A DNA stretch of 64,000 nt, from NCBI GenBank assembly GCA_014239155.1, contig JAAZZQ010000060.1, positions 62,001-126,000 on the forward strand. Direction: 5' to 3'. Position 1 is the stretch's first letter. Every line of letters starts with the position of its first letter. Shown here piece after piece: positions 1 to 64,000 of the stretch. The notes beneath the pieces are model-generated. The model was not told the origin of the DNA. It ran no database searches and was given only the letters and a program-made list of their open reading frames with translations. A program made the position numbers and the translations under genes. The DNA comes from Lachnospiraceae bacterium (GTDB lineage Bacteria > Bacillota > Clostridia > Lachnospirales > Lachnospiraceae).

Positions 1-1
1 T

Positions 2-376
2 CAGTATTTGAAGTATGATGTGGACAATAAAAAAATTTCAAGAAATAGAAATATATGTATGGCAGATATTGTGCAGACACAGGAAAATGAAGCGCATTCT
101 AGGCAGACAAAGGCGCAATATCCTTATTTGGAAAAGATTCTTATAGTATTGAATCGGGCATTTTCACAGGGGTATTATGCGCGGATGGCAGCAGCGTGGT
201 TAATGGCTGAGACTTTTGTGTGTTTTCCATACGAAGCGAATAAGATTCTTGCAGATAATTGTCAGATGGATACATGGACTTACAATAAAGCTTTACAGAA
301 AATACGAGAATCTTTAAATCCAGACAGGGAAGTGAAAGAATATGTGAAAAGTCTCAAAAGAAGAGATAAATCTTGA
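2..376 (+). CDS. DNA alkylation repair protein (AlkD-like), 5'-truncated by window edge
   Basis: C-terminal motif YYARMAAAWLMAETFVCFP...TWTYNKALQKIRES resembles AlkD HEAT-like family; frame stays open to window edge. Confidence 0.7.
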   Translation, partial: QYLKYDVDNKKISRNRNICMADIVQTQENEAHSRQTKAQYPYLEKILIVLNRAFSQGYYARMAAAWLMAETFVCFPYEANKILADNCQMDTWTYNKALQKIRESLNPDREVKEYVKSLKRRDKS

Positions 377-459
377 AATATCATAGGATATTTGATAGAA
401 TAACATAGGTACATAAAAATACAGAAAAAGAAATAGAAGGACAGGCAGCAATCAGAACT

Positions 460-1947
460 ATGAGGCATTTTATGAAACATTCTATCAAACAGGAAATTGC
501 CTTGATTTTTATGGCAGTCATGGTGGGAACGGTTGTTCTTTGTTGGATTGTCAACAACAGTTTTCTGGAAAATTTTTATATACAGAACAAAAAGAATGCC
601 ATCAAAGATGCGTATTCCAGAATTAATGAAGTGGTGATGATAGGGGATATTTCCTCGGAGTCGTTTGATGTTGAGCTGCGGAAAATCTGTGATATGTACA
701 ATATTAGTCTGTTGGTAATTGACGCTGGTTCTAATATTGTGAAATCTAGTACCAGAGATGTCAATAAGCTATTGCACAGGCTGTATGATAATTTTTTTAA
801 TCCCGATAAGGATTTTGTCTATTTTGATGAAAATGACAATTATTATATGGGGATGGCTATAGATAAGTCTACCAACACAGAATATTTGGAAATGTGGGGG
901 ATCCTAAATAATGGAAATCTGTTTTTGATTCGTTCTCCGCTTGAGAGCATACGTGATAGTGTAAAACTGTCCAATCGTTTTTTGGCGTATGTGGGGATTA
1001 TGGCAACTGTAATTAGCACAGTGCTAATCTGGTTTATTACAACAAGAGTGACCAGACCGATTATGGAGTTGAAAAATATCTCAGAGGAGATGACAAAGCT
1101 TAATTTTGAGTCAAAATATGAGAGTCGCGGGCAGAATGAAATTGATTTGCTTGGAGAACATATGAATGCTCTTTCTGCCACTTTGGAAAAGACAATCTCT
1201 GAACTCAAGACTGCAAATAATGAACTGCTGCGGGATATTGAGAAAAAAGAGCAGATTGATGAGATGCGCAAAGAATTTCTATCTAATGTTTCCCATGAGT
1301 TGAAGACTCCGATTGCACTCATACAAGGATATGCAGAGGGGTTGAAAGAGTGTATCAATGATGATACAGAGAGCAGAGACTTTTACTGTGATGTCATTAT
1401 GGATGAGGCTGGAAAGATGAACACAATGGTGAGAAAGCTGCTCGATTTAAATCAGCTTGAATCTGGAAATGATGTGATTGCTATGGAGCGATTTGACATC
1501 ACAGCACTTATCACTAATTTTATTGTGTCCGCAGACATTCTGATTAGTCAGAATGGGGTGCACCTGCGTATGGAGGATTCTGCGCCCATTTATGTGTGGG
1601 CAGATGAGTTTAAGACAGAGGAGATTGTAAGAAATTTTTTTAGCAATGCGATGAATCATGTCAATGGAGAAAAGATTATTGAAATCAAATATAGGCTGAT
1701 TGAGGAACAAGATAAGAGTAAGGTGAGAATCAGCATATTTAATACAGGAGAACCAATACCAGAAGAATCGTTGTCACACATTTGGGAGAAATTCTACAAG
1801 GTGGATAAAGCGAGGACACGAGAGTATGGCGGCAGTGGAGTGGGATTATCTATCGTAAAGGCGATTATGGAATCCATGAATCAACAGTACGGTGTTATCA
1901 ATTATACCAATGGTGTAGAGTTCTGGTTTGAACTTGAAACCAAGTAA
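460..1947 (+). CDS. Sensor histidine kinase (2 TM, HAMP, HisKA, HATPase)
   Basis: FLSNVSHELKTPIALIQGYAEGL H-box, HAMP after second TM, GGSGVGLSIVKAI G-box. Confidence 0.95.
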   Translation: MRHFMKHSIKQEIALIFMAVMVGTVVLCWIVNNSFLENFYIQNKKNAIKDAYSRINEVVMIGDISSESFDVELRKICDMYNISLLVIDAGSNIVKSSTRDVNKLLHRLYDNFFNPDKDFVYFDENDNYYMGMAIDKSTNTEYLEMWGILNNGNLFLIRSPLESIRDSVKLSNRFLAYVGIMATVISTVLIWFITTRVTRPIMELKNISEEMTKLNFESKYESRGQNEIDLLGEHMNALSATLEKTISELKTANNELLRDIEKKEQIDEMRKEFLSNVSHELKTPIALIQGYAEGLKECINDDTESRDFYCDVIMDEAGKMNTMVRKLLDLNQLESGNDVIAMERFDITALITNFIVSADILISQNGVHLRMEDSAPIYVWADEFKTEEIVRNFFSNAMNHVNGEKIIEIKYRLIEEQDKSKVRISIFNTGEPIPEESLSHIWEKFYKVDKARTREYGGSGVGLSIVKAIMESMNQQYGVINYTNGVEFWFELETK

Positions 1948-1961
1948 ATGGAGGTGTTTGT

Positions 1962-2720
1962 TTGAAGAAGGGGAAAGTGTTAGGGCTGATTGCCCTGTCC
2001 GCAATGTTATTGACAGGATGTGTGGATGCCATGCCAGAGCTTACAGCAGAACAGTCAGATATTATTGCGGAGTATGCGGCTGGGCTGCTGCTAAAATATT
2101 CACCCAGATATGAATATAGAATTGTGAGTGAGGAGGAGTTGGCTGCTGCAATTGCAGACAGACAGGAAGGTTCTGAATCAGAGTTAGAACCAACTACACA
2201 GACAGAGCAAGTGCAGTCCCCAGAAGAAAATGTGTCGGAGGCGTCATCAGAAGATGTGCCAGCGGGGCAGGAAGAAGAATCAGCGCAGGTTCAGCCAGCA
2301 GAAGATATTGATTTTGCTGCGGAATTGGGCATTGATGACCTGATTATTCGATATCAGTCTTTTGAGGTGTGCAGCTCCTATCCACAAGACAGTACTGGAT
2401 ATAGTGTGGACGCTGCCAGAGATAAAAAATTGTTGATATTGCACTTTGATTTAGAAGGTTTGCCGGAGGAAGATGTAGACTGCAATTTTTTTGACCGTGA
2501 TTTAAAGCTGCGGGTGAATATCAATGATTCTATATCTGCCTCGGCACTCAATGCAATGCTTTCCAATAATCTTATTACTTATATTGACGTTGTGAAAGCA
2601 GGGGAGACTGTCGACGTGGTGGCAGTGGTAGAGATTAACGATATGACTGAGGCGGATATTCAGTCTATGGTATTGCAGGCGTCGATAAATGGAAATACTT
2701 GTACAGCAAAACTGAAATGA
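1962..2720 (+). CDS. Putative lipoprotein, unknown function, TTG start
   Basis: Lipobox LLTGC after short signal peptide; Glu/Gln/Ser-rich linker then a beta-rich domain; 14 bp downstream of the kinase. Confidence 0.75.
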   Translation: MKKGKVLGLIALSAMLLTGCVDAMPELTAEQSDIIAEYAAGLLLKYSPRYEYRIVSEEELAAAIADRQEGSESELEPTTQTEQVQSPEENVSEASSEDVPAGQEEESAQVQPAEDIDFAAELGIDDLIIRYQSFEVCSSYPQDSTGYSVDAARDKKLLILHFDLEGLPEEDVDCNFFDRDLKLRVNINDSISASALNAMLSNNLITYIDVVKAGETVDVVAVVEINDMTEADIQSMVLQASINGNTCTAKLK

Positions 2721-2861
2721 TTATACTGTAACCAAAATATTAAAAATTTTCTGAAAATATTTGTAATTAATCCTATACATATGTTATAATTGATGACAGA
2801 TAATCTGCAGGGCAGTGATAGAAAGATATTGAATCAATATCTTGTAGAATGGAGGTTTAAT

Positions 2862-3758
2862 ATGGAGACTAAGATTCTCTTAGAGAACGGAACAAATGAG
2901 TTGGAAGTATTGGAATTTGTGGTGGATGGAAATTCCTACGGCATTAATGTGGCAAAAATTAGAGAGATTATTCCTTATTCGCCCGTGACACCTGTACCAA
3001 ATGCGCATCCTAGCGTAGAGGGTATTTTTATGCCGCGTGATGCGATGATTACGGCAATCGACCTGCGCAACTGTTTACAGCGTGGTCAGTCCCAGCCGGG
3101 AGGCTTATTTATTATCACAAGTTTTAATAAACTTGATATTGCATTTCATGTTGATTCCGTAATCGGTATTCACAGGGTTTCATGGGTTGACATTATTAAG
3201 CCAGGAGCTACAGTGACAACTGCAGAGGATGGTATTTCTACAGGTATCATTAAGATAGATGGAAAATTGATCATTATTCTCGATTTTGAGAAGATTATTA
3301 CAGATATTAATCCTGAGACGGGATTGAAAGTGACTGAGATTGAAGCGTTAGGCGAACGAGAAGGCATTGAAGTGCCAATTTTAATTGCAGAGGATTCATC
3401 GCTGCTTCGGAAACTTATTATTGATTCTCTTAAAAAAGCCGGATATGACAATATTATTAAGGCTGAGAATGGTGAGGAAGCGTGGGAGTACATAGTAAAG
3501 TGCCGGGATGCGGGAACACTGGATCGAGATGTGCATCTTTTGATTACAGATATCGAGATGCCTCTTATGGATGGACACCGCTTGACAAAGCTTGTGAAAT
3601 CAGATGATGCAACGAAACATATACCGGTGATTATTTTCTCTTCCCTTGTCAATGAGGAAATGAGAAGAAAGGGTGAAGATTTGGGTGCGGATGCACAACT
3701 GTCAAAACCTGAAATCGGAAATCTTGTAAAAGTAATTGACCAACTGCTTGCAAGATAG
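2862..3758 (+). CDS. cheV: Chemotaxis protein CheV (CheW-like + receiver domain)
   Basis: CheW-like N-terminus (LEFVVDGNSYGINVAKIREII) plus REC domain (ILIAEDSSLLRKLI, LLITDIEMPLMDG); GGAGG before ATG 2862. Confidence 0.93.
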   Translation: METKILLENGTNELEVLEFVVDGNSYGINVAKIREIIPYSPVTPVPNAHPSVEGIFMPRDAMITAIDLRNCLQRGQSQPGGLFIITSFNKLDIAFHVDSVIGIHRVSWVDIIKPGATVTTAEDGISTGIIKIDGKLIIILDFEKIITDINPETGLKVTEIEALGEREGIEVPILIAEDSSLLRKLIIDSLKKAGYDNIIKAENGEEAWEYIVKCRDAGTLDRDVHLLITDIEMPLMDGHRLTKLVKSDDATKHIPVIIFSSLVNEEMRRKGEDLGADAQLSKPEIGNLVKVIDQLLAR

Positions 3759-3762
3759 AAAG

Positions 3763-3793
3763 GATAGAGCCGGGATTTATGCCCGGCTCTATC
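3763..3793 (+). terminator. Strong hairpin GATAGAGCCGGG/CCCGGCTCTATC without a T-tract
   Basis: Near-perfect inverted repeat between cheV stop and next RBS. Confidence 0.55.
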
Positions 3794-3807
3794 AGTGAGG
3801 AAACGGC

Positions 3808-4617
3808 ATGGATAGAACAGAACTCATCGAAAAAAGGAAAAGATTGGAAGAGAGCATTGCAGATGCGGACATGGTGCTTGTTGGGGTTGGCGAGGAATTT
3901 AATGAGAGCTTTGGAGATATCGGTAGCTTTCCGCATTTGATGTCCGCGTTGGAAGAGGTTGATATTGACCAGACATTAGAATGGACAGTGCCTTTTTTAG
4001 AGCATCGTTTTTTGATTGAGCATAACGAGGGCAGGCTGATTAGTGCCTATAGAAAACTGTATGAATTAATTCAGCAGAAAAACTATTTTGTAATTACTAC
4101 TTGTATTGATGAAAATATAAAAAAAGCGGCGTTTGATACAGGACGATTGGTAGAGCCTTGTGGAAATTATGAGAGATTTCAATGCAGTGAAAAGTGTTGC
4201 AATGAACTGTATCCTTCCAAAGACTTTTCCGATTTGGTTTATCAGGCGATTTTGGATAATGTGGGGTTGGATTCCCTCGAGATTCCAAGATGTCCAGTTT
4301 GCGGTAAGGCGCTGGCTTACAACAATATATTGTGTGAACAAAATTATGTGGAAGAGGGATACCAGAAACAGTGGGAGAAGTATACAAAATGGCTGCAAGG
4401 GACATTGAACAAAAAATTATGTATTCTTGAATTTGGTGTGGAGCTGAATCTACCCAATATTATTAGGTGGCCGTTTGAAAAAGTGGCATTTTATAATCAA
4501 AAGGCAAGTTTTTTTAGAGTGAATGAATCGCTGTATCAGATGGCAGAGAATCTGGGCGACAAAGGCGTTAGTATCGCTAGGAATGCAGTGGACTTTTTGC
4601 TGGAATGTAAGGAATAA
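3808..4617 (+). CDS. Sir2-like (sirtuin-related) protein
   Basis: N-terminal Rossmann-like MVLVGVGEEF, paired Cys motifs (CSEKC...CPVC) typical of the sirtuin zinc module, C-terminal LEFGVELNLPNIIRWPFE. Confidence 0.6.
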   Translation: MDRTELIEKRKRLEESIADADMVLVGVGEEFNESFGDIGSFPHLMSALEEVDIDQTLEWTVPFLEHRFLIEHNEGRLISAYRKLYELIQQKNYFVITTCIDENIKKAAFDTGRLVEPCGNYERFQCSEKCCNELYPSKDFSDLVYQAILDNVGLDSLEIPRCPVCGKALAYNNILCEQNYVEEGYQKQWEKYTKWLQGTLNKKLCILEFGVELNLPNIIRWPFEKVAFYNQKASFFRVNESLYQMAENLGDKGVSIARNAVDFLLECKE

Positions 4618-4636
4618 AACACGGAGGGGAATTGTC

Positions 4637-7012
4637 ATGAACTCAGAGGAAAGTTATCTGGACAGTTTGCTAAGGAATATTTTAAATCCTGAGGCAGCAG
4701 AACCCGGGAAAGAGGAGTCGCAGATTGCAGAAGAACGAACAGTGCAGGAACTAGAATTAAAGGAAACAGAGGCAGAAAAAACGGAAACTGTGACAGATAC
4801 TTCAGAAGGAACACTGATATCAGAAGGAATAGCTGATATTGCGGAGGAACCATTGATTTTAGAGGAAGAGACTGAGCTTTCTAAAGAAGCATATCGTTTG
4901 GAGGAGCCTCTCCTATCAGAAGAAGTATCAGAAATTCCAGAGGAAGCACAAATTCCAGAAGAAATACAACTATCGGAAGAGATATCAGAAATTCCAGAGG
5001 AAGCACAAATTCCAGAAGAAATACAATTATCGGAAGAGATATCAGAAATTCCAGAGGAAGCACAAATTCCAGAAGAAATACAACTATCGGAAGAGATATC
5101 AGAAATTCCAGAAGAAATACAACTATCGGAAGAGATATCGGAAATTCCAGAAGAACCTTTGTTGCAACTCCCAGAAGACATATTGGACGGTTTAGAGGAG
5201 CCATCAACTTCCGAGGACCTTCTGTTATCAGAAGAGATAAGCAGTGTTTCAGATCAACCATCAATTATGGATTTGACAACAGATTTTATAGATACAGAGG
5301 TTATTGAATCGGTAGAAAGCCCAACAGTTGAGGAGGAAACTTCAGAGATAACACAGCCCATAATAGAGGATGAGAATGAACTTGAGACAGAGCTGCCTGT
5401 TGTGGACTACTTTGGAACAGAAGAGATAGTGGCAATAAATGCCGAGGAAACAAATGCAGAAGAATCTGCCCTTGCGACAGTGGGGACATCGGATTCTGGA
5501 GGAGGATTTAGTTTGGAGGATAAAGAGATGCCGGAATCAGATGATGATTTTAAATTGGAGGATATTGAGATTCCTGAATTGTCCGATCTGGGAGTTTTTC
5601 AGGATAATGAACTGAACATAGATGCATTGGAAGATGCGATTCAGTCCGAGACAGAACGTGAGATGGCAGGCGAGCTAAATATTGATGATTTGACAATACC
5701 TATGTCGGATTTTAATCTATCAGACTTTGATATGGATGATTTGGAAATGAAAGAAACAGAAGTGTTAGATAACTCTGAGAAAGATTTGGATATTAAGATT
5801 CCCGATATTTCCGAGGATTCTAATATTGTCGGTAATAGTAATGAGAGTGATACTTCTATCAATATGGATGATAATTTGGAAGATGTACTCAATATGCTTG
5901 ATGATGACGCAGAGCTTGCAGAAATCAATGATATGCTTAAGAAGTCAGACAACAATGAGCCAATACAGGATGACATGATGGATTTGTTGAATCAGATGGC
6001 TGACGACGAAGCGGCGTCTGTCAATGCAGGACTCAATCATACAGATGAGGATGATGGTGGAGTGCCGCTTCCAGTAATCCCAAAGTCTGTGTTAGAGGAG
6101 ACACGATCAACAGAAAAGGCAGATGGTGACGAGAATAAAAAGACAAAGAAAGCATCTGCGAAAAAGAAAAAAAATGCCAAGGAAACGGAAGACGCGGAGG
6201 TAGAGACCAAAAAGGAACCCGGAAGGTTGGGTAAATTTTTCAATATGCTGACTGAGGATCTTGTGCCAGAGCCAACGGAGGAAGAGCTTGCAGCCGAGAA
6301 AGAAGCTAAAAAGGCAAAGAAGCAGGAAGAGCAGACTAAGAAGGAAGAAGAAAAACTTGCCAAAGACGAGGAAAAGAAGGCAAAAGCAGAGGAAAAAGCT
6401 GCTGCGAAAAAGGCGAAACAGGAAGAGGCTGCGAAAAAGAGACAAGAAAAGAAAGCCCAAAAAGAGGCAAAGAGAGCGAAACAGGCTGCAAATGGTTTAA
6501 ACAAGCGCATTCCTCCAAAGAAAATTGCGGTGGTTGCTGCATTTGGGGTTTCTGTAGGTGGAGCGGTGCTCGTTGCCACAAATGTGCTCTCAACACAAGG
6601 ATTTCTTCAAACAGCACGAAACGCATACTACAAACAAGATTATAAAACGGTGTATCAAGCTACTTATGGCATGGAACTTAACGGGAAAGAAACCGAGAGC
6701 TTAATCAAGGAGAAGAGCGAAATTATATATAAGATGCAGAGAAAGTATGACTCCTATCAAAATAATTTAAAGATGGGACGTGAACTCGAAGCACTCGATG
6801 CATTGCTTCAAGGGCTTGTGGTTTATGATACGATAAATGCAGATGCACAAGCGTATGAAGTGACAACAGAAGTAGATGAACTTAAAGCAACGATTTGCAA
6901 TATCCTTGAGACAAAATATCACTTGGATGAGACACAGGCAAGAACCTTGCTCAGCAATGAAGATCCGCTAACTTACACAATTGCATTAAATGATGTGATA
7001 ACACAGAGCTAA
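4637..7012 (+). CDS. Acidic repeat protein with Lys-rich segment and a single C-proximal TM helix, unknown function
   Basis: GGAGGGG RBS before ATG 4637; Glu-rich ~550 aa, Lys/Ala-rich coil, TM IAVVAAFGVSVGGAVLVATNVL, ~115-aa tail. Confidence 0.85.
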   Translation: MNSEESYLDSLLRNILNPEAAEPGKEESQIAEERTVQELELKETEAEKTETVTDTSEGTLISEGIADIAEEPLILEEETELSKEAYRLEEPLLSEEVSEIPEEAQIPEEIQLSEEISEIPEEAQIPEEIQLSEEISEIPEEAQIPEEIQLSEEISEIPEEIQLSEEISEIPEEPLLQLPEDILDGLEEPSTSEDLLLSEEISSVSDQPSIMDLTTDFIDTEVIESVESPTVEEETSEITQPIIEDENELETELPVVDYFGTEEIVAINAEETNAEESALATVGTSDSGGGFSLEDKEMPESDDDFKLEDIEIPELSDLGVFQDNELNIDALEDAIQSETEREMAGELNIDDLTIPMSDFNLSDFDMDDLEMKETEVLDNSEKDLDIKIPDISEDSNIVGNSNESDTSINMDDNLEDVLNMLDDDAELAEINDMLKKSDNNEPIQDDMMDLLNQMADDEAASVNAGLNHTDEDDGGVPLPVIPKSVLEETRSTEKADGDENKKTKKASAKKKKNAKETEDAEVETKKEPGRLGKFFNMLTEDLVPEPTEEELAAEKEAKKAKKQEEQTKKEEEKLAKDEEKKAKAEEKAAAKKAKQEEAAKKRQEKKAQKEAKRAKQAANGLNKRIPPKKIAVVAAFGVSVGGAVLVATNVLSTQGFLQTARNAYYKQDYKTVYQATYGMELNGKETESLIKEKSEIIYKMQRKYDSYQNNLKMGRELEALDALLQGLVVYDTINADAQAYEVTTEVDELKATICNILETKYHLDETQARTLLSNEDPLTYTIALNDVITQS
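4925..5134 (+). repeat. In-frame tandem repeat: 3 x 57 bp plus one 39-bp unit (ISEIPEEAQIPEEIQLSEE)
   Basis: Nearly identical DNA units inside the acidic region of the CDS. Confidence 0.95.
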
Positions 7013-7076
7013 GCGATTGTTTAGAGAATATTTTTATTACTATTCTTTTTCGGCGTAGGAGGCAAGGAAAGTATAT

Positions 7077-7682
7077 ATGATAGCAATAATTGATTATGAT
7101 GCTGGCAATATCAAAAGTGTGGAGAAGGCGCTGGCAGCACTAGGGCAAACGGCTGTGATTACAAAAGATAAAGATACAATACTCCATGCAGAAAAAGTGA
7201 TTCTTCCGGGGGTTGGCGCGTTTGGAAAAGCGATGGAACGGATTAGAAGTTATGGTTTAGATACTCTGATTCAGGAGGTTGTTGCAAAGGATACTCCTTT
7301 TTTGGGAATCTGTCTAGGATTGCAGTTATTGTTTGATTCTAGTGAGGAGGCACCAGGAATCCCCGGACTTGGAATTTTGCGTGGAACAATTCAAAAAATT
7401 CCGGACAATGCAGGGTGGAAAGTACCACAGATTGGATGGAATGCGTTGACATTTCCAAACAGTGGAAGACTTTTTCAGGGAATTGCAAAGAATGCCTATG
7501 TGTATTTTGTGCATTCCTATTATTTGCAGGCAGAAGAACCAGAGATTGTGACTGCCACAACAGAGTATGTGGTTAATATTCACGCATCTGTTGAAAAAGG
7601 GAATATATTTGCTTGTCAGTTTCATCCAGAGAAAAGTTCAGAAGTGGGACTGCAGATACTGAGAAATTTTGTGGCACTGTAA
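7077..7682 (+). CDS. hisH: Imidazole glycerol phosphate synthase subunit HisH
   Basis: IAIIDYDAGNIKSV, LGICLGLQLLF, CQFHPEKS. Confidence 0.97.
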   Translation: MIAIIDYDAGNIKSVEKALAALGQTAVITKDKDTILHAEKVILPGVGAFGKAMERIRSYGLDTLIQEVVAKDTPFLGICLGLQLLFDSSEEAPGIPGLGILRGTIQKIPDNAGWKVPQIGWNALTFPNSGRLFQGIAKNAYVYFVHSYYLQAEEPEIVTATTEYVVNIHASVEKGNIFACQFHPEKSSEVGLQILRNFVAL

Positions 7683-7715
7683 GCGAGTCTATTATTAAGA
7701 AAAATGAGGCAAACA

Positions 7716-8477
7716 ATGATTACAAAAAGGATTATTCCGTGCTTGGATGTAAATGATGGACGTGTGGTCAAAGGTGTAAATTTTGTTAATTTAATTGATG
7801 CGGGAGATCCTGTAGAGATTGCAGCGGCATATGATAAAGCGGGCGCGGATGAAATAGTGTTTTTAGATATTACAGCATCGTCGGACAATCGGGCAACAAA
7901 GATAGAGCTAGTTCGCAGGGTAGCCGAGAAGGTATTTATACCATTTACAGTTGGCGGGGGGATTAGAACCGTCGAGGATTTCAAGGCAATATTGCGGGAA
8001 GGCGCAGACAAGGTGGCAGTGAACAGTGCAGCGATTATAAATCCATCGCTGATCAGTGACGCGGCAGATAAGTTTGGCAGCCAGTGTGTTGTGGTTGCGA
8101 TTGATGCGAAGCGGCGGGCTGACAATAGCGGCTGGAATATTTATAAAAATGGTGGGCGAATTGATATGGGAATCGATGCTGTGGAGTGGGCAATCAAGGC
8201 ATGTGAACTTGGAGCGGGAGAAATTCTGCTCACAAGCATGGACTGTGATGGAACCAAAAATGGATACGATATTGAGCTTACCAGAATGGTTTCTGAAAAT
8301 GTTTCTATACCAGTGATTGCGTCAGGCGGAGCAGGAAAAATGGAACATTTTTATGATGCCTTTGCGGAGGGAAAAGCAGATGCAGTGTTGGCTGCTTCCC
8401 TTTTCCATTTTAAAGAACTTGAGATCAAAGAAGTGAAAGAATACTTAAAACATAGAGGAATTTCTGTAAGAGTGTAA
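7716..8477 (+). CDS. hisF: Imidazole glycerol phosphate synthase subunit HisF
   Basis: [36 protein letters not shown] before ATG 7716. Confidence 0.97.
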
Positions 8478-8584
8478 GTCTTGATATACAAATAAAACTA
8501 TAATAAGTTTTGTGACAGCGGATTAGAATGCGATTTCTATCTGTTGTATTGCACGTAGAAAGAGATACGAAAGGAGAAACAATT

Positions 8585-9262
8585 ATGGCAATGTTGACAG
8601 GAGAGTGGTTGGATGCGATGCAGGAGGAGTTCCAAAAACCATACTATAAGGAACTGTATCAGTTTGTAAAGGAGGAGTATGACAGTACACAGATATTTCC
8701 GCCTGCGGATGATATTTTTAATGCAATGCATTTTACCCCGCTAAATAAAGTGAAGGTGCTTTTGTTAGGACAAGACCCCTATCACAATGTAAATCAAGCA
8801 CATGGATTGAGTTTTTCGGTGCTTCCAAGTCAGACAAAGTTGCCGCCTTCTCTGCAAAATATTTATAAGGAATTGCAGGAAGATCTTGGCTGTTCTATAC
8901 CAAACAATGGATATTTGAAAAAATGGGCAGATCAGGGCGTGCTGCTTCTCAATACTGTTTTGACAGTGCGTGCACACCAGCCAAATTCTCATCAAGGTAA
9001 GGGATGGGAAAAGTTTACAGATGCAATTATACAAGCAGTCAATGCACAGGACAGACCGATTGTGTATTTTTTGTGGGGAAAACCAGCACAGCGCAAGATA
9101 CCAATGCTGACCAATCCCAAACATCTAATTTTGAAGGCAGCACATCCAAGCCCACTGTCCGCACATAACGGATTTTTTGGATGCAAGCATTTCAGTCAAG
9201 CAAATGAGTTTCTAAAAGCAAATGGGGTAGAGCCAATTGACTGGCAGATAGAAAATATCTAA
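8585..9262 (+). CDS. ung: Uracil-DNA glycosylase, family 1
   Basis: LLLGQDPYHNVNQAHGLSFSV, AAHPSPLSAHNGFFGCKHFSQ. Confidence 0.97.
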   Translation: MAMLTGEWLDAMQEEFQKPYYKELYQFVKEEYDSTQIFPPADDIFNAMHFTPLNKVKVLLLGQDPYHNVNQAHGLSFSVLPSQTKLPPSLQNIYKELQEDLGCSIPNNGYLKKWADQGVLLLNTVLTVRAHQPNSHQGKGWEKFTDAIIQAVNAQDRPIVYFLWGKPAQRKIPMLTNPKHLILKAAHPSPLSAHNGFFGCKHFSQANEFLKANGVEPIDWQIENI

Positions 9263-9416
9263 TTTAAAAATTTTTAGCAATATGTTACATAAAATATGTG
9301 GTTATTGTAAAAAAATTGTGTCGTAAAACGGAAAAAACGTAGGTTATGTTGCACAAAAAAGAATGAAAAAAGTGGTATTGCTGGCATTATATGTAAAATC
9401 ATTAGAATGTAGGCTA

Positions 9417-9445
9417 TTGACAAACTTTTTCAATGTAAGTATAAT
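9417..9445 (+). promoter_or_regulatory. Consensus sigma-A promoter TTGACA-N17-TATAAT
   Basis: Perfect hexamers, 17-bp spacer; ~320 nt upstream of the oligopeptide-binding protein. Confidence 0.85.
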
Positions 9446-9517
9446 TAAATAGTCATTTGACATAAACTTACTTTAGCATATTAAAGCGAAAGCTTATGTC
9501 GGAAATAGTAAGTGAAA

Positions 9518-9630
9518 GCAACAGTTTAGTCAGGTCAGCACATTGATTGTGCTGACCATATACGAGAGCAGTGGCTGCAGGCAGGGTTTTTGGAGGTCCT
9601 GTACACAAGTGAAGGCATCGGAACTGTTAT
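9518..9630 (+). repeat. Degenerate copy (F) of the AACAGTTCAG palindromic element family
   Basis: Starts GCAACAGTTTAGTCAGGT, perfect stem GGTCAGCACA/TGTGCTGACC, shared GTGGCTGCA.GCA segment, ends GGAACTGTTAT. Confidence 0.65.
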
Positions 9631-9636
9631 AGAGTT

Positions 9637-9674
9637 AAGTGCAGTGGACAATGGCGTTCATAGGCACTTTTTTT
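9637..9674 (+). terminator. Candidate intrinsic terminator inside the leader of the opp operon
   Basis: AAGTGC...GCACTT stem with inner TGGAC/GTTCA pairing followed by a T run. Confidence 0.5.
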
Positions 9675-9766
9675 ACTTTTTTGTGTCATTTGACAGATTT
9701 TGCTTGGTTTTTACCTTATTGTTAGGTTAAAACATAGTTCAATTTTTAAGGAGGTAAAAAAGTATT

Positions 9767-12031
9767 ATGAGAAACAGAAAACGAGTTCTTGCTGTTTTAC
9801 TAGCAGGAACGATGGTTGCCGGTTCTTTGGCAGGCTGTGGTTCTAACGGTGGTTCTGATAAACCAGCTACAGATACTCCTGTAGCAGAAAATAATAAAGA
9901 AACCGAACAGGCGGGCACAGAGACGGCAAATGCAGAGGAGACTACAACAGAGGAAGGAGAAGGGGGTTCTGCAAAGAGTATGGCGGAACTTGCGGAGATG
10001 GATTATGATGAGCGGTCCTCTTATCTGTACGAACAGAATCTTGGCGAGTTCTATGAGATTTATCAGGAGGCAAAAGCTGAGATCAATGACCTTTCTAAGC
10101 GGTATGCAATGATGGCGGTTGCAGAAGCAAAGCTTTTGGAAACGGGTGTCTTAAATCCGCAGACTGCGCAGGGTGGTACTTACTCCATATCAAGAAGAGT
10201 TCCAAACACAGAGACAACAGTGTTGTGGGGCAATGATGAATATAGATACCACAATGTGCTTGTGACAACAGAGCCAATAAAAGTGGCGGACAGAACAGAG
10301 ATGCGGCAGAAATGGGCAGAGTTGCGCGGCTCAGGAACTTATACTGAATGGGCAAAAACATATCTTGCAGAAAAAGGATATGAGCTGAAAGATTCCTATG
10401 CAGCGCACTGGTTTGGTTCTGACCCAACAACTTGGGATATTCTCTCCACAAGTCAGACTGTTGACAGTTATGCGACAGTAAATACATATGATGGTTTGCT
10501 AGAGTATGATTGTGAGAATGTTCAGCAGCCTGCTTTGGCGACAAGCTATGATGTGTCAGATGATGGATTGACTTATACATTCCACATTCGCGAGGGAGTT
10601 GACTGGGTTGACTCACAGGGCAGAAAAGTTGCAGATGTCAAGGCAGATGACTGGGTTGCAGGCTTTCAACATATGATTGATACAAACGGTGGGCTAGGCG
10701 ATTTGGTTGACGGCGTTGTCCTGAATGCCTCTGGATATATTTCTGGTGAGATTACAGACTTTTCACAGGTTGGTGTTAAGGCAGTTGATGATTATACATT
10801 GGAATACACATTGGAGGAAGCACTGCCATATTTCCCAACAATGCTTGGATATAATGTATTTGCGCCGCTCAGCAGAGATTACTACACATCGCAGGGTGGT
10901 AAATTTGGTGATGAATTTGACAGTTCAGCAGCAGATTATACCTATGGAAAGTCTCCGGACAATATTGCATACAATGGTCCGTTTTTGATTACAAACTTTA
11001 CTTCTAAGAATGTAATTGCGTTTAAGCAAAATGAGTCTTACTGGAATAAGGATAATATGACAATTAAGTCTATGTCATGGCCGTATGAGGATCAGTCTGA
11101 TGCGACGAAGATGTACAATGATGTAAAGAATGGCACTTTGGATCACACTGGTTTAAATACATCTGAGGTGGAATCTGCAAAGGCAGATGGATTGTTTGAT
11201 GAGTATGTATTTATCAGCGATACAAACGGTTCAACATTCCCGATGTATTATAACTTGTTCCGTACAGCATATGCAAACAGCAATGATGAGACAAAGGTGG
11301 TCTCTATCCTTACAGATGAGGAAAAAGATTTGGCAAACGCAGCTCTTGGCAATGCCAATTTCCGTCTGGCGTTGTCCTTCTCTATGGATAAGGCAGCAAG
11401 ACAGGCACAGCGTGTAGGCGAGGCTCTCAAATACGGTAGACTTAGAAACACCTATATACCAGGTAACTTTGTGACACTTGAGAATGAAGTGACCATCGAC
11501 ATCAATGGCACACCGACAAACTTTCCAGCAGGTACAGTTTATGGTGAGATTGTTCAGGCACAGATTGATGCGGATGGAATCCCTATCAAGGCATTTGATA
11601 AAACAGCAAGTGATGGCATAGGAAGCAGTGATGGTTATGATGGATGGTACAGTCCAGAAAATGCTGTTACATTTTTAAATAAAGCAATTGAGGAGTTGGC
11701 AGCACAGGGCGTTGTGATTGATGAGGAACATCCTGTTCGTTTGGAGCTTCCATACACATCTAGTATCGAGTGGGCAACAAACCAGGCAAATGCTGTAAAA
11801 CAGTCTGTTGAGGGCGCTTTTGGAGGCAAGGTGGAAATTATTCTTGCTGATGGAGCAGACAGCAATGAATGGTATTACACAGGATACTATACAGATTATG
11901 GATACGAGGCAAATTATAATATTACAGATGTATCTGGCTGGGGACCGGATTATGGTGATCCTGTTACTTACCTTGATACATTTTTACCTGATTACTCAGG
12001 CTATGTAACAAAGAGTCTTGGTATTTTCTAA
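9767..12031 (+). CDS. Oligopeptide ABC transporter substrate-binding lipoprotein (SBP family 5), atypical
   Basis: Lipobox SLAGC; LATSYDVSDDGLTYTFHIREGVDW; SGWGPDYGDPVTYLDTFLP near the C-terminus. Confidence 0.92.
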   Translation: MRNRKRVLAVLLAGTMVAGSLAGCGSNGGSDKPATDTPVAENNKETEQAGTETANAEETTTEEGEGGSAKSMAELAEMDYDERSSYLYEQNLGEFYEIYQEAKAEINDLSKRYAMMAVAEAKLLETGVLNPQTAQGGTYSISRRVPNTETTVLWGNDEYRYHNVLVTTEPIKVADRTEMRQKWAELRGSGTYTEWAKTYLAEKGYELKDSYAAHWFGSDPTTWDILSTSQTVDSYATVNTYDGLLEYDCENVQQPALATSYDVSDDGLTYTFHIREGVDWVDSQGRKVADVKADDWVAGFQHMIDTNGGLGDLVDGVVLNASGYISGEITDFSQVGVKAVDDYTLEYTLEEALPYFPTMLGYNVFAPLSRDYYTSQGGKFGDEFDSSAADYTYGKSPDNIAYNGPFLITNFTSKNVIAFKQNESYWNKDNMTIKSMSWPYEDQSDATKMYNDVKNGTLDHTGLNTSEVESAKADGLFDEYVFISDTNGSTFPMYYNLFRTAYANSNDETKVVSILTDEEKDLANAALGNANFRLALSFSMDKAARQAQRVGEALKYGRLRNTYIPGNFVTLENEVTIDINGTPTNFPAGTVYGEIVQAQIDADGIPIKAFDKTASDGIGSSDGYDGWYSPENAVTFLNKAIEELAAQGVVIDEEHPVRLELPYTSSIEWATNQANAVKQSVEGAFGGKVEIILADGADSNEWYYTGYYTDYGYEANYNITDVSGWGPDYGDPVTYLDTFLPDYSGYVTKSLGIF

Positions 12032-12044
12032 TACACTCTGTTGT

Positions 12045-12070
12045 CCAGAAACGGCTTTTGCCGTTTCTGG
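12045..12070 (+). terminator. Intercistronic hairpin CCAGAAACGGC-TTTT-GCCGTTTCTGG
   Basis: 11-bp perfect stem between SBP and permease; no T-tract. Confidence 0.6.
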
Positions 12071-12140
12071 TAGCAGATAAAAAGTGGATAGTTTGCGCTT
12101 GCGCCCAAACTCGCAGATGAAGCAAGAATGGGAGATGGAT

Positions 12141-13712
12141 ATGGCTAAGTATTTATTGAAACGTTTATTTCATGGATTGTTATCTGTGATAGCAGTCGTG
12201 ATATTGATTATGATTATGATCTATTCCCTGCTGGACCGCAATCTGATTTTTGCATCAGATCCAGTGTATACCAAGCAGCAGAATAACCAAAAGGTAACTT
12301 ATAAATATCAGAAATGGGAAGATTATGGTTATCTGGATTATGTAACCTACTCTGATTATTTGAATATCCTAACTTCGAGTGGAGAAATTGATGAGGAGAC
12401 CCGATCCGCCGCGGTTGGATTTGGAAGAACTCCTGAAAAAGATTCTGATCTTGTAAAAGAATATGTAGAAAAATTTACACAATATTATAAATCCCAAGGT
12501 TATACAGTTGAGCGATTGAACGCTGTATTAATGGGAAAAAAGAAAATTGCCAGCGGTGGGCAACAGCAACTTTTTGCTTATAAAAATATTCCATTAATAT
12601 CTCGTGTATGGAATTATTTTAGTGGAATATTGAGTATTGACAATATTAATAAAATTGAAAATGATGTGGGAGATCGTGGGATTTCCTTTACTTTATATGA
12701 TCCTGTCTATGGCGGGGAAACTTTTTCACCAGCGATTATTGGAAATGGTACTGTACATAAGTATTTGTTGTACTGTGATTCCAAATTTCCATTTATCCAT
12801 CAGAATATTATGAGTATTCAATTAGGAACTTCATATTCTGTCAATACGGGAGTTGACGTGTTTACAACAATGACAAAAACACAAGGGTCGTTTATCACAT
12901 CAACGATTACTTATCCAACAGGGTTGGTGGAGGAGAGTGCAGATGATTTGCATTCAGCTACATATCTGGCGGATTCTCTGCATTCTAGCCTTGTATATGA
13001 GACGCGATACACAGATGACTATACTATCGTGGGCACGGTAAAAGGTGGTTTGTCCAAGATGGGATACTCCTTCCTGATTGGTATTATCGCAACAGTTTTA
13101 GCATATGTGCTTGGCGTGCCGCTTGGAATTGCAATGGCAAGAAAGAAGGACAAGCTGATTGACAGAATTGGTACATTATATATTGTATTTATTATAGCAG
13201 TTCCTTCATTGGCTTATATTTTCTTGTTCAAGGCGATGGGTGGCAAGCTGGGATTCCCAACTACTTTTGATATGGATACAGCCAACAAACTTGTGTATGT
13301 GTTGCCAATTATTTCTCTTGCTTTGCCACAAGTTGCGAATCTAATGAAATGGTTGCGTCGCTATATGATTGACCAGATGAATTCCGACTATGTAAAATTT
13401 GCCAGAGCCGGAGGACTTTCAGAGAATGAAATTTTTACAAAACATATTTTGAAGAATGCGTCAATTCCAGTAATTCATGGAATACCGGGAAGCGTTTTAG
13501 GGTGTCTGACAGGTGCGATTATTACAGAGCGCGTATACGTCGTTCCAGGTGCAGGTAACTTGCTGACAGAGGCGATCAACAAATATGACAATGGTGTTAT
13601 TGTCGGTGTTTCCTTATTTTATGCAGTGCTGAGTGTTGTGGCGATTATTTTAGGTGATGTGTTGATGTCAATGGTAGATCCTAGAATTTCCTTCTCGAGC
13701 AAGGATCGATAA
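12141..13712 (+). CDS. Oligopeptide ABC transporter permease (OppB-like) with large ectodomain insertion
   Basis: MAKYLLKRLFHGLLSVIAVV; permease EAA-like loop DYVKFARAGGLSENEIFTKHILKNA. Confidence 0.93.
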   Translation: MAKYLLKRLFHGLLSVIAVVILIMIMIYSLLDRNLIFASDPVYTKQQNNQKVTYKYQKWEDYGYLDYVTYSDYLNILTSSGEIDEETRSAAVGFGRTPEKDSDLVKEYVEKFTQYYKSQGYTVERLNAVLMGKKKIASGGQQQLFAYKNIPLISRVWNYFSGILSIDNINKIENDVGDRGISFTLYDPVYGGETFSPAIIGNGTVHKYLLYCDSKFPFIHQNIMSIQLGTSYSVNTGVDVFTTMTKTQGSFITSTITYPTGLVEESADDLHSATYLADSLHSSLVYETRYTDDYTIVGTVKGGLSKMGYSFLIGIIATVLAYVLGVPLGIAMARKKDKLIDRIGTLYIVFIIAVPSLAYIFLFKAMGGKLGFPTTFDMDTANKLVYVLPIISLALPQVANLMKWLRRYMIDQMNSDYVKFARAGGLSENEIFTKHILKNASIPVIHGIPGSVLGCLTGAIITERVYVVPGAGNLLTEAINKYDNGVIVGVSLFYAVLSVVAIILGDVLMSMVDPRISFSSKDR

Positions 13713-13821
13713 CGCTTATTGTTTCTATTCTCACCAAAGAGAAGTAATAATAGATTAACTTGTCTAAATTATTATGAAAGACGTGAGAGTGAACAGTATT
13801 TAGAGAAAGGCAAGGGATAGA

Positions 13822-14841
13822 ATGAATGTAGATTTTAAAATGGGTAAGTATGTCAACGTAGAAGTTACAGATTTGAAGGAAACAGACCCAACAGAAGGAA
13901 TGTCAGATGCGGAGCTGTTTACTGTGGTAAATCACAGTGACCTTGAATCAGAAAAAATTACAGCGCCGCGGTATTCGTACTGGCATTCTGTTTTTCGCGT
14001 GTTTTTCCGAAAAAAGATTAACATTGTAATGTTGGGATTGCTTGCAGTGATTGTATTGATGGCATATTTGTACCCAGTATTTGTAGAGTATGATCGCTAT
14101 GGAAATTTGTTGAATGCCTCCGCAAAACATTTGACGCCTACAGCTGCATTTAAACAGTTTGGTTACAATATTCACTGGGTTTTGGGAGCTGGCGCGGCTG
14201 GTCAGTCTACCTTTGATGCGATTTGGTATGGATCTCAGATTTCCATTTCGCTGGCGCTTATTGTTGCGTTGATTAATATGTCGGTTGGTGTTGTGATTGG
14301 TGCTATCTGGGGATTTTCTAAGAAGGTGGATAATGTTATGATGATTGTCTATAACATTATTGCAAATCTGCCTTATATTTTAGTGATTTCAGTAATGGTT
14401 ATGATATTTACTGCAGGCTTTTGGACAATGGTCTTTGCAATGACCGTGACTGGATGGTTGTCAATCGCATATTTTATACGTACACAAGTTATTATTATCC
14501 GTGATAGGGAGTATAATTTGGCATCAAGGTGTCTAGGGACTTCCACAATTCGGATTGCAATGAAAAATATTTTGCCGTTTATGACTTCTGTTGTTGTGAC
14601 ACTTGCAGCGACAGAGATACCTTCTTATATTTCTTATGAGGTGTTTCTTGCCTACATTGGCATGGGACTTAAGGAAATGTCCCTTGGTAGATTAATCTAT
14701 GAGGCTGAGAGTGCAATGTTGACACCTGGATGGGGGTTTGAGTTCTGGAGTCCGGTTGCGGTTGCTTCGATTATCACAATTGTTTTGTATGTGGTAGGAC
14801 AGAATCTTGGTGATGCGTCTGACCCTAGAACCCATATGTAG
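13822..14841 (+). CDS. Oligopeptide ABC transporter permease (OppC-like)
   Basis: EYNLASRCLGTSTIRIAMKNILPF loop, multiple TMs, ends GQNLGDASDPRTHM. Confidence 0.93.
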   Translation: MNVDFKMGKYVNVEVTDLKETDPTEGMSDAELFTVVNHSDLESEKITAPRYSYWHSVFRVFFRKKINIVMLGLLAVIVLMAYLYPVFVEYDRYGNLLNASAKHLTPTAAFKQFGYNIHWVLGAGAAGQSTFDAIWYGSQISISLALIVALINMSVGVVIGAIWGFSKKVDNVMMIVYNIIANLPYILVISVMVMIFTAGFWTMVFAMTVTGWLSIAYFIRTQVIIIRDREYNLASRCLGTSTIRIAMKNILPFMTSVVVTLAATEIPSYISYEVFLAYIGMGLKEMSLGRLIYEAESAMLTPGWGFEFWSPVAVASIITIVLYVVGQNLGDASDPRTHM

Positions 14842-14911
14842 AAAGTGCAGAATAATGTTGCGGGTGGTATCACAACAATGGTTGTACGATTCCGAGTAAG
14901 AGGAAGGTAGC

Positions 14912-16660
14912 ATGGAAGATAAAAAAGTTTTATTATCAATCAAGGATTTGGAAGTGAAATTTCGCGTGCGCGGAAAGCGACTGACTGCGATTCGCGGTGT
15001 TTCACTTGATATTTATGAAAATGAGTCAATAGCGATTGTTGGGGAGTCTGGTTCTGGTAAATCTGTATTTACAAAAACATTTGCGGGAATGCTTGACAGT
15101 AACGGATATATTGACAATGGAAGTATTATTTTTAATGATGAAGATTTAGCGGATACAGTTGTTCGCAAGACTTCTGTTTCAAAGAAGATGATTGATTATA
15201 CATTTGCAAAGTTGAATGCATATTCGCAGCTTGAACTAGGAGCAGAAATTTATAAAGAGATAGAGGCTTTGAAGACCGAGCGTGCTAAAAGGGCAAATAT
15301 CAGTTTGGAACAGAAAGAAAAGAGCGACAAAGCGATTGCTGAACTTGGCACAAAAAAGACAGAAGTCTTTAATTTGAAACAGACATTGGACCCTAAGACA
15401 GAAAGGGCGAAGATAAGAGAACTTACGCAATCTATAAAGCAGATGGAGAAGGAGATTAAAAAACTTCTAAAAGATAGAGTTGCAATGGAAAAAGCCGCAG
15501 AGAAACAGCTTAAGAGTGACACAGCCTATATCAATCAATACAATTCGGATATGGCTGCATTAAAAGCAAAGTATGATGCGGCAATCAAGGGAACGATTTC
15601 CAAGGAGACAAGGGAACGCAATGAAATTCTTGCAAAGGAAGTGTATCTCTCAATTGGAAGATATAGTTTTCATAAGCGTGTACAGATGTTATTTAAGTTT
15701 TTGGCAGCATTTCAGTCAGCAATGAAAATAGGAGCGGACTTGTCGGATGATGTGCACAGAAATGCAGTTTTTGACAAAGTGGCGTTTCGCGTGAAATATC
15801 TTGATGAGACAGCAAATCAGCTTCATGGAATCTGTGTGTTAAATTTGGCAAATGTAAAGTATGCAAAAGACTGGTATCAGATTCGCGGAAAGAAGATTGC
15901 AACGGTCTTTCAGGACCCAATGACTTCTCTAAATCCAATTATAACAATTGGAAAACAGATTACATCAATTATTATGAAGCATCAGGAAGTGACAGAGGTC
16001 GAGGCGCGGGCAAAGGCATTGGACCTTATGAAAAAGGTGGGAATCCCCAATGCGGAGGCACGTTTTGATGACTATCCGTTTCAATATTCCGGTGGTATGA
16101 GACAGCGAATTGTTATTGCAATTGCACTTTCTTGCCAGCCGAAGATATTGATTTGTGACGAGCCAACAACAGCGCTTGATGTGACAATTCAGGCGCAGAT
16201 TTTAAAGCTTCTAAAAGATTTGCAGAAAGAGTTTAATTATACGATTGTATTTATTACGCATGATCTTGGTGTTGTTGCGAATATAGCGGACCGTGTTGCG
16301 GTTGTGTATGCAGGTCAGATAATAGAGCTTGCCTCTGTGGATGAGATTTTCTATGATCCAAGGCATCCATATACATGGGCGTTGTTGTCGTCCATGCCGC
16401 AGCTTGCAGAGAAGAATACAAAGTTGTATTCTATCACAGGCACACCGCCATCTCTTTACAATAAAGTGGTGGGAGATGCATTTGCGCCGCGTAATCCATA
16501 CTGTATGAAGATTGATACGCTGAAGGAGCCGCCAATGTTTCAGGTTAGTGACACACACTTTGCAAAAACTTGGCTGCTGGACCCTCGTTCACCTCGGGTT
16601 GAGAAACCAGAAGCAATTCAGAATATTCATGAGAAACTTTTAAAAGCTTTTAATATATAG
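14912..16660 (+). CDS. Oligopeptide ABC transporter ATPase (OppD-like) with ~235-aa insertion
   Basis: Walker A GESGSGKS, signature YSGGMRQR, Walker B ILICDEPTTALD; helical insertion between Walker A and Q-loop. Confidence 0.95.
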   Translation: MEDKKVLLSIKDLEVKFRVRGKRLTAIRGVSLDIYENESIAIVGESGSGKSVFTKTFAGMLDSNGYIDNGSIIFNDEDLADTVVRKTSVSKKMIDYTFAKLNAYSQLELGAEIYKEIEALKTERAKRANISLEQKEKSDKAIAELGTKKTEVFNLKQTLDPKTERAKIRELTQSIKQMEKEIKKLLKDRVAMEKAAEKQLKSDTAYINQYNSDMAALKAKYDAAIKGTISKETRERNEILAKEVYLSIGRYSFHKRVQMLFKFLAAFQSAMKIGADLSDDVHRNAVFDKVAFRVKYLDETANQLHGICVLNLANVKYAKDWYQIRGKKIATVFQDPMTSLNPIITIGKQITSIIMKHQEVTEVEARAKALDLMKKVGIPNAEARFDDYPFQYSGGMRQRIVIAIALSCQPKILICDEPTTALDVTIQAQILKLLKDLQKEFNYTIVFITHDLGVVANIADRVAVVYAGQIIELASVDEIFYDPRHPYTWALLSSMPQLAEKNTKLYSITGTPPSLYNKVVGDAFAPRNPYCMKIDTLKEPPMFQVSDTHFAKTWLLDPRSPRVEKPEAIQNIHEKLLKAFNI

Positions 16661-16755
16661 CCACTTTTAGGAACTGTAAAGAAATAATATGACAATTTTG
16701 CAGGTAAGAGTCTTAGGTCATTCCTTTGCAGATCTTTAGATAGGAGACTTAGAAC

Positions 16756-18078
16756 GTGTCAAATCTGAATCAGAATAAATCAGGACGTGTATTTCATTTG
16801 CCGGAGCATGGTCCAATTGATGAAAAAAACGGCAAAGAGATATTATTATCAGTAAAGAATGTGGATATTACTTTTGGCAAAGGAGAAAACGCGGTCAAAG
16901 CTGTAAAAAATGCGAACTTTGATATTTATAAAGGAGAGACCTTCTCATTGGTAGGAGAGTCAGGCTCTGGAAAGACAACTGTAGGGAGAGCTGTGATTCG
17001 TGTCAATCCGTGTGCTGGAGGAGAAATTTTATATAAGGGTGTGCGCATTTCTGGGAAAATTCCGCGCTCTTTGGACAGAGAGGTTATCCGTAATATCCAG
17101 ATGGTTTTTCAGGACCCAGCGGCATCGCTCAATGAGCGTGCCACGGTGGATTATATTGTATCAGAAGGATTGTATAATTTTCATTTATATGAAAATGAGG
17201 CAGATCGTGTTCGCAAAGTCGAGAATATGATCAATGAGGTAGGACTGCTGCCAGAGCATTTGACCCGTTATCCACATGAGTTTTCGGGTGGGCAGCGCCA
17301 GCGAATTGGACTTGCCCGCGCTATGGTTATGGAGCCAGAACTTGTTGTGGCAGACGAACCAATCTCGGCATTGGATGTCTCAATCCGAGCGCAGGTGTTA
17401 AACCTGCTCAAAAAATTCCAGATAGAAAAAAATGTTACCTATTTGTTTATTGCACATGATCTCTCTATTGTGCGGTTTATTTCTGACCGAATTGGGGTAA
17501 TCTATAAGGGAAACATTGTGGAGATAGCAGAGGCGGATGAATTGTTTGAATTTCCATTGCATCCGTATACGCACTCTTTAATTTCTGCGATTCCAATTCC
17601 AGATCCGAAATTAGAGAAAAACAAAGTGCTCTATACGTATGATCCGTCAATGCATGATTACAGTACAGATCAGCCAGAACTTGTCAATATTGGACATGAT
17701 CACTTTGTCTATGGCAATAAGAAAGAAATTGAGGAATATAAGGCAATTCGCGCAAAGGGAGTACCTTTAAAATCCATTAATATTGTCGATCCAAGTGCGC
17801 CGCAAAAGCAGCAAAATTTACAGGAAACAAAGGCAGATACAATGTCTGCTCAGGAAGATGAATTTTTGAAAGCACCTGTGCACGATACAGGGAGCGTGTG
17901 GTATAAGATTCTTTCCTTTTTGCTTCCCGTGCTTGGATTGATAGCGGCTTTTGTGTTTAAGCATTTTCATTATTACCGTAATTATACGGCATGTAAGAAG
18001 GGCGCGATAGCTGGTTTGATCGTGATAGCGGCGATTATTGTACTGTTTATTTTGTTATTGATTTTAGTGGTGGTATAA
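16756..18078 (+). CDS. Oligopeptide ABC transporter ATPase (OppF-like) with C-terminal TM hairpin, GTG start
   Basis: [35 protein letters not shown]-terminal hydrophobic segments [17 protein letters not shown] and [21 protein letters not shown]. Confidence 0.95.
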
Positions 18079-18079
18079 C

Positions 18080-19351
18080 TTGAATCGTACAGTTAGGGAT
18101 AGATCTGATAGGTATCCAAAGCCTGTAAAACGGATTTCATTGTTAGAAAAGTATCCCAAAAGCAGGCTGATTATCGTAATTTTATTGATAGGAATTGGCA
18201 TTGGTGCGTTTGGATATTCGCTGGTAGCGTATCTTACGGTAGATGCTGGCTGGACAACAATTGAAGCTTCTACGTCGGAAGCAAGCTGTGCAGATGAATT
18301 GATATTTCAGTACAATCTCGGAGCAGGAGAACTGTCTGCCACGGCAGAACAGAAAGCGATTACTGCGTTGTATACAGAGGCTGTGATAAAGGCGTATCAG
18401 CTTTTTCATACAAGAATATCCTTTGATGGGGTGCATAACTTGTACTATATCAATCAGCATCCTAATGAGGAGATTGAGGTTGATTTGGTACTTTACAAGG
18501 CTTTTTCTCTAATGAATCAGTATAAAAATAGAGCGATATATTTGGCGCCAGTGTATATTCAGTATGACAATCTGTTTGGGTGTAATGATGACTTGGAGAC
18601 GGTGAATTTTGACCCACGGCAAAATCAAGAGATAGCCACCTATTTTTCAGAGATTCTTTCTTATACGAACGATTCAGATGCGATTGAACTAAAGCTTTTG
18701 GAAGGAAATAAAATAATGTTGTCTGTTTCGGAGGCGTATTTGAATTATGCGTCAGAAAATGGATTTTTGAATTTTATTGATTTTTACTGGATGAAAAACG
18801 CATTTATTGTTGACTATATTGCAGATGTTATGGTGGCAAATGGTTTTGTGCAGGGTTCCATCTCTAGCTATGATGGATTTATACGAAATTTGGATACTGT
18901 TGGTGATACAGAGTATGCTTTCAATATTTTGGACAAGGAAGATAACGCAATCTATCCGGCTGGGGTAATGAAATATAACAATGCGATTAGTATTGTGTCT
19001 TTGCGCAGCTATCCAGTGAATCGTCTTGACTGGCAGTATTATTATGAATTTCGTGATGGAACAGTTCAGACAGCATATATTGACCCATCAGACGGATATA
19101 GCAAAAATTCTGTTGACAGCCTTGTCTGTTATGCAAGAGACAGTAGTTGTACAGAGGTTTTATTGCGGGTGATGCCTGTTTTTATTGCCAACCATTTTGA
19201 TACAAAGCAACTAAATACGCTAGCGCAAAGTAAATTTTATTCTATTTATTGTGAGAACAGAACAATTTTTTACAATGATGCTGATTTACGACTGACAGAC
19301 CTATACAATAAAGATAAAGTGCGATATAGCGCAAAGCATAGAGAGGAATAA
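18080..19351 (+). CDS. Membrane-anchored, possibly ApbE-like (FAD:protein FMN transferase-related) protein, TTG start
   Basis: N-terminal TM; segment order resembles ApbE fold (IVDYIADVMVANGFVQGSISSYDGFIRNL; YYYEFRDGTVQTAYIDPSDGYSKNSVDSLVCYARDSS) without canonical catalytic residues. Confidence 0.45.
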   Translation: MNRTVRDRSDRYPKPVKRISLLEKYPKSRLIIVILLIGIGIGAFGYSLVAYLTVDAGWTTIEASTSEASCADELIFQYNLGAGELSATAEQKAITALYTEAVIKAYQLFHTRISFDGVHNLYYINQHPNEEIEVDLVLYKAFSLMNQYKNRAIYLAPVYIQYDNLFGCNDDLETVNFDPRQNQEIATYFSEILSYTNDSDAIELKLLEGNKIMLSVSEAYLNYASENGFLNFIDFYWMKNAFIVDYIADVMVANGFVQGSISSYDGFIRNLDTVGDTEYAFNILDKEDNAIYPAGVMKYNNAISIVSLRSYPVNRLDWQYYYEFRDGTVQTAYIDPSDGYSKNSVDSLVCYARDSSCTEVLLRVMPVFIANHFDTKQLNTLAQSKFYSIYCENRTIFYNDADLRLTDLYNKDKVRYSAKHREE

Positions 19352-19373
19352 CATTATAATAGAAAGGCATACT

Positions 19374-19886
19374 ATGAAGAAGATTGTAAGGGGAATTTAT
19401 GAATGGTCAAAGATGCTTTTGTTCGCGCTGGCGGTTGCTTTTTGGCTAAAAAATAATGTTGTTGCAAGCGCGTTGGTGCCAACAGGCTCAATGGAAGGAG
19501 CTGTTATGACAGGGAGCAGGATTGTGATTAATCGCCTGGCATATTTATATGACAGCCCGCAAAGAGGAGATATTGTGTCCTTTTACTATCCTGATGACGG
19601 AGAGACGTTGTATCTAAAACGGATTATTGGTTTGCCGGGAGAAGTAATTGAGGGAATTGACAGTAAGATATACATTGATGGTAAAGAAATATCAGATTAT
19701 ACAGGAAACAGATTTTATGAGGATTTTGGACCTTACAGAATACCAGAAGGCTGTTATTTTATGATGGGAGACAACCGCAATAATTCTTGGGATTCAAGAT
19801 TTTGGGAGAATAAATTTGTGAATTTAGAGGAAATTGTTGGCAAAGCCACATTTGAATATTATCCAGAAATAAAAGTGTTAAAATAA
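19374..19886 (+). CDS. lepB: Signal peptidase I
   Basis: VPTGSMEGAV, YLKRIIGLPGE, MMGDNRNNSWDSRFW. Confidence 0.96.
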   Translation: MKKIVRGIYEWSKMLLFALAVAFWLKNNVVASALVPTGSMEGAVMTGSRIVINRLAYLYDSPQRGDIVSFYYPDDGETLYLKRIIGLPGEVIEGIDSKIYIDGKEISDYTGNRFYEDFGPYRIPEGCYFMMGDNRNNSWDSRFWENKFVNLEEIVGKATFEYYPEIKVLK

Positions 19887-19889
19887 GGG

Positions 19890-19918
19890 AATCGGCTGCT
19901 TTTGCGGTCGATTTTTGC
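19890..19918 (+). terminator. Intrinsic terminator after signal peptidase
   Basis: AATCGGCTGC-TTTT-GCGGTCGATT followed by T-rich sequence. Confidence 0.6.
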
Positions 19919-19925
19919 TTTTATG

Positions 19926-20024
19926 CACAGACCTGCGCAAAGGAAATATGCCACTAAAGTGGCGCGCAGGTCGCGCGGCGAGTAGGGGAAATAACCTTCC
20001 CTACTCGATTACACAGACCTGCGC
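19926..20024 (+). repeat. Two direct copies of CACAGACCTGCGC around a complementary GCGCAGGTC
   Basis: 19926-19938 and 20012-20024 identical; 19964-19972 complementary to both; inner hairpin CGAGTAGGG...CCCTACTCG. Confidence 0.8.
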
Positions 20025-20044
20025 GGAGGAAAGAAGGGAAATCA

Positions 20045-20650
20045 ATGATTAAGAATATTGTGTTTGATATGGGAAATGTATTGACAGTATACAATGCTAG
20101 AGAATATATTTTGGGATATGTGGAGAATGAAGAGGATTTTCGATGGATAAAGAATCACCTCTGTGCATCGGTGGAGTGGCTTCAAATGGATAGGGGGACA
20201 ATTACAGATGAGGCGGCGATTGCCTCTATTTGCAAGAGAATCCCAGAACATTTACATAATACTGTAGAGCGTTTTATTAGAGAGTATCGTATGATACAGC
20301 CGCCTAATCCACCTATGGAAAAACTGGTGGAAGAGCTCGCACAAAATGGATTTGACCTATATTTAATGTCCAATACTTCACATCGTTTTCGGATATTTAG
20401 TCAGTATATTCAGTCAATTGCGTATATGAAAGGAATCTGGATTTCCTGTGAGCATGGACTGCTCAAGCCAGAACCAGCGGCATATCTTGATTTTTTTCAA
20501 ACGTTTTCCTTGAATCCTGAGGAGTGCTTTTTTATTGATGATATGCCAGCAAATATTGAAGCAGCTAGAAATTTGGGAATGGATGGCTGTGTATACTATG
20601 GAGATGTTGAAGAGCTTAGAATAAATTTAAAAAATAAAATAGGAATTTGA
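20045..20650 (+). CDS. HAD-superfamily hydrolase
   Basis: KNIVFDMGNVL, LYLMSNTS, KPEPAAYLDF, CFFIDDMPANIEAARNLGM. Confidence 0.93.
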   Translation: MIKNIVFDMGNVLTVYNAREYILGYVENEEDFRWIKNHLCASVEWLQMDRGTITDEAAIASICKRIPEHLHNTVERFIREYRMIQPPNPPMEKLVEELAQNGFDLYLMSNTSHRFRIFSQYIQSIAYMKGIWISCEHGLLKPEPAAYLDFFQTFSLNPEECFFIDDMPANIEAARNLGMDGCVYYGDVEELRINLKNKIGI

Positions 20651-20679
20651 AATAAAATAGTAGAAAAAGATTGACAAAC

Positions 20680-20729
20680 TAGGTCTATAAGTATAGACTT
20701 TACTTAACAAGTCTATACTTATAGACCTA
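20680..20729. promoter_or_regulatory. Large inverted repeat, candidate BlaI-type operator/promoter
   Basis: TAGGTCTATAAGTATAGACTT / AAGTCTATACTTATAGACCTA perfect 21-bp arms, 8-bp gap, just after TTGACA at 20671. Confidence 0.85.
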
Positions 20730-20762
20730 AAAATATTATAAAGATATGGGGGGATTAATACA

Positions 20763-21122
20763 ATGGAAAATTTCAAATTATGTGACAGTGATTATCGTTT
20801 TATGTTGGTAGTTTGGGAATTTGCGCCAATTAATTCTGGAGAGTTAGTGCAGTTGTGTAATCAAAAGCTTGGTTGGAAGAAGTCTACCACATACACACAG
20901 ATTAAAAAAATGTGTGATAAAGGGTATATTGAAAATGTACAGGCTACAGTTCGAGTGCTGATTTCTAAGGAAAAAGTACAAGCTAAGGAGAGTGCCTATT
21001 TTGTGGAACGTACATTTGACGGTTCGCTTCCAGAATTTCTAACGGCATTTCTTGGAGGAAAAACAATATCTGAACAGGAAGCGGAGAGGATTAAGAGAAT
21101 GATTGATGAACATATTGAGTGA
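20763..21122 (+). CDS. BlaI/MecI family transcriptional repressor
   Basis: Winged helix KLCDSDYRFMLVVWEFAPINSGELVQLCNQKLGWKKSTTYTQIKKMCDKGYI. Confidence 0.92.
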   Translation: MENFKLCDSDYRFMLVVWEFAPINSGELVQLCNQKLGWKKSTTYTQIKKMCDKGYIENVQATVRVLISKEKVQAKESAYFVERTFDGSLPEFLTAFLGGKTISEQEAERIKRMIDEHIE

Positions 21123-21136
21123 TTGGAGATGAGGTT

Positions 21137-23227
21137 ATGCAGATAATAAATGCATTGTTTTTAAAAATTGTGGAACAAAGTCTAAATGCGGGAATTGTTA
21201 TTTTCATTGTTCTTGCCGTAAGAGTTTTACTAAAAAGATTTCCAAAAAGTTTTGCATATTTCCTTTGGCTTGTGGTAGCTTTTCGGCTGATAATACCAAG
21301 CTCTATTGATTCGGGGATTAGTGTGTATAATTTGTTTAACAGTGAAAAAATGGAATTAAAAAATATTAATTTAGAAAAAGTTTCCAATACAAGCAATACT
21401 GCTGCGACAGCTCAGACAGTAGTTGAAAGACCACAGAAAATTACAGAGGAAACTACAATAGACAATACAGAAAGTATTGCTTACCAAGAATATGAAACAG
21501 ATAAAAATATCTATATGGCAGATATTTTTCATGCAGAAAAAAAGACAACAAATTTTAAGAATAATAAATGGATCAATATTTTGGCATGTTTTTGGTTGTC
21601 TGGAATGTTGGGACTGATTTGTTATACAATTGTTGCACTCCGAAAAATTAAAAGAAAGATTCAATTTGGAATAAGGCAGTATGGTTGCGTTTATGAATGT
21701 GATAGTATTCGGTCTCCATTTGTATTTGGGATTCTCTCTCCAAAAATTTATTTGCCATTTCGGTTAAGTAAAGTCGAACAGCAGTGTATTTTGGCGCATG
21801 AGGAGTATCATATTAAAAGAAAAGATTATCTAATAAAAAGAGTTGCTTGGTTATTGGTGGTAGTCTATTGGTTTCAACCGTTGGTGTGGGTGGCATACCA
21901 TTTGATGTGTCTTGATATGGAAATGAGCTGTGACGAGAAAATTATTGCAGGATTTGATATAGAGTTGCGCAAGGAGTATAGCAGATTAATGCTAGCATTC
22001 GCAGTAAATAAAAGAAAGTTTTCGGCTAGTTCTTTGGCATTTGGGGAGGGAAATACAATGAAGCGAATACAAAATATATTGGAATATCAAAAAACTGTAC
22101 GCTGGAAATTGGCAGTTGGCACAGTTGTAGTAATGTTAACGTTGGCTGCATGTGCAACAGATGCAAAATCAGTGTTATCTGATACAAATAAGACCATTCT
22201 TTCAGAGAGTGAAACCATGCAGCAGACGATACTATTGGATAATAATACTTTGAATTTTTCTGCGGAATTAGACAAAGCAAATGATTCCACACAGAATATT
22301 GCAGATTCGGAACATATTATAGCACATCAAGAAGCGCAATGGGCAGAAAATACAATGTTTGATTTGGAATTTTGTTCTCTGGATTATGTAGATTCGGATA
22401 GAATTTTATTTCATATTTCAAGTGGATTTTTTGTATATGATTTGGAAAAACAACGCATTGTACACAGCGTAGACTTAAAAGCACTGCATTGTCAAGCAGT
22501 GCAGACGGGAAAAGCTTGTGATGTCACAGTATACCAAAATGGTACTGGACAACTAAAGGCAGTGATTACACCATATCCATATTCCGTTGATACTGGTTAT
22601 GTCTATGATGTTGAGAACGACAAATTGTTTGCATATAATACAGCGTTATTGGAGGATTATGTGCCGTTTGACCGTTTTGTCTCAAAATATGATATACCAT
22701 TTGAAGACGGGGTGACAAAAACATGGAAAATGGCAACGAATGTCTTACCATTAGGAGAACATTCTTATGGAATGATTTGTTGGGATACCATAGAACTTGC
22801 CACAGTGTATTACAAAGAGGGGGAGCAGAAATATCAACTTTTTCATAAAGAACAGGCAACCTTGCCAAAGCATTTAAAACAAGATGACAGTTTCTATCAG
22901 TCAATTGCGCAAAATTCTGGAACAAGCGTAAGCCAGTGTTTGTTAGATTATATAGGGCTTTATAATATGCATGATTACGCTGGTATCTGTGCACTTTCCA
23001 CAGGAGTGGTATACTCTGACCAAAAGCAGCAGGAATTTGCAGAGAATACGAAAAAGTTATCTCTTGATAAGGAGGTGCACCATTCTGAAGATGAGAAGGA
23101 GTATGTATTTCAATTTTCTTACAGTGATGATTATGAGGAGGGAGAGATAAAAGTTTATTTGGCATTTAAAGATGTAGATGGACAGGGCTGGCGTGCAGAA
23201 GGACTTCCAAGTAAAAGTGATGAATAA
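21137..23227 (+). CDS. BlaR1/MecR1-like M56 metallopeptidase with extra C-terminal sensor-like domain
   Basis: HEEYHIKRKD zinc motif, DMEMSCDEKII, multiple TM; ~350-aa C-terminal domain. Confidence 0.92.
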   Translation: MQIINALFLKIVEQSLNAGIVIFIVLAVRVLLKRFPKSFAYFLWLVVAFRLIIPSSIDSGISVYNLFNSEKMELKNINLEKVSNTSNTAATAQTVVERPQKITEETTIDNTESIAYQEYETDKNIYMADIFHAEKKTTNFKNNKWINILACFWLSGMLGLICYTIVALRKIKRKIQFGIRQYGCVYECDSIRSPFVFGILSPKIYLPFRLSKVEQQCILAHEEYHIKRKDYLIKRVAWLLVVVYWFQPLVWVAYHLMCLDMEMSCDEKIIAGFDIELRKEYSRLMLAFAVNKRKFSASSLAFGEGNTMKRIQNILEYQKTVRWKLAVGTVVVMLTLAACATDAKSVLSDTNKTILSESETMQQTILLDNNTLNFSAELDKANDSTQNIADSEHIIAHQEAQWAENTMFDLEFCSLDYVDSDRILFHISSGFFVYDLEKQRIVHSVDLKALHCQAVQTGKACDVTVYQNGTGQLKAVITPYPYSVDTGYVYDVENDKLFAYNTALLEDYVPFDRFVSKYDIPFEDGVTKTWKMATNVLPLGEHSYGMICWDTIELATVYYKEGEQKYQLFHKEQATLPKHLKQDDSFYQSIAQNSGTSVSQCLLDYIGLYNMHDYAGICALSTGVVYSDQKQQEFAENTKKLSLDKEVHHSEDEKEYVFQFSYSDDYEEGEIKVYLAFKDVDGQGWRAEGLPSKSDE

Positions 23228-23243
23228 TATAATTAAAACCAGA

Positions 23244-23380
23244 GTAACAGTTCAGCCTTTGGCTTCCTGTTACAAGCATCAAGCCGTGCATAATCGCTTC
23301 GCGATGGCTTGATGCATCTCAACTACTACGTTTTCCCACGGACTTTGCAGCGCAGTGCAAAGTCCTGTCTGAACTGTTAT
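23244..23380 (+). repeat. Palindromic intergenic element copy A (subfamily 1)
   Basis: TAACAGTTCAG...CTGAACTGTTA ends; inner stems GCATCAAGCC/GGCTTGATGC and GGACTTTGCA/TGCAAAGTCC. Confidence 0.9.
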
Positions 23381-23409
23381 AAACCAGAACATAATTTTTG
23401 TTATGCTTC

Positions 23410-23438
23410 TTGACATTTTTCGTGGTACATAGTATAGT
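23410..23438 (+). promoter_or_regulatory. Sigma-A promoter TTGACA-N17-TATAGT
   Basis: Hexamer match upstream of element B and the TrmB-type CDS. Confidence 0.8.
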
Positions 23439-23496
23439 GTTCCTGTTGAGAACTACTATTTGGTAAAGCCAATACAAAAAAATAGTTGTGTGGAAG

Positions 23497-23632
23497 GTAA
23501 CAGTTCAGACAGGTATTTGCACTGTGCTGCAAATACCGTAGGAAAGCGTGGTGGCTGCAAGCAAAAATTCATCGCCAAAGGCGATTTTTAATGGATTTTT
23601 GCAGTAACAGGTCAGCTTGTCTGAACTGTTAC
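23497..23632 (+). repeat. Palindromic intergenic element copy B (subfamily 2)
   Basis: Perfect 14-bp terminal inverted repeat GTAACAGTTCAGAC/GTCTGAACTGTTAC; inner stem GGTATTTGCA/TGCAAATACC. Confidence 0.92.
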
Positions 23633-23646
23633 TACGGAAGTGGGTG

Positions 23647-24387
23647 ATGAGATGCATGGATAATATTGTGTTGGGTGTTTTGACAGAAAAGTTAGTGCAG
23701 TTTGGTCTGACTAGGCAGGAGGCAACGATTTATCTATGTCTGCTGCAAAATAAAGATTTGTCAGGTTATGAAGTGTCTAAGCTCACAGGAATATCGCGCT
23801 CCAATGTGTACAGTGCGCTTGCCAGTTTGGTTGAGGAGGGTGCGGCATATTTGCTCGAAGGAGAAACGAACAAGTACACCGCGGTTTTTATAGAGGATTT
23901 TTGTGAAAATAGGATTCGACAGCTAACAAGATTAAAGCAGGAACTCACCACACAGATACCACAAATCAGGGATAATTCAGAGGGGTATATTACCATTAGC
24001 AGTCACAGACATATTATGGATAAAATCTATAATATGCTACAACATGTTGAATATCGCGTGTATTTATCTATGCCAGAAGAATATCTTCAACAATTTAGAA
24101 CACAATTGGAACAGCTTGCAGCGGAGGGAAAAAAAGTAGTGCTTCTTGTGAGTGCTATATCTGAAGTGCAGATAAAAGGTTGTATTGTCTATTTGTCAAA
24201 TAAAAAAGATAGGCAGCTAAGGCTAATTGTGGATTCTAGTTATGTTTTGACTGGAGAGATGACAGGAGATATTACAGATAGTTGTCTATATTGTGGTCAA
24301 AAAAATTTTGTAAATGTTTTTAAAGATTCTCTTAGAAATGAGATAAAACTGATAGAGCTGACCAGAACGAATAAAAAACTAGAATAG
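23647..24387 (+). CDS. TrmB-family transcriptional regulator
   Basis: FGLTRQEATIYLCLLQNKDLSGYEVSKLTGISRSNVYSALASLVEEGA; ORF-track start lies inside repeat B so ATG 23647 preferred. Confidence 0.85.
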   Translation: MRCMDNIVLGVLTEKLVQFGLTRQEATIYLCLLQNKDLSGYEVSKLTGISRSNVYSALASLVEEGAAYLLEGETNKYTAVFIEDFCENRIRQLTRLKQELTTQIPQIRDNSEGYITISSHRHIMDKIYNMLQHVEYRVYLSMPEEYLQQFRTQLEQLAAEGKKVVLLVSAISEVQIKGCIVYLSNKKDRQLRLIVDSSYVLTGEMTGDITDSCLYCGQKNFVNVFKDSLRNEIKLIELTRTNKKLE

Positions 24388-24422
24388 AAGAGTTCGTTGT
24401 GAAAGGAGAAAAAATACCAACA

Positions 24423-25694
24423 ATGAAAAAAGAAGCATTTGTTACAAAAGAGCAAATTGAAGAGATTGTAAAAACTTATCCAACACCATTTCATATTTAT
24501 GATGAAAAAGGAATCCGACAAAATGCGCGTGCGTTAAAAGAAGCATTTGCATGGAATAAAGGATTTAAAGAATTTTTTGCTGTTAAGGCAACCCCCAATC
24601 CATTTTTAATTCATATTTTGCGGGAATATGGCTTTGGTTGTGACTGTTCTTCCCTCACAGAGTTAATGCTGAGCGATGCAATTGGAGTGGAAGGAAAAGA
24701 CATTATGTTTTCTTCTAATGATACTCCAGCAGAAGAATTTGCATATGCGGCAAAGATTGGTGCCACAATTAATTTAGATGACATTACGCATATTGATTTT
24801 TTGGAAAAAACAATTGGAAAACTTCCAGAGACAATCTCATGCCGCTATAATCCGGGGGGACTTTTCCAGATTACAACAGATATTATGGATAATCCGGGAG
24901 ATGCAAAGTATGGTTTTACGACAGAACAGCTTTTTGAGGGATACCGGATTTTGCAGAAAAAAGGTGTTAAAAATTTTGGTATTCATGCATTTCTTGCAAG
25001 CAATACTGTCACCAATGAATATTATCCAACGCTTGCAAAGACCTTGTTTGAGGTGGCTGTAAAACTTAAGAAGGAAACAGGAGCAAATATTCGATTTATT
25101 AACTTATCAGGAGGAATTGGCATTCCATATAGACCTGACCAAGAACCAAACGATATTCGGGCAATTGGAGAAGGCGTGCGAAAAGTATATGAGGAGGTAC
25201 TTGTGCCAGCAGGAATGGGAGATGTGGCAATCTATACAGAATTGGGGCGTTTTATGATGGGGCCATATGGACATCTAATTGTAAAGGCAATTCATGAAAA
25301 ACATACCCATAAGGAGTATATTGGCGTAGATGCCTGCGCAGTGAATTTAATGCGGCCTGCTATGTATGGAGCATACCATCATATTACTGTGCTTGGCAAG
25401 GAAAATAAGCCTTGTGATCACAAGTATGATATTACAGGTTCTCTCTGCGAAAATAATGATAAATTTGCAGTGGACCGAATGCTTCCTAAAATTGATATAG
25501 GTGATTACTTAGCAATTCATGATACGGGTGCACATGGCTTCGCGATGGGATACAACTATAATGGAAAACTCAAATCCGCAGAGTTGTTGCTGACAGAGGA
25601 CAATCAAGTGCAGTTAATTCGACGTGCAGAGACGCCAAAGGATTATTTTGCAACATTTGACTGTTTTGATATTTACAAAAAACTTGGATTGTGA
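24423..25694 (+). CDS. lysA: Diaminopimelate decarboxylase
   Basis: PLP site EFFAVKATPNP, GFGCDCSSLTEL, SGGIGIPYRPDQEP, GSLCENNDKFA. Confidence 0.9.
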   Translation: MKKEAFVTKEQIEEIVKTYPTPFHIYDEKGIRQNARALKEAFAWNKGFKEFFAVKATPNPFLIHILREYGFGCDCSSLTELMLSDAIGVEGKDIMFSSNDTPAEEFAYAAKIGATINLDDITHIDFLEKTIGKLPETISCRYNPGGLFQITTDIMDNPGDAKYGFTTEQLFEGYRILQKKGVKNFGIHAFLASNTVTNEYYPTLAKTLFEVAVKLKKETGANIRFINLSGGIGIPYRPDQEPNDIRAIGEGVRKVYEEVLVPAGMGDVAIYTELGRFMMGPYGHLIVKAIHEKHTHKEYIGVDACAVNLMRPAMYGAYHHITVLGKENKPCDHKYDITGSLCENNDKFAVDRMLPKIDIGDYLAIHDTGAHGFAMGYNYNGKLKSAELLLTEDNQVQLIRRAETPKDYFATFDCFDIYKKLGL

Positions 25695-25708
25695 CATCCT
25701 CCCACCAC

Positions 25709-26734
25709 TTAAAGAAATGGGGGCTTCTTTCGCTTTTGGGGTGTATAAAGCATCGCTGTGGAGTTGCGTATGATTAAGTGGGGCCTGAGTAATGATTTTG
25801 AGATTGGAACTTTTGCGATAAGCCAGTAAAGAGCAGCGTAAGAGTTCCGACCAAGATCAATTCGGTTCTGACAAATTGTGGTGAGCGCGGGGGTAATCTT
25901 TTCTGCTATAGGCAGATTGTCAAAGCCTACAACGCTTAATTCTTGTGGAATCTTAATGTTTAGGCGCGCGCATTCTTTAATGACACCAATCGCTAATAAA
26001 TCATTACCACATACAATAGCAGTTGCGCCACTTTTTAATAGAGAGGGCAGATGATATTTTGCGCTGTCTTCTACATAATGTCCATGCGCAATTAGATTTT
26101 CATCAATTTTTAAATCATGGCTCTGCATACTGCTAATATACGCATCATATCTGTTGACAGTGACCATCGAATTGGGAGACCCATTGAGCAGAGCAATCTT
26201 AGAGTGACCCAGCTCGGTTAAGTGGTCAATTGCCAAATCAATTCCCTCAAAACTATCTGTGCCAACATAGCCAACATTTGGATTTTTTCGGATATAGTTA
26301 TCAAAGAGAACAGTCGGTATTGTGGTGGTTTGTAATTGGCTCATCCAAGGGTCTTTTAAAGCAAAACCAACCAGAAATCCGCCGTGGAAATTATTCTTAA
26401 CCATATAGCGGTCATAGGGGTCGCGCAATTGTAACAGCGGGGTGATTGGCACAACTGTAACGTCCCAATTATTGCGGATTGCAGCCTGTTTAAAGCCTAG
26501 AATAATATCAAAACCAAAGTCGCCGGGCATTTCATATTGCATGTTTTCAACAAAGATGCAGAGGCGTTTTCTCGTCTCTTTTTTCATGCGTTTTGTGACA
26601 TATCCCATTTCAATTGCGGTGTCAAGAACCAGTTTTTTTAATTCTGGGCTAATATCTTTGGCATCATTTAATCCTTTGGAAACGGTACTGGGAGCGATAC
26701 CAAGACGGTTTGCGATGTCCTTAATTGTAACCAT
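25709..26734 (-). CDS. LacI-family transcriptional regulator
   Basis: MVTIKDIANRLGIAPSTVSKGLND; periplasmic-binding-like sensor domain. Confidence 0.95.
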   Translation of the reverse strand: MVTIKDIANRLGIAPSTVSKGLNDAKDISPELKKLVLDTAIEMGYVTKRMKKETRKRLCIFVENMQYEMPGDFGFDIILGFKQAAIRNNWDVTVVPITPLLQLRDPYDRYMVKNNFHGGFLVGFALKDPWMSQLQTTTIPTVLFDNYIRKNPNVGYVGTDSFEGIDLAIDHLTELGHSKIALLNGSPNSMVTVNRYDAYISSMQSHDLKIDENLIAHGHYVEDSAKYHLPSLLKSGATAIVCGNDLLAIGVIKECARLNIKIPQELSVVGFDNLPIAEKITPALTTICQNRIDLGRNSYAALYWLIAKVPISKSLLRPHLIIRNSTAMLYTPQKRKKPPFL

Positions 26735-26857
26735 AGTGAACACTCTCTTTCGGAAAAATTCGTTCTCTGGGCATTCCAAGAAATGCCTTTGCATATAAGT
26801 TTACATGATATAAACATTGTTTTCAACTCCTATCACAAAATTATCAGGGAAAATTAT

Positions 26858-26885
26858 TTGCAAATTATATTTTATGCGTTATAAT
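26858..26885 (+). promoter_or_regulatory. Sigma-A promoter TTGCAA-N16-TATAAT for FNT gene
   Basis: Hexamer match ~130 bp upstream of the FNT CDS. Confidence 0.6.
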
Positions 26886-27013
26886 CTTAAATAGATAGCA
26901 AAGAAAAGTGATACATTATATGACAAAAAGCTTTATAGTCCGTCAAATAGGTATTACTAATATTGCACAAAATAGTCTTGCAGAGTCTATAAAAAGAAAA
27001 GGGAGATGAGAAA

Positions 27014-27871
27014 ATGGAGAATGCATTTAACACACCAGTGCAGGTGTTAGACGCAAATATGAATGCGGGAGAAGGGAAAGTAAAACTTCCCATATTGAAG
27101 TGTATCTTACTTGGTATAATGGCGGGGGCGTTTATTGCGTTTGGTGGAGCGTCGAGTAATGCCGCGGTACATAATATTGCAAATCAGGGACTTTCCAAAA
27201 CCCTTGCGGGGTGTATTTTCCCAGTTGGTTTAATGATGATTGTCTTTGTGGGAGGAGAACTTTTTACAGGAGATTGTCTTTTGATTGCAGGGGTGGTGGA
27301 CAAGCGATTTCGTGCGCTTGCAATGATTAAGACGCTTGTTATTGTATTTTTTAGTAATATGGTTGGTGCGGTATTGATTGCGACATTGGTATATTTTAGT
27401 GGCCTACTTGACTACACAAATGGAGCGCTTGGTGCGTTTACGATCAAAGTGGCATATGGTAAGGCGACAATTACGCCGTTTAAGGCAATATGTTCTGGGA
27501 TTCTCTGTAATATTCTTGTGTGTATGGCAGTGTTGATGGCGACTGCTGCAAAGGATATTGCAGGAAAGGTGTGGGCAATCTTTTTTCCAATTTGCGCATT
27601 TGTCGTTGGCGGTTGGGAGCACTGTGTTGCCAACATGTTTTATATTCCTGCTGGAATTATTGCAAGTATGAATGATACCTATGTGGCAAAGGCGGAAGAA
27701 CTGTATGGCATTACTGCGGACCAGATTGTATCCAACCTGACAATTGGTGGTTTTGCATCAAATTTGATTCCAGTTACAATTGGAAATATTCTTGGTGGTA
27801 TGGTGTTTATTGCACTTCCGTTGTATGCAATACATAAAAGCAAGCTTGTAAATAATATAAAGCGATTTTAA
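27014..27871 (+). CDS. Formate/nitrite transporter family protein
   Basis: GAFIAFGGASSNAAVHNIANQG, GGELFTGDCLL, GGWEHCVANMFYIPAGI. Confidence 0.95.
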   Translation: MENAFNTPVQVLDANMNAGEGKVKLPILKCILLGIMAGAFIAFGGASSNAAVHNIANQGLSKTLAGCIFPVGLMMIVFVGGELFTGDCLLIAGVVDKRFRALAMIKTLVIVFFSNMVGAVLIATLVYFSGLLDYTNGALGAFTIKVAYGKATITPFKAICSGILCNILVCMAVLMATAAKDIAGKVWAIFFPICAFVVGGWEHCVANMFYIPAGIIASMNDTYVAKAEELYGITADQIVSNLTIGGFASNLIPVTIGNILGGMVFIALPLYAIHKSKLVNNIKRF

Positions 27872-27881
27872 TGTGTTAAAC

Positions 27882-28018
27882 GTTACAGTTCAGTCTAGGA
27901 CTTTGCATTTACTGCAAAGTCCGTAAAACGGTGTTGCGGTTGAGAAACATCAAGCCACCGCGAAGTGGTTTTGCATGGCTTGATGCACGTAACAGGAAGC
28001 CGAAGGCTGAACTGTTAC
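27882..28018 (-). repeat. Palindromic intergenic element copy C (subfamily 1, reverse of A)
   Basis: GTTACAGTTCAG...CTGAACTGTTAC; same inner stems as A. Confidence 0.9.
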
Positions 28019-28050
28019 TGTTAAATTGTTTTTACGATGGTTGTTTTTGT

Positions 28051-28084
28051 AAGAAATCGGGCAGGAAAACCTGCTCGATTTCTT
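28051..28084 (+). terminator. Hairpin AAGAAATCGGGCAGG-AAAA-CCTGCTCGATTTCTT
   Basis: 15-bp stem with one G.U pair. Confidence 0.75.
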
Positions 28085-28183
28085 ATGCATTTTTTGATAC
28101 GAAATACAAAGAGATTTTGCGGGTTCTATACATTTTTGGAGATTTAAGGAAACGGTTGTATATTTTTAAGGAGTGAATGAATT

Positions 28184-28687
28184 ATGAATGACAAATTGAC
28201 AAGAAATGATATTAAAAAGATGGAGGAGGAAATTGAGCACAGAAAACTTGTAATACGAAAAGAGGCGTTGGAGGCAGTAAAGGAAGCACGTGCGCAGGGA
28301 GACTTGAGTGAAAATTTTGAGTACTATGCTGCCAAGAAATTTAAAAATCAAAATGAAAGTCGTATACGTTATCTTGAGCGTATGATTAAGACTGCACAGA
28401 TTATTGAGGATAATACCAAGGAGGATGAGATTGGATTAAATAAAACAGTGGAGGTTGAGTTTGTGGAAGATGGCACAGTTGAGACGTATCGTCTGGTGAC
28501 AACTGTGCGCAACAATCCTTTGCAGGGGCTTATTAGTATTGAATCTCCTATTGGAAAGGCGCTTGCAGGACATAAGTGCGGTGATACAGTACATGTACAA
28601 GTAAACAGTGATTTTGGTTATGATGTGGTGGTAAAGTCCGTAGAAAATACACCAGATGATGATTCTATTGCACTGCGGAAATTTTAA
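28184..28687 (+). CDS. greA: GreA-type transcription elongation factor
   Basis: Coiled coil EARAQGDLSENFEYYAAK; SPIGKALAGHKCGDTVHV. Confidence 0.92.
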   Translation: MNDKLTRNDIKKMEEEIEHRKLVIRKEALEAVKEARAQGDLSENFEYYAAKKFKNQNESRIRYLERMIKTAQIIEDNTKEDEIGLNKTVEVEFVEDGTVETYRLVTTVRNNPLQGLISIESPIGKALAGHKCGDTVHVQVNSDFGYDVVVKSVENTPDDDSIALRKF

Positions 28688-28716
28688 AATAATAAAGAAA
28701 GGAAAGGGTATTTTGC

Positions 28717-30552
28717 ATGAATCTAATAAATATAGAAAATATTACAAAATACTACACAGATACGCCACTTTTTGAAAATGCGTCATTTACTGTTGACGAG
28801 ATGGAGAAAATAGGGATTATTGGCATAAATGGCACAGGAAAGACCACGTTATTAAAGATGCTGATTGGTGCGGAAGTACCAGATCAGGGAAGTATAACAA
28901 GAGCGAATCATCTTGTCATTCGTTATCTACCGCAAAATCCAGATTTTCAGAAGGATAGAACAGTGCTGGAAGCAGTGATGGAAGGAAATCATACACCTGA
29001 AAATGAATGGTCGCTTGAGAGTGATGCTAAGACCATGCTACAACGGCTTGGTATTGTAGCATACGAACAGAAAGTGGACACGCTGTCGGGTGGTCAGCGC
29101 AAGCGCATTGCACTGGCAAATACATTGCTGGCAAAAGCAGATATTTTGGTACTTGACGAGCCAACAAACCATTTAGATTCGTATATGGCAGATTGGTTAG
29201 AGGAATACTTGAAAAATTATAGGGGTGCACTGGTGATGGTGACACATGACCGTTACTTTCTTGACAGTGTGTCTAATCGAATTGTGGAGATTGACAAGGG
29301 AAAAATTTATAGTTATCAAACGAATTATACCGGTTTTCTGGAGTTAAAAGCACAGCGCGAGGAGATGGAACTTGCAACAGAACGCAAAAGACAAAGTATT
29401 TTACGTGTGGAAATTGAGTGGATGAAACGCGGTGCACGCGCTAGAAGCACCAAACAGAAAGCGCATATCCAGCGTTATGAGAATCTTGCGGCACAAAAAG
29501 GACCACAACAGGATGCACAATTAGAGTTAAGCTCGGTTTCTACTCGTATGGGAAAAAGTACGATAGAGTTGCAGCATATTACAAAGGGCTATGATGGAAA
29601 GAGACTGATCAATGACTTTAGCTATATTTTTCTAAAAAATGATAGGATTGGTTTTATTGGAGAAAATGGCTGTGGTAAAACAACACTGATGAAAATTATT
29701 TGTGGTGTGGAGTCGCCTGACTCGGGCGAAGTTTTAACAGGACAGACCATTCAAATTGGATATTATGCGCAGGAGATTCAAAATGATGTACAGGCAGGTC
29801 TTGCTTATATGAAACCAGATATGCGTGTTATTGACTATATTAGGAATACAGCAGAGTATGTACAGACGGTGGATGGTTCTATTTCAGCCTCAGTGATGTT
29901 GGATAGATTTCTGTTTCCGCCAGAAAAACAGTATGGATTGCTCGGCAAACTTTCCGGTGGGGAGCGACGCAGATTAAACCTTTTGCGGGTGTTGATGGAG
30001 GCGCCAAATGTACTGATTTTAGACGAGCCCACCAATGATTTGGATATACAAACTTTGACAATTCTTGAGGATTATCTGGATCACTTTGACGGCATTGTGA
30101 TTGCAGTCTCACATGACCGCTATTTTCTGGATCGTGTTGTGCGACGAATTTTTGCCTTTCAAGAAGGGACAATCAGACAGTACGAGGGTGGATTTACTGA
30201 TTATCAAGCAAGACGGCAGCAGGAGGAAACTGTTAGATCAGAGGAGAACGAAACAAAAAGCACAGAAAAAAAAGCTGCGGTAAGCCTAAAAACAGTAAAA
30301 AATCGTCAGGAAAAATTAAAGTTTACCTATAAAGAGCAAAAAGAATATGAGACAATAGAGGAAGAAATCACATCACTAGAAGAAAAATTGCAGAAATTAG
30401 AAACAGAAATGATAGAAAATGGTTATGACTTTGTGAAGTTAAATGAGTTGACAATTGAAAAGGAGTCGATAGAACAACTTCTTGAGGAGAAGATGGAACG
30501 CTGGATGTATTTACAGGATTTGGCAGAAAAGATTGCACAGCAAAATAAATAA
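28717..30552 (+). CDS. ABC-F family ATPase
   Basis: Two NBDs (GINGTGKTT, GENGCGKTT), LSGGQRKR/LSGGERRR, no TM. Confidence 0.96.
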   Translation: MNLINIENITKYYTDTPLFENASFTVDEMEKIGIIGINGTGKTTLLKMLIGAEVPDQGSITRANHLVIRYLPQNPDFQKDRTVLEAVMEGNHTPENEWSLESDAKTMLQRLGIVAYEQKVDTLSGGQRKRIALANTLLAKADILVLDEPTNHLDSYMADWLEEYLKNYRGALVMVTHDRYFLDSVSNRIVEIDKGKIYSYQTNYTGFLELKAQREEMELATERKRQSILRVEIEWMKRGARARSTKQKAHIQRYENLAAQKGPQQDAQLELSSVSTRMGKSTIELQHITKGYDGKRLINDFSYIFLKNDRIGFIGENGCGKTTLMKIICGVESPDSGEVLTGQTIQIGYYAQEIQNDVQAGLAYMKPDMRVIDYIRNTAEYVQTVDGSISASVMLDRFLFPPEKQYGLLGKLSGGERRRLNLLRVLMEAPNVLILDEPTNDLDIQTLTILEDYLDHFDGIVIAVSHDRYFLDRVVRRIFAFQEGTIRQYEGGFTDYQARRQQEETVRSEENETKSTEKKAAVSLKTVKNRQEKLKFTYKEQKEYETIEEEITSLEEKLQKLETEMIENGYDFVKLNELTIEKESIEQLLEEKMERWMYLQDLAEKIAQQNK

Positions 30553-30611
30553 AAACCTATAGAAAATTTCGACTGTGCGGTTGCTGTTTGATAACACATG
30601 ATTGTAAAAAT

Positions 30612-30766
30612 GTTATAGTTTAGTATAGGACTTTGCATTGATTGCAAAGTCCGTGAAACCGCATAGCAGTTGAGATGCATCAAGCCACCGAACGTGGCTT
30701 TGACGTTGTGAAGCGATGGTGCATGGCTTGATGTTTGTAACAGGAAGTCAAATGCTAAATTATTAC
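30612..30766 (-). repeat. Palindromic intergenic element copy D (subfamily 1, diverged, expanded central arm)
   Basis: GTTATAGTTTAG...CTAAATTATTAC ends; GGACTTTGCA/TGCAAAGTCC and GCATCAAGCC stems retained. Confidence 0.8.
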
Positions 30767-30805
30767 AGAAAAGTGTGAAAAAAGTGTGAAAAGAATAATA
30801 AGGTA

Positions 30806-30834
30806 TTGACTTATTTTTTTATCTGGAATAATAT
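30806..30834 (+). promoter_or_regulatory. Promoter TTGACT-N17-TAATAT for MarR/ABC operon
   Basis: Hexamer match ~75 bp upstream of the MarR CDS. Confidence 0.65.
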
Positions 30835-30910
30835 GTTAGTACACGAACAGTTTGAATGCGAACAATTAATATTTGGAGATTAAAAATAACAGGAATGAGG
30901 TGAATATCGT

Positions 30911-31378
30911 ATGGAGGAGTTTAAACATTGTTGTGATGACAAGTCTGAAAAGTACAAACTTGGAAACATTATTAGGGGGCTGCACGGTGCATTTGGAAAG
31001 AAATTTATGACGTGTGGCATGGCGGCGGGACTTGATGAGGTAACATTAATGCATGGTTGGATTATGGGCTATCTTCATTATAATCAGGAAAGAGCGATTT
31101 ATCAGAAGACAATTGAGTCTGACTTTAATATTAGACGTTCTACAGTGACAACAATATTGCAACTTATGGAAAAGAAAGGCTATATTAGACGGTCATCAGT
31201 GGAGGGAGATGCTCGGCTGAAGCAAATATCGCTCACAGAGCAGGGAATGGAGACTGCTATCAAAGCGAAGGCGACGATTGATAATATGGAAAGTAGTATT
31301 GTGGAAGGAATCGCGCCTGATAAACTGGAGATTTTTTATGAGGTAGCACAAAGGCTTATAACCAATATGGAACAATAG
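30911..31378 (+). CDS. MarR-family regulator
   Basis: ESDFNIRRSTVTTILQLMEKKGYIRRSSVEGDARLKQISLTEQG. Confidence 0.92.
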   Translation: MEEFKHCCDDKSEKYKLGNIIRGLHGAFGKKFMTCGMAAGLDEVTLMHGWIMGYLHYNQERAIYQKTIESDFNIRRSTVTTILQLMEKKGYIRRSSVEGDARLKQISLTEQGMETAIKAKATIDNMESSIVEGIAPDKLEIFYEVAQRLITNMEQ

Positions 31379-31472
31379 TTTGATAAATGTAGAGTTCATT
31401 TGTTTTGACAATAGTATAAAATTGCAACATACGTTTTTCTACAATTCCTTAAAAATGAATGGAGGTTTGATT

Positions 31473-33221
31473 ATGCTAAAAGTATTAGGCGCACAAATTA
31501 AGGAGTTTAAAAAAGATTCCATACTTACGCCTGTCTTTATGATTTTAGAAGTAATCATGGAAATGGTTATTCCGCTGCTGATGGCATCCATTATTGACGA
31601 GGGTGTCAACAATGGAAATTTAAACCATATCTATAAGATTGGTGGTCTGATGATTGTGGTGGCACTCATTGGATTGTGGGCAGGACTGATGGGGGCAAAG
31701 TATGGTGCGAGAGCATCGACGGGTTTTGCGAGAAATCTTAGAAAGGCAATGTTTGAGAATATTCAGACATATTCGTTCTCCAACATTGACAAATATTCTA
31801 CATCAAGTCTAATAACACGACTCACGACAGATGTGACAAATATACAAAATGCGTTTCAAATGATATTGCGCATGGCAATGCGTGCGCCAGCATCTATGAT
31901 TATTGCAATGGTAATGGCGTTTTCTATCAATGCGCGACTTGCCAGCATTTATCTTGTCGCAGTGCTGTTTCTTGCAGTTTGTCTTGCATTTATTATGCCG
32001 CGGGCAAACAAGTATTTTCGGCAGGTCTTTGAAAAGTATGATGATTTGAATGCCAGTGTGCAGGAGAATGTGTCTGCGATTCGTGTTGTGAAAGCATATG
32101 TGCGTGAGGACTATGAAAAAGATAAGTTTGCCAAGGCAAATCAAAATATCTATAACATGTTTTTGAAGGCAGAGAAACTTGTTGTCGTCAATATGCCATT
32201 GATGCAAGTGACAGTGTATGCCTGCATTCTGCTAATTTCGTGGCTGGGTGCTAAGACGATTGTCGCAGGAAATCTCACGACAGGCGAGATGATGAGTTTG
32301 CTTGCATATTGTATGAATATTTTAATGAGTTTAATGATGGTTTCTATGATTTTTGTTATGCTTTCTATGAGTTACGCCAGTGCAAAGCGTATTGCAGAGG
32401 TTTTGACAGAGCAGACAGATTTACAAAATCCAGAGAACCCAGTAACAGATGTAAAGGATGGCAGCATTGTATTTCAAGATGTGTCTTTTGCTTACAACAA
32501 GGACAGTAAGGCAGTTTTAAATCATATTAATCTGGAAATTAAGTCAGGCGAAACTATTGGAATTATCGGTGGCACAGGAAGCGCAAAATCAAGTCTAGTC
32601 AATTTAATTAGTCGTCTTTATGATGTTACTTCTGGGGAGCTTTTGGTCGGCGGGCTTGATGTGCGAAAATATGATATGGAATCGCTTAGAAATCAAGTTG
32701 CAGTTGTATTACAGAAAAACGTATTGTTTAGTGGTACAATTTTTGAAAACTTGCGCTGGGGTGACAAGAATGCTTCGGAGGAAGAATGCATTCGAGCGTG
32801 CAAACTTGCCTGTGCAGACGAATTTATTCAGAAGATGCCTGAGAAATACAATACATTTATTGAGCAGGGTGGCACAAATGTGTCCGGCGGGCAAAAGCAG
32901 CGACTTTGTATTGCGCGGGCGCTGCTCAAAAAACCACGAATTTTAATATTAGACGATAGTACTAGTGCGGTGGACACTGCCACAGATGCCAAGATTAGAA
33001 AGGCGTTTGCGGAGGAGATTCCAGACACAACCAAACTGATTATTGCACAGAGAGTAAGTAGTGTACAGAATGCAGACCGCATTATTGTGATGGACAATGG
33101 CAATGTGACTGCATTTGATACACATGAGGAGCTGTTAAAAACCAGTCCGATTTACCGCGAGGTATTTGAATCGCAGACAGGCGGAAATGCGGACTTTGAC
33201 CAGAATGGAGGTGACAACTAA
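31473..33221 (+). CDS. ABC exporter, fused TMD-NBD, half 1
   Basis: GGAGG before ATG 31473; GGTGSAKSS, VSGGQKQRLCIARALL, ILILDDSTSAVD. Confidence 0.95.
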   Translation: MLKVLGAQIKEFKKDSILTPVFMILEVIMEMVIPLLMASIIDEGVNNGNLNHIYKIGGLMIVVALIGLWAGLMGAKYGARASTGFARNLRKAMFENIQTYSFSNIDKYSTSSLITRLTTDVTNIQNAFQMILRMAMRAPASMIIAMVMAFSINARLASIYLVAVLFLAVCLAFIMPRANKYFRQVFEKYDDLNASVQENVSAIRVVKAYVREDYEKDKFAKANQNIYNMFLKAEKLVVVNMPLMQVTVYACILLISWLGAKTIVAGNLTTGEMMSLLAYCMNILMSLMMVSMIFVMLSMSYASAKRIAEVLTEQTDLQNPENPVTDVKDGSIVFQDVSFAYNKDSKAVLNHINLEIKSGETIGIIGGTGSAKSSLVNLISRLYDVTSGELLVGGLDVRKYDMESLRNQVAVVLQKNVLFSGTIFENLRWGDKNASEEECIRACKLACADEFIQKMPEKYNTFIEQGGTNVSGGQKQRLCIARALLKKPRILILDDSTSAVDTATDAKIRKAFAEEIPDTTKLIIAQRVSSVQNADRIIVMDNGNVTAFDTHEELLKTSPIYREVFESQTGGNADFDQNGGDN

Positions 33222-35134
33222 TGCCAGGACCAGGACATCCAATGAGAGGACCAAGAGGAGCCAAACCAAAGATTGAAAATCCGGGTAAGCTTTTTCGCAG
33301 GCTTATGGGGTATGTGCTCAAAAATTATACGCCGCATGTAATTGTTGTTGTGATATGTATTTTTGTCGGTGTATTTGCAAACATTCAGGGAACATTATTT
33401 ACACAGACACTGATTGACGAGTATATTATGCCGCTTTTAGGAACGGATAATCCAGACTTTTCTGGACTTGCACAGGCAATTTTTCGGGTGGCATGTTTTT
33501 ATGCAGTTGGAGTTGTATCTTCCTATTTATATAATAGAATTATGATTAATGTCAGTCAGGGCACTATGCGCGGAATTCGTACAGATATGTTTAACAAGAT
33601 GGAATCGCTTCCTATTAAATATTTTGATACGCACCCGCATGGAGACATTATGTCAAGATACACCAATGATATTGATACTTTGAGGCAGATGATTAGCCAG
33701 AGTATGCCGCAATGTCTGAATAGTGCTATCACAATTGTCAGTGTTTTTATCAGTATGATTATTTTAAGTGTACCATTGACAGTCACAACATTAATTATGG
33801 TATCCTTAATGCTATTTGTCACAAAGAAGGCGGCAGGACTTTCCGGCAGATATTTTGTAGCACAGCAGAAGGCAATTGGCTCTGTAAATGGATTTGTCGA
33901 GGAGATGATGGAGGGGCAGAAGGTTGTGAAAGTGTTCTGCCACGAGGAAGAGAGTATGGCGCGTTTTAACAAGCTGAATGAGGAACTGTTTGAGAGCTCT
34001 TACAATGCGAATCAGTTTGCAAATATGCTTGGACCAATTAATGCACAGCTTGGAAATTTGAGCTATGTGGTGTGTGCAATTGTCGGGGGGGCGTTGGCGC
34101 TTGGAAATATTGGAGGGCTTACACTTGGCGGTCTTGCAAGCTTCCTTACATTTAACAAGAGTTTTAACATGCCAATTAACCAGGTGAGCCAACAGTTTAA
34201 CTCCATTGTGATGGCGCTTGCCGGTGCTGATCGTATTTTTAAGATGCTAGATGAGGAGCCGGAGGCGGATGACGGATATGTTATGCTAGTCAACGCTGAG
34301 GAAATCAATGGTGAGATTCGGGAGACGACAAAACATACGGGTATGTGGGCATGGAAGCATTATCACAAAGACAGTGACACAACGACTTATCAGCGACTAG
34401 AGGGGGCTGTTGTATTTGATGATGTGGACTTTGGATACACAGATGACAAGATTGTGCTGCACAATATTAAGATGTTTGCGGAGCCCGGGCAGAAGATTGC
34501 GTTTGTTGGTTCCACGGGTGCAGGCAAGACAACAATCACAAATCTTATCAATCGTTTTTATGATATTCAAGATGGAAAAATTCGATATGATGCAATTAAT
34601 GTGAACAAGATAAAGAAGGCGGATTTACGCCGTTCCCTTGGTATTGTGCTGCAGGATACACATTTGTTTACGGCTACGGTAATGGAAAATATTCGCTATG
34701 GCAAACTAGACGCCACAGACGACGAGGTTATCGCGGCGGCAAAGCTTGCCAATGCGCATGAATTTATTGAGAAACTCCCCGATGGATACAATACATTGCT
34801 GACAGGTGATGGTGCGAACCTAAGCCAAGGGCAAAGGCAGTTACTTGCGATTGCGCGCGCTGCGATTGCGGACCCGCCGGCTTTGATTCTTGATGAGGCG
34901 ACCAGCTCGATTGACACGCGCACAGAGAAGATTGTGCAGGATGGCATGGATAAGTTGATGAAGGGAAGAACAACGTTTGTGATTGCGCATAGACTTTCCA
35001 CTGTCAAAAATAGTGATTGCATTATGGTACTTGAGCAGGGCAGAATTATTGAGCGGGGTACACATGATGAGCTTATTGAGGCAAAAGGCAAGTATTATCA
35101 ACTTTACACTGGAAATGCAATTGCGGCAAGTTGA
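33221..35134 (+). CDS. ABC exporter, fused TMD-NBD, half 2
   Basis: One-base TAATG overlap with half 1; GSTGAGKTT, LSQGQRQLLAIARA, LILDEATSSID. Confidence 0.95.
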   Translation: MPGPGHPMRGPRGAKPKIENPGKLFRRLMGYVLKNYTPHVIVVVICIFVGVFANIQGTLFTQTLIDEYIMPLLGTDNPDFSGLAQAIFRVACFYAVGVVSSYLYNRIMINVSQGTMRGIRTDMFNKMESLPIKYFDTHPHGDIMSRYTNDIDTLRQMISQSMPQCLNSAITIVSVFISMIILSVPLTVTTLIMVSLMLFVTKKAAGLSGRYFVAQQKAIGSVNGFVEEMMEGQKVVKVFCHEEESMARFNKLNEELFESSYNANQFANMLGPINAQLGNLSYVVCAIVGGALALGNIGGLTLGGLASFLTFNKSFNMPINQVSQQFNSIVMALAGADRIFKMLDEEPEADDGYVMLVNAEEINGEIRETTKHTGMWAWKHYHKDSDTTTYQRLEGAVVFDDVDFGYTDDKIVLHNIKMFAEPGQKIAFVGSTGAGKTTITNLINRFYDIQDGKIRYDAINVNKIKKADLRRSLGIVLQDTHLFTATVMENIRYGKLDATDDEVIAAAKLANAHEFIEKLPDGYNTLLTGDGANLSQGQRQLLAIARAAIADPPALILDEATSSIDTRTEKIVQDGMDKLMKGRTTFVIAHRLSTVKNSDCIMVLEQGRIIERGTHDELIEAKGKYYQLYTGNAIAAS

Positions 35135-35182
35135 TATAAGCAATATTTGAAAGTCTTTTAAACTATTAAAAAAATTAGTCAA

Positions 35183-35218
35183 AAAAAGAGGAAATTGTCT
35201 ATACAATTTTCTCTTTTT
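35183..35218 (+). terminator. Intrinsic terminator
   Basis: AAAAAGAGGAAATTGT-CTAT-ACAATTTTCTCTTTTT. Confidence 0.85.
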
Positions 35219-35282
35219 ATGTTATATTAATTATAATTTAGGGTTACATAATAAGTGTACAATTTATATAAAGGTGTGATAA

Positions 35283-36428
35283 ATGGAGAATGACAAAAGA
35301 GATGAAAATGATTATAGCGCTGGTTATAATCCAAAAGCAGTAGAACATGACTTAAAAATTATAAGCCAATTGACGCGAGGAAAGTTATCTGGCAAGAAAA
35401 AGTTTACAGCACAACAAGCGCAGGAGCTATATTATAAAATAAAGAGAGAAAACATACAATTTCAGAGTGAAACTGGAGAGAATTTTCTGATAAATCTATA
35501 TGAGCATATGACAGATGCCCAAATACAGAAGATTAACAATGCTGTACGCCGAGAGAAGCAAAAGAAACAAAATAGAAGAAAGCTATTGCGAATCAATCGA
35601 AGAATCGCGTGTATGGTGTCAGCATTGGTTTTTATTTCTTCTATTTTATGTATTAACTGGAATTTGCTAATGGATGTTAGAACAAATTATCAAACCCAGA
35701 AGTTACAGGAAAGGATAAAAGAAAAAGATATCGCCTATGCACAAAAAGCAGCTTCTAACCTATCTAAAGAAAATCAAGAGGGGGTGAAGCTAATAGAACA
35801 ACACATGACAGACGATATGAGCGAATTTGAGAGTGGCGTATTGCCTAAGTTTACACAATTGTATGAGGAGAATCAGGATTTTGTTGGATGGTTGAGGATA
35901 CCCGGAACAAAAATTGATTATCCAGTTATGTCGAGAAAGGGGGATAATGATTATTACCTTGATAAGAATTTCAGACAACAGTACGATAAAAATGGACTGT
36001 TAATATTGGATTATCGAAATGAAATTCAAAAAGATAAGACAGTAAATCCACAGAATTTTATAATATATGGTCATAATATGAGAACGGGTGTTATGTTTGG
36101 TACACTTAAATATTATAAAGAGAAAGATTTTTGTGAAGAACACAAAACCATTCAGTTTGATACATTGTACGAAACTTGTGAGTATCAGGTTGTGGCAGCA
36201 ATGTTAAGTGGTGTGGCATATGAGGATGAAAATGTCTTTCGCTATTATGATGCGATTGATATTAGCACAGAGGAAAATTTTAATATATTTCGTGAAAATA
36301 TACTTTCCAATGCCATTTATACGACAGATGAGACGATTACATATGGGGATACCTGCCTGATTCTGTCTACCTGTGATAATTATAAGGAAGACGGGCGGTT
36401 TGTATTGATTGCAAAAAGAGTGCGCTAA
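35283..36428 (+). CDS. Class B sortase with N-terminal cytoplasmic extension
   Basis: VGWLRIPGTKIDYPVM, FIIYGHNM, LILSTCDNYKEDGRFVLIAKRV. Confidence 0.93.
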   Translation: MENDKRDENDYSAGYNPKAVEHDLKIISQLTRGKLSGKKKFTAQQAQELYYKIKRENIQFQSETGENFLINLYEHMTDAQIQKINNAVRREKQKKQNRRKLLRINRRIACMVSALVFISSILCINWNLLMDVRTNYQTQKLQERIKEKDIAYAQKAASNLSKENQEGVKLIEQHMTDDMSEFESGVLPKFTQLYEENQDFVGWLRIPGTKIDYPVMSRKGDNDYYLDKNFRQQYDKNGLLILDYRNEIQKDKTVNPQNFIIYGHNMRTGVMFGTLKYYKEKDFCEEHKTIQFDTLYETCEYQVVAAMLSGVAYEDENVFRYYDAIDISTEENFNIFRENILSNAIYTTDETITYGDTCLILSTCDNYKEDGRFVLIAKRVR

Positions 36429-36465
36429 AAATTTTAAGAATTTTTATAAGTAAGAGGGGATTGTT

Positions 36466-38610
36466 ATGTATCGGAGATTAAAAAATATTTTAGGGGTAAG
36501 TCTAATGATTTTGGCAGTTGTTATTTCTCAGGTTCCTATGCCAGATGCACAGGCGGAAGTGACACAGAAGATGTCAGAGACACAGACTGTAGAGGAAACG
36601 TTATTGGAAACAGCAACAGATTTGGCAGAAAATGCATCTGAGATATTGACGGGACTAGAGGAAAACGCAAAAACAATGTCAGCAGAAGCGGAAGAAAACT
36701 CAACAGCACCATCAGCAGAAGCGGAGGAAAGCCCAGCAGCACCATCAACAGAGCCAGAAGAAAGCTCAGTAGTACCGTCAACAGAACCAGAAGAAAGCTC
36801 AGTAGTACCGTCAACAGAACCAGAAGAAAGTTCAGTAGTACCATCAACAGAACCAGAGGAAAGTTCAGTAATACCATCAACAGAACCGGAGGAAAGTTCA
36901 GTAATATCATCATCAGAGATTGTAATTGATCCAGATCAGAAATATACAGTAACGTTTGTTACCGGAATTTTGGGGGTAAATGGTGAGAAAAGGGAGGTTC
37001 TTCACGGTCGAACAGTGTCTGAACTTGTGTCGGTAAATGGCAATCAGTCACAGATTTTGAGAAAAGGAATTTATCAGGTTGAGCAAGATGATGGAAAACA
37101 GGAGATTGTATATACATTTGCAGGTTGGTATCGGGATAATAACTATACTGCTGAATGGGATTTTGCCAACGATACTATCGAGCAGGATACAACAATCTAT
37201 GCAAAGTGGGATAGACAGACAAAAGCATATTTTTATGTGATCTATCGTGCAGCGGAAGGCAGTGAAAATGCTACTAATATACCAGAAAAACAAAAGTTGT
37301 ATGCAGACGATAAGTTAAAGAAGCCGACAAAGAAGCCCTCTTTAAAAAATAAAAATTTTAAAGGGTGGTATACAAACCCCTCAGATGCGAAATCGGAGTT
37401 TAAAGCATGGGGAAAGCCTCTGACAAAAGATATAACGCTTTATGCCCTTTTTGTAGAAAAGAGCAATACAGTGGTCTTCCATATGAATGGTGGTGGATTT
37501 ACAGGTAAATATAATGGAAAGTCCTACACAGATACAGCGAGCCTGACTGCAAAAATTACAACGGGAGAAAAAATTTCTTCCACAGATTATCCGGGAAGCG
37601 GTTCTACATCTAATTTTAAGTATTCTAACTTTTCAACGGATTCAAATTGGTATAAGGATAAGGAATGTCTTCAGGTATACGAACAAGATGCTAAGGTGAA
37701 GGGAGATCTTACATTATATAAGAAATGGTATTATACGTCATCTGGATTTACCATGAATGCAACAGGAGCTGTGTTGTACAAATACAGCGCATCTGTGGCA
37801 GATGTCAAAATACCAGATTCTGTTAAAATAATTGGAAATGATGCATTTACAAGCATGGGCAGCATTGCAAGTATTACATTGCCGGATAACATCTCCGAGG
37901 TTCAGGAAAATGCTTTTCGAGGAGTGAAGAATGTCTCAAAAGATATTACAATTACTGGAAAAACTGAAAGTGCCAAAAACATTGCAAAGAGATTGGCTAA
38001 TCAGTATACACGTTTTGTTTATAAGGAAAGCGATACAGATGACAGTGTCGTTGTAAGCCGGACGGCTTCTGGAAGTATTCAGCTTGGCGCGACAATTTCT
38101 GGCAGTAATCCAACTACACAGAATAACACAAAAAACAACACAACGACAGTAACATCGCCAACATCCACTATGCCATCAATATCTGCGCCGCGGTCAGAAG
38201 TAACAGTACCTTCGACGCAGATATCGCAGCCAGAAGTGACAATACCGCCAACATCTATACCACAACCGGGAGTGACAACACAACCAACATCATCAACGTC
38301 TGTACCACAGCCAATGTCTACAACACAGTCATCATCAGGACCGCAGTCTGTGAGAAGCAATATAACATCGTCCTCGCAGCAGAGTACTTCTGATTCTTTT
38401 GTATCTGCGGACCAAAGTGTGGGGACGACACAAAAAACAAAGATTGCGGCTGCAAACGCACCAAAAAGCACAGCGCATATCAAAGATTCCACGCCGAAGA
38501 CAGGAGACCCAGTACAGTATCGTATGCTTATTGTATGTGCAATGTTTTCAGTGGGAGCATTGCTTGTTCTTACCGGGAACGGAAGAAGGAAGAAATCTTC
38601 TGCATTTTAG
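36466..38610 (+). CDS. Sortase-anchored surface protein: repeats, InlB-type beta-grasp repeats, LRR_5-like unit
   Basis: Signal peptide; YTFAGWYRDNNYTAEWDF, FKGWYTNPSD; C-terminal TPKTGDP + hydrophobic segment + RRKK. Confidence 0.88.
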   Translation: MYRRLKNILGVSLMILAVVISQVPMPDAQAEVTQKMSETQTVEETLLETATDLAENASEILTGLEENAKTMSAEAEENSTAPSAEAEESPAAPSTEPEESSVVPSTEPEESSVVPSTEPEESSVVPSTEPEESSVIPSTEPEESSVISSSEIVIDPDQKYTVTFVTGILGVNGEKREVLHGRTVSELVSVNGNQSQILRKGIYQVEQDDGKQEIVYTFAGWYRDNNYTAEWDFANDTIEQDTTIYAKWDRQTKAYFYVIYRAAEGSENATNIPEKQKLYADDKLKKPTKKPSLKNKNFKGWYTNPSDAKSEFKAWGKPLTKDITLYALFVEKSNTVVFHMNGGGFTGKYNGKSYTDTASLTAKITTGEKISSTDYPGSGSTSNFKYSNFSTDSNWYKDKECLQVYEQDAKVKGDLTLYKKWYYTSSGFTMNATGAVLYKYSASVADVKIPDSVKIIGNDAFTSMGSIASITLPDNISEVQENAFRGVKNVSKDITITGKTESAKNIAKRLANQYTRFVYKESDTDDSVVVSRTASGSIQLGATISGSNPTTQNNTKNNTTTVTSPTSTMPSISAPRSEVTVPSTQISQPEVTIPPTSIPQPGVTTQPTSSTSVPQPMSTTQSSSGPQSVRSNITSSSQQSTSDSFVSADQSVGTTQKTKIAAANAPKSTAHIKDSTPKTGDPVQYRMLIVCAMFSVGALLVLTGNGRRKKSSAF
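36742..36906 (+). repeat. 33-bp in-frame tandem repeat, 5 units (PSTEPEESSVV)
   Basis: Near-identical units; two degenerate PSAEAEE units immediately upstream. Confidence 0.93.
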
Positions 38611-38869
38611 CAATATCATCAGGGGTTGAGTATTTTTTCAGGACAGAGAAAATTAGCTCAACCTCTTCTGGATGAAAGGAAATGTTGTTGTCTTTGCTTA
38701 GTTTATTTAGTGATAACAGAAATGCCATCATTTTTTTCTGTGTTTCTGCCTGATTGCCACCATTGTTAATCGTGGTGCTTTGCATAAACATTTTATTAAG
38801 AAAATCAAGTTTTGACGGGTCTATCTTTTGCAGTTCTGGATCATTCATCCACTCGTTATTTGTTTCCAT
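38570..38869 (-). CDS. Small hypothetical protein
   Basis: GGAGG 8 nt before ATG 38869; overlaps stop of the upstream minus-strand CDS; convergent overlap with 36466-38610. Confidence 0.6.
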   Translation of the reverse strand: METNNEWMNDPELQKIDPSKLDFLNKMFMQSTTINNGGNQAETQKKMMAFLLSLNKLSKDNNISFHPEEVELIFSVLKKYSTPDDIAKMQKISSFFRSR

Positions 38870-39389
38870 TGTCATTTCCTCCAAATATTTTCATCATTTC
38901 CATCATTTCATTGATATTTAGTCCGCCTGTATTTTCATTGCCAGATGATAGACTTTCCATTATATTACCGAGATCCATGTTGAAATTTGAGTCTGGATTA
39001 AGGTTTTGTATTAGTTCCATCATCTGCTGCATTTCGCGGAAATTTTTCATCGTTTTTATGGCAGAAAGTATCTGGTTAAAGCTCTGTTCCTCGCTAGGAG
39101 CAAGGTATTTATGAACTGCCTTGTAGATTTGTTCGAGGTTTTCTGTTGGGTCTGCATTGGATGCAGATTTGATGCTACTGTCAAGGCTGCTGGCGTGGAT
39201 TCCTCCAGAGAAACTAGAAACTCCTTTGTCAAGCAACGACAGCGTGTACTGAAATTCCATATATTTGATTAGGGCAGGCAGCATCCGAAAGTTGCCATTC
39301 TCCATAAAAGGCAGAAGGGACTTTAAGATCTGGATGTGATTCGTGGTGTAAAAGTGGTCAAATGCCAGCACGTAATCATTATCCTCCAT
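38856..39389 (-). CDS. Hypothetical protein with Met/Asn-rich C-terminus
   Basis: MEDNDYVLAFDHFYTTNHIQILKSLLPFME..., AGGAGG-like site upstream of ATG 39389. Confidence 0.7.
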   Translation of the reverse strand: MEDNDYVLAFDHFYTTNHIQILKSLLPFMENGNFRMLPALIKYMEFQYTLSLLDKGVSSFSGGIHASSLDSSIKSASNADPTENLEQIYKAVHKYLAPSEEQSFNQILSAIKTMKNFREMQQMMELIQNLNPDSNFNMDLGNIMESLSSGNENTGGLNINEMMEMMKIFGGNDNGNK

Positions 39390-39537
39390 AAATAAACCTC
39401 CAATTATTATAGTCTCTCGGAGTCTATAGCAGACCTGCCAATTGATGCGAGAGTTTTTTGCATCGTTTTTTGATATTATATATATGAAATGGGAATATCT
39501 GTTATGCACGTTCCAGAATAGAATCCATACAGATTAT

Positions 39538-39562
39538 GAGGGTCCGTATGAAACGGACCCTC
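39538..39562 (-). terminator. Hairpin GAGGGTCCG/CGGACCCTC downstream of mini-protein gene
   Basis: 9-bp perfect stem, 7-nt loop. Confidence 0.65.
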
Positions 39563-39575
39563 ACAAATCAGAACA

Positions 39576-39875
39576 TTAGCAGCATCCGCATCCGCCGCCG
39601 TTGTTGTTGCCACAGCAGCAGGACAGAAGAATGAGAATCCAAATCCAACTGCCGAAACCGCCGTTATTGCCGTTTTCACAGCCACATCCACAACCGCATC
39701 CATTGGAAATGCCGAAGCCGCCAAATCCATTGTTGTTGCCGCCGCAGCAGCAAGACAGAAGGATAAGAATCCAGATCCAGCTACCGAAACCGCTGTTGTT
39801 GTTGCATCCACAGCCACACTCCGAAACCGTATTTGTCTGATTGCAGCCGCAATGGCTTGCTGATAATTCACTCAT
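39576..39875 (-). CDS. Cys/Gly/Asn-rich mini-protein with duplicated hydrophobic core, candidate spore-coat component
   Basis: Two copies of GSWIWILILLSCCCGGNNNG; GCGCGCGCE runs; GGAGGTACTCAACATG ribosome-binding site. Confidence 0.8.
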   Translation of the reverse strand: MSELSASHCGCNQTNTVSECGCGCNNNSGFGSWIWILILLSCCCGGNNNGFGGFGISNGCGCGCGCENGNNGGFGSWIWILILLSCCCGNNNGGGCGCC

Positions 39876-39905
39876 GTTGAGTACCTCCGAAGAAGCTTTT
39901 TTCTA

Positions 39906-39934
39906 TACTATATGACAGAGTATAGAAAGTGTTC
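39906..39934 (-). promoter_or_regulatory. Candidate sigma-K (or sigma-E) mother-cell promoter
   Basis: Minus-strand CATATAGTA matches CATAnnnTA; AACAC element about 15-16 nt upstream; ~30 nt from the ATG. Confidence 0.45.
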
Positions 39935-40185
39935 CTGAAAAATGAATTTATATGGCAGTTTGGTTTTTCGTTCTCTAATATAAATAGCTGGTAGTTTGGC
40001 TTCAAGAGTAATAAAAAACTTTGAGGTCTGAAAGATTATATATCGCACCGAATCATTGCTGTGAGTGGCTTTCTAGAGCGTGAATAGTAACAGATTATAG
40101 ACAAGATATTGACACTAAGTTGCAAAATCGATACAATAAAAATATACAATAACTTGGTAAATATTGTGCTAGACGTTTAGAGGAG

Positions 40186-40530
40186 AAAAGAAGTATAGAT
40201 TACAGTAAACTGACATTTACAAATAATTTTGTGGTTTGTAAGGCTATGGAAAATAATTTGGATCTATGTCGGCAGCTATTAGAGTTGATACTTCGTGTTA
40301 AGATAAAGAAGGTAGAGCTTGCAGATAAGGAAAAAATATTGGATATCACGCCTGATGGCAAGAGTGTACGACTAGATATTTATGTGCAGGATAGTAAAGG
40401 TACAGTATACAACATCGAGATGCAGGTTGCGGTAAAACGGAATCTTCCTAAGTGTTTGAGATATTATCAGGGGATGATCGATCTAAATTCAATAGAGAAA
40501 GGTGCAAGATATTTAAATGAATATTGCTAA
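40186..40530 (+). pseudogene. Fragment of an Rpn/PD-(D/E)XK transposase-like nuclease
   Basis: IDYSKLTFTNNFVVCKAMENN...VRLDIYVQDSKGTVYNIEMQVA then early stop; no good start codon. Confidence 0.75.
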
Positions 40531-40770
40531 AGACCAGAATAAAACCACCAATTAAGCATTTATGCAGATTTGATGGTTTTTTCTGTCTAACGAAAATTAC
40601 ACATTTTTGACAAAATACGAATTGAAGATTTATCAGATAATTCATTGAATATTTAGAAAAAATATATTATAATAGTAAATAATGTACTTCTATTATAAAT
40701 AAGTGTAAGGGTGTTTGGCATAAAGTGGAGTATTTGTGCAAAGCACCAAAGGATAAGGGGGATTTCAAAT

Positions 40771-43700
40771 ATGAGGTCAACTAAGATTGGACGAAAGATA
40801 TTGGCAGGTGTATTGTGTGCTGTTATGGTATTTCAGTGTGTGCCTGCAGAGGCAGTGGCAAGTGAAGTCGCAGAGACAGTACAATCCTATGAGCATGAGC
40901 AGTCGGACACAATAGAATCTCAGAAAGAAAATCAGGAAACAAACAGTTTAGATTCATTAGAATCAGAAGACGCACAGGTGATATCAGAGACAGATATAGA
41001 GGAAACATCAGAAGTGACCGAAAAGTCAGATGTGCTAGAATCATCAGAATTATTTGAGGATATAAATGCTGCTGATACATCACCGACACAGAAGGAAGAG
41101 AGCACGACTGAAGAAACGTTGTTTACAACTGAGGAGATGAGCACAACAGAAGTATCGTCGGCTGCCGAGGAGTCCAGCGTGATAGAAACTTTGCCGACAG
41201 CGGAAGAATCAGAAGTGGCAGAGACATCAGAACTGTCGGAAATGCCAGACACAGAAGAGACTGTTGAGCTAGAGACAGACATGACAGAAACAGGAACGAC
41301 TGATATAGAGGAGGAGACGGCGGAACAGGCGGTGACAGCGCTTGCAGATGAATTGCCGGATTATAAAAAATTACTTTCTGTTGTCTCAGAAAAAAAATAC
41401 TATTATTATGAAAAAGCAAAAGATATTTTTGTAAAATTAGAAGGGTGTGAAATACCAGATACAATAAATATTGAGTTTTATATTGACGAAGAGGATAACA
41501 ATAAAGGACAAAAAGTCAATGGTGAAAAAGATGGAGATTATTATAGAATTTCCTTACAAGGAATGGATGTTTTGACAGGGACACATACATTGACGGTTAA
41601 ATTAATAGATCCGACGGCACCAGACGCTATTTCTGAATTGGTAAGCAGAAAACTTGAGTTTACAATAGAAGAAGCAAATGTATTTACGGAAGCAGAAAAA
41701 TATTTTATTTCTGCAACGGATGACACAATTGAAGTAGCACTTTTTAATCCAGATGATAATATTACATCCGTTCAGATTACTGCACCAAATGGTGATATTG
41801 TTGCACGCTCCAACCAGAAAAGCCCAGCTGTACCTCAAAGAGAAGATCCTCGTTATACAGGCATTGGAAATGGGTATGAGTATAAAGAAGATATTTTATA
41901 TAAAACAACGTGGATTCTTCCTACAGAGAAAAATGCGCTTGAAGTTGGCAACTATGATGTTCGATTGACACTTGATAGCGGTTCGGATATGCTTCTTGGC
42001 AATGTTGTGGAGGTCTCTTCAAAGGCAGTTGTTACAAAGTGTACACTGGGTATGGATTACGATAATACAAGTAATTTTGTGTATTTGTATATTCAGGGAA
42101 CAGGTTTTAATCCTTCCCAGGTACGTTTTGATTTTGAGGACGAGGCGACATCAGCCATTTTATCTACCACAAGAATTGATTATAAAACTGTGCAGTCTGG
42201 ATTTATTGTGAAGTTCCGAAAGGAAGGAAATTGGGAGAAGGCAGGAAATAAAATTAAGGTAACGATCTCTAAAAAGTCTGGAAATATTAATTTTACGCAA
42301 ACTGAGTTTGAGGCGTTGCTAGAGAGTGGTATCTACTATGCAGAGTATAGTAATGTATTGAATGCTGTGGAAGTTGGTGTTACAACAGACTTAAATGGAA
42401 AAGCGGTAAAGTTTAGTATTGTTAATGAAAAAGGTGATAATCCTTCATTTGAATCAGATGTTACAACAAGATCGTTGACAGAAAGCTTGGTCTATCTTAC
42501 ACCTAATAAGGCTTTAGACAGGGGGCGTTATTATGTGAAGTTAAAGGAAACAGGAGGAAATACATATTATAAAGAATTTACTGTGAGTCAGGCAACAGCA
42601 GTCAAAAGCCATTGGGATGCGCCTGCGGTAATCTCAAAGAATGCAGAAAGACATGATTTTTATTACTTTGATACAGAAGCTGGAATCAGCAATGATACAT
42701 TGAAGGCATCAATAGATGGATATAGTGGAGAAGTAGCAGTCTACGCAAGTGAGTGGCAGCGAGAGGATGATGTAAAGGGTACACGTATTCAGCTATGGAT
42801 TCCTACACAAAAGTTGGAATTTGGTTCTCATACAGTAAGAATTACTAGAGATGGCAACGCGTATACATCTCACACATTTGAGGTGATTGCATCTGATTAT
42901 AAAAAATTTGTTCTTGACACCTATGCGCTTTCTTGGATTGATGATAAGACCATACAGGTTTATATAAAGACACCAAACTGCGCAGAGACAGATGATTTTA
43001 ATGTTAAATTGACAGAAGTTGACGGTGGAGAAGTGACAGGCATCAGTGCAGTAGTAACAGAGAGATACACGGATAGCGTTTTTATGAATATTACTGGATT
43101 GGACAGAAGTAAGGCGTTTAAAGATTACAATGTGCTGATAACACATAAAGAATTAGATCAACCATATAAAATGTCCAATTTAAACGAAAAGTATTATACG
43201 GATGAGGTCAATGGTGATAAGACATCTATTTCTTCTAATAAAGGTTTGCCTGTATTGGCAAACAATCGGGTAATTGGTATTAATATTCAGAATCTGGCAC
43301 TGCCTGCAACCTTGACAATCTATGCGACAGAAAATACAGAGGTAATTGATAGGATTACCATTCCCTCTACAACAGAGGGTAATTATTATTATTTTACCAA
43401 AGAATTTTATGACAGTCTGGAAAAGAAAGATCGATTGTATGATATGACTGTCACAGATTTTGGTGAGAATTGGGGAAGATCTTATGCAAGAATCAATCTT
43501 GGTTACAAAGAAGAAGAAACAATAAATGACTTTGATTTACAGATTATTAGTGATACATTGTATGTTGATGGCGCAGAGAGCGGAAAATCAACTGTTATTA
43601 TTGTATCAGGCAATCAGCAGAAACCAGTGTTTGAAGTTTCGGATGATGAGGTCGTGGAGTTGGAGGAATATATAGAGACTTCCGAGGAAACTGGAACACA

Positions 43701-46700
43701 GACAACAGATCCGAACAAGAGACGAGTGATTGCCAAAAATACAGGAACAACATTTATTACAGTTATTGCGGATGGCGTGAAAAAGAGTGTATTTGTCACA
43801 GTTACAAGAAATACATCTGGCATTACGATCAATACTTCAGATCGACATATGAGGGTTGGGGATTCTTTTGAGGCAGAGGCATTTATTCAACCATCAAGCG
43901 CAGAGGACCCGACACAAATTGTAAACTTTATATCATCAGATAACAATGTGTTGTATGTGAAGAAATTAACAAATAGGACGGCAAGAGTTACGGCATTGAA
44001 GTCTGGAACAGCAGTGCTGCGAGCTACATTGGAAGGAACTCCCTATACTGTAGCAGTGACAATCTCTATTACAAATTCTTTTCCTTTATATGATAAAAAA
44101 GAAATTAAGATTAAAGAAGTAGGGACTGTCAGCTACATTGAGAATGTTGATCGAGCATTGTCTTACTGCAAGTTACCCAAAGGATGGGAGTGGAACAATG
44201 ATGATCTTATCTTAACGGCAAGTGACGAGCTGCAATATTGCTGGGCAACCTATACAGAAGAGGGGTATCAGCCATTTTCTGCAAGACTGCCAGTGGCAGC
44301 TACGCGTATTGTCGGTATTGATGTAACGGGCAAAAAGCTGATTAATCAAGGACAGAAGGAAACCTATCAGATTACCTATCAGTATATAGGAGCAGATATT
44401 AATACTCCTAAGTTCCGGGAACGGCTCACTACGAATTGTGTCAGAACATCAGAGGGAAATATTGCAGCAGTAGAATCTTTAGAGTGGAATGAGCTTGTGA
44501 TTGCTGCAATGGAAAAAACTAGCGGTGGAACGGCAGATTTCTCACTGACATTAGCAATTGATCAAGGAACAAGTCAGGAACTTGATTTGTTTGTAAAAGA
44601 TTTTAGTGTTGATGTTCCTCTGACAGATTGCGTAAACAATGTAAAAGTGAAGCCTATAAAGATAGGCAACCAGAACTTTACATATACAGAAGCAGAAGAT
44701 CGAATGGAAGTTGATCAAAAAGATGTTCGAGATGCAAAGAATAAATATGCGATTAAGCTTCAGGCAGAGGCAACGATTAATGGAAAGCCAGCACCAAATA
44801 TGAAATTTGACTGGGAATCAAACGATACGACTGTGGCAACTGTTGCAATAAATGAGAGTAATGAAGTGATTCTCACTGTGAAAAAGGAGGGCAGTGTAGA
44901 AATTACGGCGAAGGCGAAGGATCAGGGAGAGTGCACAGGCACATTGACAGTGAATATTATGGATTATGCACCAATCCTTGAAGTATCAAGTATAACTATT
45001 AACAAGTATTATACTCAAGGAACAGAATTTGCTTTACAGCAACAGAATGGAAATAAAATTACTTCTGTAAATGTGTTGGAAAAGGATGGAGAGGAAGACA
45101 GAAACTCATCAAACTTTTCTGTAAGTGCACCGACAGAAGGGATTTCTACTTTAAATATAAAGCCAAATGCACCAGTATTATCCGCTTCAAGAAAAACTGT
45201 TTCAAAGTGCAAGCTAGAAGTTATTACAGAAAAAGGAAAATATCCATATTCGTTGAATGTGACCACCGATGTTACCAAGCCTTCTGTAACATTAAAATTA
45301 AAAACAAAGGCCAATCTGTTTTATAAGGATGCAGAAGCTGTTTATACAATTTCTAGCAAATATAATATTCAGTCTATAGAAATTCCAGAAGCAAATGGTA
45401 TTGGCTTTGATGGAAGTTATCATCGCAGTAATAACACGATAACTTTTCGAGCAAAAGGGCTTGATAGTAATACATTAGGTCAATTTTCTCCAAAGTCACC
45501 AAATGTGAAGGTACAGTTAAATATTGCCTTTGCAGGCTATACCTATAAGCAGCCGATAGAACTTAATATTGCAACCGAGAATAAAAAACCATCATTAAGT
45601 TTGACGGGAATGGTGATTTGCCCGGGGATTTCATCAGGTGTGGTTAATGTAATTAATTCAAAGACAAAGGAGCAGGTTCTGTTAGATAATGCAATGACAT
45701 TTGCAGTTACAAAACCACTTAATAGTGGTATTAGTACAACGATTAACAGGAATGGCAGCATTGCTGTAAAGTATCTTGGTACTAAAAATGTATCTTATAC
45801 TACAGAACTAAAAAGTTCTAATTGGACACAGCCAGTTAATGCAAAGGGAAAAATTACCTATGTAACATCTCCCGATAAGTTGTCATTGTCGCTTGGGAGT
45901 AAACAATTGACATTGAATATGGCTACAAACATCAAGGCAAATGGTACAAATACAATTCCCATTTCTGTAAACGGAAGTGATATTGGAATAACAAAGCTAA
46001 CTTATGGAGGCTCAGCGGCAAAACTGATTGATATAGATGAATATCTTGTGTGTGATTATCGGCCTACAAGCCAGGGAATTAAGAGTATTAGTCTGGGATT
46101 GAAGGAGGGGAAGCGCGGAACGGTCAAGGCGGGAACTTACAAGCTGGATTTGTATGCAACTGTAAATCTATTAAATCAGGAGATTACAATTAAGAAAGCA
46201 ACATTGACAATCAAGCTTACAGAGGCAGATAAAGCAAAGGTAACACTTGCATCACCCAAGGGAAAGATCAACCTAATAGACAGGGAAAATACATCTGTGG
46301 TGTATACACCAAAGGTTTCTGGAATTGATTCTGCTATAAGAAGTGTGAGCGTAGTAGGAGATAATGCGGAGTATTTTTCCGCTTCTCTAAATGCTGACAA
46401 GAAAGTGGAAGTGAAGATTAAGACTGGAAAGGGCATGTCCTCTAAGCAATCATATTCTGTTCAAATTCAGTCTGTGTTACAGAATGACTACAAGATTTTG
46501 TCCTCAGTGAAAATCAAACCTGTCAACACACTGCCAAAGATTGTATTTACTCCTGCAAAATGTAATTTGTATCGAAGTAATTCGAACAAGTATACAACTT
46601 CTATATCACTGAAAAACAACAGTATCGATATAGATAATATTACAGGGATTAAGATTGACCCAAGCAATAAAAATAATGCGAACAACTTTTTGTTGGTCAA

Positions 46701-46857
46701 TAATATTGGTAAGAATGGCACGGTAAGTTTTAGTTTGGCAGGTGACAGAACTAAGATTAAGAAAGGTCAATATAAAGTAAAATGTTTGGTTTCGTTCCGC
46801 GATGCAGATCCTGAGGCAAAGCCAGCTACGGTGACAATGACAATCACTGTAAAATAA
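40771..46857 (+). CDS. Giant secreted protein (~2000 aa) with Ser/Thr/Glu-rich N-terminus and Ig-like (BIG_2) domains
   Basis: Signal peptide MRSTKIGRKILAGVLCAVMVFQCVPAEAVA; BIG_2-type segments near 43810-44070 and 44800-44960; no C-terminal sorting signal. Confidence 0.88.
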   Translation: MRSTKIGRKILAGVLCAVMVFQCVPAEAVASEVAETVQSYEHEQSDTIESQKENQETNSLDSLESEDAQVISETDIEETSEVTEKSDVLESSELFEDINAADTSPTQKEESTTEETLFTTEEMSTTEVSSAAEESSVIETLPTAEESEVAETSELSEMPDTEETVELETDMTETGTTDIEEETAEQAVTALADELPDYKKLLSVVSEKKYYYYEKAKDIFVKLEGCEIPDTINIEFYIDEEDNNKGQKVNGEKDGDYYRISLQGMDVLTGTHTLTVKLIDPTAPDAISELVSRKLEFTIEEANVFTEAEKYFISATDDTIEVALFNPDDNITSVQITAPNGDIVARSNQKSPAVPQREDPRYTGIGNGYEYKEDILYKTTWILPTEKNALEVGNYDVRLTLDSGSDMLLGNVVEVSSKAVVTKCTLGMDYDNTSNFVYLYIQGTGFNPSQVRFDFEDEATSAILSTTRIDYKTVQSGFIVKFRKEGNWEKAGNKIKVTISKKSGNINFTQTEFEALLESGIYYAEYSNVLNAVEVGVTTDLNGKAVKFSIVNEKGDNPSFESDVTTRSLTESLVYLTPNKALDRGRYYVKLKETGGNTYYKEFTVSQATAVKSHWDAPAVISKNAERHDFYYFDTEAGISNDTLKASIDGYSGEVAVYASEWQREDDVKGTRIQLWIPTQKLEFGSHTVRITRDGNAYTSHTFEVIASDYKKFVLDTYALSWIDDKTIQVYIKTPNCAETDDFNVKLTEVDGGEVTGISAVVTERYTDSVFMNITGLDRSKAFKDYNVLITHKELDQPYKMSNLNEKYYTDEVNGDKTSISSNKGLPVLANNRVIGINIQNLALPATLTIYATENTEVIDRITIPSTTEGNYYYFTKEFYDSLEKKDRLYDMTVTDFGENWGRSYARINLGYKEEETINDFDLQIISDTLYVDGAESGKSTVIIVSGNQQKPVFEVSDDEVVELEEYIETSEETGTQTTDPNKRRVIAKNTGTTFITVIADGVKKSVFVTVTRNTSGITINTSDRHMRVGDSFEAEAFIQPSSAEDPTQIVNFISSDNNVLYVKKLTNRTARVTALKSGTAVLRATLEGTPYTVAVTISITNSFPLYDKKEIKIKEVGTVSYIENVDRALSYCKLPKGWEWNNDDLILTASDELQYCWATYTEEGYQPFSARLPVAATRIVGIDVTGKKLINQGQKETYQITYQYIGADINTPKFRERLTTNCVRTSEGNIAAVESLEWNELVIAAMEKTSGGTADFSLTLAIDQGTSQELDLFVKDFSVDVPLTDCVNNVKVKPIKIGNQNFTYTEAEDRMEVDQKDVRDAKNKYAIKLQAEATINGKPAPNMKFDWESNDTTVATVAINESNEVILTVKKEGSVEITAKAKDQGECTGTLTVNIMDYAPILEVSSITINKYYTQGTEFALQQQNGNKITSVNVLEKDGEEDRNSSNFSVSAPTEGISTLNIKPNAPVLSASRKTVSKCKLEVITEKGKYPYSLNVTTDVTKPSVTLKLKTKANLFYKDAEAVYTISSKYNIQSIEIPEANGIGFDGSYHRSNNTITFRAKGLDSNTLGQFSPKSPNVKVQLNIAFAGYTYKQPIELNIATENKKPSLSLTGMVICPGISSGVVNVINSKTKEQVLLDNAMTFAVTKPLNSGISTTINRNGSIAVKYLGTKNVSYTTELKSSNWTQPVNAKGKITYVTSPDKLSLSLGSKQLTLNMATNIKANGTNTIPISVNGSDIGITKLTYGGSAAKLIDIDEYLVCDYRPTSQGIKSISLGLKEGKRGTVKAGTYKLDLYATVNLLNQEITIKKATLTIKLTEADKAKVTLASPKGKINLIDRENTSVVYTPKVSGIDSAIRSVSVVGDNAEYFSASLNADKKVEVKIKTGKGMSSKQSYSVQIQSVLQNDYKILSSVKIKPVNTLPKIVFTPAKCNLYRSNSNKYTTSISLKNNSIDIDNITGIKIDPSNKNNANNFLLVNNIGKNGTVSFSLAGDRTKIKKGQYKVKCLVSFRDADPEAKPATVTMTITVK

Positions 46858-46889
46858 AATTGGTTAAAATTACATAAAGTGTACAAACA

Positions 46890-46931
46890 TTAGAAACAGC
46901 ATATTAAATTTGTGCTGTTTCTAATATTTTG
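46890..46931 (+). terminator. Terminator after giant Ig-like protein
   Basis: TTAGAAACAGCA...TGCTGTTTCTAA followed by TATTTT. Confidence 0.75.
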
Positions 46932-47055
46932 TCATAAAAATCGGAAAAAGACTTGAAATTAACTGAAAATATAGTAAAATAATAGTATATATGTAAACCG
47001 TTTAAATAGAATGTTTATGTAAATGAATGATTTGTTAGATAGAAAGGAAGGTAGA

Positions 47056-48258
47056 ATGGCGGAAATAAAATGGACTGTTGAGGGCAGGCGGTTTCGGAAC
47101 GCAGAGGAATATCAGGCGGCGCTTAGGGACAAAGAACTCATCGATTCCATTACCGGCAGTCTGAAACTGGATAATCCAAAAGATGTTGAGATATTGTATT
47201 ATAAATTGAAAGAAGGGCATTATACATTTGAATCTATTGTGGGTAGACAGTTTGATGATAATGTTTATGAGTTATATCAGCGAATCAAACAGCAAGAAGA
47301 ACAAGCAGAAGAAAAAAAAGCCGCACGAAAAGAGAAGAGAAAACAACAGATTCAAAAGCTTGAGAAAATGGTAACATCACCGCGAAAGCAGCGGAAATTG
47401 GAAAATAGAACAAAACTTGAGGATTTTGACAAAGATATGCAGCAACAGATTATAGAAGTGCTCAAGAAAAAAGAAAGAAAACGAAAAGTTTTAGTGGCAG
47501 TCTGTATGTTTTTGTGTATTGTTAGTTTTGGATATTTAGGGGCATATTACCAAGTATCTGCCAAAAGCGCACGCGAATTTGAAGAGTTGTCGGCATTGAA
47601 GGAAGCAGGAGCACGCGGTGCAAATTCTGGTAACAAAAAAGTTGAAATACACCTTACTGACAAAGATGCTTCGCTGCCAGATATTCTTCCAGAATATGAA
47701 AAAATACATCAGAAGAATCAAAAGCTAATTGGATGGGTTAAAATTGACGATACTATAATTGACTACCCTGTAATGCAGACAGTGAACAATGAATATTATC
47801 TGGATCATAATTTCAATCAGGAGGAAGACAGAAACGGTTGTATCTTTTTGGATTATCAGTGTGATGTGGTTAAGGGATGCGATAACATGATCTTGTATGG
47901 GCATCACATGAAGTCTGGAAAGATGTTTGGGACTTTAAATAAGTACAGTGAAGAGGCTTATTATGAAGAACACCCTGTCATACAGTTTGATACAATTTAT
48001 GAAAAAGGAAAATATCAGGTGATGTATGTATTTCGTTCAAAAGTTTATTCGGAGGAGGATGTAACGTTTAAATATTATCAATTTATTAATGCCGCCTCGG
48101 AGATGGAATTTAATTCATACTTAAACGAGATGGCGGAACTGTCTTTATATGATACGGGAGTTACCGCCAGTTATGGGGATAAGCTTTTAACACTTTCAAC
48201 CTGCGATTATCAGGAGAAAAAAGGAAGGTTTGTTGTAGTAGCTAAAAAGATTCGCTAG
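47056..48258 (+). CDS. Second class B sortase with N-terminal cytoplasmic extension
   Basis: IGWVKIDDTIIDYPVM, MILYGHHMKSGKMFGTL, LLTLSTCDYQEKKGRFVVVAKKI. Confidence 0.93.
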   Translation: MAEIKWTVEGRRFRNAEEYQAALRDKELIDSITGSLKLDNPKDVEILYYKLKEGHYTFESIVGRQFDDNVYELYQRIKQQEEQAEEKKAARKEKRKQQIQKLEKMVTSPRKQRKLENRTKLEDFDKDMQQQIIEVLKKKERKRKVLVAVCMFLCIVSFGYLGAYYQVSAKSAREFEELSALKEAGARGANSGNKKVEIHLTDKDASLPDILPEYEKIHQKNQKLIGWVKIDDTIIDYPVMQTVNNEYYLDHNFNQEEDRNGCIFLDYQCDVVKGCDNMILYGHHMKSGKMFGTLNKYSEEAYYEEHPVIQFDTIYEKGKYQVMYVFRSKVYSEEDVTFKYYQFINAASEMEFNSYLNEMAELSLYDTGVTASYGDKLLTLSTCDYQEKKGRFVVVAKKIR

Positions 48259-48269
48259 GGGTTTAAAGG

Positions 48270-49328
48270 ATGGATGCATCAGAAAAAATAATGACGCAAG
48301 AACAAAATACAGACAATCCACATGATAAAGGATATAAAAGAGTTTTTTCTATTAAAAAGAATTTTCTTGATTTTATAAAGAAGTATATTGGTTTAGACTG
48401 GATGCTGCCTTTGAGGGAGAGTGACATTGAGTTAATTGACAAGGAATTTATTACAGACCAGTTTGATACTTATGAGTCAGACTTAGTGTATCGAGTAAAT
48501 ACAAAAGCAGGAAGTGTATATTTATTTTTCTTGTTTGAACTACAAAGTTATAATGATTTTACAATGCCATTTCGATTGTTGGTCTATATGACGGCAATTT
48601 GGCTAGATTACTTTAAAAATAGTGATAAGAATAAAAGAAAACAAAAAGGTTTTAAACTTCCAGCAGTGATACCAATTGTTTTGTATAATGGTGAACGGAA
48701 TTGGACAGCCGCACATCGGTTTAAGGAAATAATAGATCAATCAGACCTATTTGGAAAATATGTTATAGATTTTGAATATGTTTTTGTATCAATTAATAAC
48801 CTTGCAGTCTCAAAGATTGAGCGCTCAAATACTTTAATTGATAATATTCTGCTTGCTGATAAGAAAAGAACTCGGGAAGCATGGACGAGTGAGGAGACAC
48901 TAAAGTTGATTCGTCGTGTGCGAGCAATGGAGCAAAATGATTTAAATGAATGGATAATATGGTTTTCAAATGTGATAAGGAAATTAAATGAAGAAGAGCG
49001 CAAAACCTTCATTGAAGAATTAAAAGAAGGGGATGAGAGAGTGATGTGTAGTTCATTTGAAAGACTTTTGAATAAAGAAAAAGAGCAAGGAAGGGCAGAA
49101 GGAAAAACAGAAGGAAGAGTAGAAGGAAAAGCAGAAGGAAAGGCAGAAGGAAAAGCAGAGGCCGTTATAGAACTTCTTGAAGAAATCGGAAAACTTTCTA
49201 AGGAACTCCAAAAATACATTATGGATCAAACTGATTTGGAAGTGCTGCGACGCTGGCATAAAACAGCAGCGAAAGTGGAAAATATACAGGAATTTGAGCG
49301 AATAATTGGGTTTGTTTCAAGCCAATGA
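48270..49328 (+). CDS. Rpn family recombination-promoting nuclease/putative transposase (YhgA-like)
   Basis: KGYKRVFSIKKNFLDFIKKYI, VYLFFLFELQSYNDFTMPFRLLVYM, IPIVLYNGERNWTAA; C-terminal EGKAEGKAEGK repeats. Confidence 0.88.
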   Translation: MDASEKIMTQEQNTDNPHDKGYKRVFSIKKNFLDFIKKYIGLDWMLPLRESDIELIDKEFITDQFDTYESDLVYRVNTKAGSVYLFFLFELQSYNDFTMPFRLLVYMTAIWLDYFKNSDKNKRKQKGFKLPAVIPIVLYNGERNWTAAHRFKEIIDQSDLFGKYVIDFEYVFVSINNLAVSKIERSNTLIDNILLADKKRTREAWTSEETLKLIRRVRAMEQNDLNEWIIWFSNVIRKLNEEERKTFIEELKEGDERVMCSSFERLLNKEKEQGRAEGKTEGRVEGKAEGKAEGKAEAVIELLEEIGKLSKELQKYIMDQTDLEVLRRWHKTAAKVENIQEFERIIGFVSSQ

Positions 49329-49509
49329 AAATGGCTTATAAGAAATGCCTGTGAAATATATTAAGACTTGCAGGAATTAATAAAAACATGAGATGTATTG
49401 AAACGTTTACTGTAAAATATATAGTAAGATTGGAGGCATAAATTGTATGTATAGATAGATGATATTGTCAATAAAAGGGAGTATAAATAACAAAGTGGGG
49501 AGAAACAAT

Positions 49510-52500
49510 ATGGCAAAGAGTAAAAAGAAAAAGAACTTTAAGCTAAGAAGGAGAGTAAAACGAACAATCGCAGCACTCACAATGGTTATGGCGATTGTTG
49601 TGGCTGCAATACCAGTTGAGAACTATGGTACAATGCAGGCATCAGGAGTGGAGGATGGTGTTGATTTAAAAAGTGAGGCAGATAATTATTTCAATGATCC
49701 GAATAAACCAACTTATAAAACGGATGATAAGGAAAGCGTCTACCAAGGTGATATAGAAATTGCTCAGCATATTGAGGGGGATGTTTTTATTGACGCATAT
49801 AGAATTCAGTTAAAAACGAATAACTCTGAAGATGCGATGATTAAGGAAAGTGTATTTAAGAAAGACTTGGATAAGTTTGATATATACGATGTGGAGTATT
49901 ATGGTTATATTCAGATGGATGCTGATTATATAAAAGCAGTAGAAAATACATTTGATGGTGAAACTTATTCTATCACATATGATAAAGATTCTAAAAGTTA
50001 TAGTGCAATAAATACCACGATAACAGATGCATCTGGACAGAACATCACTTTAAATTTAAGTGCTGTTAATTTTGATTTGATAAAAACAGATTCACCGAAA
50101 GAGACAATTACAAATTCGCCAACAGGTACTTTGCGGGGGACATTAAATGGGAATCCGTATGATACAATAAAGTCTTCTGCTAGCAATTCAAAAATCTTTG
50201 AAAATTATGCCCCAGAGGTACTAAAGTCTCATACAGACAAAATTGATGATTACAATAAAGAGATGCAAAAATACATAGAGGTGCTAGAAGAAATAAAAGC
50301 AAAATCCACAACAGATCTTACGCAGGATGACGAAAGAAGGTGGAATGATTCTGTAACAGCAATTTCTGCTTTGCAAAGTACAGGACAGGGATTGTTGAAT
50401 TTAACAAAAACTTTTGCAGAAATTCGGGCAGAGGCGAAGGATACAGATGAGGATGAAAATGATCTTCCAGATATTGTAGATTATGCAATTTGTCAAAGGC
50501 TTGAATCAAGTAATAACACAGGAGACCTTGTTAAATATGGATTAATTAAATTAATAAATCAGAAGGATGCTGTTGTATATGTTCCTAAAAATAATAGTCC
50601 AAATGGTCCTGATTCTAATCAAGTGAATGATGAGGATGGTTATCTTGCCAAAGGAAAGGCAAATATAAAGGGGATTGCTTCCAATGCGTTTGATATAGAA
50701 AATAAGCCTCCAGAAACAAACAGAGAAGTAGGAACTATCACAATTCCAGATACAGTAGAATTTATTGGTGTGAGGGCGTTTGCTAATTCTAAATTTTTGA
50801 AGGATGTAACTTTGGATGATACAAATTGTACTATTTTAGCTGATGAAGCATTTATGCAATGTCCTAATCTTGCATCTATCAAGTTTACAAGTGCCAATTC
50901 TCGTTTGGAGACGATTGGATGTAAGGCCTTTTATAATACAAAGTTAGACAATATAATATTTCCGCCTTACGTCAAGATAATTGGCGCAGGTTGTCTATAT
51001 CTTTCTGATATACGGGAAATGACAATGGGAGGTCTTAGGAATGATGAGCTTGTAATTGAGCCATATGCATTTTTTGGCTGCGAAAAATTGGCTAAGGTAA
51101 ATTTTGCAGGAGAAAGTACAAACTTTAAGATGGGAGATGGCATCTTTGCTTTGGCAGCAGACCAAGGTGGTGGAGCACTTGAAACATTTACATTCCCATC
51201 CTATATGAACCAGATAAATTATGGCGAAGATTATTCAAATTATATTTTGGCTGGCAGGGAAAATCTTAAGACAGTAGTTCTCCCTGGAAGACTTGGCAAC
51301 AGTGTTCCAAATGAAGAGGAAAGGAATGTGCCTGATACAACATTTGCAGGCTGTAAGAATCTGGAGTGTGTGGAATTTCCGGATGGGGCTTACGATGCAG
51401 TGTATACGCCAGAGAAACTTTTTGCAGGGGTATTGAACGATAAGTTCTATGTGAGAGGTCCCGAGTCAGGCGCTAGTAGCGGTTCTATTGCTTCTCCTAG
51501 AAGATGTACATGGAATGCAGTGCCCGGGTATTTTATGGAAGATGGCAAGCCAGGCGTTGTACCATATGTATATATGGGGGCTGATGGTAAAGAGCATATG
51601 GAAATTGGTGTTGGTGAAGAAAGCCGCGATGATTATATTGCAACCATTGATATTATTGATGCAAATGCAAAGACAGCTAGTTTGTCAGGTTATACAGAAA
51701 ATCATCCAACAGGATTTCCGCTTGCCGTGGTAGTTCCAGCAACAGTTGGCGGCTATACAATTATAGAGATTGCGGATGGGTGTTTTAAAGACGTAAAGGA
51801 TATTATATATAAAGTAGTAATTGCAGATGGAACCGTGCAGAGAATCAACGCGAATGCATTTCGGGACTGTGCGAAACTGCAGTGGGTGGAACTTGGGGAT
51901 TCTGTAAGTTTTATTGGTGCAAATGCATTTGAGGGATGCAAGAGTCTTGAGAATGTGCTTTTTAGCCAAACACAGACAGCACTTTTTGGAGATGAGGATA
52001 CTTATTGGAAAGATGCGCTTACAATTGAGACAAATGCATTTAAAACGGGTTCAGACTTCCTTACCTTTCATGGTGCTGTGCACCCAGAGTATGCGCCGTT
52101 TAAACTAGCAATGAGTGAGGATAGCAAGTCTATGACAGGTTCTAGTCTTCAGATTTGTTATAAGACAGATGCGCCGACAAATCTTACAATACTGCGAGAC
52201 AATGATACTGGCGAAAGCACATTGATTGACTATCCACATTATGAGGAAATTGACACCATCAATAAAGATCTGATTCAAATGTGGGCAAATGGTGATAGTG
52301 GATACAGTATTACAGATAAGTTCGAGGAGTGGAGTGAACTAAGAAATGCTGCGGACCCCAACTATGCAGACAGACCCTATAATCAATATAAAAATTTTAG
52401 TGAGGAAGATATTCCGCTCTACACTCTTTTTATGACAATACCAAAAGGTATTGACAGCATTGATGCAAACGCATACTATAATAATTCTAAAAATGCAAGC

Positions 52501-55146
52501 GATCTGGCATATTTAACAAGAAAATATGTATCCCAGACCAAAATGAGCAATGGCAAAGAGATTGAGATTGGCATTCAGGGCGAGACTGGTGCTTTAGAGA
52601 GAAATATTAACCAAAAACAAAGTTATAGCAGATATAATGATGTGAAGAGTGTATATTCTGATGATAAGTATATTTCAGAGAGTGATTTGGATGAATTTGG
52701 TCAGAAAGCAGGTCTGTTTAGTGGATTTTTGGCAGAGTCTGAGCTTAGCACCAATATTACTAGAATTACCGATGATATACCGGGTATTATTTGGCGCACT
52801 TACGATGGACATGAATATGTTGAAAACTCAATTGTTGGAAATGACTATTTGACAACAATTGACTTAAAAACAATAAAGGAACTTCCAGACTATGCATTTA
52901 TGAGCTGTGAGAATCTTCTAAAAACTTCTTATGGCACAGAAATGCAGAAGATTGGTGCATTGCCATACAGGAATTGTAAGAGTTTGACACAGATTGATAT
53001 TCCTGCCGGAAATCAATATGTACAGTTTGGCAATATGATTCTTTTCCGCAAAAATCAAGGCTCAGGGAATGGACTTGGGATTATTCAATGCCTAGAAGGG
53101 CGAGGAAGCGGAAGTGGCGCGAGTGGTTCCTTTAAAGTAGGAGAGGAATCAGGAGATACGCTGTTAGCAAATGTTGTCAGCATTGACAATGAGGCATTCT
53201 CTTACTGTGATCAAATCACAGAGGTTGATCTGAGTACCTCTGCGATCACACAAATACCGGAGAGATGTTTCTACAAAGCAGAGAAACTAGGAACTGTGAA
53301 ACTTCCTGAAAGCATTGAGACCATTGGCGCGGAAGCATTCTTGGATACCAGTGATAATATGGAAATTACTATACCAAATCCAAGTTGTGCGATTGGAGAG
53401 ACAGCGTTTAACTTTGATGGAAACCGTAAGGTTACGATTAGAGGACCACAGTTTGATGCCTCTGGAACAAGAAATAGTGCAATCTATAATTTTTATCTAA
53501 AGATGAAGGATAAGCTGAAAGCACAAGGCAAAGAAGAGAATATAATCTTTGCATCAGAGGATAAACATAAAGTAACCTTTATTGATTATGATACCTCTTT
53601 GATTGTTGATCCAAATGTTCAAAATCCGCAGTATGTTGATCATGAGGGAAATGCAATCTGTGTGGCAAAGCCAGAGCGCTCAGGATATGAATTTTCTGCA
53701 TGGAAATGTATTCTGTCAGATGGTACACAGTTTACAGGCTCAGGCGATCCTTGGTTAAATGTCACAGAAGACAGAATTATTCAGGCAGTGTATAAGCCAA
53801 ACGCAAATATTGTTGTGCCAGATGGCAATGACTATACATTGACAATTAAAGGCGGTACTGCAAATGGCAAAACAGAATCTATTACAGCAAAGGGTGGAGA
53901 TAAGATACTTGTGGTTGCAGACACCAAGACAGATGGAAGTAAGTTCCAGTACTGGACTGTTGAGCCGTCAGCACATACAAATTTGCTTGTTGATGGAGTA
54001 ACTACAGCAAATACGACCTTTATTATGCCAAACGAAAATGTGACACTGACAGCAAATTTCAGTGGTGGTAATGGTGGAAATAACCCGGGCGGTGATAAAC
54101 CGGGTGGAAATACTCCAGGTGGTGATACTCCGGGTGGAAATAAACCAGGTGAAGATGGTAAAAAATACAAAGTAACCGTAAATTATGGCTCAGGAAGTGG
54201 TGAGTATGCAGCAGGTGCTACTGTTAATATTTCTGCATATGCACCAGATTCACCCAATAGAGTATTTTCAAAGTGGACGACAAGCAACTCTGGATTGAGC
54301 TTTGTAAATGCAAACTCTGCAACAACGAGTTTTGTAATGCCATCTGCAGATGTGACTGTGACGGCAAATTACAAGGTGCGGTCCGATGATGATGACGATG
54401 ATGACGATGGGCCATCAAGGAGACCAGGAACCAATACAAGTACAACCACTGTACCAAATAGACCAGGCAGCAGTTCGACAGGTACTACAGGAACGACAGG
54501 CACTGTGACAAACCCTACTTCTGGAAGCAGTAATACAGGAAACACAGGCAGCACTGCCAACAATAATGGAAATAAGATTTATATTACAAAGAATGGTGTA
54601 TCCAATAAAGATGTGGCATCCATTTCTGTAGATGGTTCTACGGATAACTTTATTGTGAGAATTACAGAGTCAGCGGAGGCTACTGCAGCGGTTGAGGAAG
54701 CACTGATCAATAAATATGGTTCGCTTGACGGATTGGTGTATTTCCCAATGGATATTTCATTGTATGATTCTACAGGACAGAATAAGATTACAGATACTTA
54801 TGGATTAAATATTACAGTGACAATGCCAATACCAGATGTATTGATTCAGTATGGCGGAAATTCACGGGTGGCGGCAGCCGACAATGGAAACTTACAACAG
54901 TTGACACCAAGATTTACAACAATTGACGGAATCGCATGTATTTCGTTTGTACCACCACACTTTTCACCGTATGTGATTTATGTGGACACAAGCAATCTAA
55001 CCGCAGGACAGACACTGGATTCGACACCTTCTACAGGCGATCCAATTCATCCTAAGTGGTTTGCGGCGATTGGAATGGCATGTATTTCAATCTTATTGTT
55101 TGTTACAAGCGATGGGCGCAAGCGTAAGAACTACAAGGCAGCATAG
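49510..55146 (+). CDS. Giant BspA-like leucine-rich-repeat surface protein with sortase signal
   Basis: LRR_5 repeats, InlB-like and Flg_new-type repeats, PGGN/DDDDDDDD/TGTTGT linker, C-terminal TPSTGDP + TM + RKRKNYKAA. Confidence 0.92.
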   Translation: MAKSKKKKNFKLRRRVKRTIAALTMVMAIVVAAIPVENYGTMQASGVEDGVDLKSEADNYFNDPNKPTYKTDDKESVYQGDIEIAQHIEGDVFIDAYRIQLKTNNSEDAMIKESVFKKDLDKFDIYDVEYYGYIQMDADYIKAVENTFDGETYSITYDKDSKSYSAINTTITDASGQNITLNLSAVNFDLIKTDSPKETITNSPTGTLRGTLNGNPYDTIKSSASNSKIFENYAPEVLKSHTDKIDDYNKEMQKYIEVLEEIKAKSTTDLTQDDERRWNDSVTAISALQSTGQGLLNLTKTFAEIRAEAKDTDEDENDLPDIVDYAICQRLESSNNTGDLVKYGLIKLINQKDAVVYVPKNNSPNGPDSNQVNDEDGYLAKGKANIKGIASNAFDIENKPPETNREVGTITIPDTVEFIGVRAFANSKFLKDVTLDDTNCTILADEAFMQCPNLASIKFTSANSRLETIGCKAFYNTKLDNIIFPPYVKIIGAGCLYLSDIREMTMGGLRNDELVIEPYAFFGCEKLAKVNFAGESTNFKMGDGIFALAADQGGGALETFTFPSYMNQINYGEDYSNYILAGRENLKTVVLPGRLGNSVPNEEERNVPDTTFAGCKNLECVEFPDGAYDAVYTPEKLFAGVLNDKFYVRGPESGASSGSIASPRRCTWNAVPGYFMEDGKPGVVPYVYMGADGKEHMEIGVGEESRDDYIATIDIIDANAKTASLSGYTENHPTGFPLAVVVPATVGGYTIIEIADGCFKDVKDIIYKVVIADGTVQRINANAFRDCAKLQWVELGDSVSFIGANAFEGCKSLENVLFSQTQTALFGDEDTYWKDALTIETNAFKTGSDFLTFHGAVHPEYAPFKLAMSEDSKSMTGSSLQICYKTDAPTNLTILRDNDTGESTLIDYPHYEEIDTINKDLIQMWANGDSGYSITDKFEEWSELRNAADPNYADRPYNQYKNFSEEDIPLYTLFMTIPKGIDSIDANAYYNNSKNASDLAYLTRKYVSQTKMSNGKEIEIGIQGETGALERNINQKQSYSRYNDVKSVYSDDKYISESDLDEFGQKAGLFSGFLAESELSTNITRITDDIPGIIWRTYDGHEYVENSIVGNDYLTTIDLKTIKELPDYAFMSCENLLKTSYGTEMQKIGALPYRNCKSLTQIDIPAGNQYVQFGNMILFRKNQGSGNGLGIIQCLEGRGSGSGASGSFKVGEESGDTLLANVVSIDNEAFSYCDQITEVDLSTSAITQIPERCFYKAEKLGTVKLPESIETIGAEAFLDTSDNMEITIPNPSCAIGETAFNFDGNRKVTIRGPQFDASGTRNSAIYNFYLKMKDKLKAQGKEENIIFASEDKHKVTFIDYDTSLIVDPNVQNPQYVDHEGNAICVAKPERSGYEFSAWKCILSDGTQFTGSGDPWLNVTEDRIIQAVYKPNANIVVPDGNDYTLTIKGGTANGKTESITAKGGDKILVVADTKTDGSKFQYWTVEPSAHTNLLVDGVTTANTTFIMPNENVTLTANFSGGNGGNNPGGDKPGGNTPGGDTPGGNKPGEDGKKYKVTVNYGSGSGEYAAGATVNISAYAPDSPNRVFSKWTTSNSGLSFVNANSATTSFVMPSADVTVTANYKVRSDDDDDDDDGPSRRPGTNTSTTTVPNRPGSSSTGTTGTTGTVTNPTSGSSNTGNTGSTANNNGNKIYITKNGVSNKDVASISVDGSTDNFIVRITESAEATAAVEEALINKYGSLDGLVYFPMDISLYDSTGQNKITDTYGLNITVTMPIPDVLIQYGGNSRVAAADNGNLQQLTPRFTTIDGIACISFVPPHFSPYVIYVDTSNLTAGQTLDSTPSTGDPIHPKWFAAIGMACISILLFVTSDGRKRKNYKAA

Positions 55147-55184
55147 TTTGGCGCAGAAAATCAAAGCAATAAAAGGAGACCACT

Positions 55185-57080
55185 ATGAAAAAAATATATA
55201 CTGCAATTGCAAGTGTGGCAATATTGGGAATCCTTGCGCTTGTGACGGTTGCGAAAGGAATTGGCGGTGTGACAGCCGCAGAGGATGAACGATTTCGGAT
55301 TAATGGAACAACGTTGACAAAGTATCTGGGAACTGACACTTATGTCAGTATCCCAGATACAGTCACCGTGATTGGTGACGAGGCTTTTTCTGGAAATGAG
55401 ACGTTGACAAGTATTTCAGTTCCAGATTCGGTTACGCAGGTATCATACAACGCATTCAAAAACTGTACAGCGCTGACGGGGATTATTATTCCTGATTCTG
55501 TAACCAAAGTTGGTCCTGGCGCTTTCGAGGGCTGCAAGGCACTCACTTCTGTCCAGGTTGGAAAAAATGTAAGTGCATGGGGATCTGGTGTCTTTGCAAA
55601 CTGCGAAAAACTTGCAAAGATTTCAGTGGATGCGAACAATGAATATCTTACCTACTACAATGGCGCGCTGTACAATGGAAATATGACAATGTTATATCAA
55701 GTGCTTCCAGCGCGTGAAGGTGAAAATTACGTAATGCCCGACACTGTGGAAGCTATTGACACATATGCGTTTTGGAATCTTCAAAATACAAAGAATGTAA
55801 TGGTTTCAGAAAATGTATCTACAATCCCAAAACAGGCAATGTCCAGTATGGGAAGTGTTGAGAATGTGGTATTAAAGGACTCAGTTACAGGTATTGAAGA
55901 GCGGGCGATTGCAAACAATGCCGCATTAAAGCAAGTTGCAGTTCCAGATTCTGTTGTAAATATTGATAAAAAAGCGTTTGCAGGTAGTCCAAATTTAAAG
56001 ATTTTTACCACGCAATCTAGCACAGCAGATACTTTTGGAAAAAATAATAATATTCCAGTAATTTATAAGACAGAGTATCCAACAGATTTTATGGACAGTA
56101 ATGCAGGGCTTGAAGAAAAGCCAAATGTGGGATATGATTCCAGTGTTGACTCTGATACGGATACAACGCCAACAACAGATAATGCAACAACAGACAATTC
56201 AGTAACAGATTCAGATAAAGACAAAGAAGACAATAGCAGTACAAATGTTCAGAAAAATCCTTCCCGATTTGAGAGCACGGAGGGTTATATTCACCCATTG
56301 GATGTGCCAGAACCTGCTGATGTGATTGGTAAGACTGTGATTGTGGCTGGAAAAGCAGTTGTGTTGATGGATAATCATAAAGGAAGAGTGTATGGAATTC
56401 CAGATGGAGTAACAGCAGAGATTGTTCAGGGCAATCAGTCAAACACACAAAATACAGCAGATTCAGACACGTCGGATAAAAATTCCATCAATATAACGTA
56501 TCAGCGGCCAGAGAACGAGAGCATTCCACAGAGAAAATTTTATAAACAAAAAGATTTGACAACGTATAAAATTGATGACACTGTTAAAATTATTGATCGT
56601 CTGGCATTTGCGGAGAGCGGGTTAAAGACAATTGAAATTCCAGAAAATGTCACAGAGATTGCATATGGCGCATTTTTATCCTGTGCAGGATTGACAAATA
56701 TTACAATACCAGATTCCGTTTCTGTAATTGGCACAAAAGCATTTGAGGGAACTGCATGGTTAAATCAATGGCGCGATGGCAGTACAGACAACGGAGAGGG
56801 AGATTTTCTAATTGTAGGTGATGGTATTTTAATTGCGTACAGAGGAAATGCGGAACATGTGGAGATTCCAGAGGGTGTGAAACAGATTGGCCCAGAGGTA
56901 TTTAAAGGACATCAAGAAATACTAGATGCAGCGCTGCCAGATTCCGTGACAAAAATCTGTGCAGAGGCATTTCGCAATTGTAGTTCCTTGACTGGACTGA
57001 CAGGATGCAAGGGATTAAAAACAGTAGTCCGCGGAGCATTTTATGGAACACAGATTTCTGAAGGGGAATTTAAAAAATGA
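55185..57080 (+). CDS. BspA-like leucine-rich-repeat secreted protein
   Basis: Signal peptide; repeated IPDTVTVIGDEAFSGNETLTSISVPDSV units. Confidence 0.9.
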   Translation: MKKIYTAIASVAILGILALVTVAKGIGGVTAAEDERFRINGTTLTKYLGTDTYVSIPDTVTVIGDEAFSGNETLTSISVPDSVTQVSYNAFKNCTALTGIIIPDSVTKVGPGAFEGCKALTSVQVGKNVSAWGSGVFANCEKLAKISVDANNEYLTYYNGALYNGNMTMLYQVLPAREGENYVMPDTVEAIDTYAFWNLQNTKNVMVSENVSTIPKQAMSSMGSVENVVLKDSVTGIEERAIANNAALKQVAVPDSVVNIDKKAFAGSPNLKIFTTQSSTADTFGKNNNIPVIYKTEYPTDFMDSNAGLEEKPNVGYDSSVDSDTDTTPTTDNATTDNSVTDSDKDKEDNSSTNVQKNPSRFESTEGYIHPLDVPEPADVIGKTVIVAGKAVVLMDNHKGRVYGIPDGVTAEIVQGNQSNTQNTADSDTSDKNSINITYQRPENESIPQRKFYKQKDLTTYKIDDTVKIIDRLAFAESGLKTIEIPENVTEIAYGAFLSCAGLTNITIPDSVSVIGTKAFEGTAWLNQWRDGSTDNGEGDFLIVGDGILIAYRGNAEHVEIPEGVKQIGPEVFKGHQEILDAALPDSVTKICAEAFRNCSSLTGLTGCKGLKTVVRGAFYGTQISEGEFKK

Positions 57081-57104
57081 AAATGATTGACCGGAGATGA
57101 CGGA

Positions 57105-58511
57105 ATGGAAAAACTTTTTTGGGGAATGGTAGGAGGATGCACGGCTGCGTTTGTAATTTTGCTGTGTATGTATTTAAATAAAGCCGGAATAATCGGTGCA
57201 GAACCAGAAACTGCGACAACAGAAGTGGTTTCGGAGACAGAGACAGACACAGAGGAAGGACTATTGGCTGACAATGGCGAGTTTCCTTCTGAGATACAAT
57301 CTATGATTGAGGATGCTCAAAATAACTACGCAGAGGCGATGAAAGTGTTTGAGGAAGAATCCGCGGAAGCAGCTTCAAGAGAGGCGGCGGAAAATGCGGG
57401 GAAAAAGCCTGTAACGGGGTCTACAACTACGCCAAGTACATTTGGGAATGGTCAAAAAACCAATGGATCGGTAGACGGAAACAGAAATGATGACCATGAG
57501 TTTTTCTTGGAAAATCCTTCTGAGGAGGTGCCGGAAGAGACTTCAGAAGTAGAAGAATCAAGTACCACGGAGGCAAAACCAGAGGAAAAGAAAAACAGTG
57601 AGTATGAGTATACTTTATATCCAGATCATGTGACAATCAAGAAATATGTTGGCACATCGTCAACACTTGATATTCCAGATATGATAGACGATCAGCCAGT
57701 GACAGAGATACGGGATTCTGCATTTGCAAGTTCCAAGACACTTGTTAGAGTATATATACCAGAATCTGTGACAAAACTTGGAAAGAATGTATTTAAAAGC
57801 AGCGAACTTTTAGTAGATGTCAGTTTGCCAGACAGTCTGACAGAAATGGGAGAAGGTATTTTTGACGGCTGTTCCAAACTTGCACGGATTACCGTGCCAG
57901 ATGGTGTTACAAGCATTGGAAAGAAAGCGTTTAATGAGTGTGAGAATTTGCGTGCCGTCACGCTTAGCAGTGACATTGAGACGATTGAGGAGCAGGCCTT
58001 TAACAATTGTGCGCGAATGGAGCTGAAAAAACTTCCATCATCATTAAAGAGAGTGGGGAAAGAGGCGTTTACTGGATGTGCTGCAATGGCATTGACAAAG
58101 TGGCCAAGTGAACTGGAAGTGATTGGCGAAAGTGCTTTTGAGGGGTGTACTGCCATCACAGATGTAAAACTTCCTAGCACAATGCGAACAATGGGTGAGA
58201 GTGCTTTTATGGGTTGTACAGGTATTCAGACATTGGAAATTAAATCAGGGATTGAGGCAATTCCTGAGGCGGCGTTTGCAGGCTGTGCAGGCATTACAGA
58301 AGTGATATTTCCAAAGTCGATTATCAGTATTGGAGATGGTGCATTTACAGGTTGTAAAGCCCTTGCCAGTGTATCCATACCCAAAAATACGCTTAGCATT
58401 GGCGCATCTGCCTTTGCGGATTGTACTTTTACTGAGGTGACAATCAACTCAAAATGCTCTTATCAGACAAATTCGTTTCCTTTTGCGATTACAGATGAGA
58501 ACTATTATTAG
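57105..58511 (+). CDS. Membrane-anchored BspA-like leucine-rich-repeat protein
   Basis: N-terminal TM GMVGGCTAAFVILLCMYL; repeated LPDSLTEMGEGIFDGCSKLARITVPDGV units. Confidence 0.9.
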   Translation: MEKLFWGMVGGCTAAFVILLCMYLNKAGIIGAEPETATTEVVSETETDTEEGLLADNGEFPSEIQSMIEDAQNNYAEAMKVFEEESAEAASREAAENAGKKPVTGSTTTPSTFGNGQKTNGSVDGNRNDDHEFFLENPSEEVPEETSEVEESSTTEAKPEEKKNSEYEYTLYPDHVTIKKYVGTSSTLDIPDMIDDQPVTEIRDSAFASSKTLVRVYIPESVTKLGKNVFKSSELLVDVSLPDSLTEMGEGIFDGCSKLARITVPDGVTSIGKKAFNECENLRAVTLSSDIETIEEQAFNNCARMELKKLPSSLKRVGKEAFTGCAAMALTKWPSELEVIGESAFEGCTAITDVKLPSTMRTMGESAFMGCTGIQTLEIKSGIEAIPEAAFAGCAGITEVIFPKSIISIGDGAFTGCKALASVSIPKNTLSIGASAFADCTFTEVTINSKCSYQTNSFPFAITDENYY

Positions 58512-58533
58512 TCGTTCCTAAGGGGGTGAGTCA

Positions 58534-59475
58534 ATGCGAAAAAGTTTGAAGAAAAAAGCTGCGGCAGTGTTATTGGCAGTTGTTGTATTGCTGACAGCCG
58601 TAAATGTGGATATGATTTCGTATGCAAAAGGACCAACCTACACAGCAGTGCAAGATGTCTATTACACAAAAGAGAACTGTGTGGTGTATGCAGAGCCTAC
58701 TTATACTTCTACAGTTCTGACAACGTTGGGTGCGAATTTGCCCGTTCAAGTAATTGGTGAGTACTCAAATGGATGGTATCGAATCAATATTGGTGTGATT
58801 TGCTATGTGAAAATGGATTCAGTCACTTCTGCCGGAGCGATTGGCATTAGTGATCCAGAAGATAAACAGATAGCAGATGCACAGAAGACAGCGGCTGAGT
58901 TGGGATATGAGTTTGTCTATCTCAAATTAAACAAAGAAAAAGTAATTAAGAAAGATATATACAATAGTTATCTAGGACGCAAAGTAATACTTTACACAAA
59001 GATTGATGATGAGATTGGTGTTTCTTTTAAGATGCTCTATGAAGATAAGATAAAAAAAGACATTAATCTAAAAATGACAAAGACAGCTACCATCAATAAT
59101 TTTGGAGAGCGGATTGTGGAGTTTAAGTTTGACGATCTTGTAGAGTTGAAAGGACAGATTGCCATCTTTCAGTTTAAGGAAGGGTATGACAAAGCAGTCA
59201 CTATTTTTCCAGCCGATGTTGAGACTGGAGATTATGTAGAGATGAATACATACTATACTGAGTTTAGCGAGTTTGCATATGCGCCAGTCACACAGGTAGC
59301 CGATATGAAAATTGTGGAAACGGAGATCCCAAATTCCCTGACAGATAATCAGAGGAATATTATGTCAGACCACAGAAAGGGGATTAAATATATGAGCGAT
59401 GACACCAAGGAATACAGAAATATCGTTCATGGAAAACTCCGCAAAGACACAGAATACGTGGATTATAATTATTAA
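58534..59475 (+). CDS. Secreted protein with bacterial SH3-like domain
   Basis: Signal peptide; YYTKENCVVYAEPTYTSTVLTTLGANLPVQVIGEYSNGWYRINIG. Confidence 0.82.
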   Translation: MRKSLKKKAAAVLLAVVVLLTAVNVDMISYAKGPTYTAVQDVYYTKENCVVYAEPTYTSTVLTTLGANLPVQVIGEYSNGWYRINIGVICYVKMDSVTSAGAIGISDPEDKQIADAQKTAAELGYEFVYLKLNKEKVIKKDIYNSYLGRKVILYTKIDDEIGVSFKMLYEDKIKKDINLKMTKTATINNFGERIVEFKFDDLVELKGQIAIFQFKEGYDKAVTIFPADVETGDYVEMNTYYTEFSEFAYAPVTQVADMKIVETEIPNSLTDNQRNIMSDHRKGIKYMSDDTKEYRNIVHGKLRKDTEYVDYNY

Positions 59476-59486
59476 AAATCCTTAAA

Positions 59487-59526
59487 AAGAAGGTATAAGT
59501 TTAAGCAATCTTATATCTTCTTTTTT
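59487..59526 (+). terminator. Terminator closing the LRR/SH3 operon
   Basis: AAGAAGGTATAAG...CTTATATCTTCTTTTTT. Confidence 0.85.
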
Positions 59527-59536
59527 CATGTATTGG

Positions 59537-59565
59537 TTGAAATTTTGCATTATGTGTGCTATGAT
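59537..59565 (+). promoter_or_regulatory. Sigma-A promoter TTGAAA-N17-TATGAT
   Basis: Upstream of element E and MacB-like operon. Confidence 0.65.
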
Positions 59566-59610
59566 TTCAAGTGAAAAGCGTATGAACTGTATTAATTCAA
59601 ACAATACAGC

Positions 59611-59745
59611 GTAACAGTTCAGACAAGCTGACCTGTTACTGCAAAAATCCATTAAAAATCGCCTTTGGCGATGGGATTTTTGCTCTCAAGCTTTATGTTT
59701 TCGCACGGTCAGCGCAGTAAATGCGCAGACCTGTCCGAACTGCTA
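59611..59745 (-). repeat. Palindromic intergenic element copy E (subfamily 2, reverse of B)
   Basis: GTAACAGTTCAGACAAGCTGACCTGTTACTGCAAAAATCC shared with the reverse complement of B; ends GTCCGAACTGCTAT. Confidence 0.92.
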
Positions 59746-59814
59746 TAATACAGAAAGCAATGTTTTTCAGGCACAGGGATTTCGGAAGCCTACATGTATG
59801 TTAAGGAGGGGAAA

Positions 59815-60546
59815 ATGGCAGGAACAGAGGGGAAGATGACCAAACCGGTCATTACAGTCAAGGATTTATATAAAGTGTATCGGATTGGCGAGAACCGAGT
59901 ACGCGCACTCAACGGGGTGAGTTTTAGTATTAACCGCGGCGAGTTCTGTGCGATTGTAGGAACATCTGGATCAGGAAAATCAACGCTACTCAATATGTTG
60001 GCAGGTTTGGAAAAACCCACCAAGGGTGAGATTGTCATTATTGGCGAGCATATGGAGAAGAAAAATGAAAATCAGTTGGTGCGATTTCGGCGGGAACATA
60101 TTGGTTTTATTTTTCAGTCATTTAATTTGATGGGGACAATGAATGCAGTGGAGAATGTGGCATTGCCATTAACGTTTCAAGGTGTGTCCAAAAGAGAGCG
60201 TATAAAGCGTGCAAAAAAGATGGTGCATTTGGTAGGACTTGACAAATATTGGGATCACAGACCAAATCAGATGTCAGGTGGACAACAACAGCGTGTCGGT
60301 GTTGCGAGAGCACTTGTGGTGAATCCAGAAATTATCTTTGCAGATGAACCCACTGGAAATCTTGATTCTAACACTTCAAGAGATATTATGAATTTAATGC
60401 AGCGTGTAGTGAGAGAGCAGAAACGTACTTTGATTATGGTTACACATGACAATACGCTTGCAAGTTTTGCTGATAAGATTATTCGGATTGTCGATGGTAA
60501 AATTGTCGATATGGTGGATAATACAAAAAAGGAGGAGGAAGAATGA
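59815..60546 (+). CDS. MacB/LolD-type ABC transporter ATPase
   Basis: GTSGSGKST, MSGGQQQRVGVARAL, IIFADEPTGNLD. Confidence 0.95.
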   Translation: MAGTEGKMTKPVITVKDLYKVYRIGENRVRALNGVSFSINRGEFCAIVGTSGSGKSTLLNMLAGLEKPTKGEIVIIGEHMEKKNENQLVRFRREHIGFIFQSFNLMGTMNAVENVALPLTFQGVSKRERIKRAKKMVHLVGLDKYWDHRPNQMSGGQQQRVGVARALVVNPEIIFADEPTGNLDSNTSRDIMNLMQRVVREQKRTLIMVTHDNTLASFADKIIRIVDGKIVDMVDNTKKEEEE

Positions 60547-62240
60547 AAAAGGTAAAACGGATATTAGTTTTGATACTTATGGCGGTTTTGCTGTGTGGTA
60601 ATACAATGACTGCATTGGCAGACGAGTCAGATAATAAACCTACACAGAATAGCCCAAGTGATGAGTACGCATCAAAAGAATGGAAGGACCAGATTCGAGG
60701 GGAGCTAAATCGGTTCTATACGGATTTAAAGATGCGTTATAAGTTGACAGAGGATAAGCGTAAGCGCATGGATAAGATTTATAACAGCGCTATGACTTAT
60801 ATGGAAAATGCGCCGCTTACCATGTCAGAGCTGACAAGTTATGAGGCTGAAGTTGAAGGATATCTGAAAGAAATCTTAGAGGAGAACGCTTCGGGAAGTG
60901 AGAAGTTTTTGATGCTTTCTAATGAGGTCCCTATTACAAGTGCGCAGTATGGTGAACTTACGTTTGTAGTACTGTCACTCGTTAATTTAGGAAAATCTGA
61001 TATTACAGATGTTGTGATTACACCGACAGTATCTAATGATAGGACAAAATGGCCATTTGATATTAATCAAGCCTACGATGCGCAAATGCTTCCGATTATA
61101 CAGGCTTCAAAAGATACCACAGATGCATTTAATAAGCGAATGGATATTGGGTGGTATTTTAATGTCAGACAGGATGTACTCACAGGCTGCTATCCACTGA
61201 GTTTCCATGCTACGTACTATCAAAATGGCGCATTGGTGGAAACAGATATTACGACTTACATTAATGTCAAGGGTGCCGATCCTGAGAAAACTTTAATAAA
61301 AGACGAAGATGAACCAGAAAAAAAAGCAACAAATCCACGTATTATTGTAACAGGCTACCGCACGGAACCAGAAGTAGTCTATGCAGGTTCAACTTTTAAG
61401 CTGACAGTAAGTGTTAAAAATACATCAAAAGAGACTGCTGTTGAGAATGTGCTTTTTAACCTAGAGGCAACAGTGGAAGGAAAGGATGCAGACGCTACAT
61501 ACTCGGCATTTTTGCCAACATCAGGTTCCAGCTCTGTCTATACAGAGCGTATTTCGCCAGGTCAAACTTATGATATGAGTATTGAGATGGAGGCGAAATC
61601 AGATCTCTCGCAGAAACCCTATGTGTTGACGGTTAATATGAAATATGATACAGAGGACCAGATTAATATATCTGATGCTGCAAATGTATCTGTGCCAATC
61701 AAGCAGGAGGCAAAGATTGACACTGGTTCTGCGGAGATTATGCCTGAATCCATTCCAGTGGGCGAACAGTCTAATGTTATGTTTAGTGTGTTTAATACAG
61801 GTAAGACAACGCTTTACAATGTAAAGGTTACATATGAAAGTGCGACGGTGGAGAGCGGTATTACCTATCTGGGAAATATTGCGCCAGGCGCGACTCAAAA
61901 CGTTGACTCTATGTTGACTGGTATTGCGCCCGATACAGGAGATGGTATTGTTAAGGCAGTGATTACTTACGAAGATGAAGCTGGAAATGAGACACGATTT
62001 GAGAAAGACTTAAATCTTTTTGTATACGAGATGGTGATGGATGAGGGAATGATAGAAGATATGCCAATGGAGCCAATAGAGGAGGAGAATTCAAAGAAGA
62101 AAATTCCTCTTGTTGGGATTCTTGGCATTGCGGCAGCAGCGATTGCAGTGATTGTGGTTGTCATCACCATTATTTCTAAAAAGAGAAAGGCAAAGAAGCA
62201 TAAGGAAGATATGGATTTGCTAGATGAGGATGATGTATAA
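60543..62240 (+). CDS. Exported, C-terminally membrane-anchored protein with CARDB/NEW3-like domains
   Basis: Signal peptide; EVVYAGSTFKLTVSVKNTSKETAVENVLFNLEA and ESIPVGEQSNVMFSVFNTGKTTLYNVKVTYE; C-terminal TM + Lys-rich tail; ATGA overlap with ATPase. Confidence 0.85.
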   Translation: MKKVKRILVLILMAVLLCGNTMTALADESDNKPTQNSPSDEYASKEWKDQIRGELNRFYTDLKMRYKLTEDKRKRMDKIYNSAMTYMENAPLTMSELTSYEAEVEGYLKEILEENASGSEKFLMLSNEVPITSAQYGELTFVVLSLVNLGKSDITDVVITPTVSNDRTKWPFDINQAYDAQMLPIIQASKDTTDAFNKRMDIGWYFNVRQDVLTGCYPLSFHATYYQNGALVETDITTYINVKGADPEKTLIKDEDEPEKKATNPRIIVTGYRTEPEVVYAGSTFKLTVSVKNTSKETAVENVLFNLEATVEGKDADATYSAFLPTSGSSSVYTERISPGQTYDMSIEMEAKSDLSQKPYVLTVNMKYDTEDQINISDAANVSVPIKQEAKIDTGSAEIMPESIPVGEQSNVMFSVFNTGKTTLYNVKVTYESATVESGITYLGNIAPGATQNVDSMLTGIAPDTGDGIVKAVITYEDEAGNETRFEKDLNLFVYEMVMDEGMIEDMPMEPIEEENSKKKIPLVGILGIAAAAIAVIVVVITIISKKRKAKKHKEDMDLLDEDDV

Positions 62241-63616
62241 TGAAATTCTTTGATTTATTGCGCATGAGCATTTCCAATCTATGGAAACGAAAACTTCGTA
62301 CTGTGTTGACTGTTTTAGGAGTGGTGATTGGTATTACTTCGATAGTCGTTATGGTTGCGCTTGGAAATGGACTCAAGCAGTCAATGTTGGATAACTATGC
62401 TAATTACAGTTCTATGACACAGATACAGGTTTCTGGCGGAGGATATTATTTTTCTAGTAGTGGGAGTAATCAGGATGAAGAAAAACGGCTTGACGATGCG
62501 TTTGTCCAAGAGCTTCTGGGTATGGAGCATGTTAAGGAAGTCTATCCTAGACTAAATATTTCTGCAATAGCAAAGGTTGGAAAATATGCAGGGCATCTTG
62601 ATATTTATGGAATTACCAAGGAAGAATTTGCAACCATGAATGTTTCAATCGGGAAAGGAAAGCTTCCAGATTCAGATACAGAATTGCAGTTTTTCTACGG
62701 AAATAATGTGCTTACAAATTTTTATGTGGAGAAAACAAATGTCTATTCTTTTTGGGATACAGGAGAGGCCCCAGATATTGACTTGATGGAAGATGCAATC
62801 TTTGTAATCTTTGATACAGACGCGTATTGGCGTTCACAGGGCGGTACAAACGAAGATGGCACACCTGTCAAACAACCCAAGAAATATTTGATAGAAGCAT
62901 GTGGTATTATGGAGGGTGAGCTTGGAGAGTGGAATAACAACAATAGCCAAAGTGTTCTCTGTAATATGGAAGCACTAAAGGCGGAATTAAAGCGTATTTT
63001 TAAGAAAAATCCGATTCCAGGACAACCAACTAGAAAAAATGGAAAACCATACAATGAACTTTTTTATTCTGAAATTATTGTTCAGGTTGATGATATGGCA
63101 AATGTGACAGAACTGACAACGTGGCTGAAAGATAGCGGTTACAATGCATATAGTTCCGCAGAGTGGATACAACAGGAGCTTGACACAATGAATATGATAC
63201 AGGCAGTGCTTGGTGCAATTGGAGCAGTTGCCATGCTGGTAGCGGCAATTAGTATCACAAATACCATGATGATGTCTATCTATGAGCGCACGAAAGAGAT
63301 TGGTGTTATGAAAGTGCTTGGCTGTGATATTCGCAATATACAAGGACTATTTTTGATGGAGGCAGGATTTATTGGATTTATTGGAGGTGTGATTGGCGTT
63401 GGTTTTAGTTATGGGTTAAGTGTTATAATTAACAGCCTTGTAGCTGGAAGTGATGCGACAGCCAGTATGGGCATCTCCGGTGCGATCTGCCGGATTCCGC
63501 TGTGGCTGAGTCCGCTCGCAATTGTGTTTGCAATTGTAATTGGTATGGTTGCAGGTTTTATCCCGTCTCTTCGGGCAATGCGGCTAAGTCCGCTTGCGGC
63601 AATCCGCAACGAATAG
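62240..63616 (+). CDS. MacB/FtsX-like ABC transporter permease
   Basis: LWKRKLRTVLTVLGVVIGITSIVVMVALGNGLK; C-terminal FtsX domain; ends LRAMRLSPLAAIRNE. Confidence 0.95.
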   Translation: MKFFDLLRMSISNLWKRKLRTVLTVLGVVIGITSIVVMVALGNGLKQSMLDNYANYSSMTQIQVSGGGYYFSSSGSNQDEEKRLDDAFVQELLGMEHVKEVYPRLNISAIAKVGKYAGHLDIYGITKEEFATMNVSIGKGKLPDSDTELQFFYGNNVLTNFYVEKTNVYSFWDTGEAPDIDLMEDAIFVIFDTDAYWRSQGGTNEDGTPVKQPKKYLIEACGIMEGELGEWNNNNSQSVLCNMEALKAELKRIFKKNPIPGQPTRKNGKPYNELFYSEIIVQVDDMANVTELTTWLKDSGYNAYSSAEWIQQELDTMNMIQAVLGAIGAVAMLVAAISITNTMMMSIYERTKEIGVMKVLGCDIRNIQGLFLMEAGFIGFIGGVIGVGFSYGLSVIINSLVAGSDATASMGISGAICRIPLWLSPLAIVFAIVIGMVAGFIPSLRAMRLSPLAAIRNE

Positions 63617-63630
63617 TGTAATATAGGATA

Positions 63631-63660
63631 AGGGCTTCTCAAAAAGAGAAGCCCTTTTGT
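63631..63660 (+). terminator. Intrinsic terminator
   Basis: AGGGCTTCTC-AAAAA-GAGAAGCCCTTTT. Confidence 0.92.
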
Positions 63661-63744
63661 GTACTTTAAAGCATTCCCAACATATATTAATGTGAAGATA
63701 CAACGTAATGGTCTGCTTGGCAGATCCTTACAGAGGGAATAAAA

Positions 63745-64000
63745 ATGGATAGAGTACGCAGAGTGATTGGCTGTGAACACAGAGAAGTAAAACATTATAC
63801 AGGAAGAGGAATTTATGTAGCCATATTGGACAGTGGTGTGGCAGCGCATCCTGATTTGCGAGGGCGGATTGCTGCTTTTAAGGATTTTGTATCAAACAAG
63901 AATATTGCCTATGATGACAATGGGCATGGAACACATGTGTCTGGAATTTTGGCTGGAAATGGTGCAGTGTCCAAGGGGAAATATCGAGGGATTGCACCGG
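63745..64000 (+). CDS. Subtilisin-like S8 serine protease, 3'-truncated by window edge
   Basis: YVAILDSGVAAHPDL (Asp motif) and DDNGHGTHVSGILAG (His motif). Confidence 0.93.
   Translation, partial: MDRVRRVIGCEHREVKHYTGRGIYVAILDSGVAAHPDLRGRIAAFKDFVSNKNIAYDDNGHGTHVSGILAGNGAVSKGKYRGIAP

Follow-up and report, generated by a model that had tools for sequence, protein, structure and literature searches.

The window, i.e. the whole stretch of 64,000 nucleotides that was analysed, carries six copies, A to F, of a short palindromic element (Table 1). All six had been located by eye in the preliminary description, and sequence comparison places them at the same coordinates except for copy E, which is one base longer and ends at 59746 instead of 59745. 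With at most two mismatches allowed, the window contains the end motif of the element 16 times, versus 4.8 times expected in shuffled sequences. Copy C is inserted between the stop codon of a formate/nitrite transporter gene and the terminator of that gene, which is conserved in relatives devoid of copy C. This terminator, a strong one (28048-28087), is now parted from the stop codon by the insertion.

Elsewhere in the window, two regions (36466-38610 and 49459-55146) encode large surface-type proteins that combine BspA-type leucine-rich repeats with Listeria-Bacteroides or InlB B-repeat domains, and a 2048-aa protein (40711-46857) has one Big_2 domain as its sole Pfam match. Tandem repeats whose copies are spaced 18-57 bp apart are found at 4857-5176, within an ORF of 829 aa (4523-7012).

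Table 1. Copies of the element in the window, parts of copy C and IS66 elements of Lachnospiraceae
Feature	Length (bp)	Position	Strand	Ends, arms or flanks
MITE copy A	137	23244-23380	-	flanking duplication AAACCAGA, 8/8
MITE copy B	136	23497-23632	+	flanks TGTGGAAG / TACGGAAG, 6/8
MITE copy C	137	27882-28018	+	flanks TGTTAAAC / TGTTAAAT, 7/8
Left terminal inverted repeat, copy C		27882-27893	+	from the sequence and alignment A2
Arm 1 hairpin, copy C		27898-27922	+	GGACTTTGCA / TGCAAAGTCC
Arm 2 hairpin, copy C		27948-27985	+	CATCAAGCC / GGCTTGATG, with an inner hairpin inside
Right-end hairpin, copy C		27989-28018	+	GTAACAG...CTGTTAC; right terminal inverted repeat in the last 12 nt (3' side)
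MITE copy D, older	155	30612-30766	+	duplication 5/8; site empty in relatives
MITE copy E	136	59611-59746	-	flanks AATACAGC / AATACAGA, 7/8
MITE copy F, decayed	113	9518-9630	+	flanks 3/8, duplication unsupported
IS66 element L109	2251			ends GTTACTGTTCAC; duplication GCTGCTTT, 8/8
IS66 element L131	2358			ends GTTACTGTTCAC / GTTACTGTTCAGAC; duplication GCCGGAAT, 8/8
IS66 element L138	1984			ends GTTACAGTTCAC; duplication GTATTAGA, 8/8
IS66 element L123	2323			ends GTTACTTTTCAC; duplication TATCAATA, 8/8

Ends, target duplications and empty sites

The ends of the element are fixed (GTWACAGTTCAG...CTGAACTGTTAC) and, as in MITEs, they form terminal inverted repeats, here of 12 bp across an alignment of 47 copies. 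In a first cross-genome set of 165 distinct insertions, the identity between the two flanks reaches 79% at 8 bp, whereas for lengths of 5-7 or 9-11 bp it is about 30-40%. A duplication matching at 7 or more of its 8 positions borders 111 of these 165 insertions, whereas shuffling the flanks among copies gives an expectation of 1.0; occasionally, the duplication is of 9 bp rather than 8 bp. Some elements are nested, i.e. inserted inside or beside other elements with duplications of their own (L065, and L048 with ACTGTTAC).

Comparison of occupied with empty sites gives the same picture. Site D is empty in relatives: L270, L276 and L273 align straight through it if the element is taken out together with 8 bp, the right-hand junction being confirmed by another relative, L269. 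At site C, the element is absent from two relatives (L268 and L269). Genome G016 (record L267) shares about 99% identity with the window's genome at the locus compared, and would be suited to a fine-scale comparison of insertion polymorphism.

All but two of the 165 matches measure 92-175 bp, which is too short for a transposase gene. The family is a MITE of about 137 bp, i.e. a non-autonomous DDE transposon without genes of its own. The proposal of a "MITE/REP-like element" thus stands for its first half, given the IS66-type ends and the 8-bp target duplication, whereas the REP-like half is unsupported because a target duplication is present. REP, REP/RAYT and IS200/IS605-type elements are not known to make any. 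Palindromic elements derived from IS200/IS605 do resemble the present one by their hairpin ends and replication-linked orientation, and an element of REP/RAYT or IS200/IS605 type (PATE), moved by an HUH transposase, could account for a palindromic, intergenic repeat of high copy number with a hairpin at one end and an orientation that follows replication. However, 8-bp duplications are the rule here and the ends are true inverted repeats common to IS66; this reading, counted out because of the duplications, is extremely improbable.

Copy number and distribution

When searched at the DNA level, the window's genome has 42 matches to copy C and 43 to copy B. The existence of further copies, expected if the six are part of a dispersed family, was borne out by R1, a covariance model based on 47 copies: together with flank comparison, it reveals at least 73 distinct insertions in this genome, and more in related Lachnospiraceae. 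Across many genomes, distinct insertions amount to 165 in the first set and 239 in total, all these copy numbers being lower bounds. Within the genus to which the window's genome belongs, 31 of the 38 genomes have matches to the model, which also detects the element in 7 other genera of Lachnospiraceae. Scanning named genomes for an exact 30-mer of the right end led to matches in Lachnospiraceae bacterium COE1, IMSAGC_011, Mediterraneibacter agrestimuris, Hominisplanchenecus murintestinalis and many gut MAGs. The hosts of the family are Lachnospiraceae from the gut of mice and other animals. Phage and plasmid collections yielded zero matches, and viral contigs two exact matches only. The viral-contig records L264 and L265, which carry the right end of the element, may be host DNA or prophage.

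Relationship with IS66

Intact IS66 elements from Lachnospiraceae have nearly identical 12-bp ends, GTTAC[T/A]GTTCA[C/G], and 8-bp duplications (Table 1); four other records (L133, L134, L136 and L137) have IS66-type ends and flanks that do not match. Pfam domain PF03050 was confirmed in the transposases of L109, L123, L131 and L137, and in the fragment left in L118. The ends of the MITE subfamily L066 (GTTACTGTTCAGAC / GTTACTGTTCAC) are those of L131 over 12-14 nt on both sides (12/12). In the same way, L118, a deleted IS66 copy of 441 bp whose flanks do not match (3/8), has ends (GTAACAGTTCAGTCT / GTAACAGTTCAGCCTTT) that are the exact starts of the left and right MITE ends, the main MITE subfamilies matching them at 12/12. 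Between these main subfamilies and intact IS66, about 9-11 of the 12 end bases are shared and 1-3 differ. The search of genomes of the genus and family did not reveal any intact IS66 in which both ends are exactly GTAACAGTTCAG, and a DNA search with L118 for its intact parent found no intact copy. Identity between the MITE and IS66 is confined to about the first 12-17 nt.

Within the genus, IS66 genes were detected in 18 of the 31 genomes that bear the MITE versus 0 of the 7 that are free of it (two-sided p = 0.009). A cognate transposase in the same genome is usual for an active MITE, without being strictly defining. The window's own assembly (G000) has no IS66 gene (PF03050), and yet near-identical MITE copies imply recent movement; repeated IS copies may have remained unassembled in this draft, or IS66 may have been lost. 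Another candidate partner, IS256, was rejected: the genome holds only two remnants, both without the ends of the element.

Published IS66 elements make 8-bp duplications and have GTAA ends (PMC11946415). ISDge4, from the ISBst12 group, has the end GTAACTGCTCAGCA and an 8-bp duplication, and its transposition was seen (PMC12898284). The present element shares with IS66 elements having such ISBst12-like ends both the sequence GTAAC[T/A]G[C/T]TCAG and the duplication length, but differs from them by its size of about 137 bp, its lack of any gene, its internal hairpin arms and a hairpin found at the right end only.

The match of ends and duplication length with IS66, the ends of L066 and L118, the co-occurrence with IS66 genes and the published features of IS66 are the reasons for which the element is filed as an IS66-type MITE. 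It would very probably be a non-autonomous element moved in trans by an IS66-family DDE transposase; this high confidence concerns the identity of the element and does not extend to the inferred origin of its arms. We infer the mobilisation step from the shared ends and duplications, an IS66-family transposase being the likely mobiliser. No earlier description of an IS66-derived MITE was found in the literature searched.

Anatomy and subfamilies

From left to right, a 12-nt end is followed by the 10 bp of arm 1. About 25 nt of linker separate this arm from arm 2, which has an outer stem of 9-10 bp and an inner stem of 5-6 bp, and last comes the right-end hairpin. This latter, GTAACAG...CTGTTAC, results from an inner inverted copy of the terminal 7 nt, found in 205 of 232 elements; at the left end, such a copy is found in 9 of 232, versus 12 for a shuffled motif control. 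Whole arms are replaced between subfamilies.

The size ranges from 68 bp to 314 bp. The mini-element of 68 bp (L004:1717-1784), which adjoins a full-length copy, retains the left end, arm 1 and the right hairpin, lacks arm 2 and has a perfect duplication (8/8). The version of 314 bp (L038:501-814) has a large extra insert in arm 1 and a full or near-full duplication. This insert contains several further hairpins and, by eye, resembles an IS605-type palindromic end.

Stem pairing and its possible causes

In the 47 copies, 97.5% of stem cells are paired and 18 of 30 pairs show at least one two-sided change; 0 of 500 shuffles reach these values, and slid controls pair only 28-35%. The stems do change sequence while staying paired, as first noticed on six copies. 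This had been taken as a sign of selection on a folded RNA or DNA, of which the conserved pairing stands, but repair of DNA palindromes yields the same pattern.

Many of the two-sided changes are blocks that differ between subfamilies without G.U intermediates (A-U to U-A, C-G to A-U). Furthermore, one loop is fully inverted (GCACAG in L020:2449-2602 versus CTGTGC elsewhere). Template switching is known to homogenise the arms of inverted repeats and to invert their spacers (PMC8604942). Because block replacement and loop inversion point to such repair, covariation alone does not prove an RNA function. These same features would fit arms kept paired by mutation alone, through template switching between inverted repeats and without any selection on structure. 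This is quite conceivable, though somewhat short of probable, since just one clear six-base loop inversion was found and since an excess of G.U pairs and an asymmetry of folding would be left unexplained.

These two observations, which amount to a moderate strand asymmetry, come from 116 representatives, whose shared ancestry makes the corresponding p-values optimistic: the arms contain 69 G.U versus 39 A.C, and the fold of the element strand is more stable than that of the complement in 82 of 116, with a mean gain of 2.5-4.6 kcal/mol. Single-copy changes include nearly as many A.C (7) as G.U (9). Single-copy changes are half as frequent in stems as in unpaired positions (0.0059 versus 0.0123 per site, p = 0.0015, a value that is also optimistic as copies share ancestry), and of the 33 changes found in stems, 11 are offset by a compensating one.

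Selection could also act on DNA hairpins, if a cruciform or single-strand hairpin were needed or helpful for transposition at the replication fork. The leading-strand orientation bias described below, the nearly universal and one-sided right-end hairpin, and the pairing retained across subfamilies with unrelated stem sequences are consistent with this. However, the arms are not strictly required, because the elements of 68 bp and 314 bp carry full or near-full duplications, and the G.U-over-A.C strand asymmetry would not be explained; selection of this kind is possible but rather unlikely.

Orientation with respect to genes and replication

The element lies a median of 21 nt past the upstream stop codon and, in gaps between co-directional genes, is found in sense orientation 68 times and in antisense 25 times (p = 9e-6). 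Its strand also agrees with the regional GC skew in 115 of 157 cases (skew taken 1.5-8 kb away; p = 5e-9). In a regression, the coefficient is 1.0 for skew (bootstrap 95% 0.28 to 5.5) and 0.32 for local gene strand (-4.2 to 1.04). Where the neighbouring genes diverge or converge, 24 of 35 elements have the orientation of the region; at the few sites where skew and genes conflict, it follows genes in 3 of 9. Because of the skew agreement, the regression and the divergent or convergent sites, replication is a better-supported cause of the orientation bias than local transcription, and the sense orientation loses weight as proof of an RNA function. With just 9 conflict sites, transcription may nevertheless play a part. 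A comparable bias in other IS families was attributed to the sliding clamp (reviewed in PMC5371812).

This bears on the idea of a mobile structured RNA, i.e. a MITE in form whose arm-1-first strand, once transcribed, would be a selected fold in 3' untranslated regions (acting on stability, processing or termination) that keeps copies in place. The sense excess after stop codons, the G.U excess, the better folding of the element strand, the low frequency of stem singletons and their compensation argue for it. However, orientation tracks the skew rather than gene strand, G.U and A.C are nearly balanced among single-copy changes, a perfect duplication borders the 68-bp element, which lacks arm 2, and compensated changes are also produced by palindrome repair. 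Moreover, an Rfam scan of the element gave no match at the gathering threshold (best E 0.58, for a miRNA family far below its cut-off). From this idea, the conserved pairing is retained, but palindrome repair explains the pattern and replication the orientation better than transcription does, which makes it improbable. Doubtful, too, and a little more so, is a replication-oriented MITE family whose transcript would be a selected, rapidly remodelled folded RNA, with wholesale stem replacement within a constant three-hairpin architecture and with 3'-UTR copies acting as portable RNA-processing or stability modules.

Comparison with other repeats

REP/BIME, ERIC, Correia/NEMIS and RUP are intergenic palindromic repeats that, like the present element, can be transcribed and fold, but their ends, duplication lengths and IS partners differ from those of the element. 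Among MITEs, MITEPsy1 derives from ISPsy2, makes a duplication of 4 bp and has been demonstrated to move in laboratory experiments (PMC3189936). The present element shares with it, and with MITEAba12 (PMC6382973), a short size, the absence of genes, terminal inverted repeats, a target duplication and a related IS thought to mobilise it. It differs from both by its IS66-type ends and its many structural subfamilies with covarying stems, and it is known from sequence alone.

Proposed mechanism and significance

An IS66 transposase of about 570 aa, whose gene is preceded by a small ORF, would recognise the ends of roughly 12 bp, GTWAC[A/T]GTTCA[G/C], and insert the element at AT-rich intergenic sites with an 8-bp stagger. 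This insertion would be tied to the replication fork, leading to the leading-strand orientation bias. The internal arms would be DNA palindromes formed and kept paired mainly by template switching during replication (arm homogenisation, loop inversion), although selection may also favour pairing, either in the DNA or in the transcript. Owing to the right-end hairpin, which may belong to the structure recognised by the transposase, the two ends of the element are not alike.

The element is an abundant and recently mobile IS66-type MITE, unusual by its conserved hairpin architecture, rather than a new class of element or of mobile RNA. A very common repeat of gut Lachnospiraceae, found in the genus of strain COE1 and in others, is now assigned to a transposon family. 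It should be emphasized that covariance-model matches in such elements can mimic new non-coding RNAs. Two questions could be addressed with this family as a natural experiment. One is whether there is a coupling between IS66-type transposition and the replication fork; the other is whether covariation in palindromic repeats comes from RNA selection or from DNA template switching.
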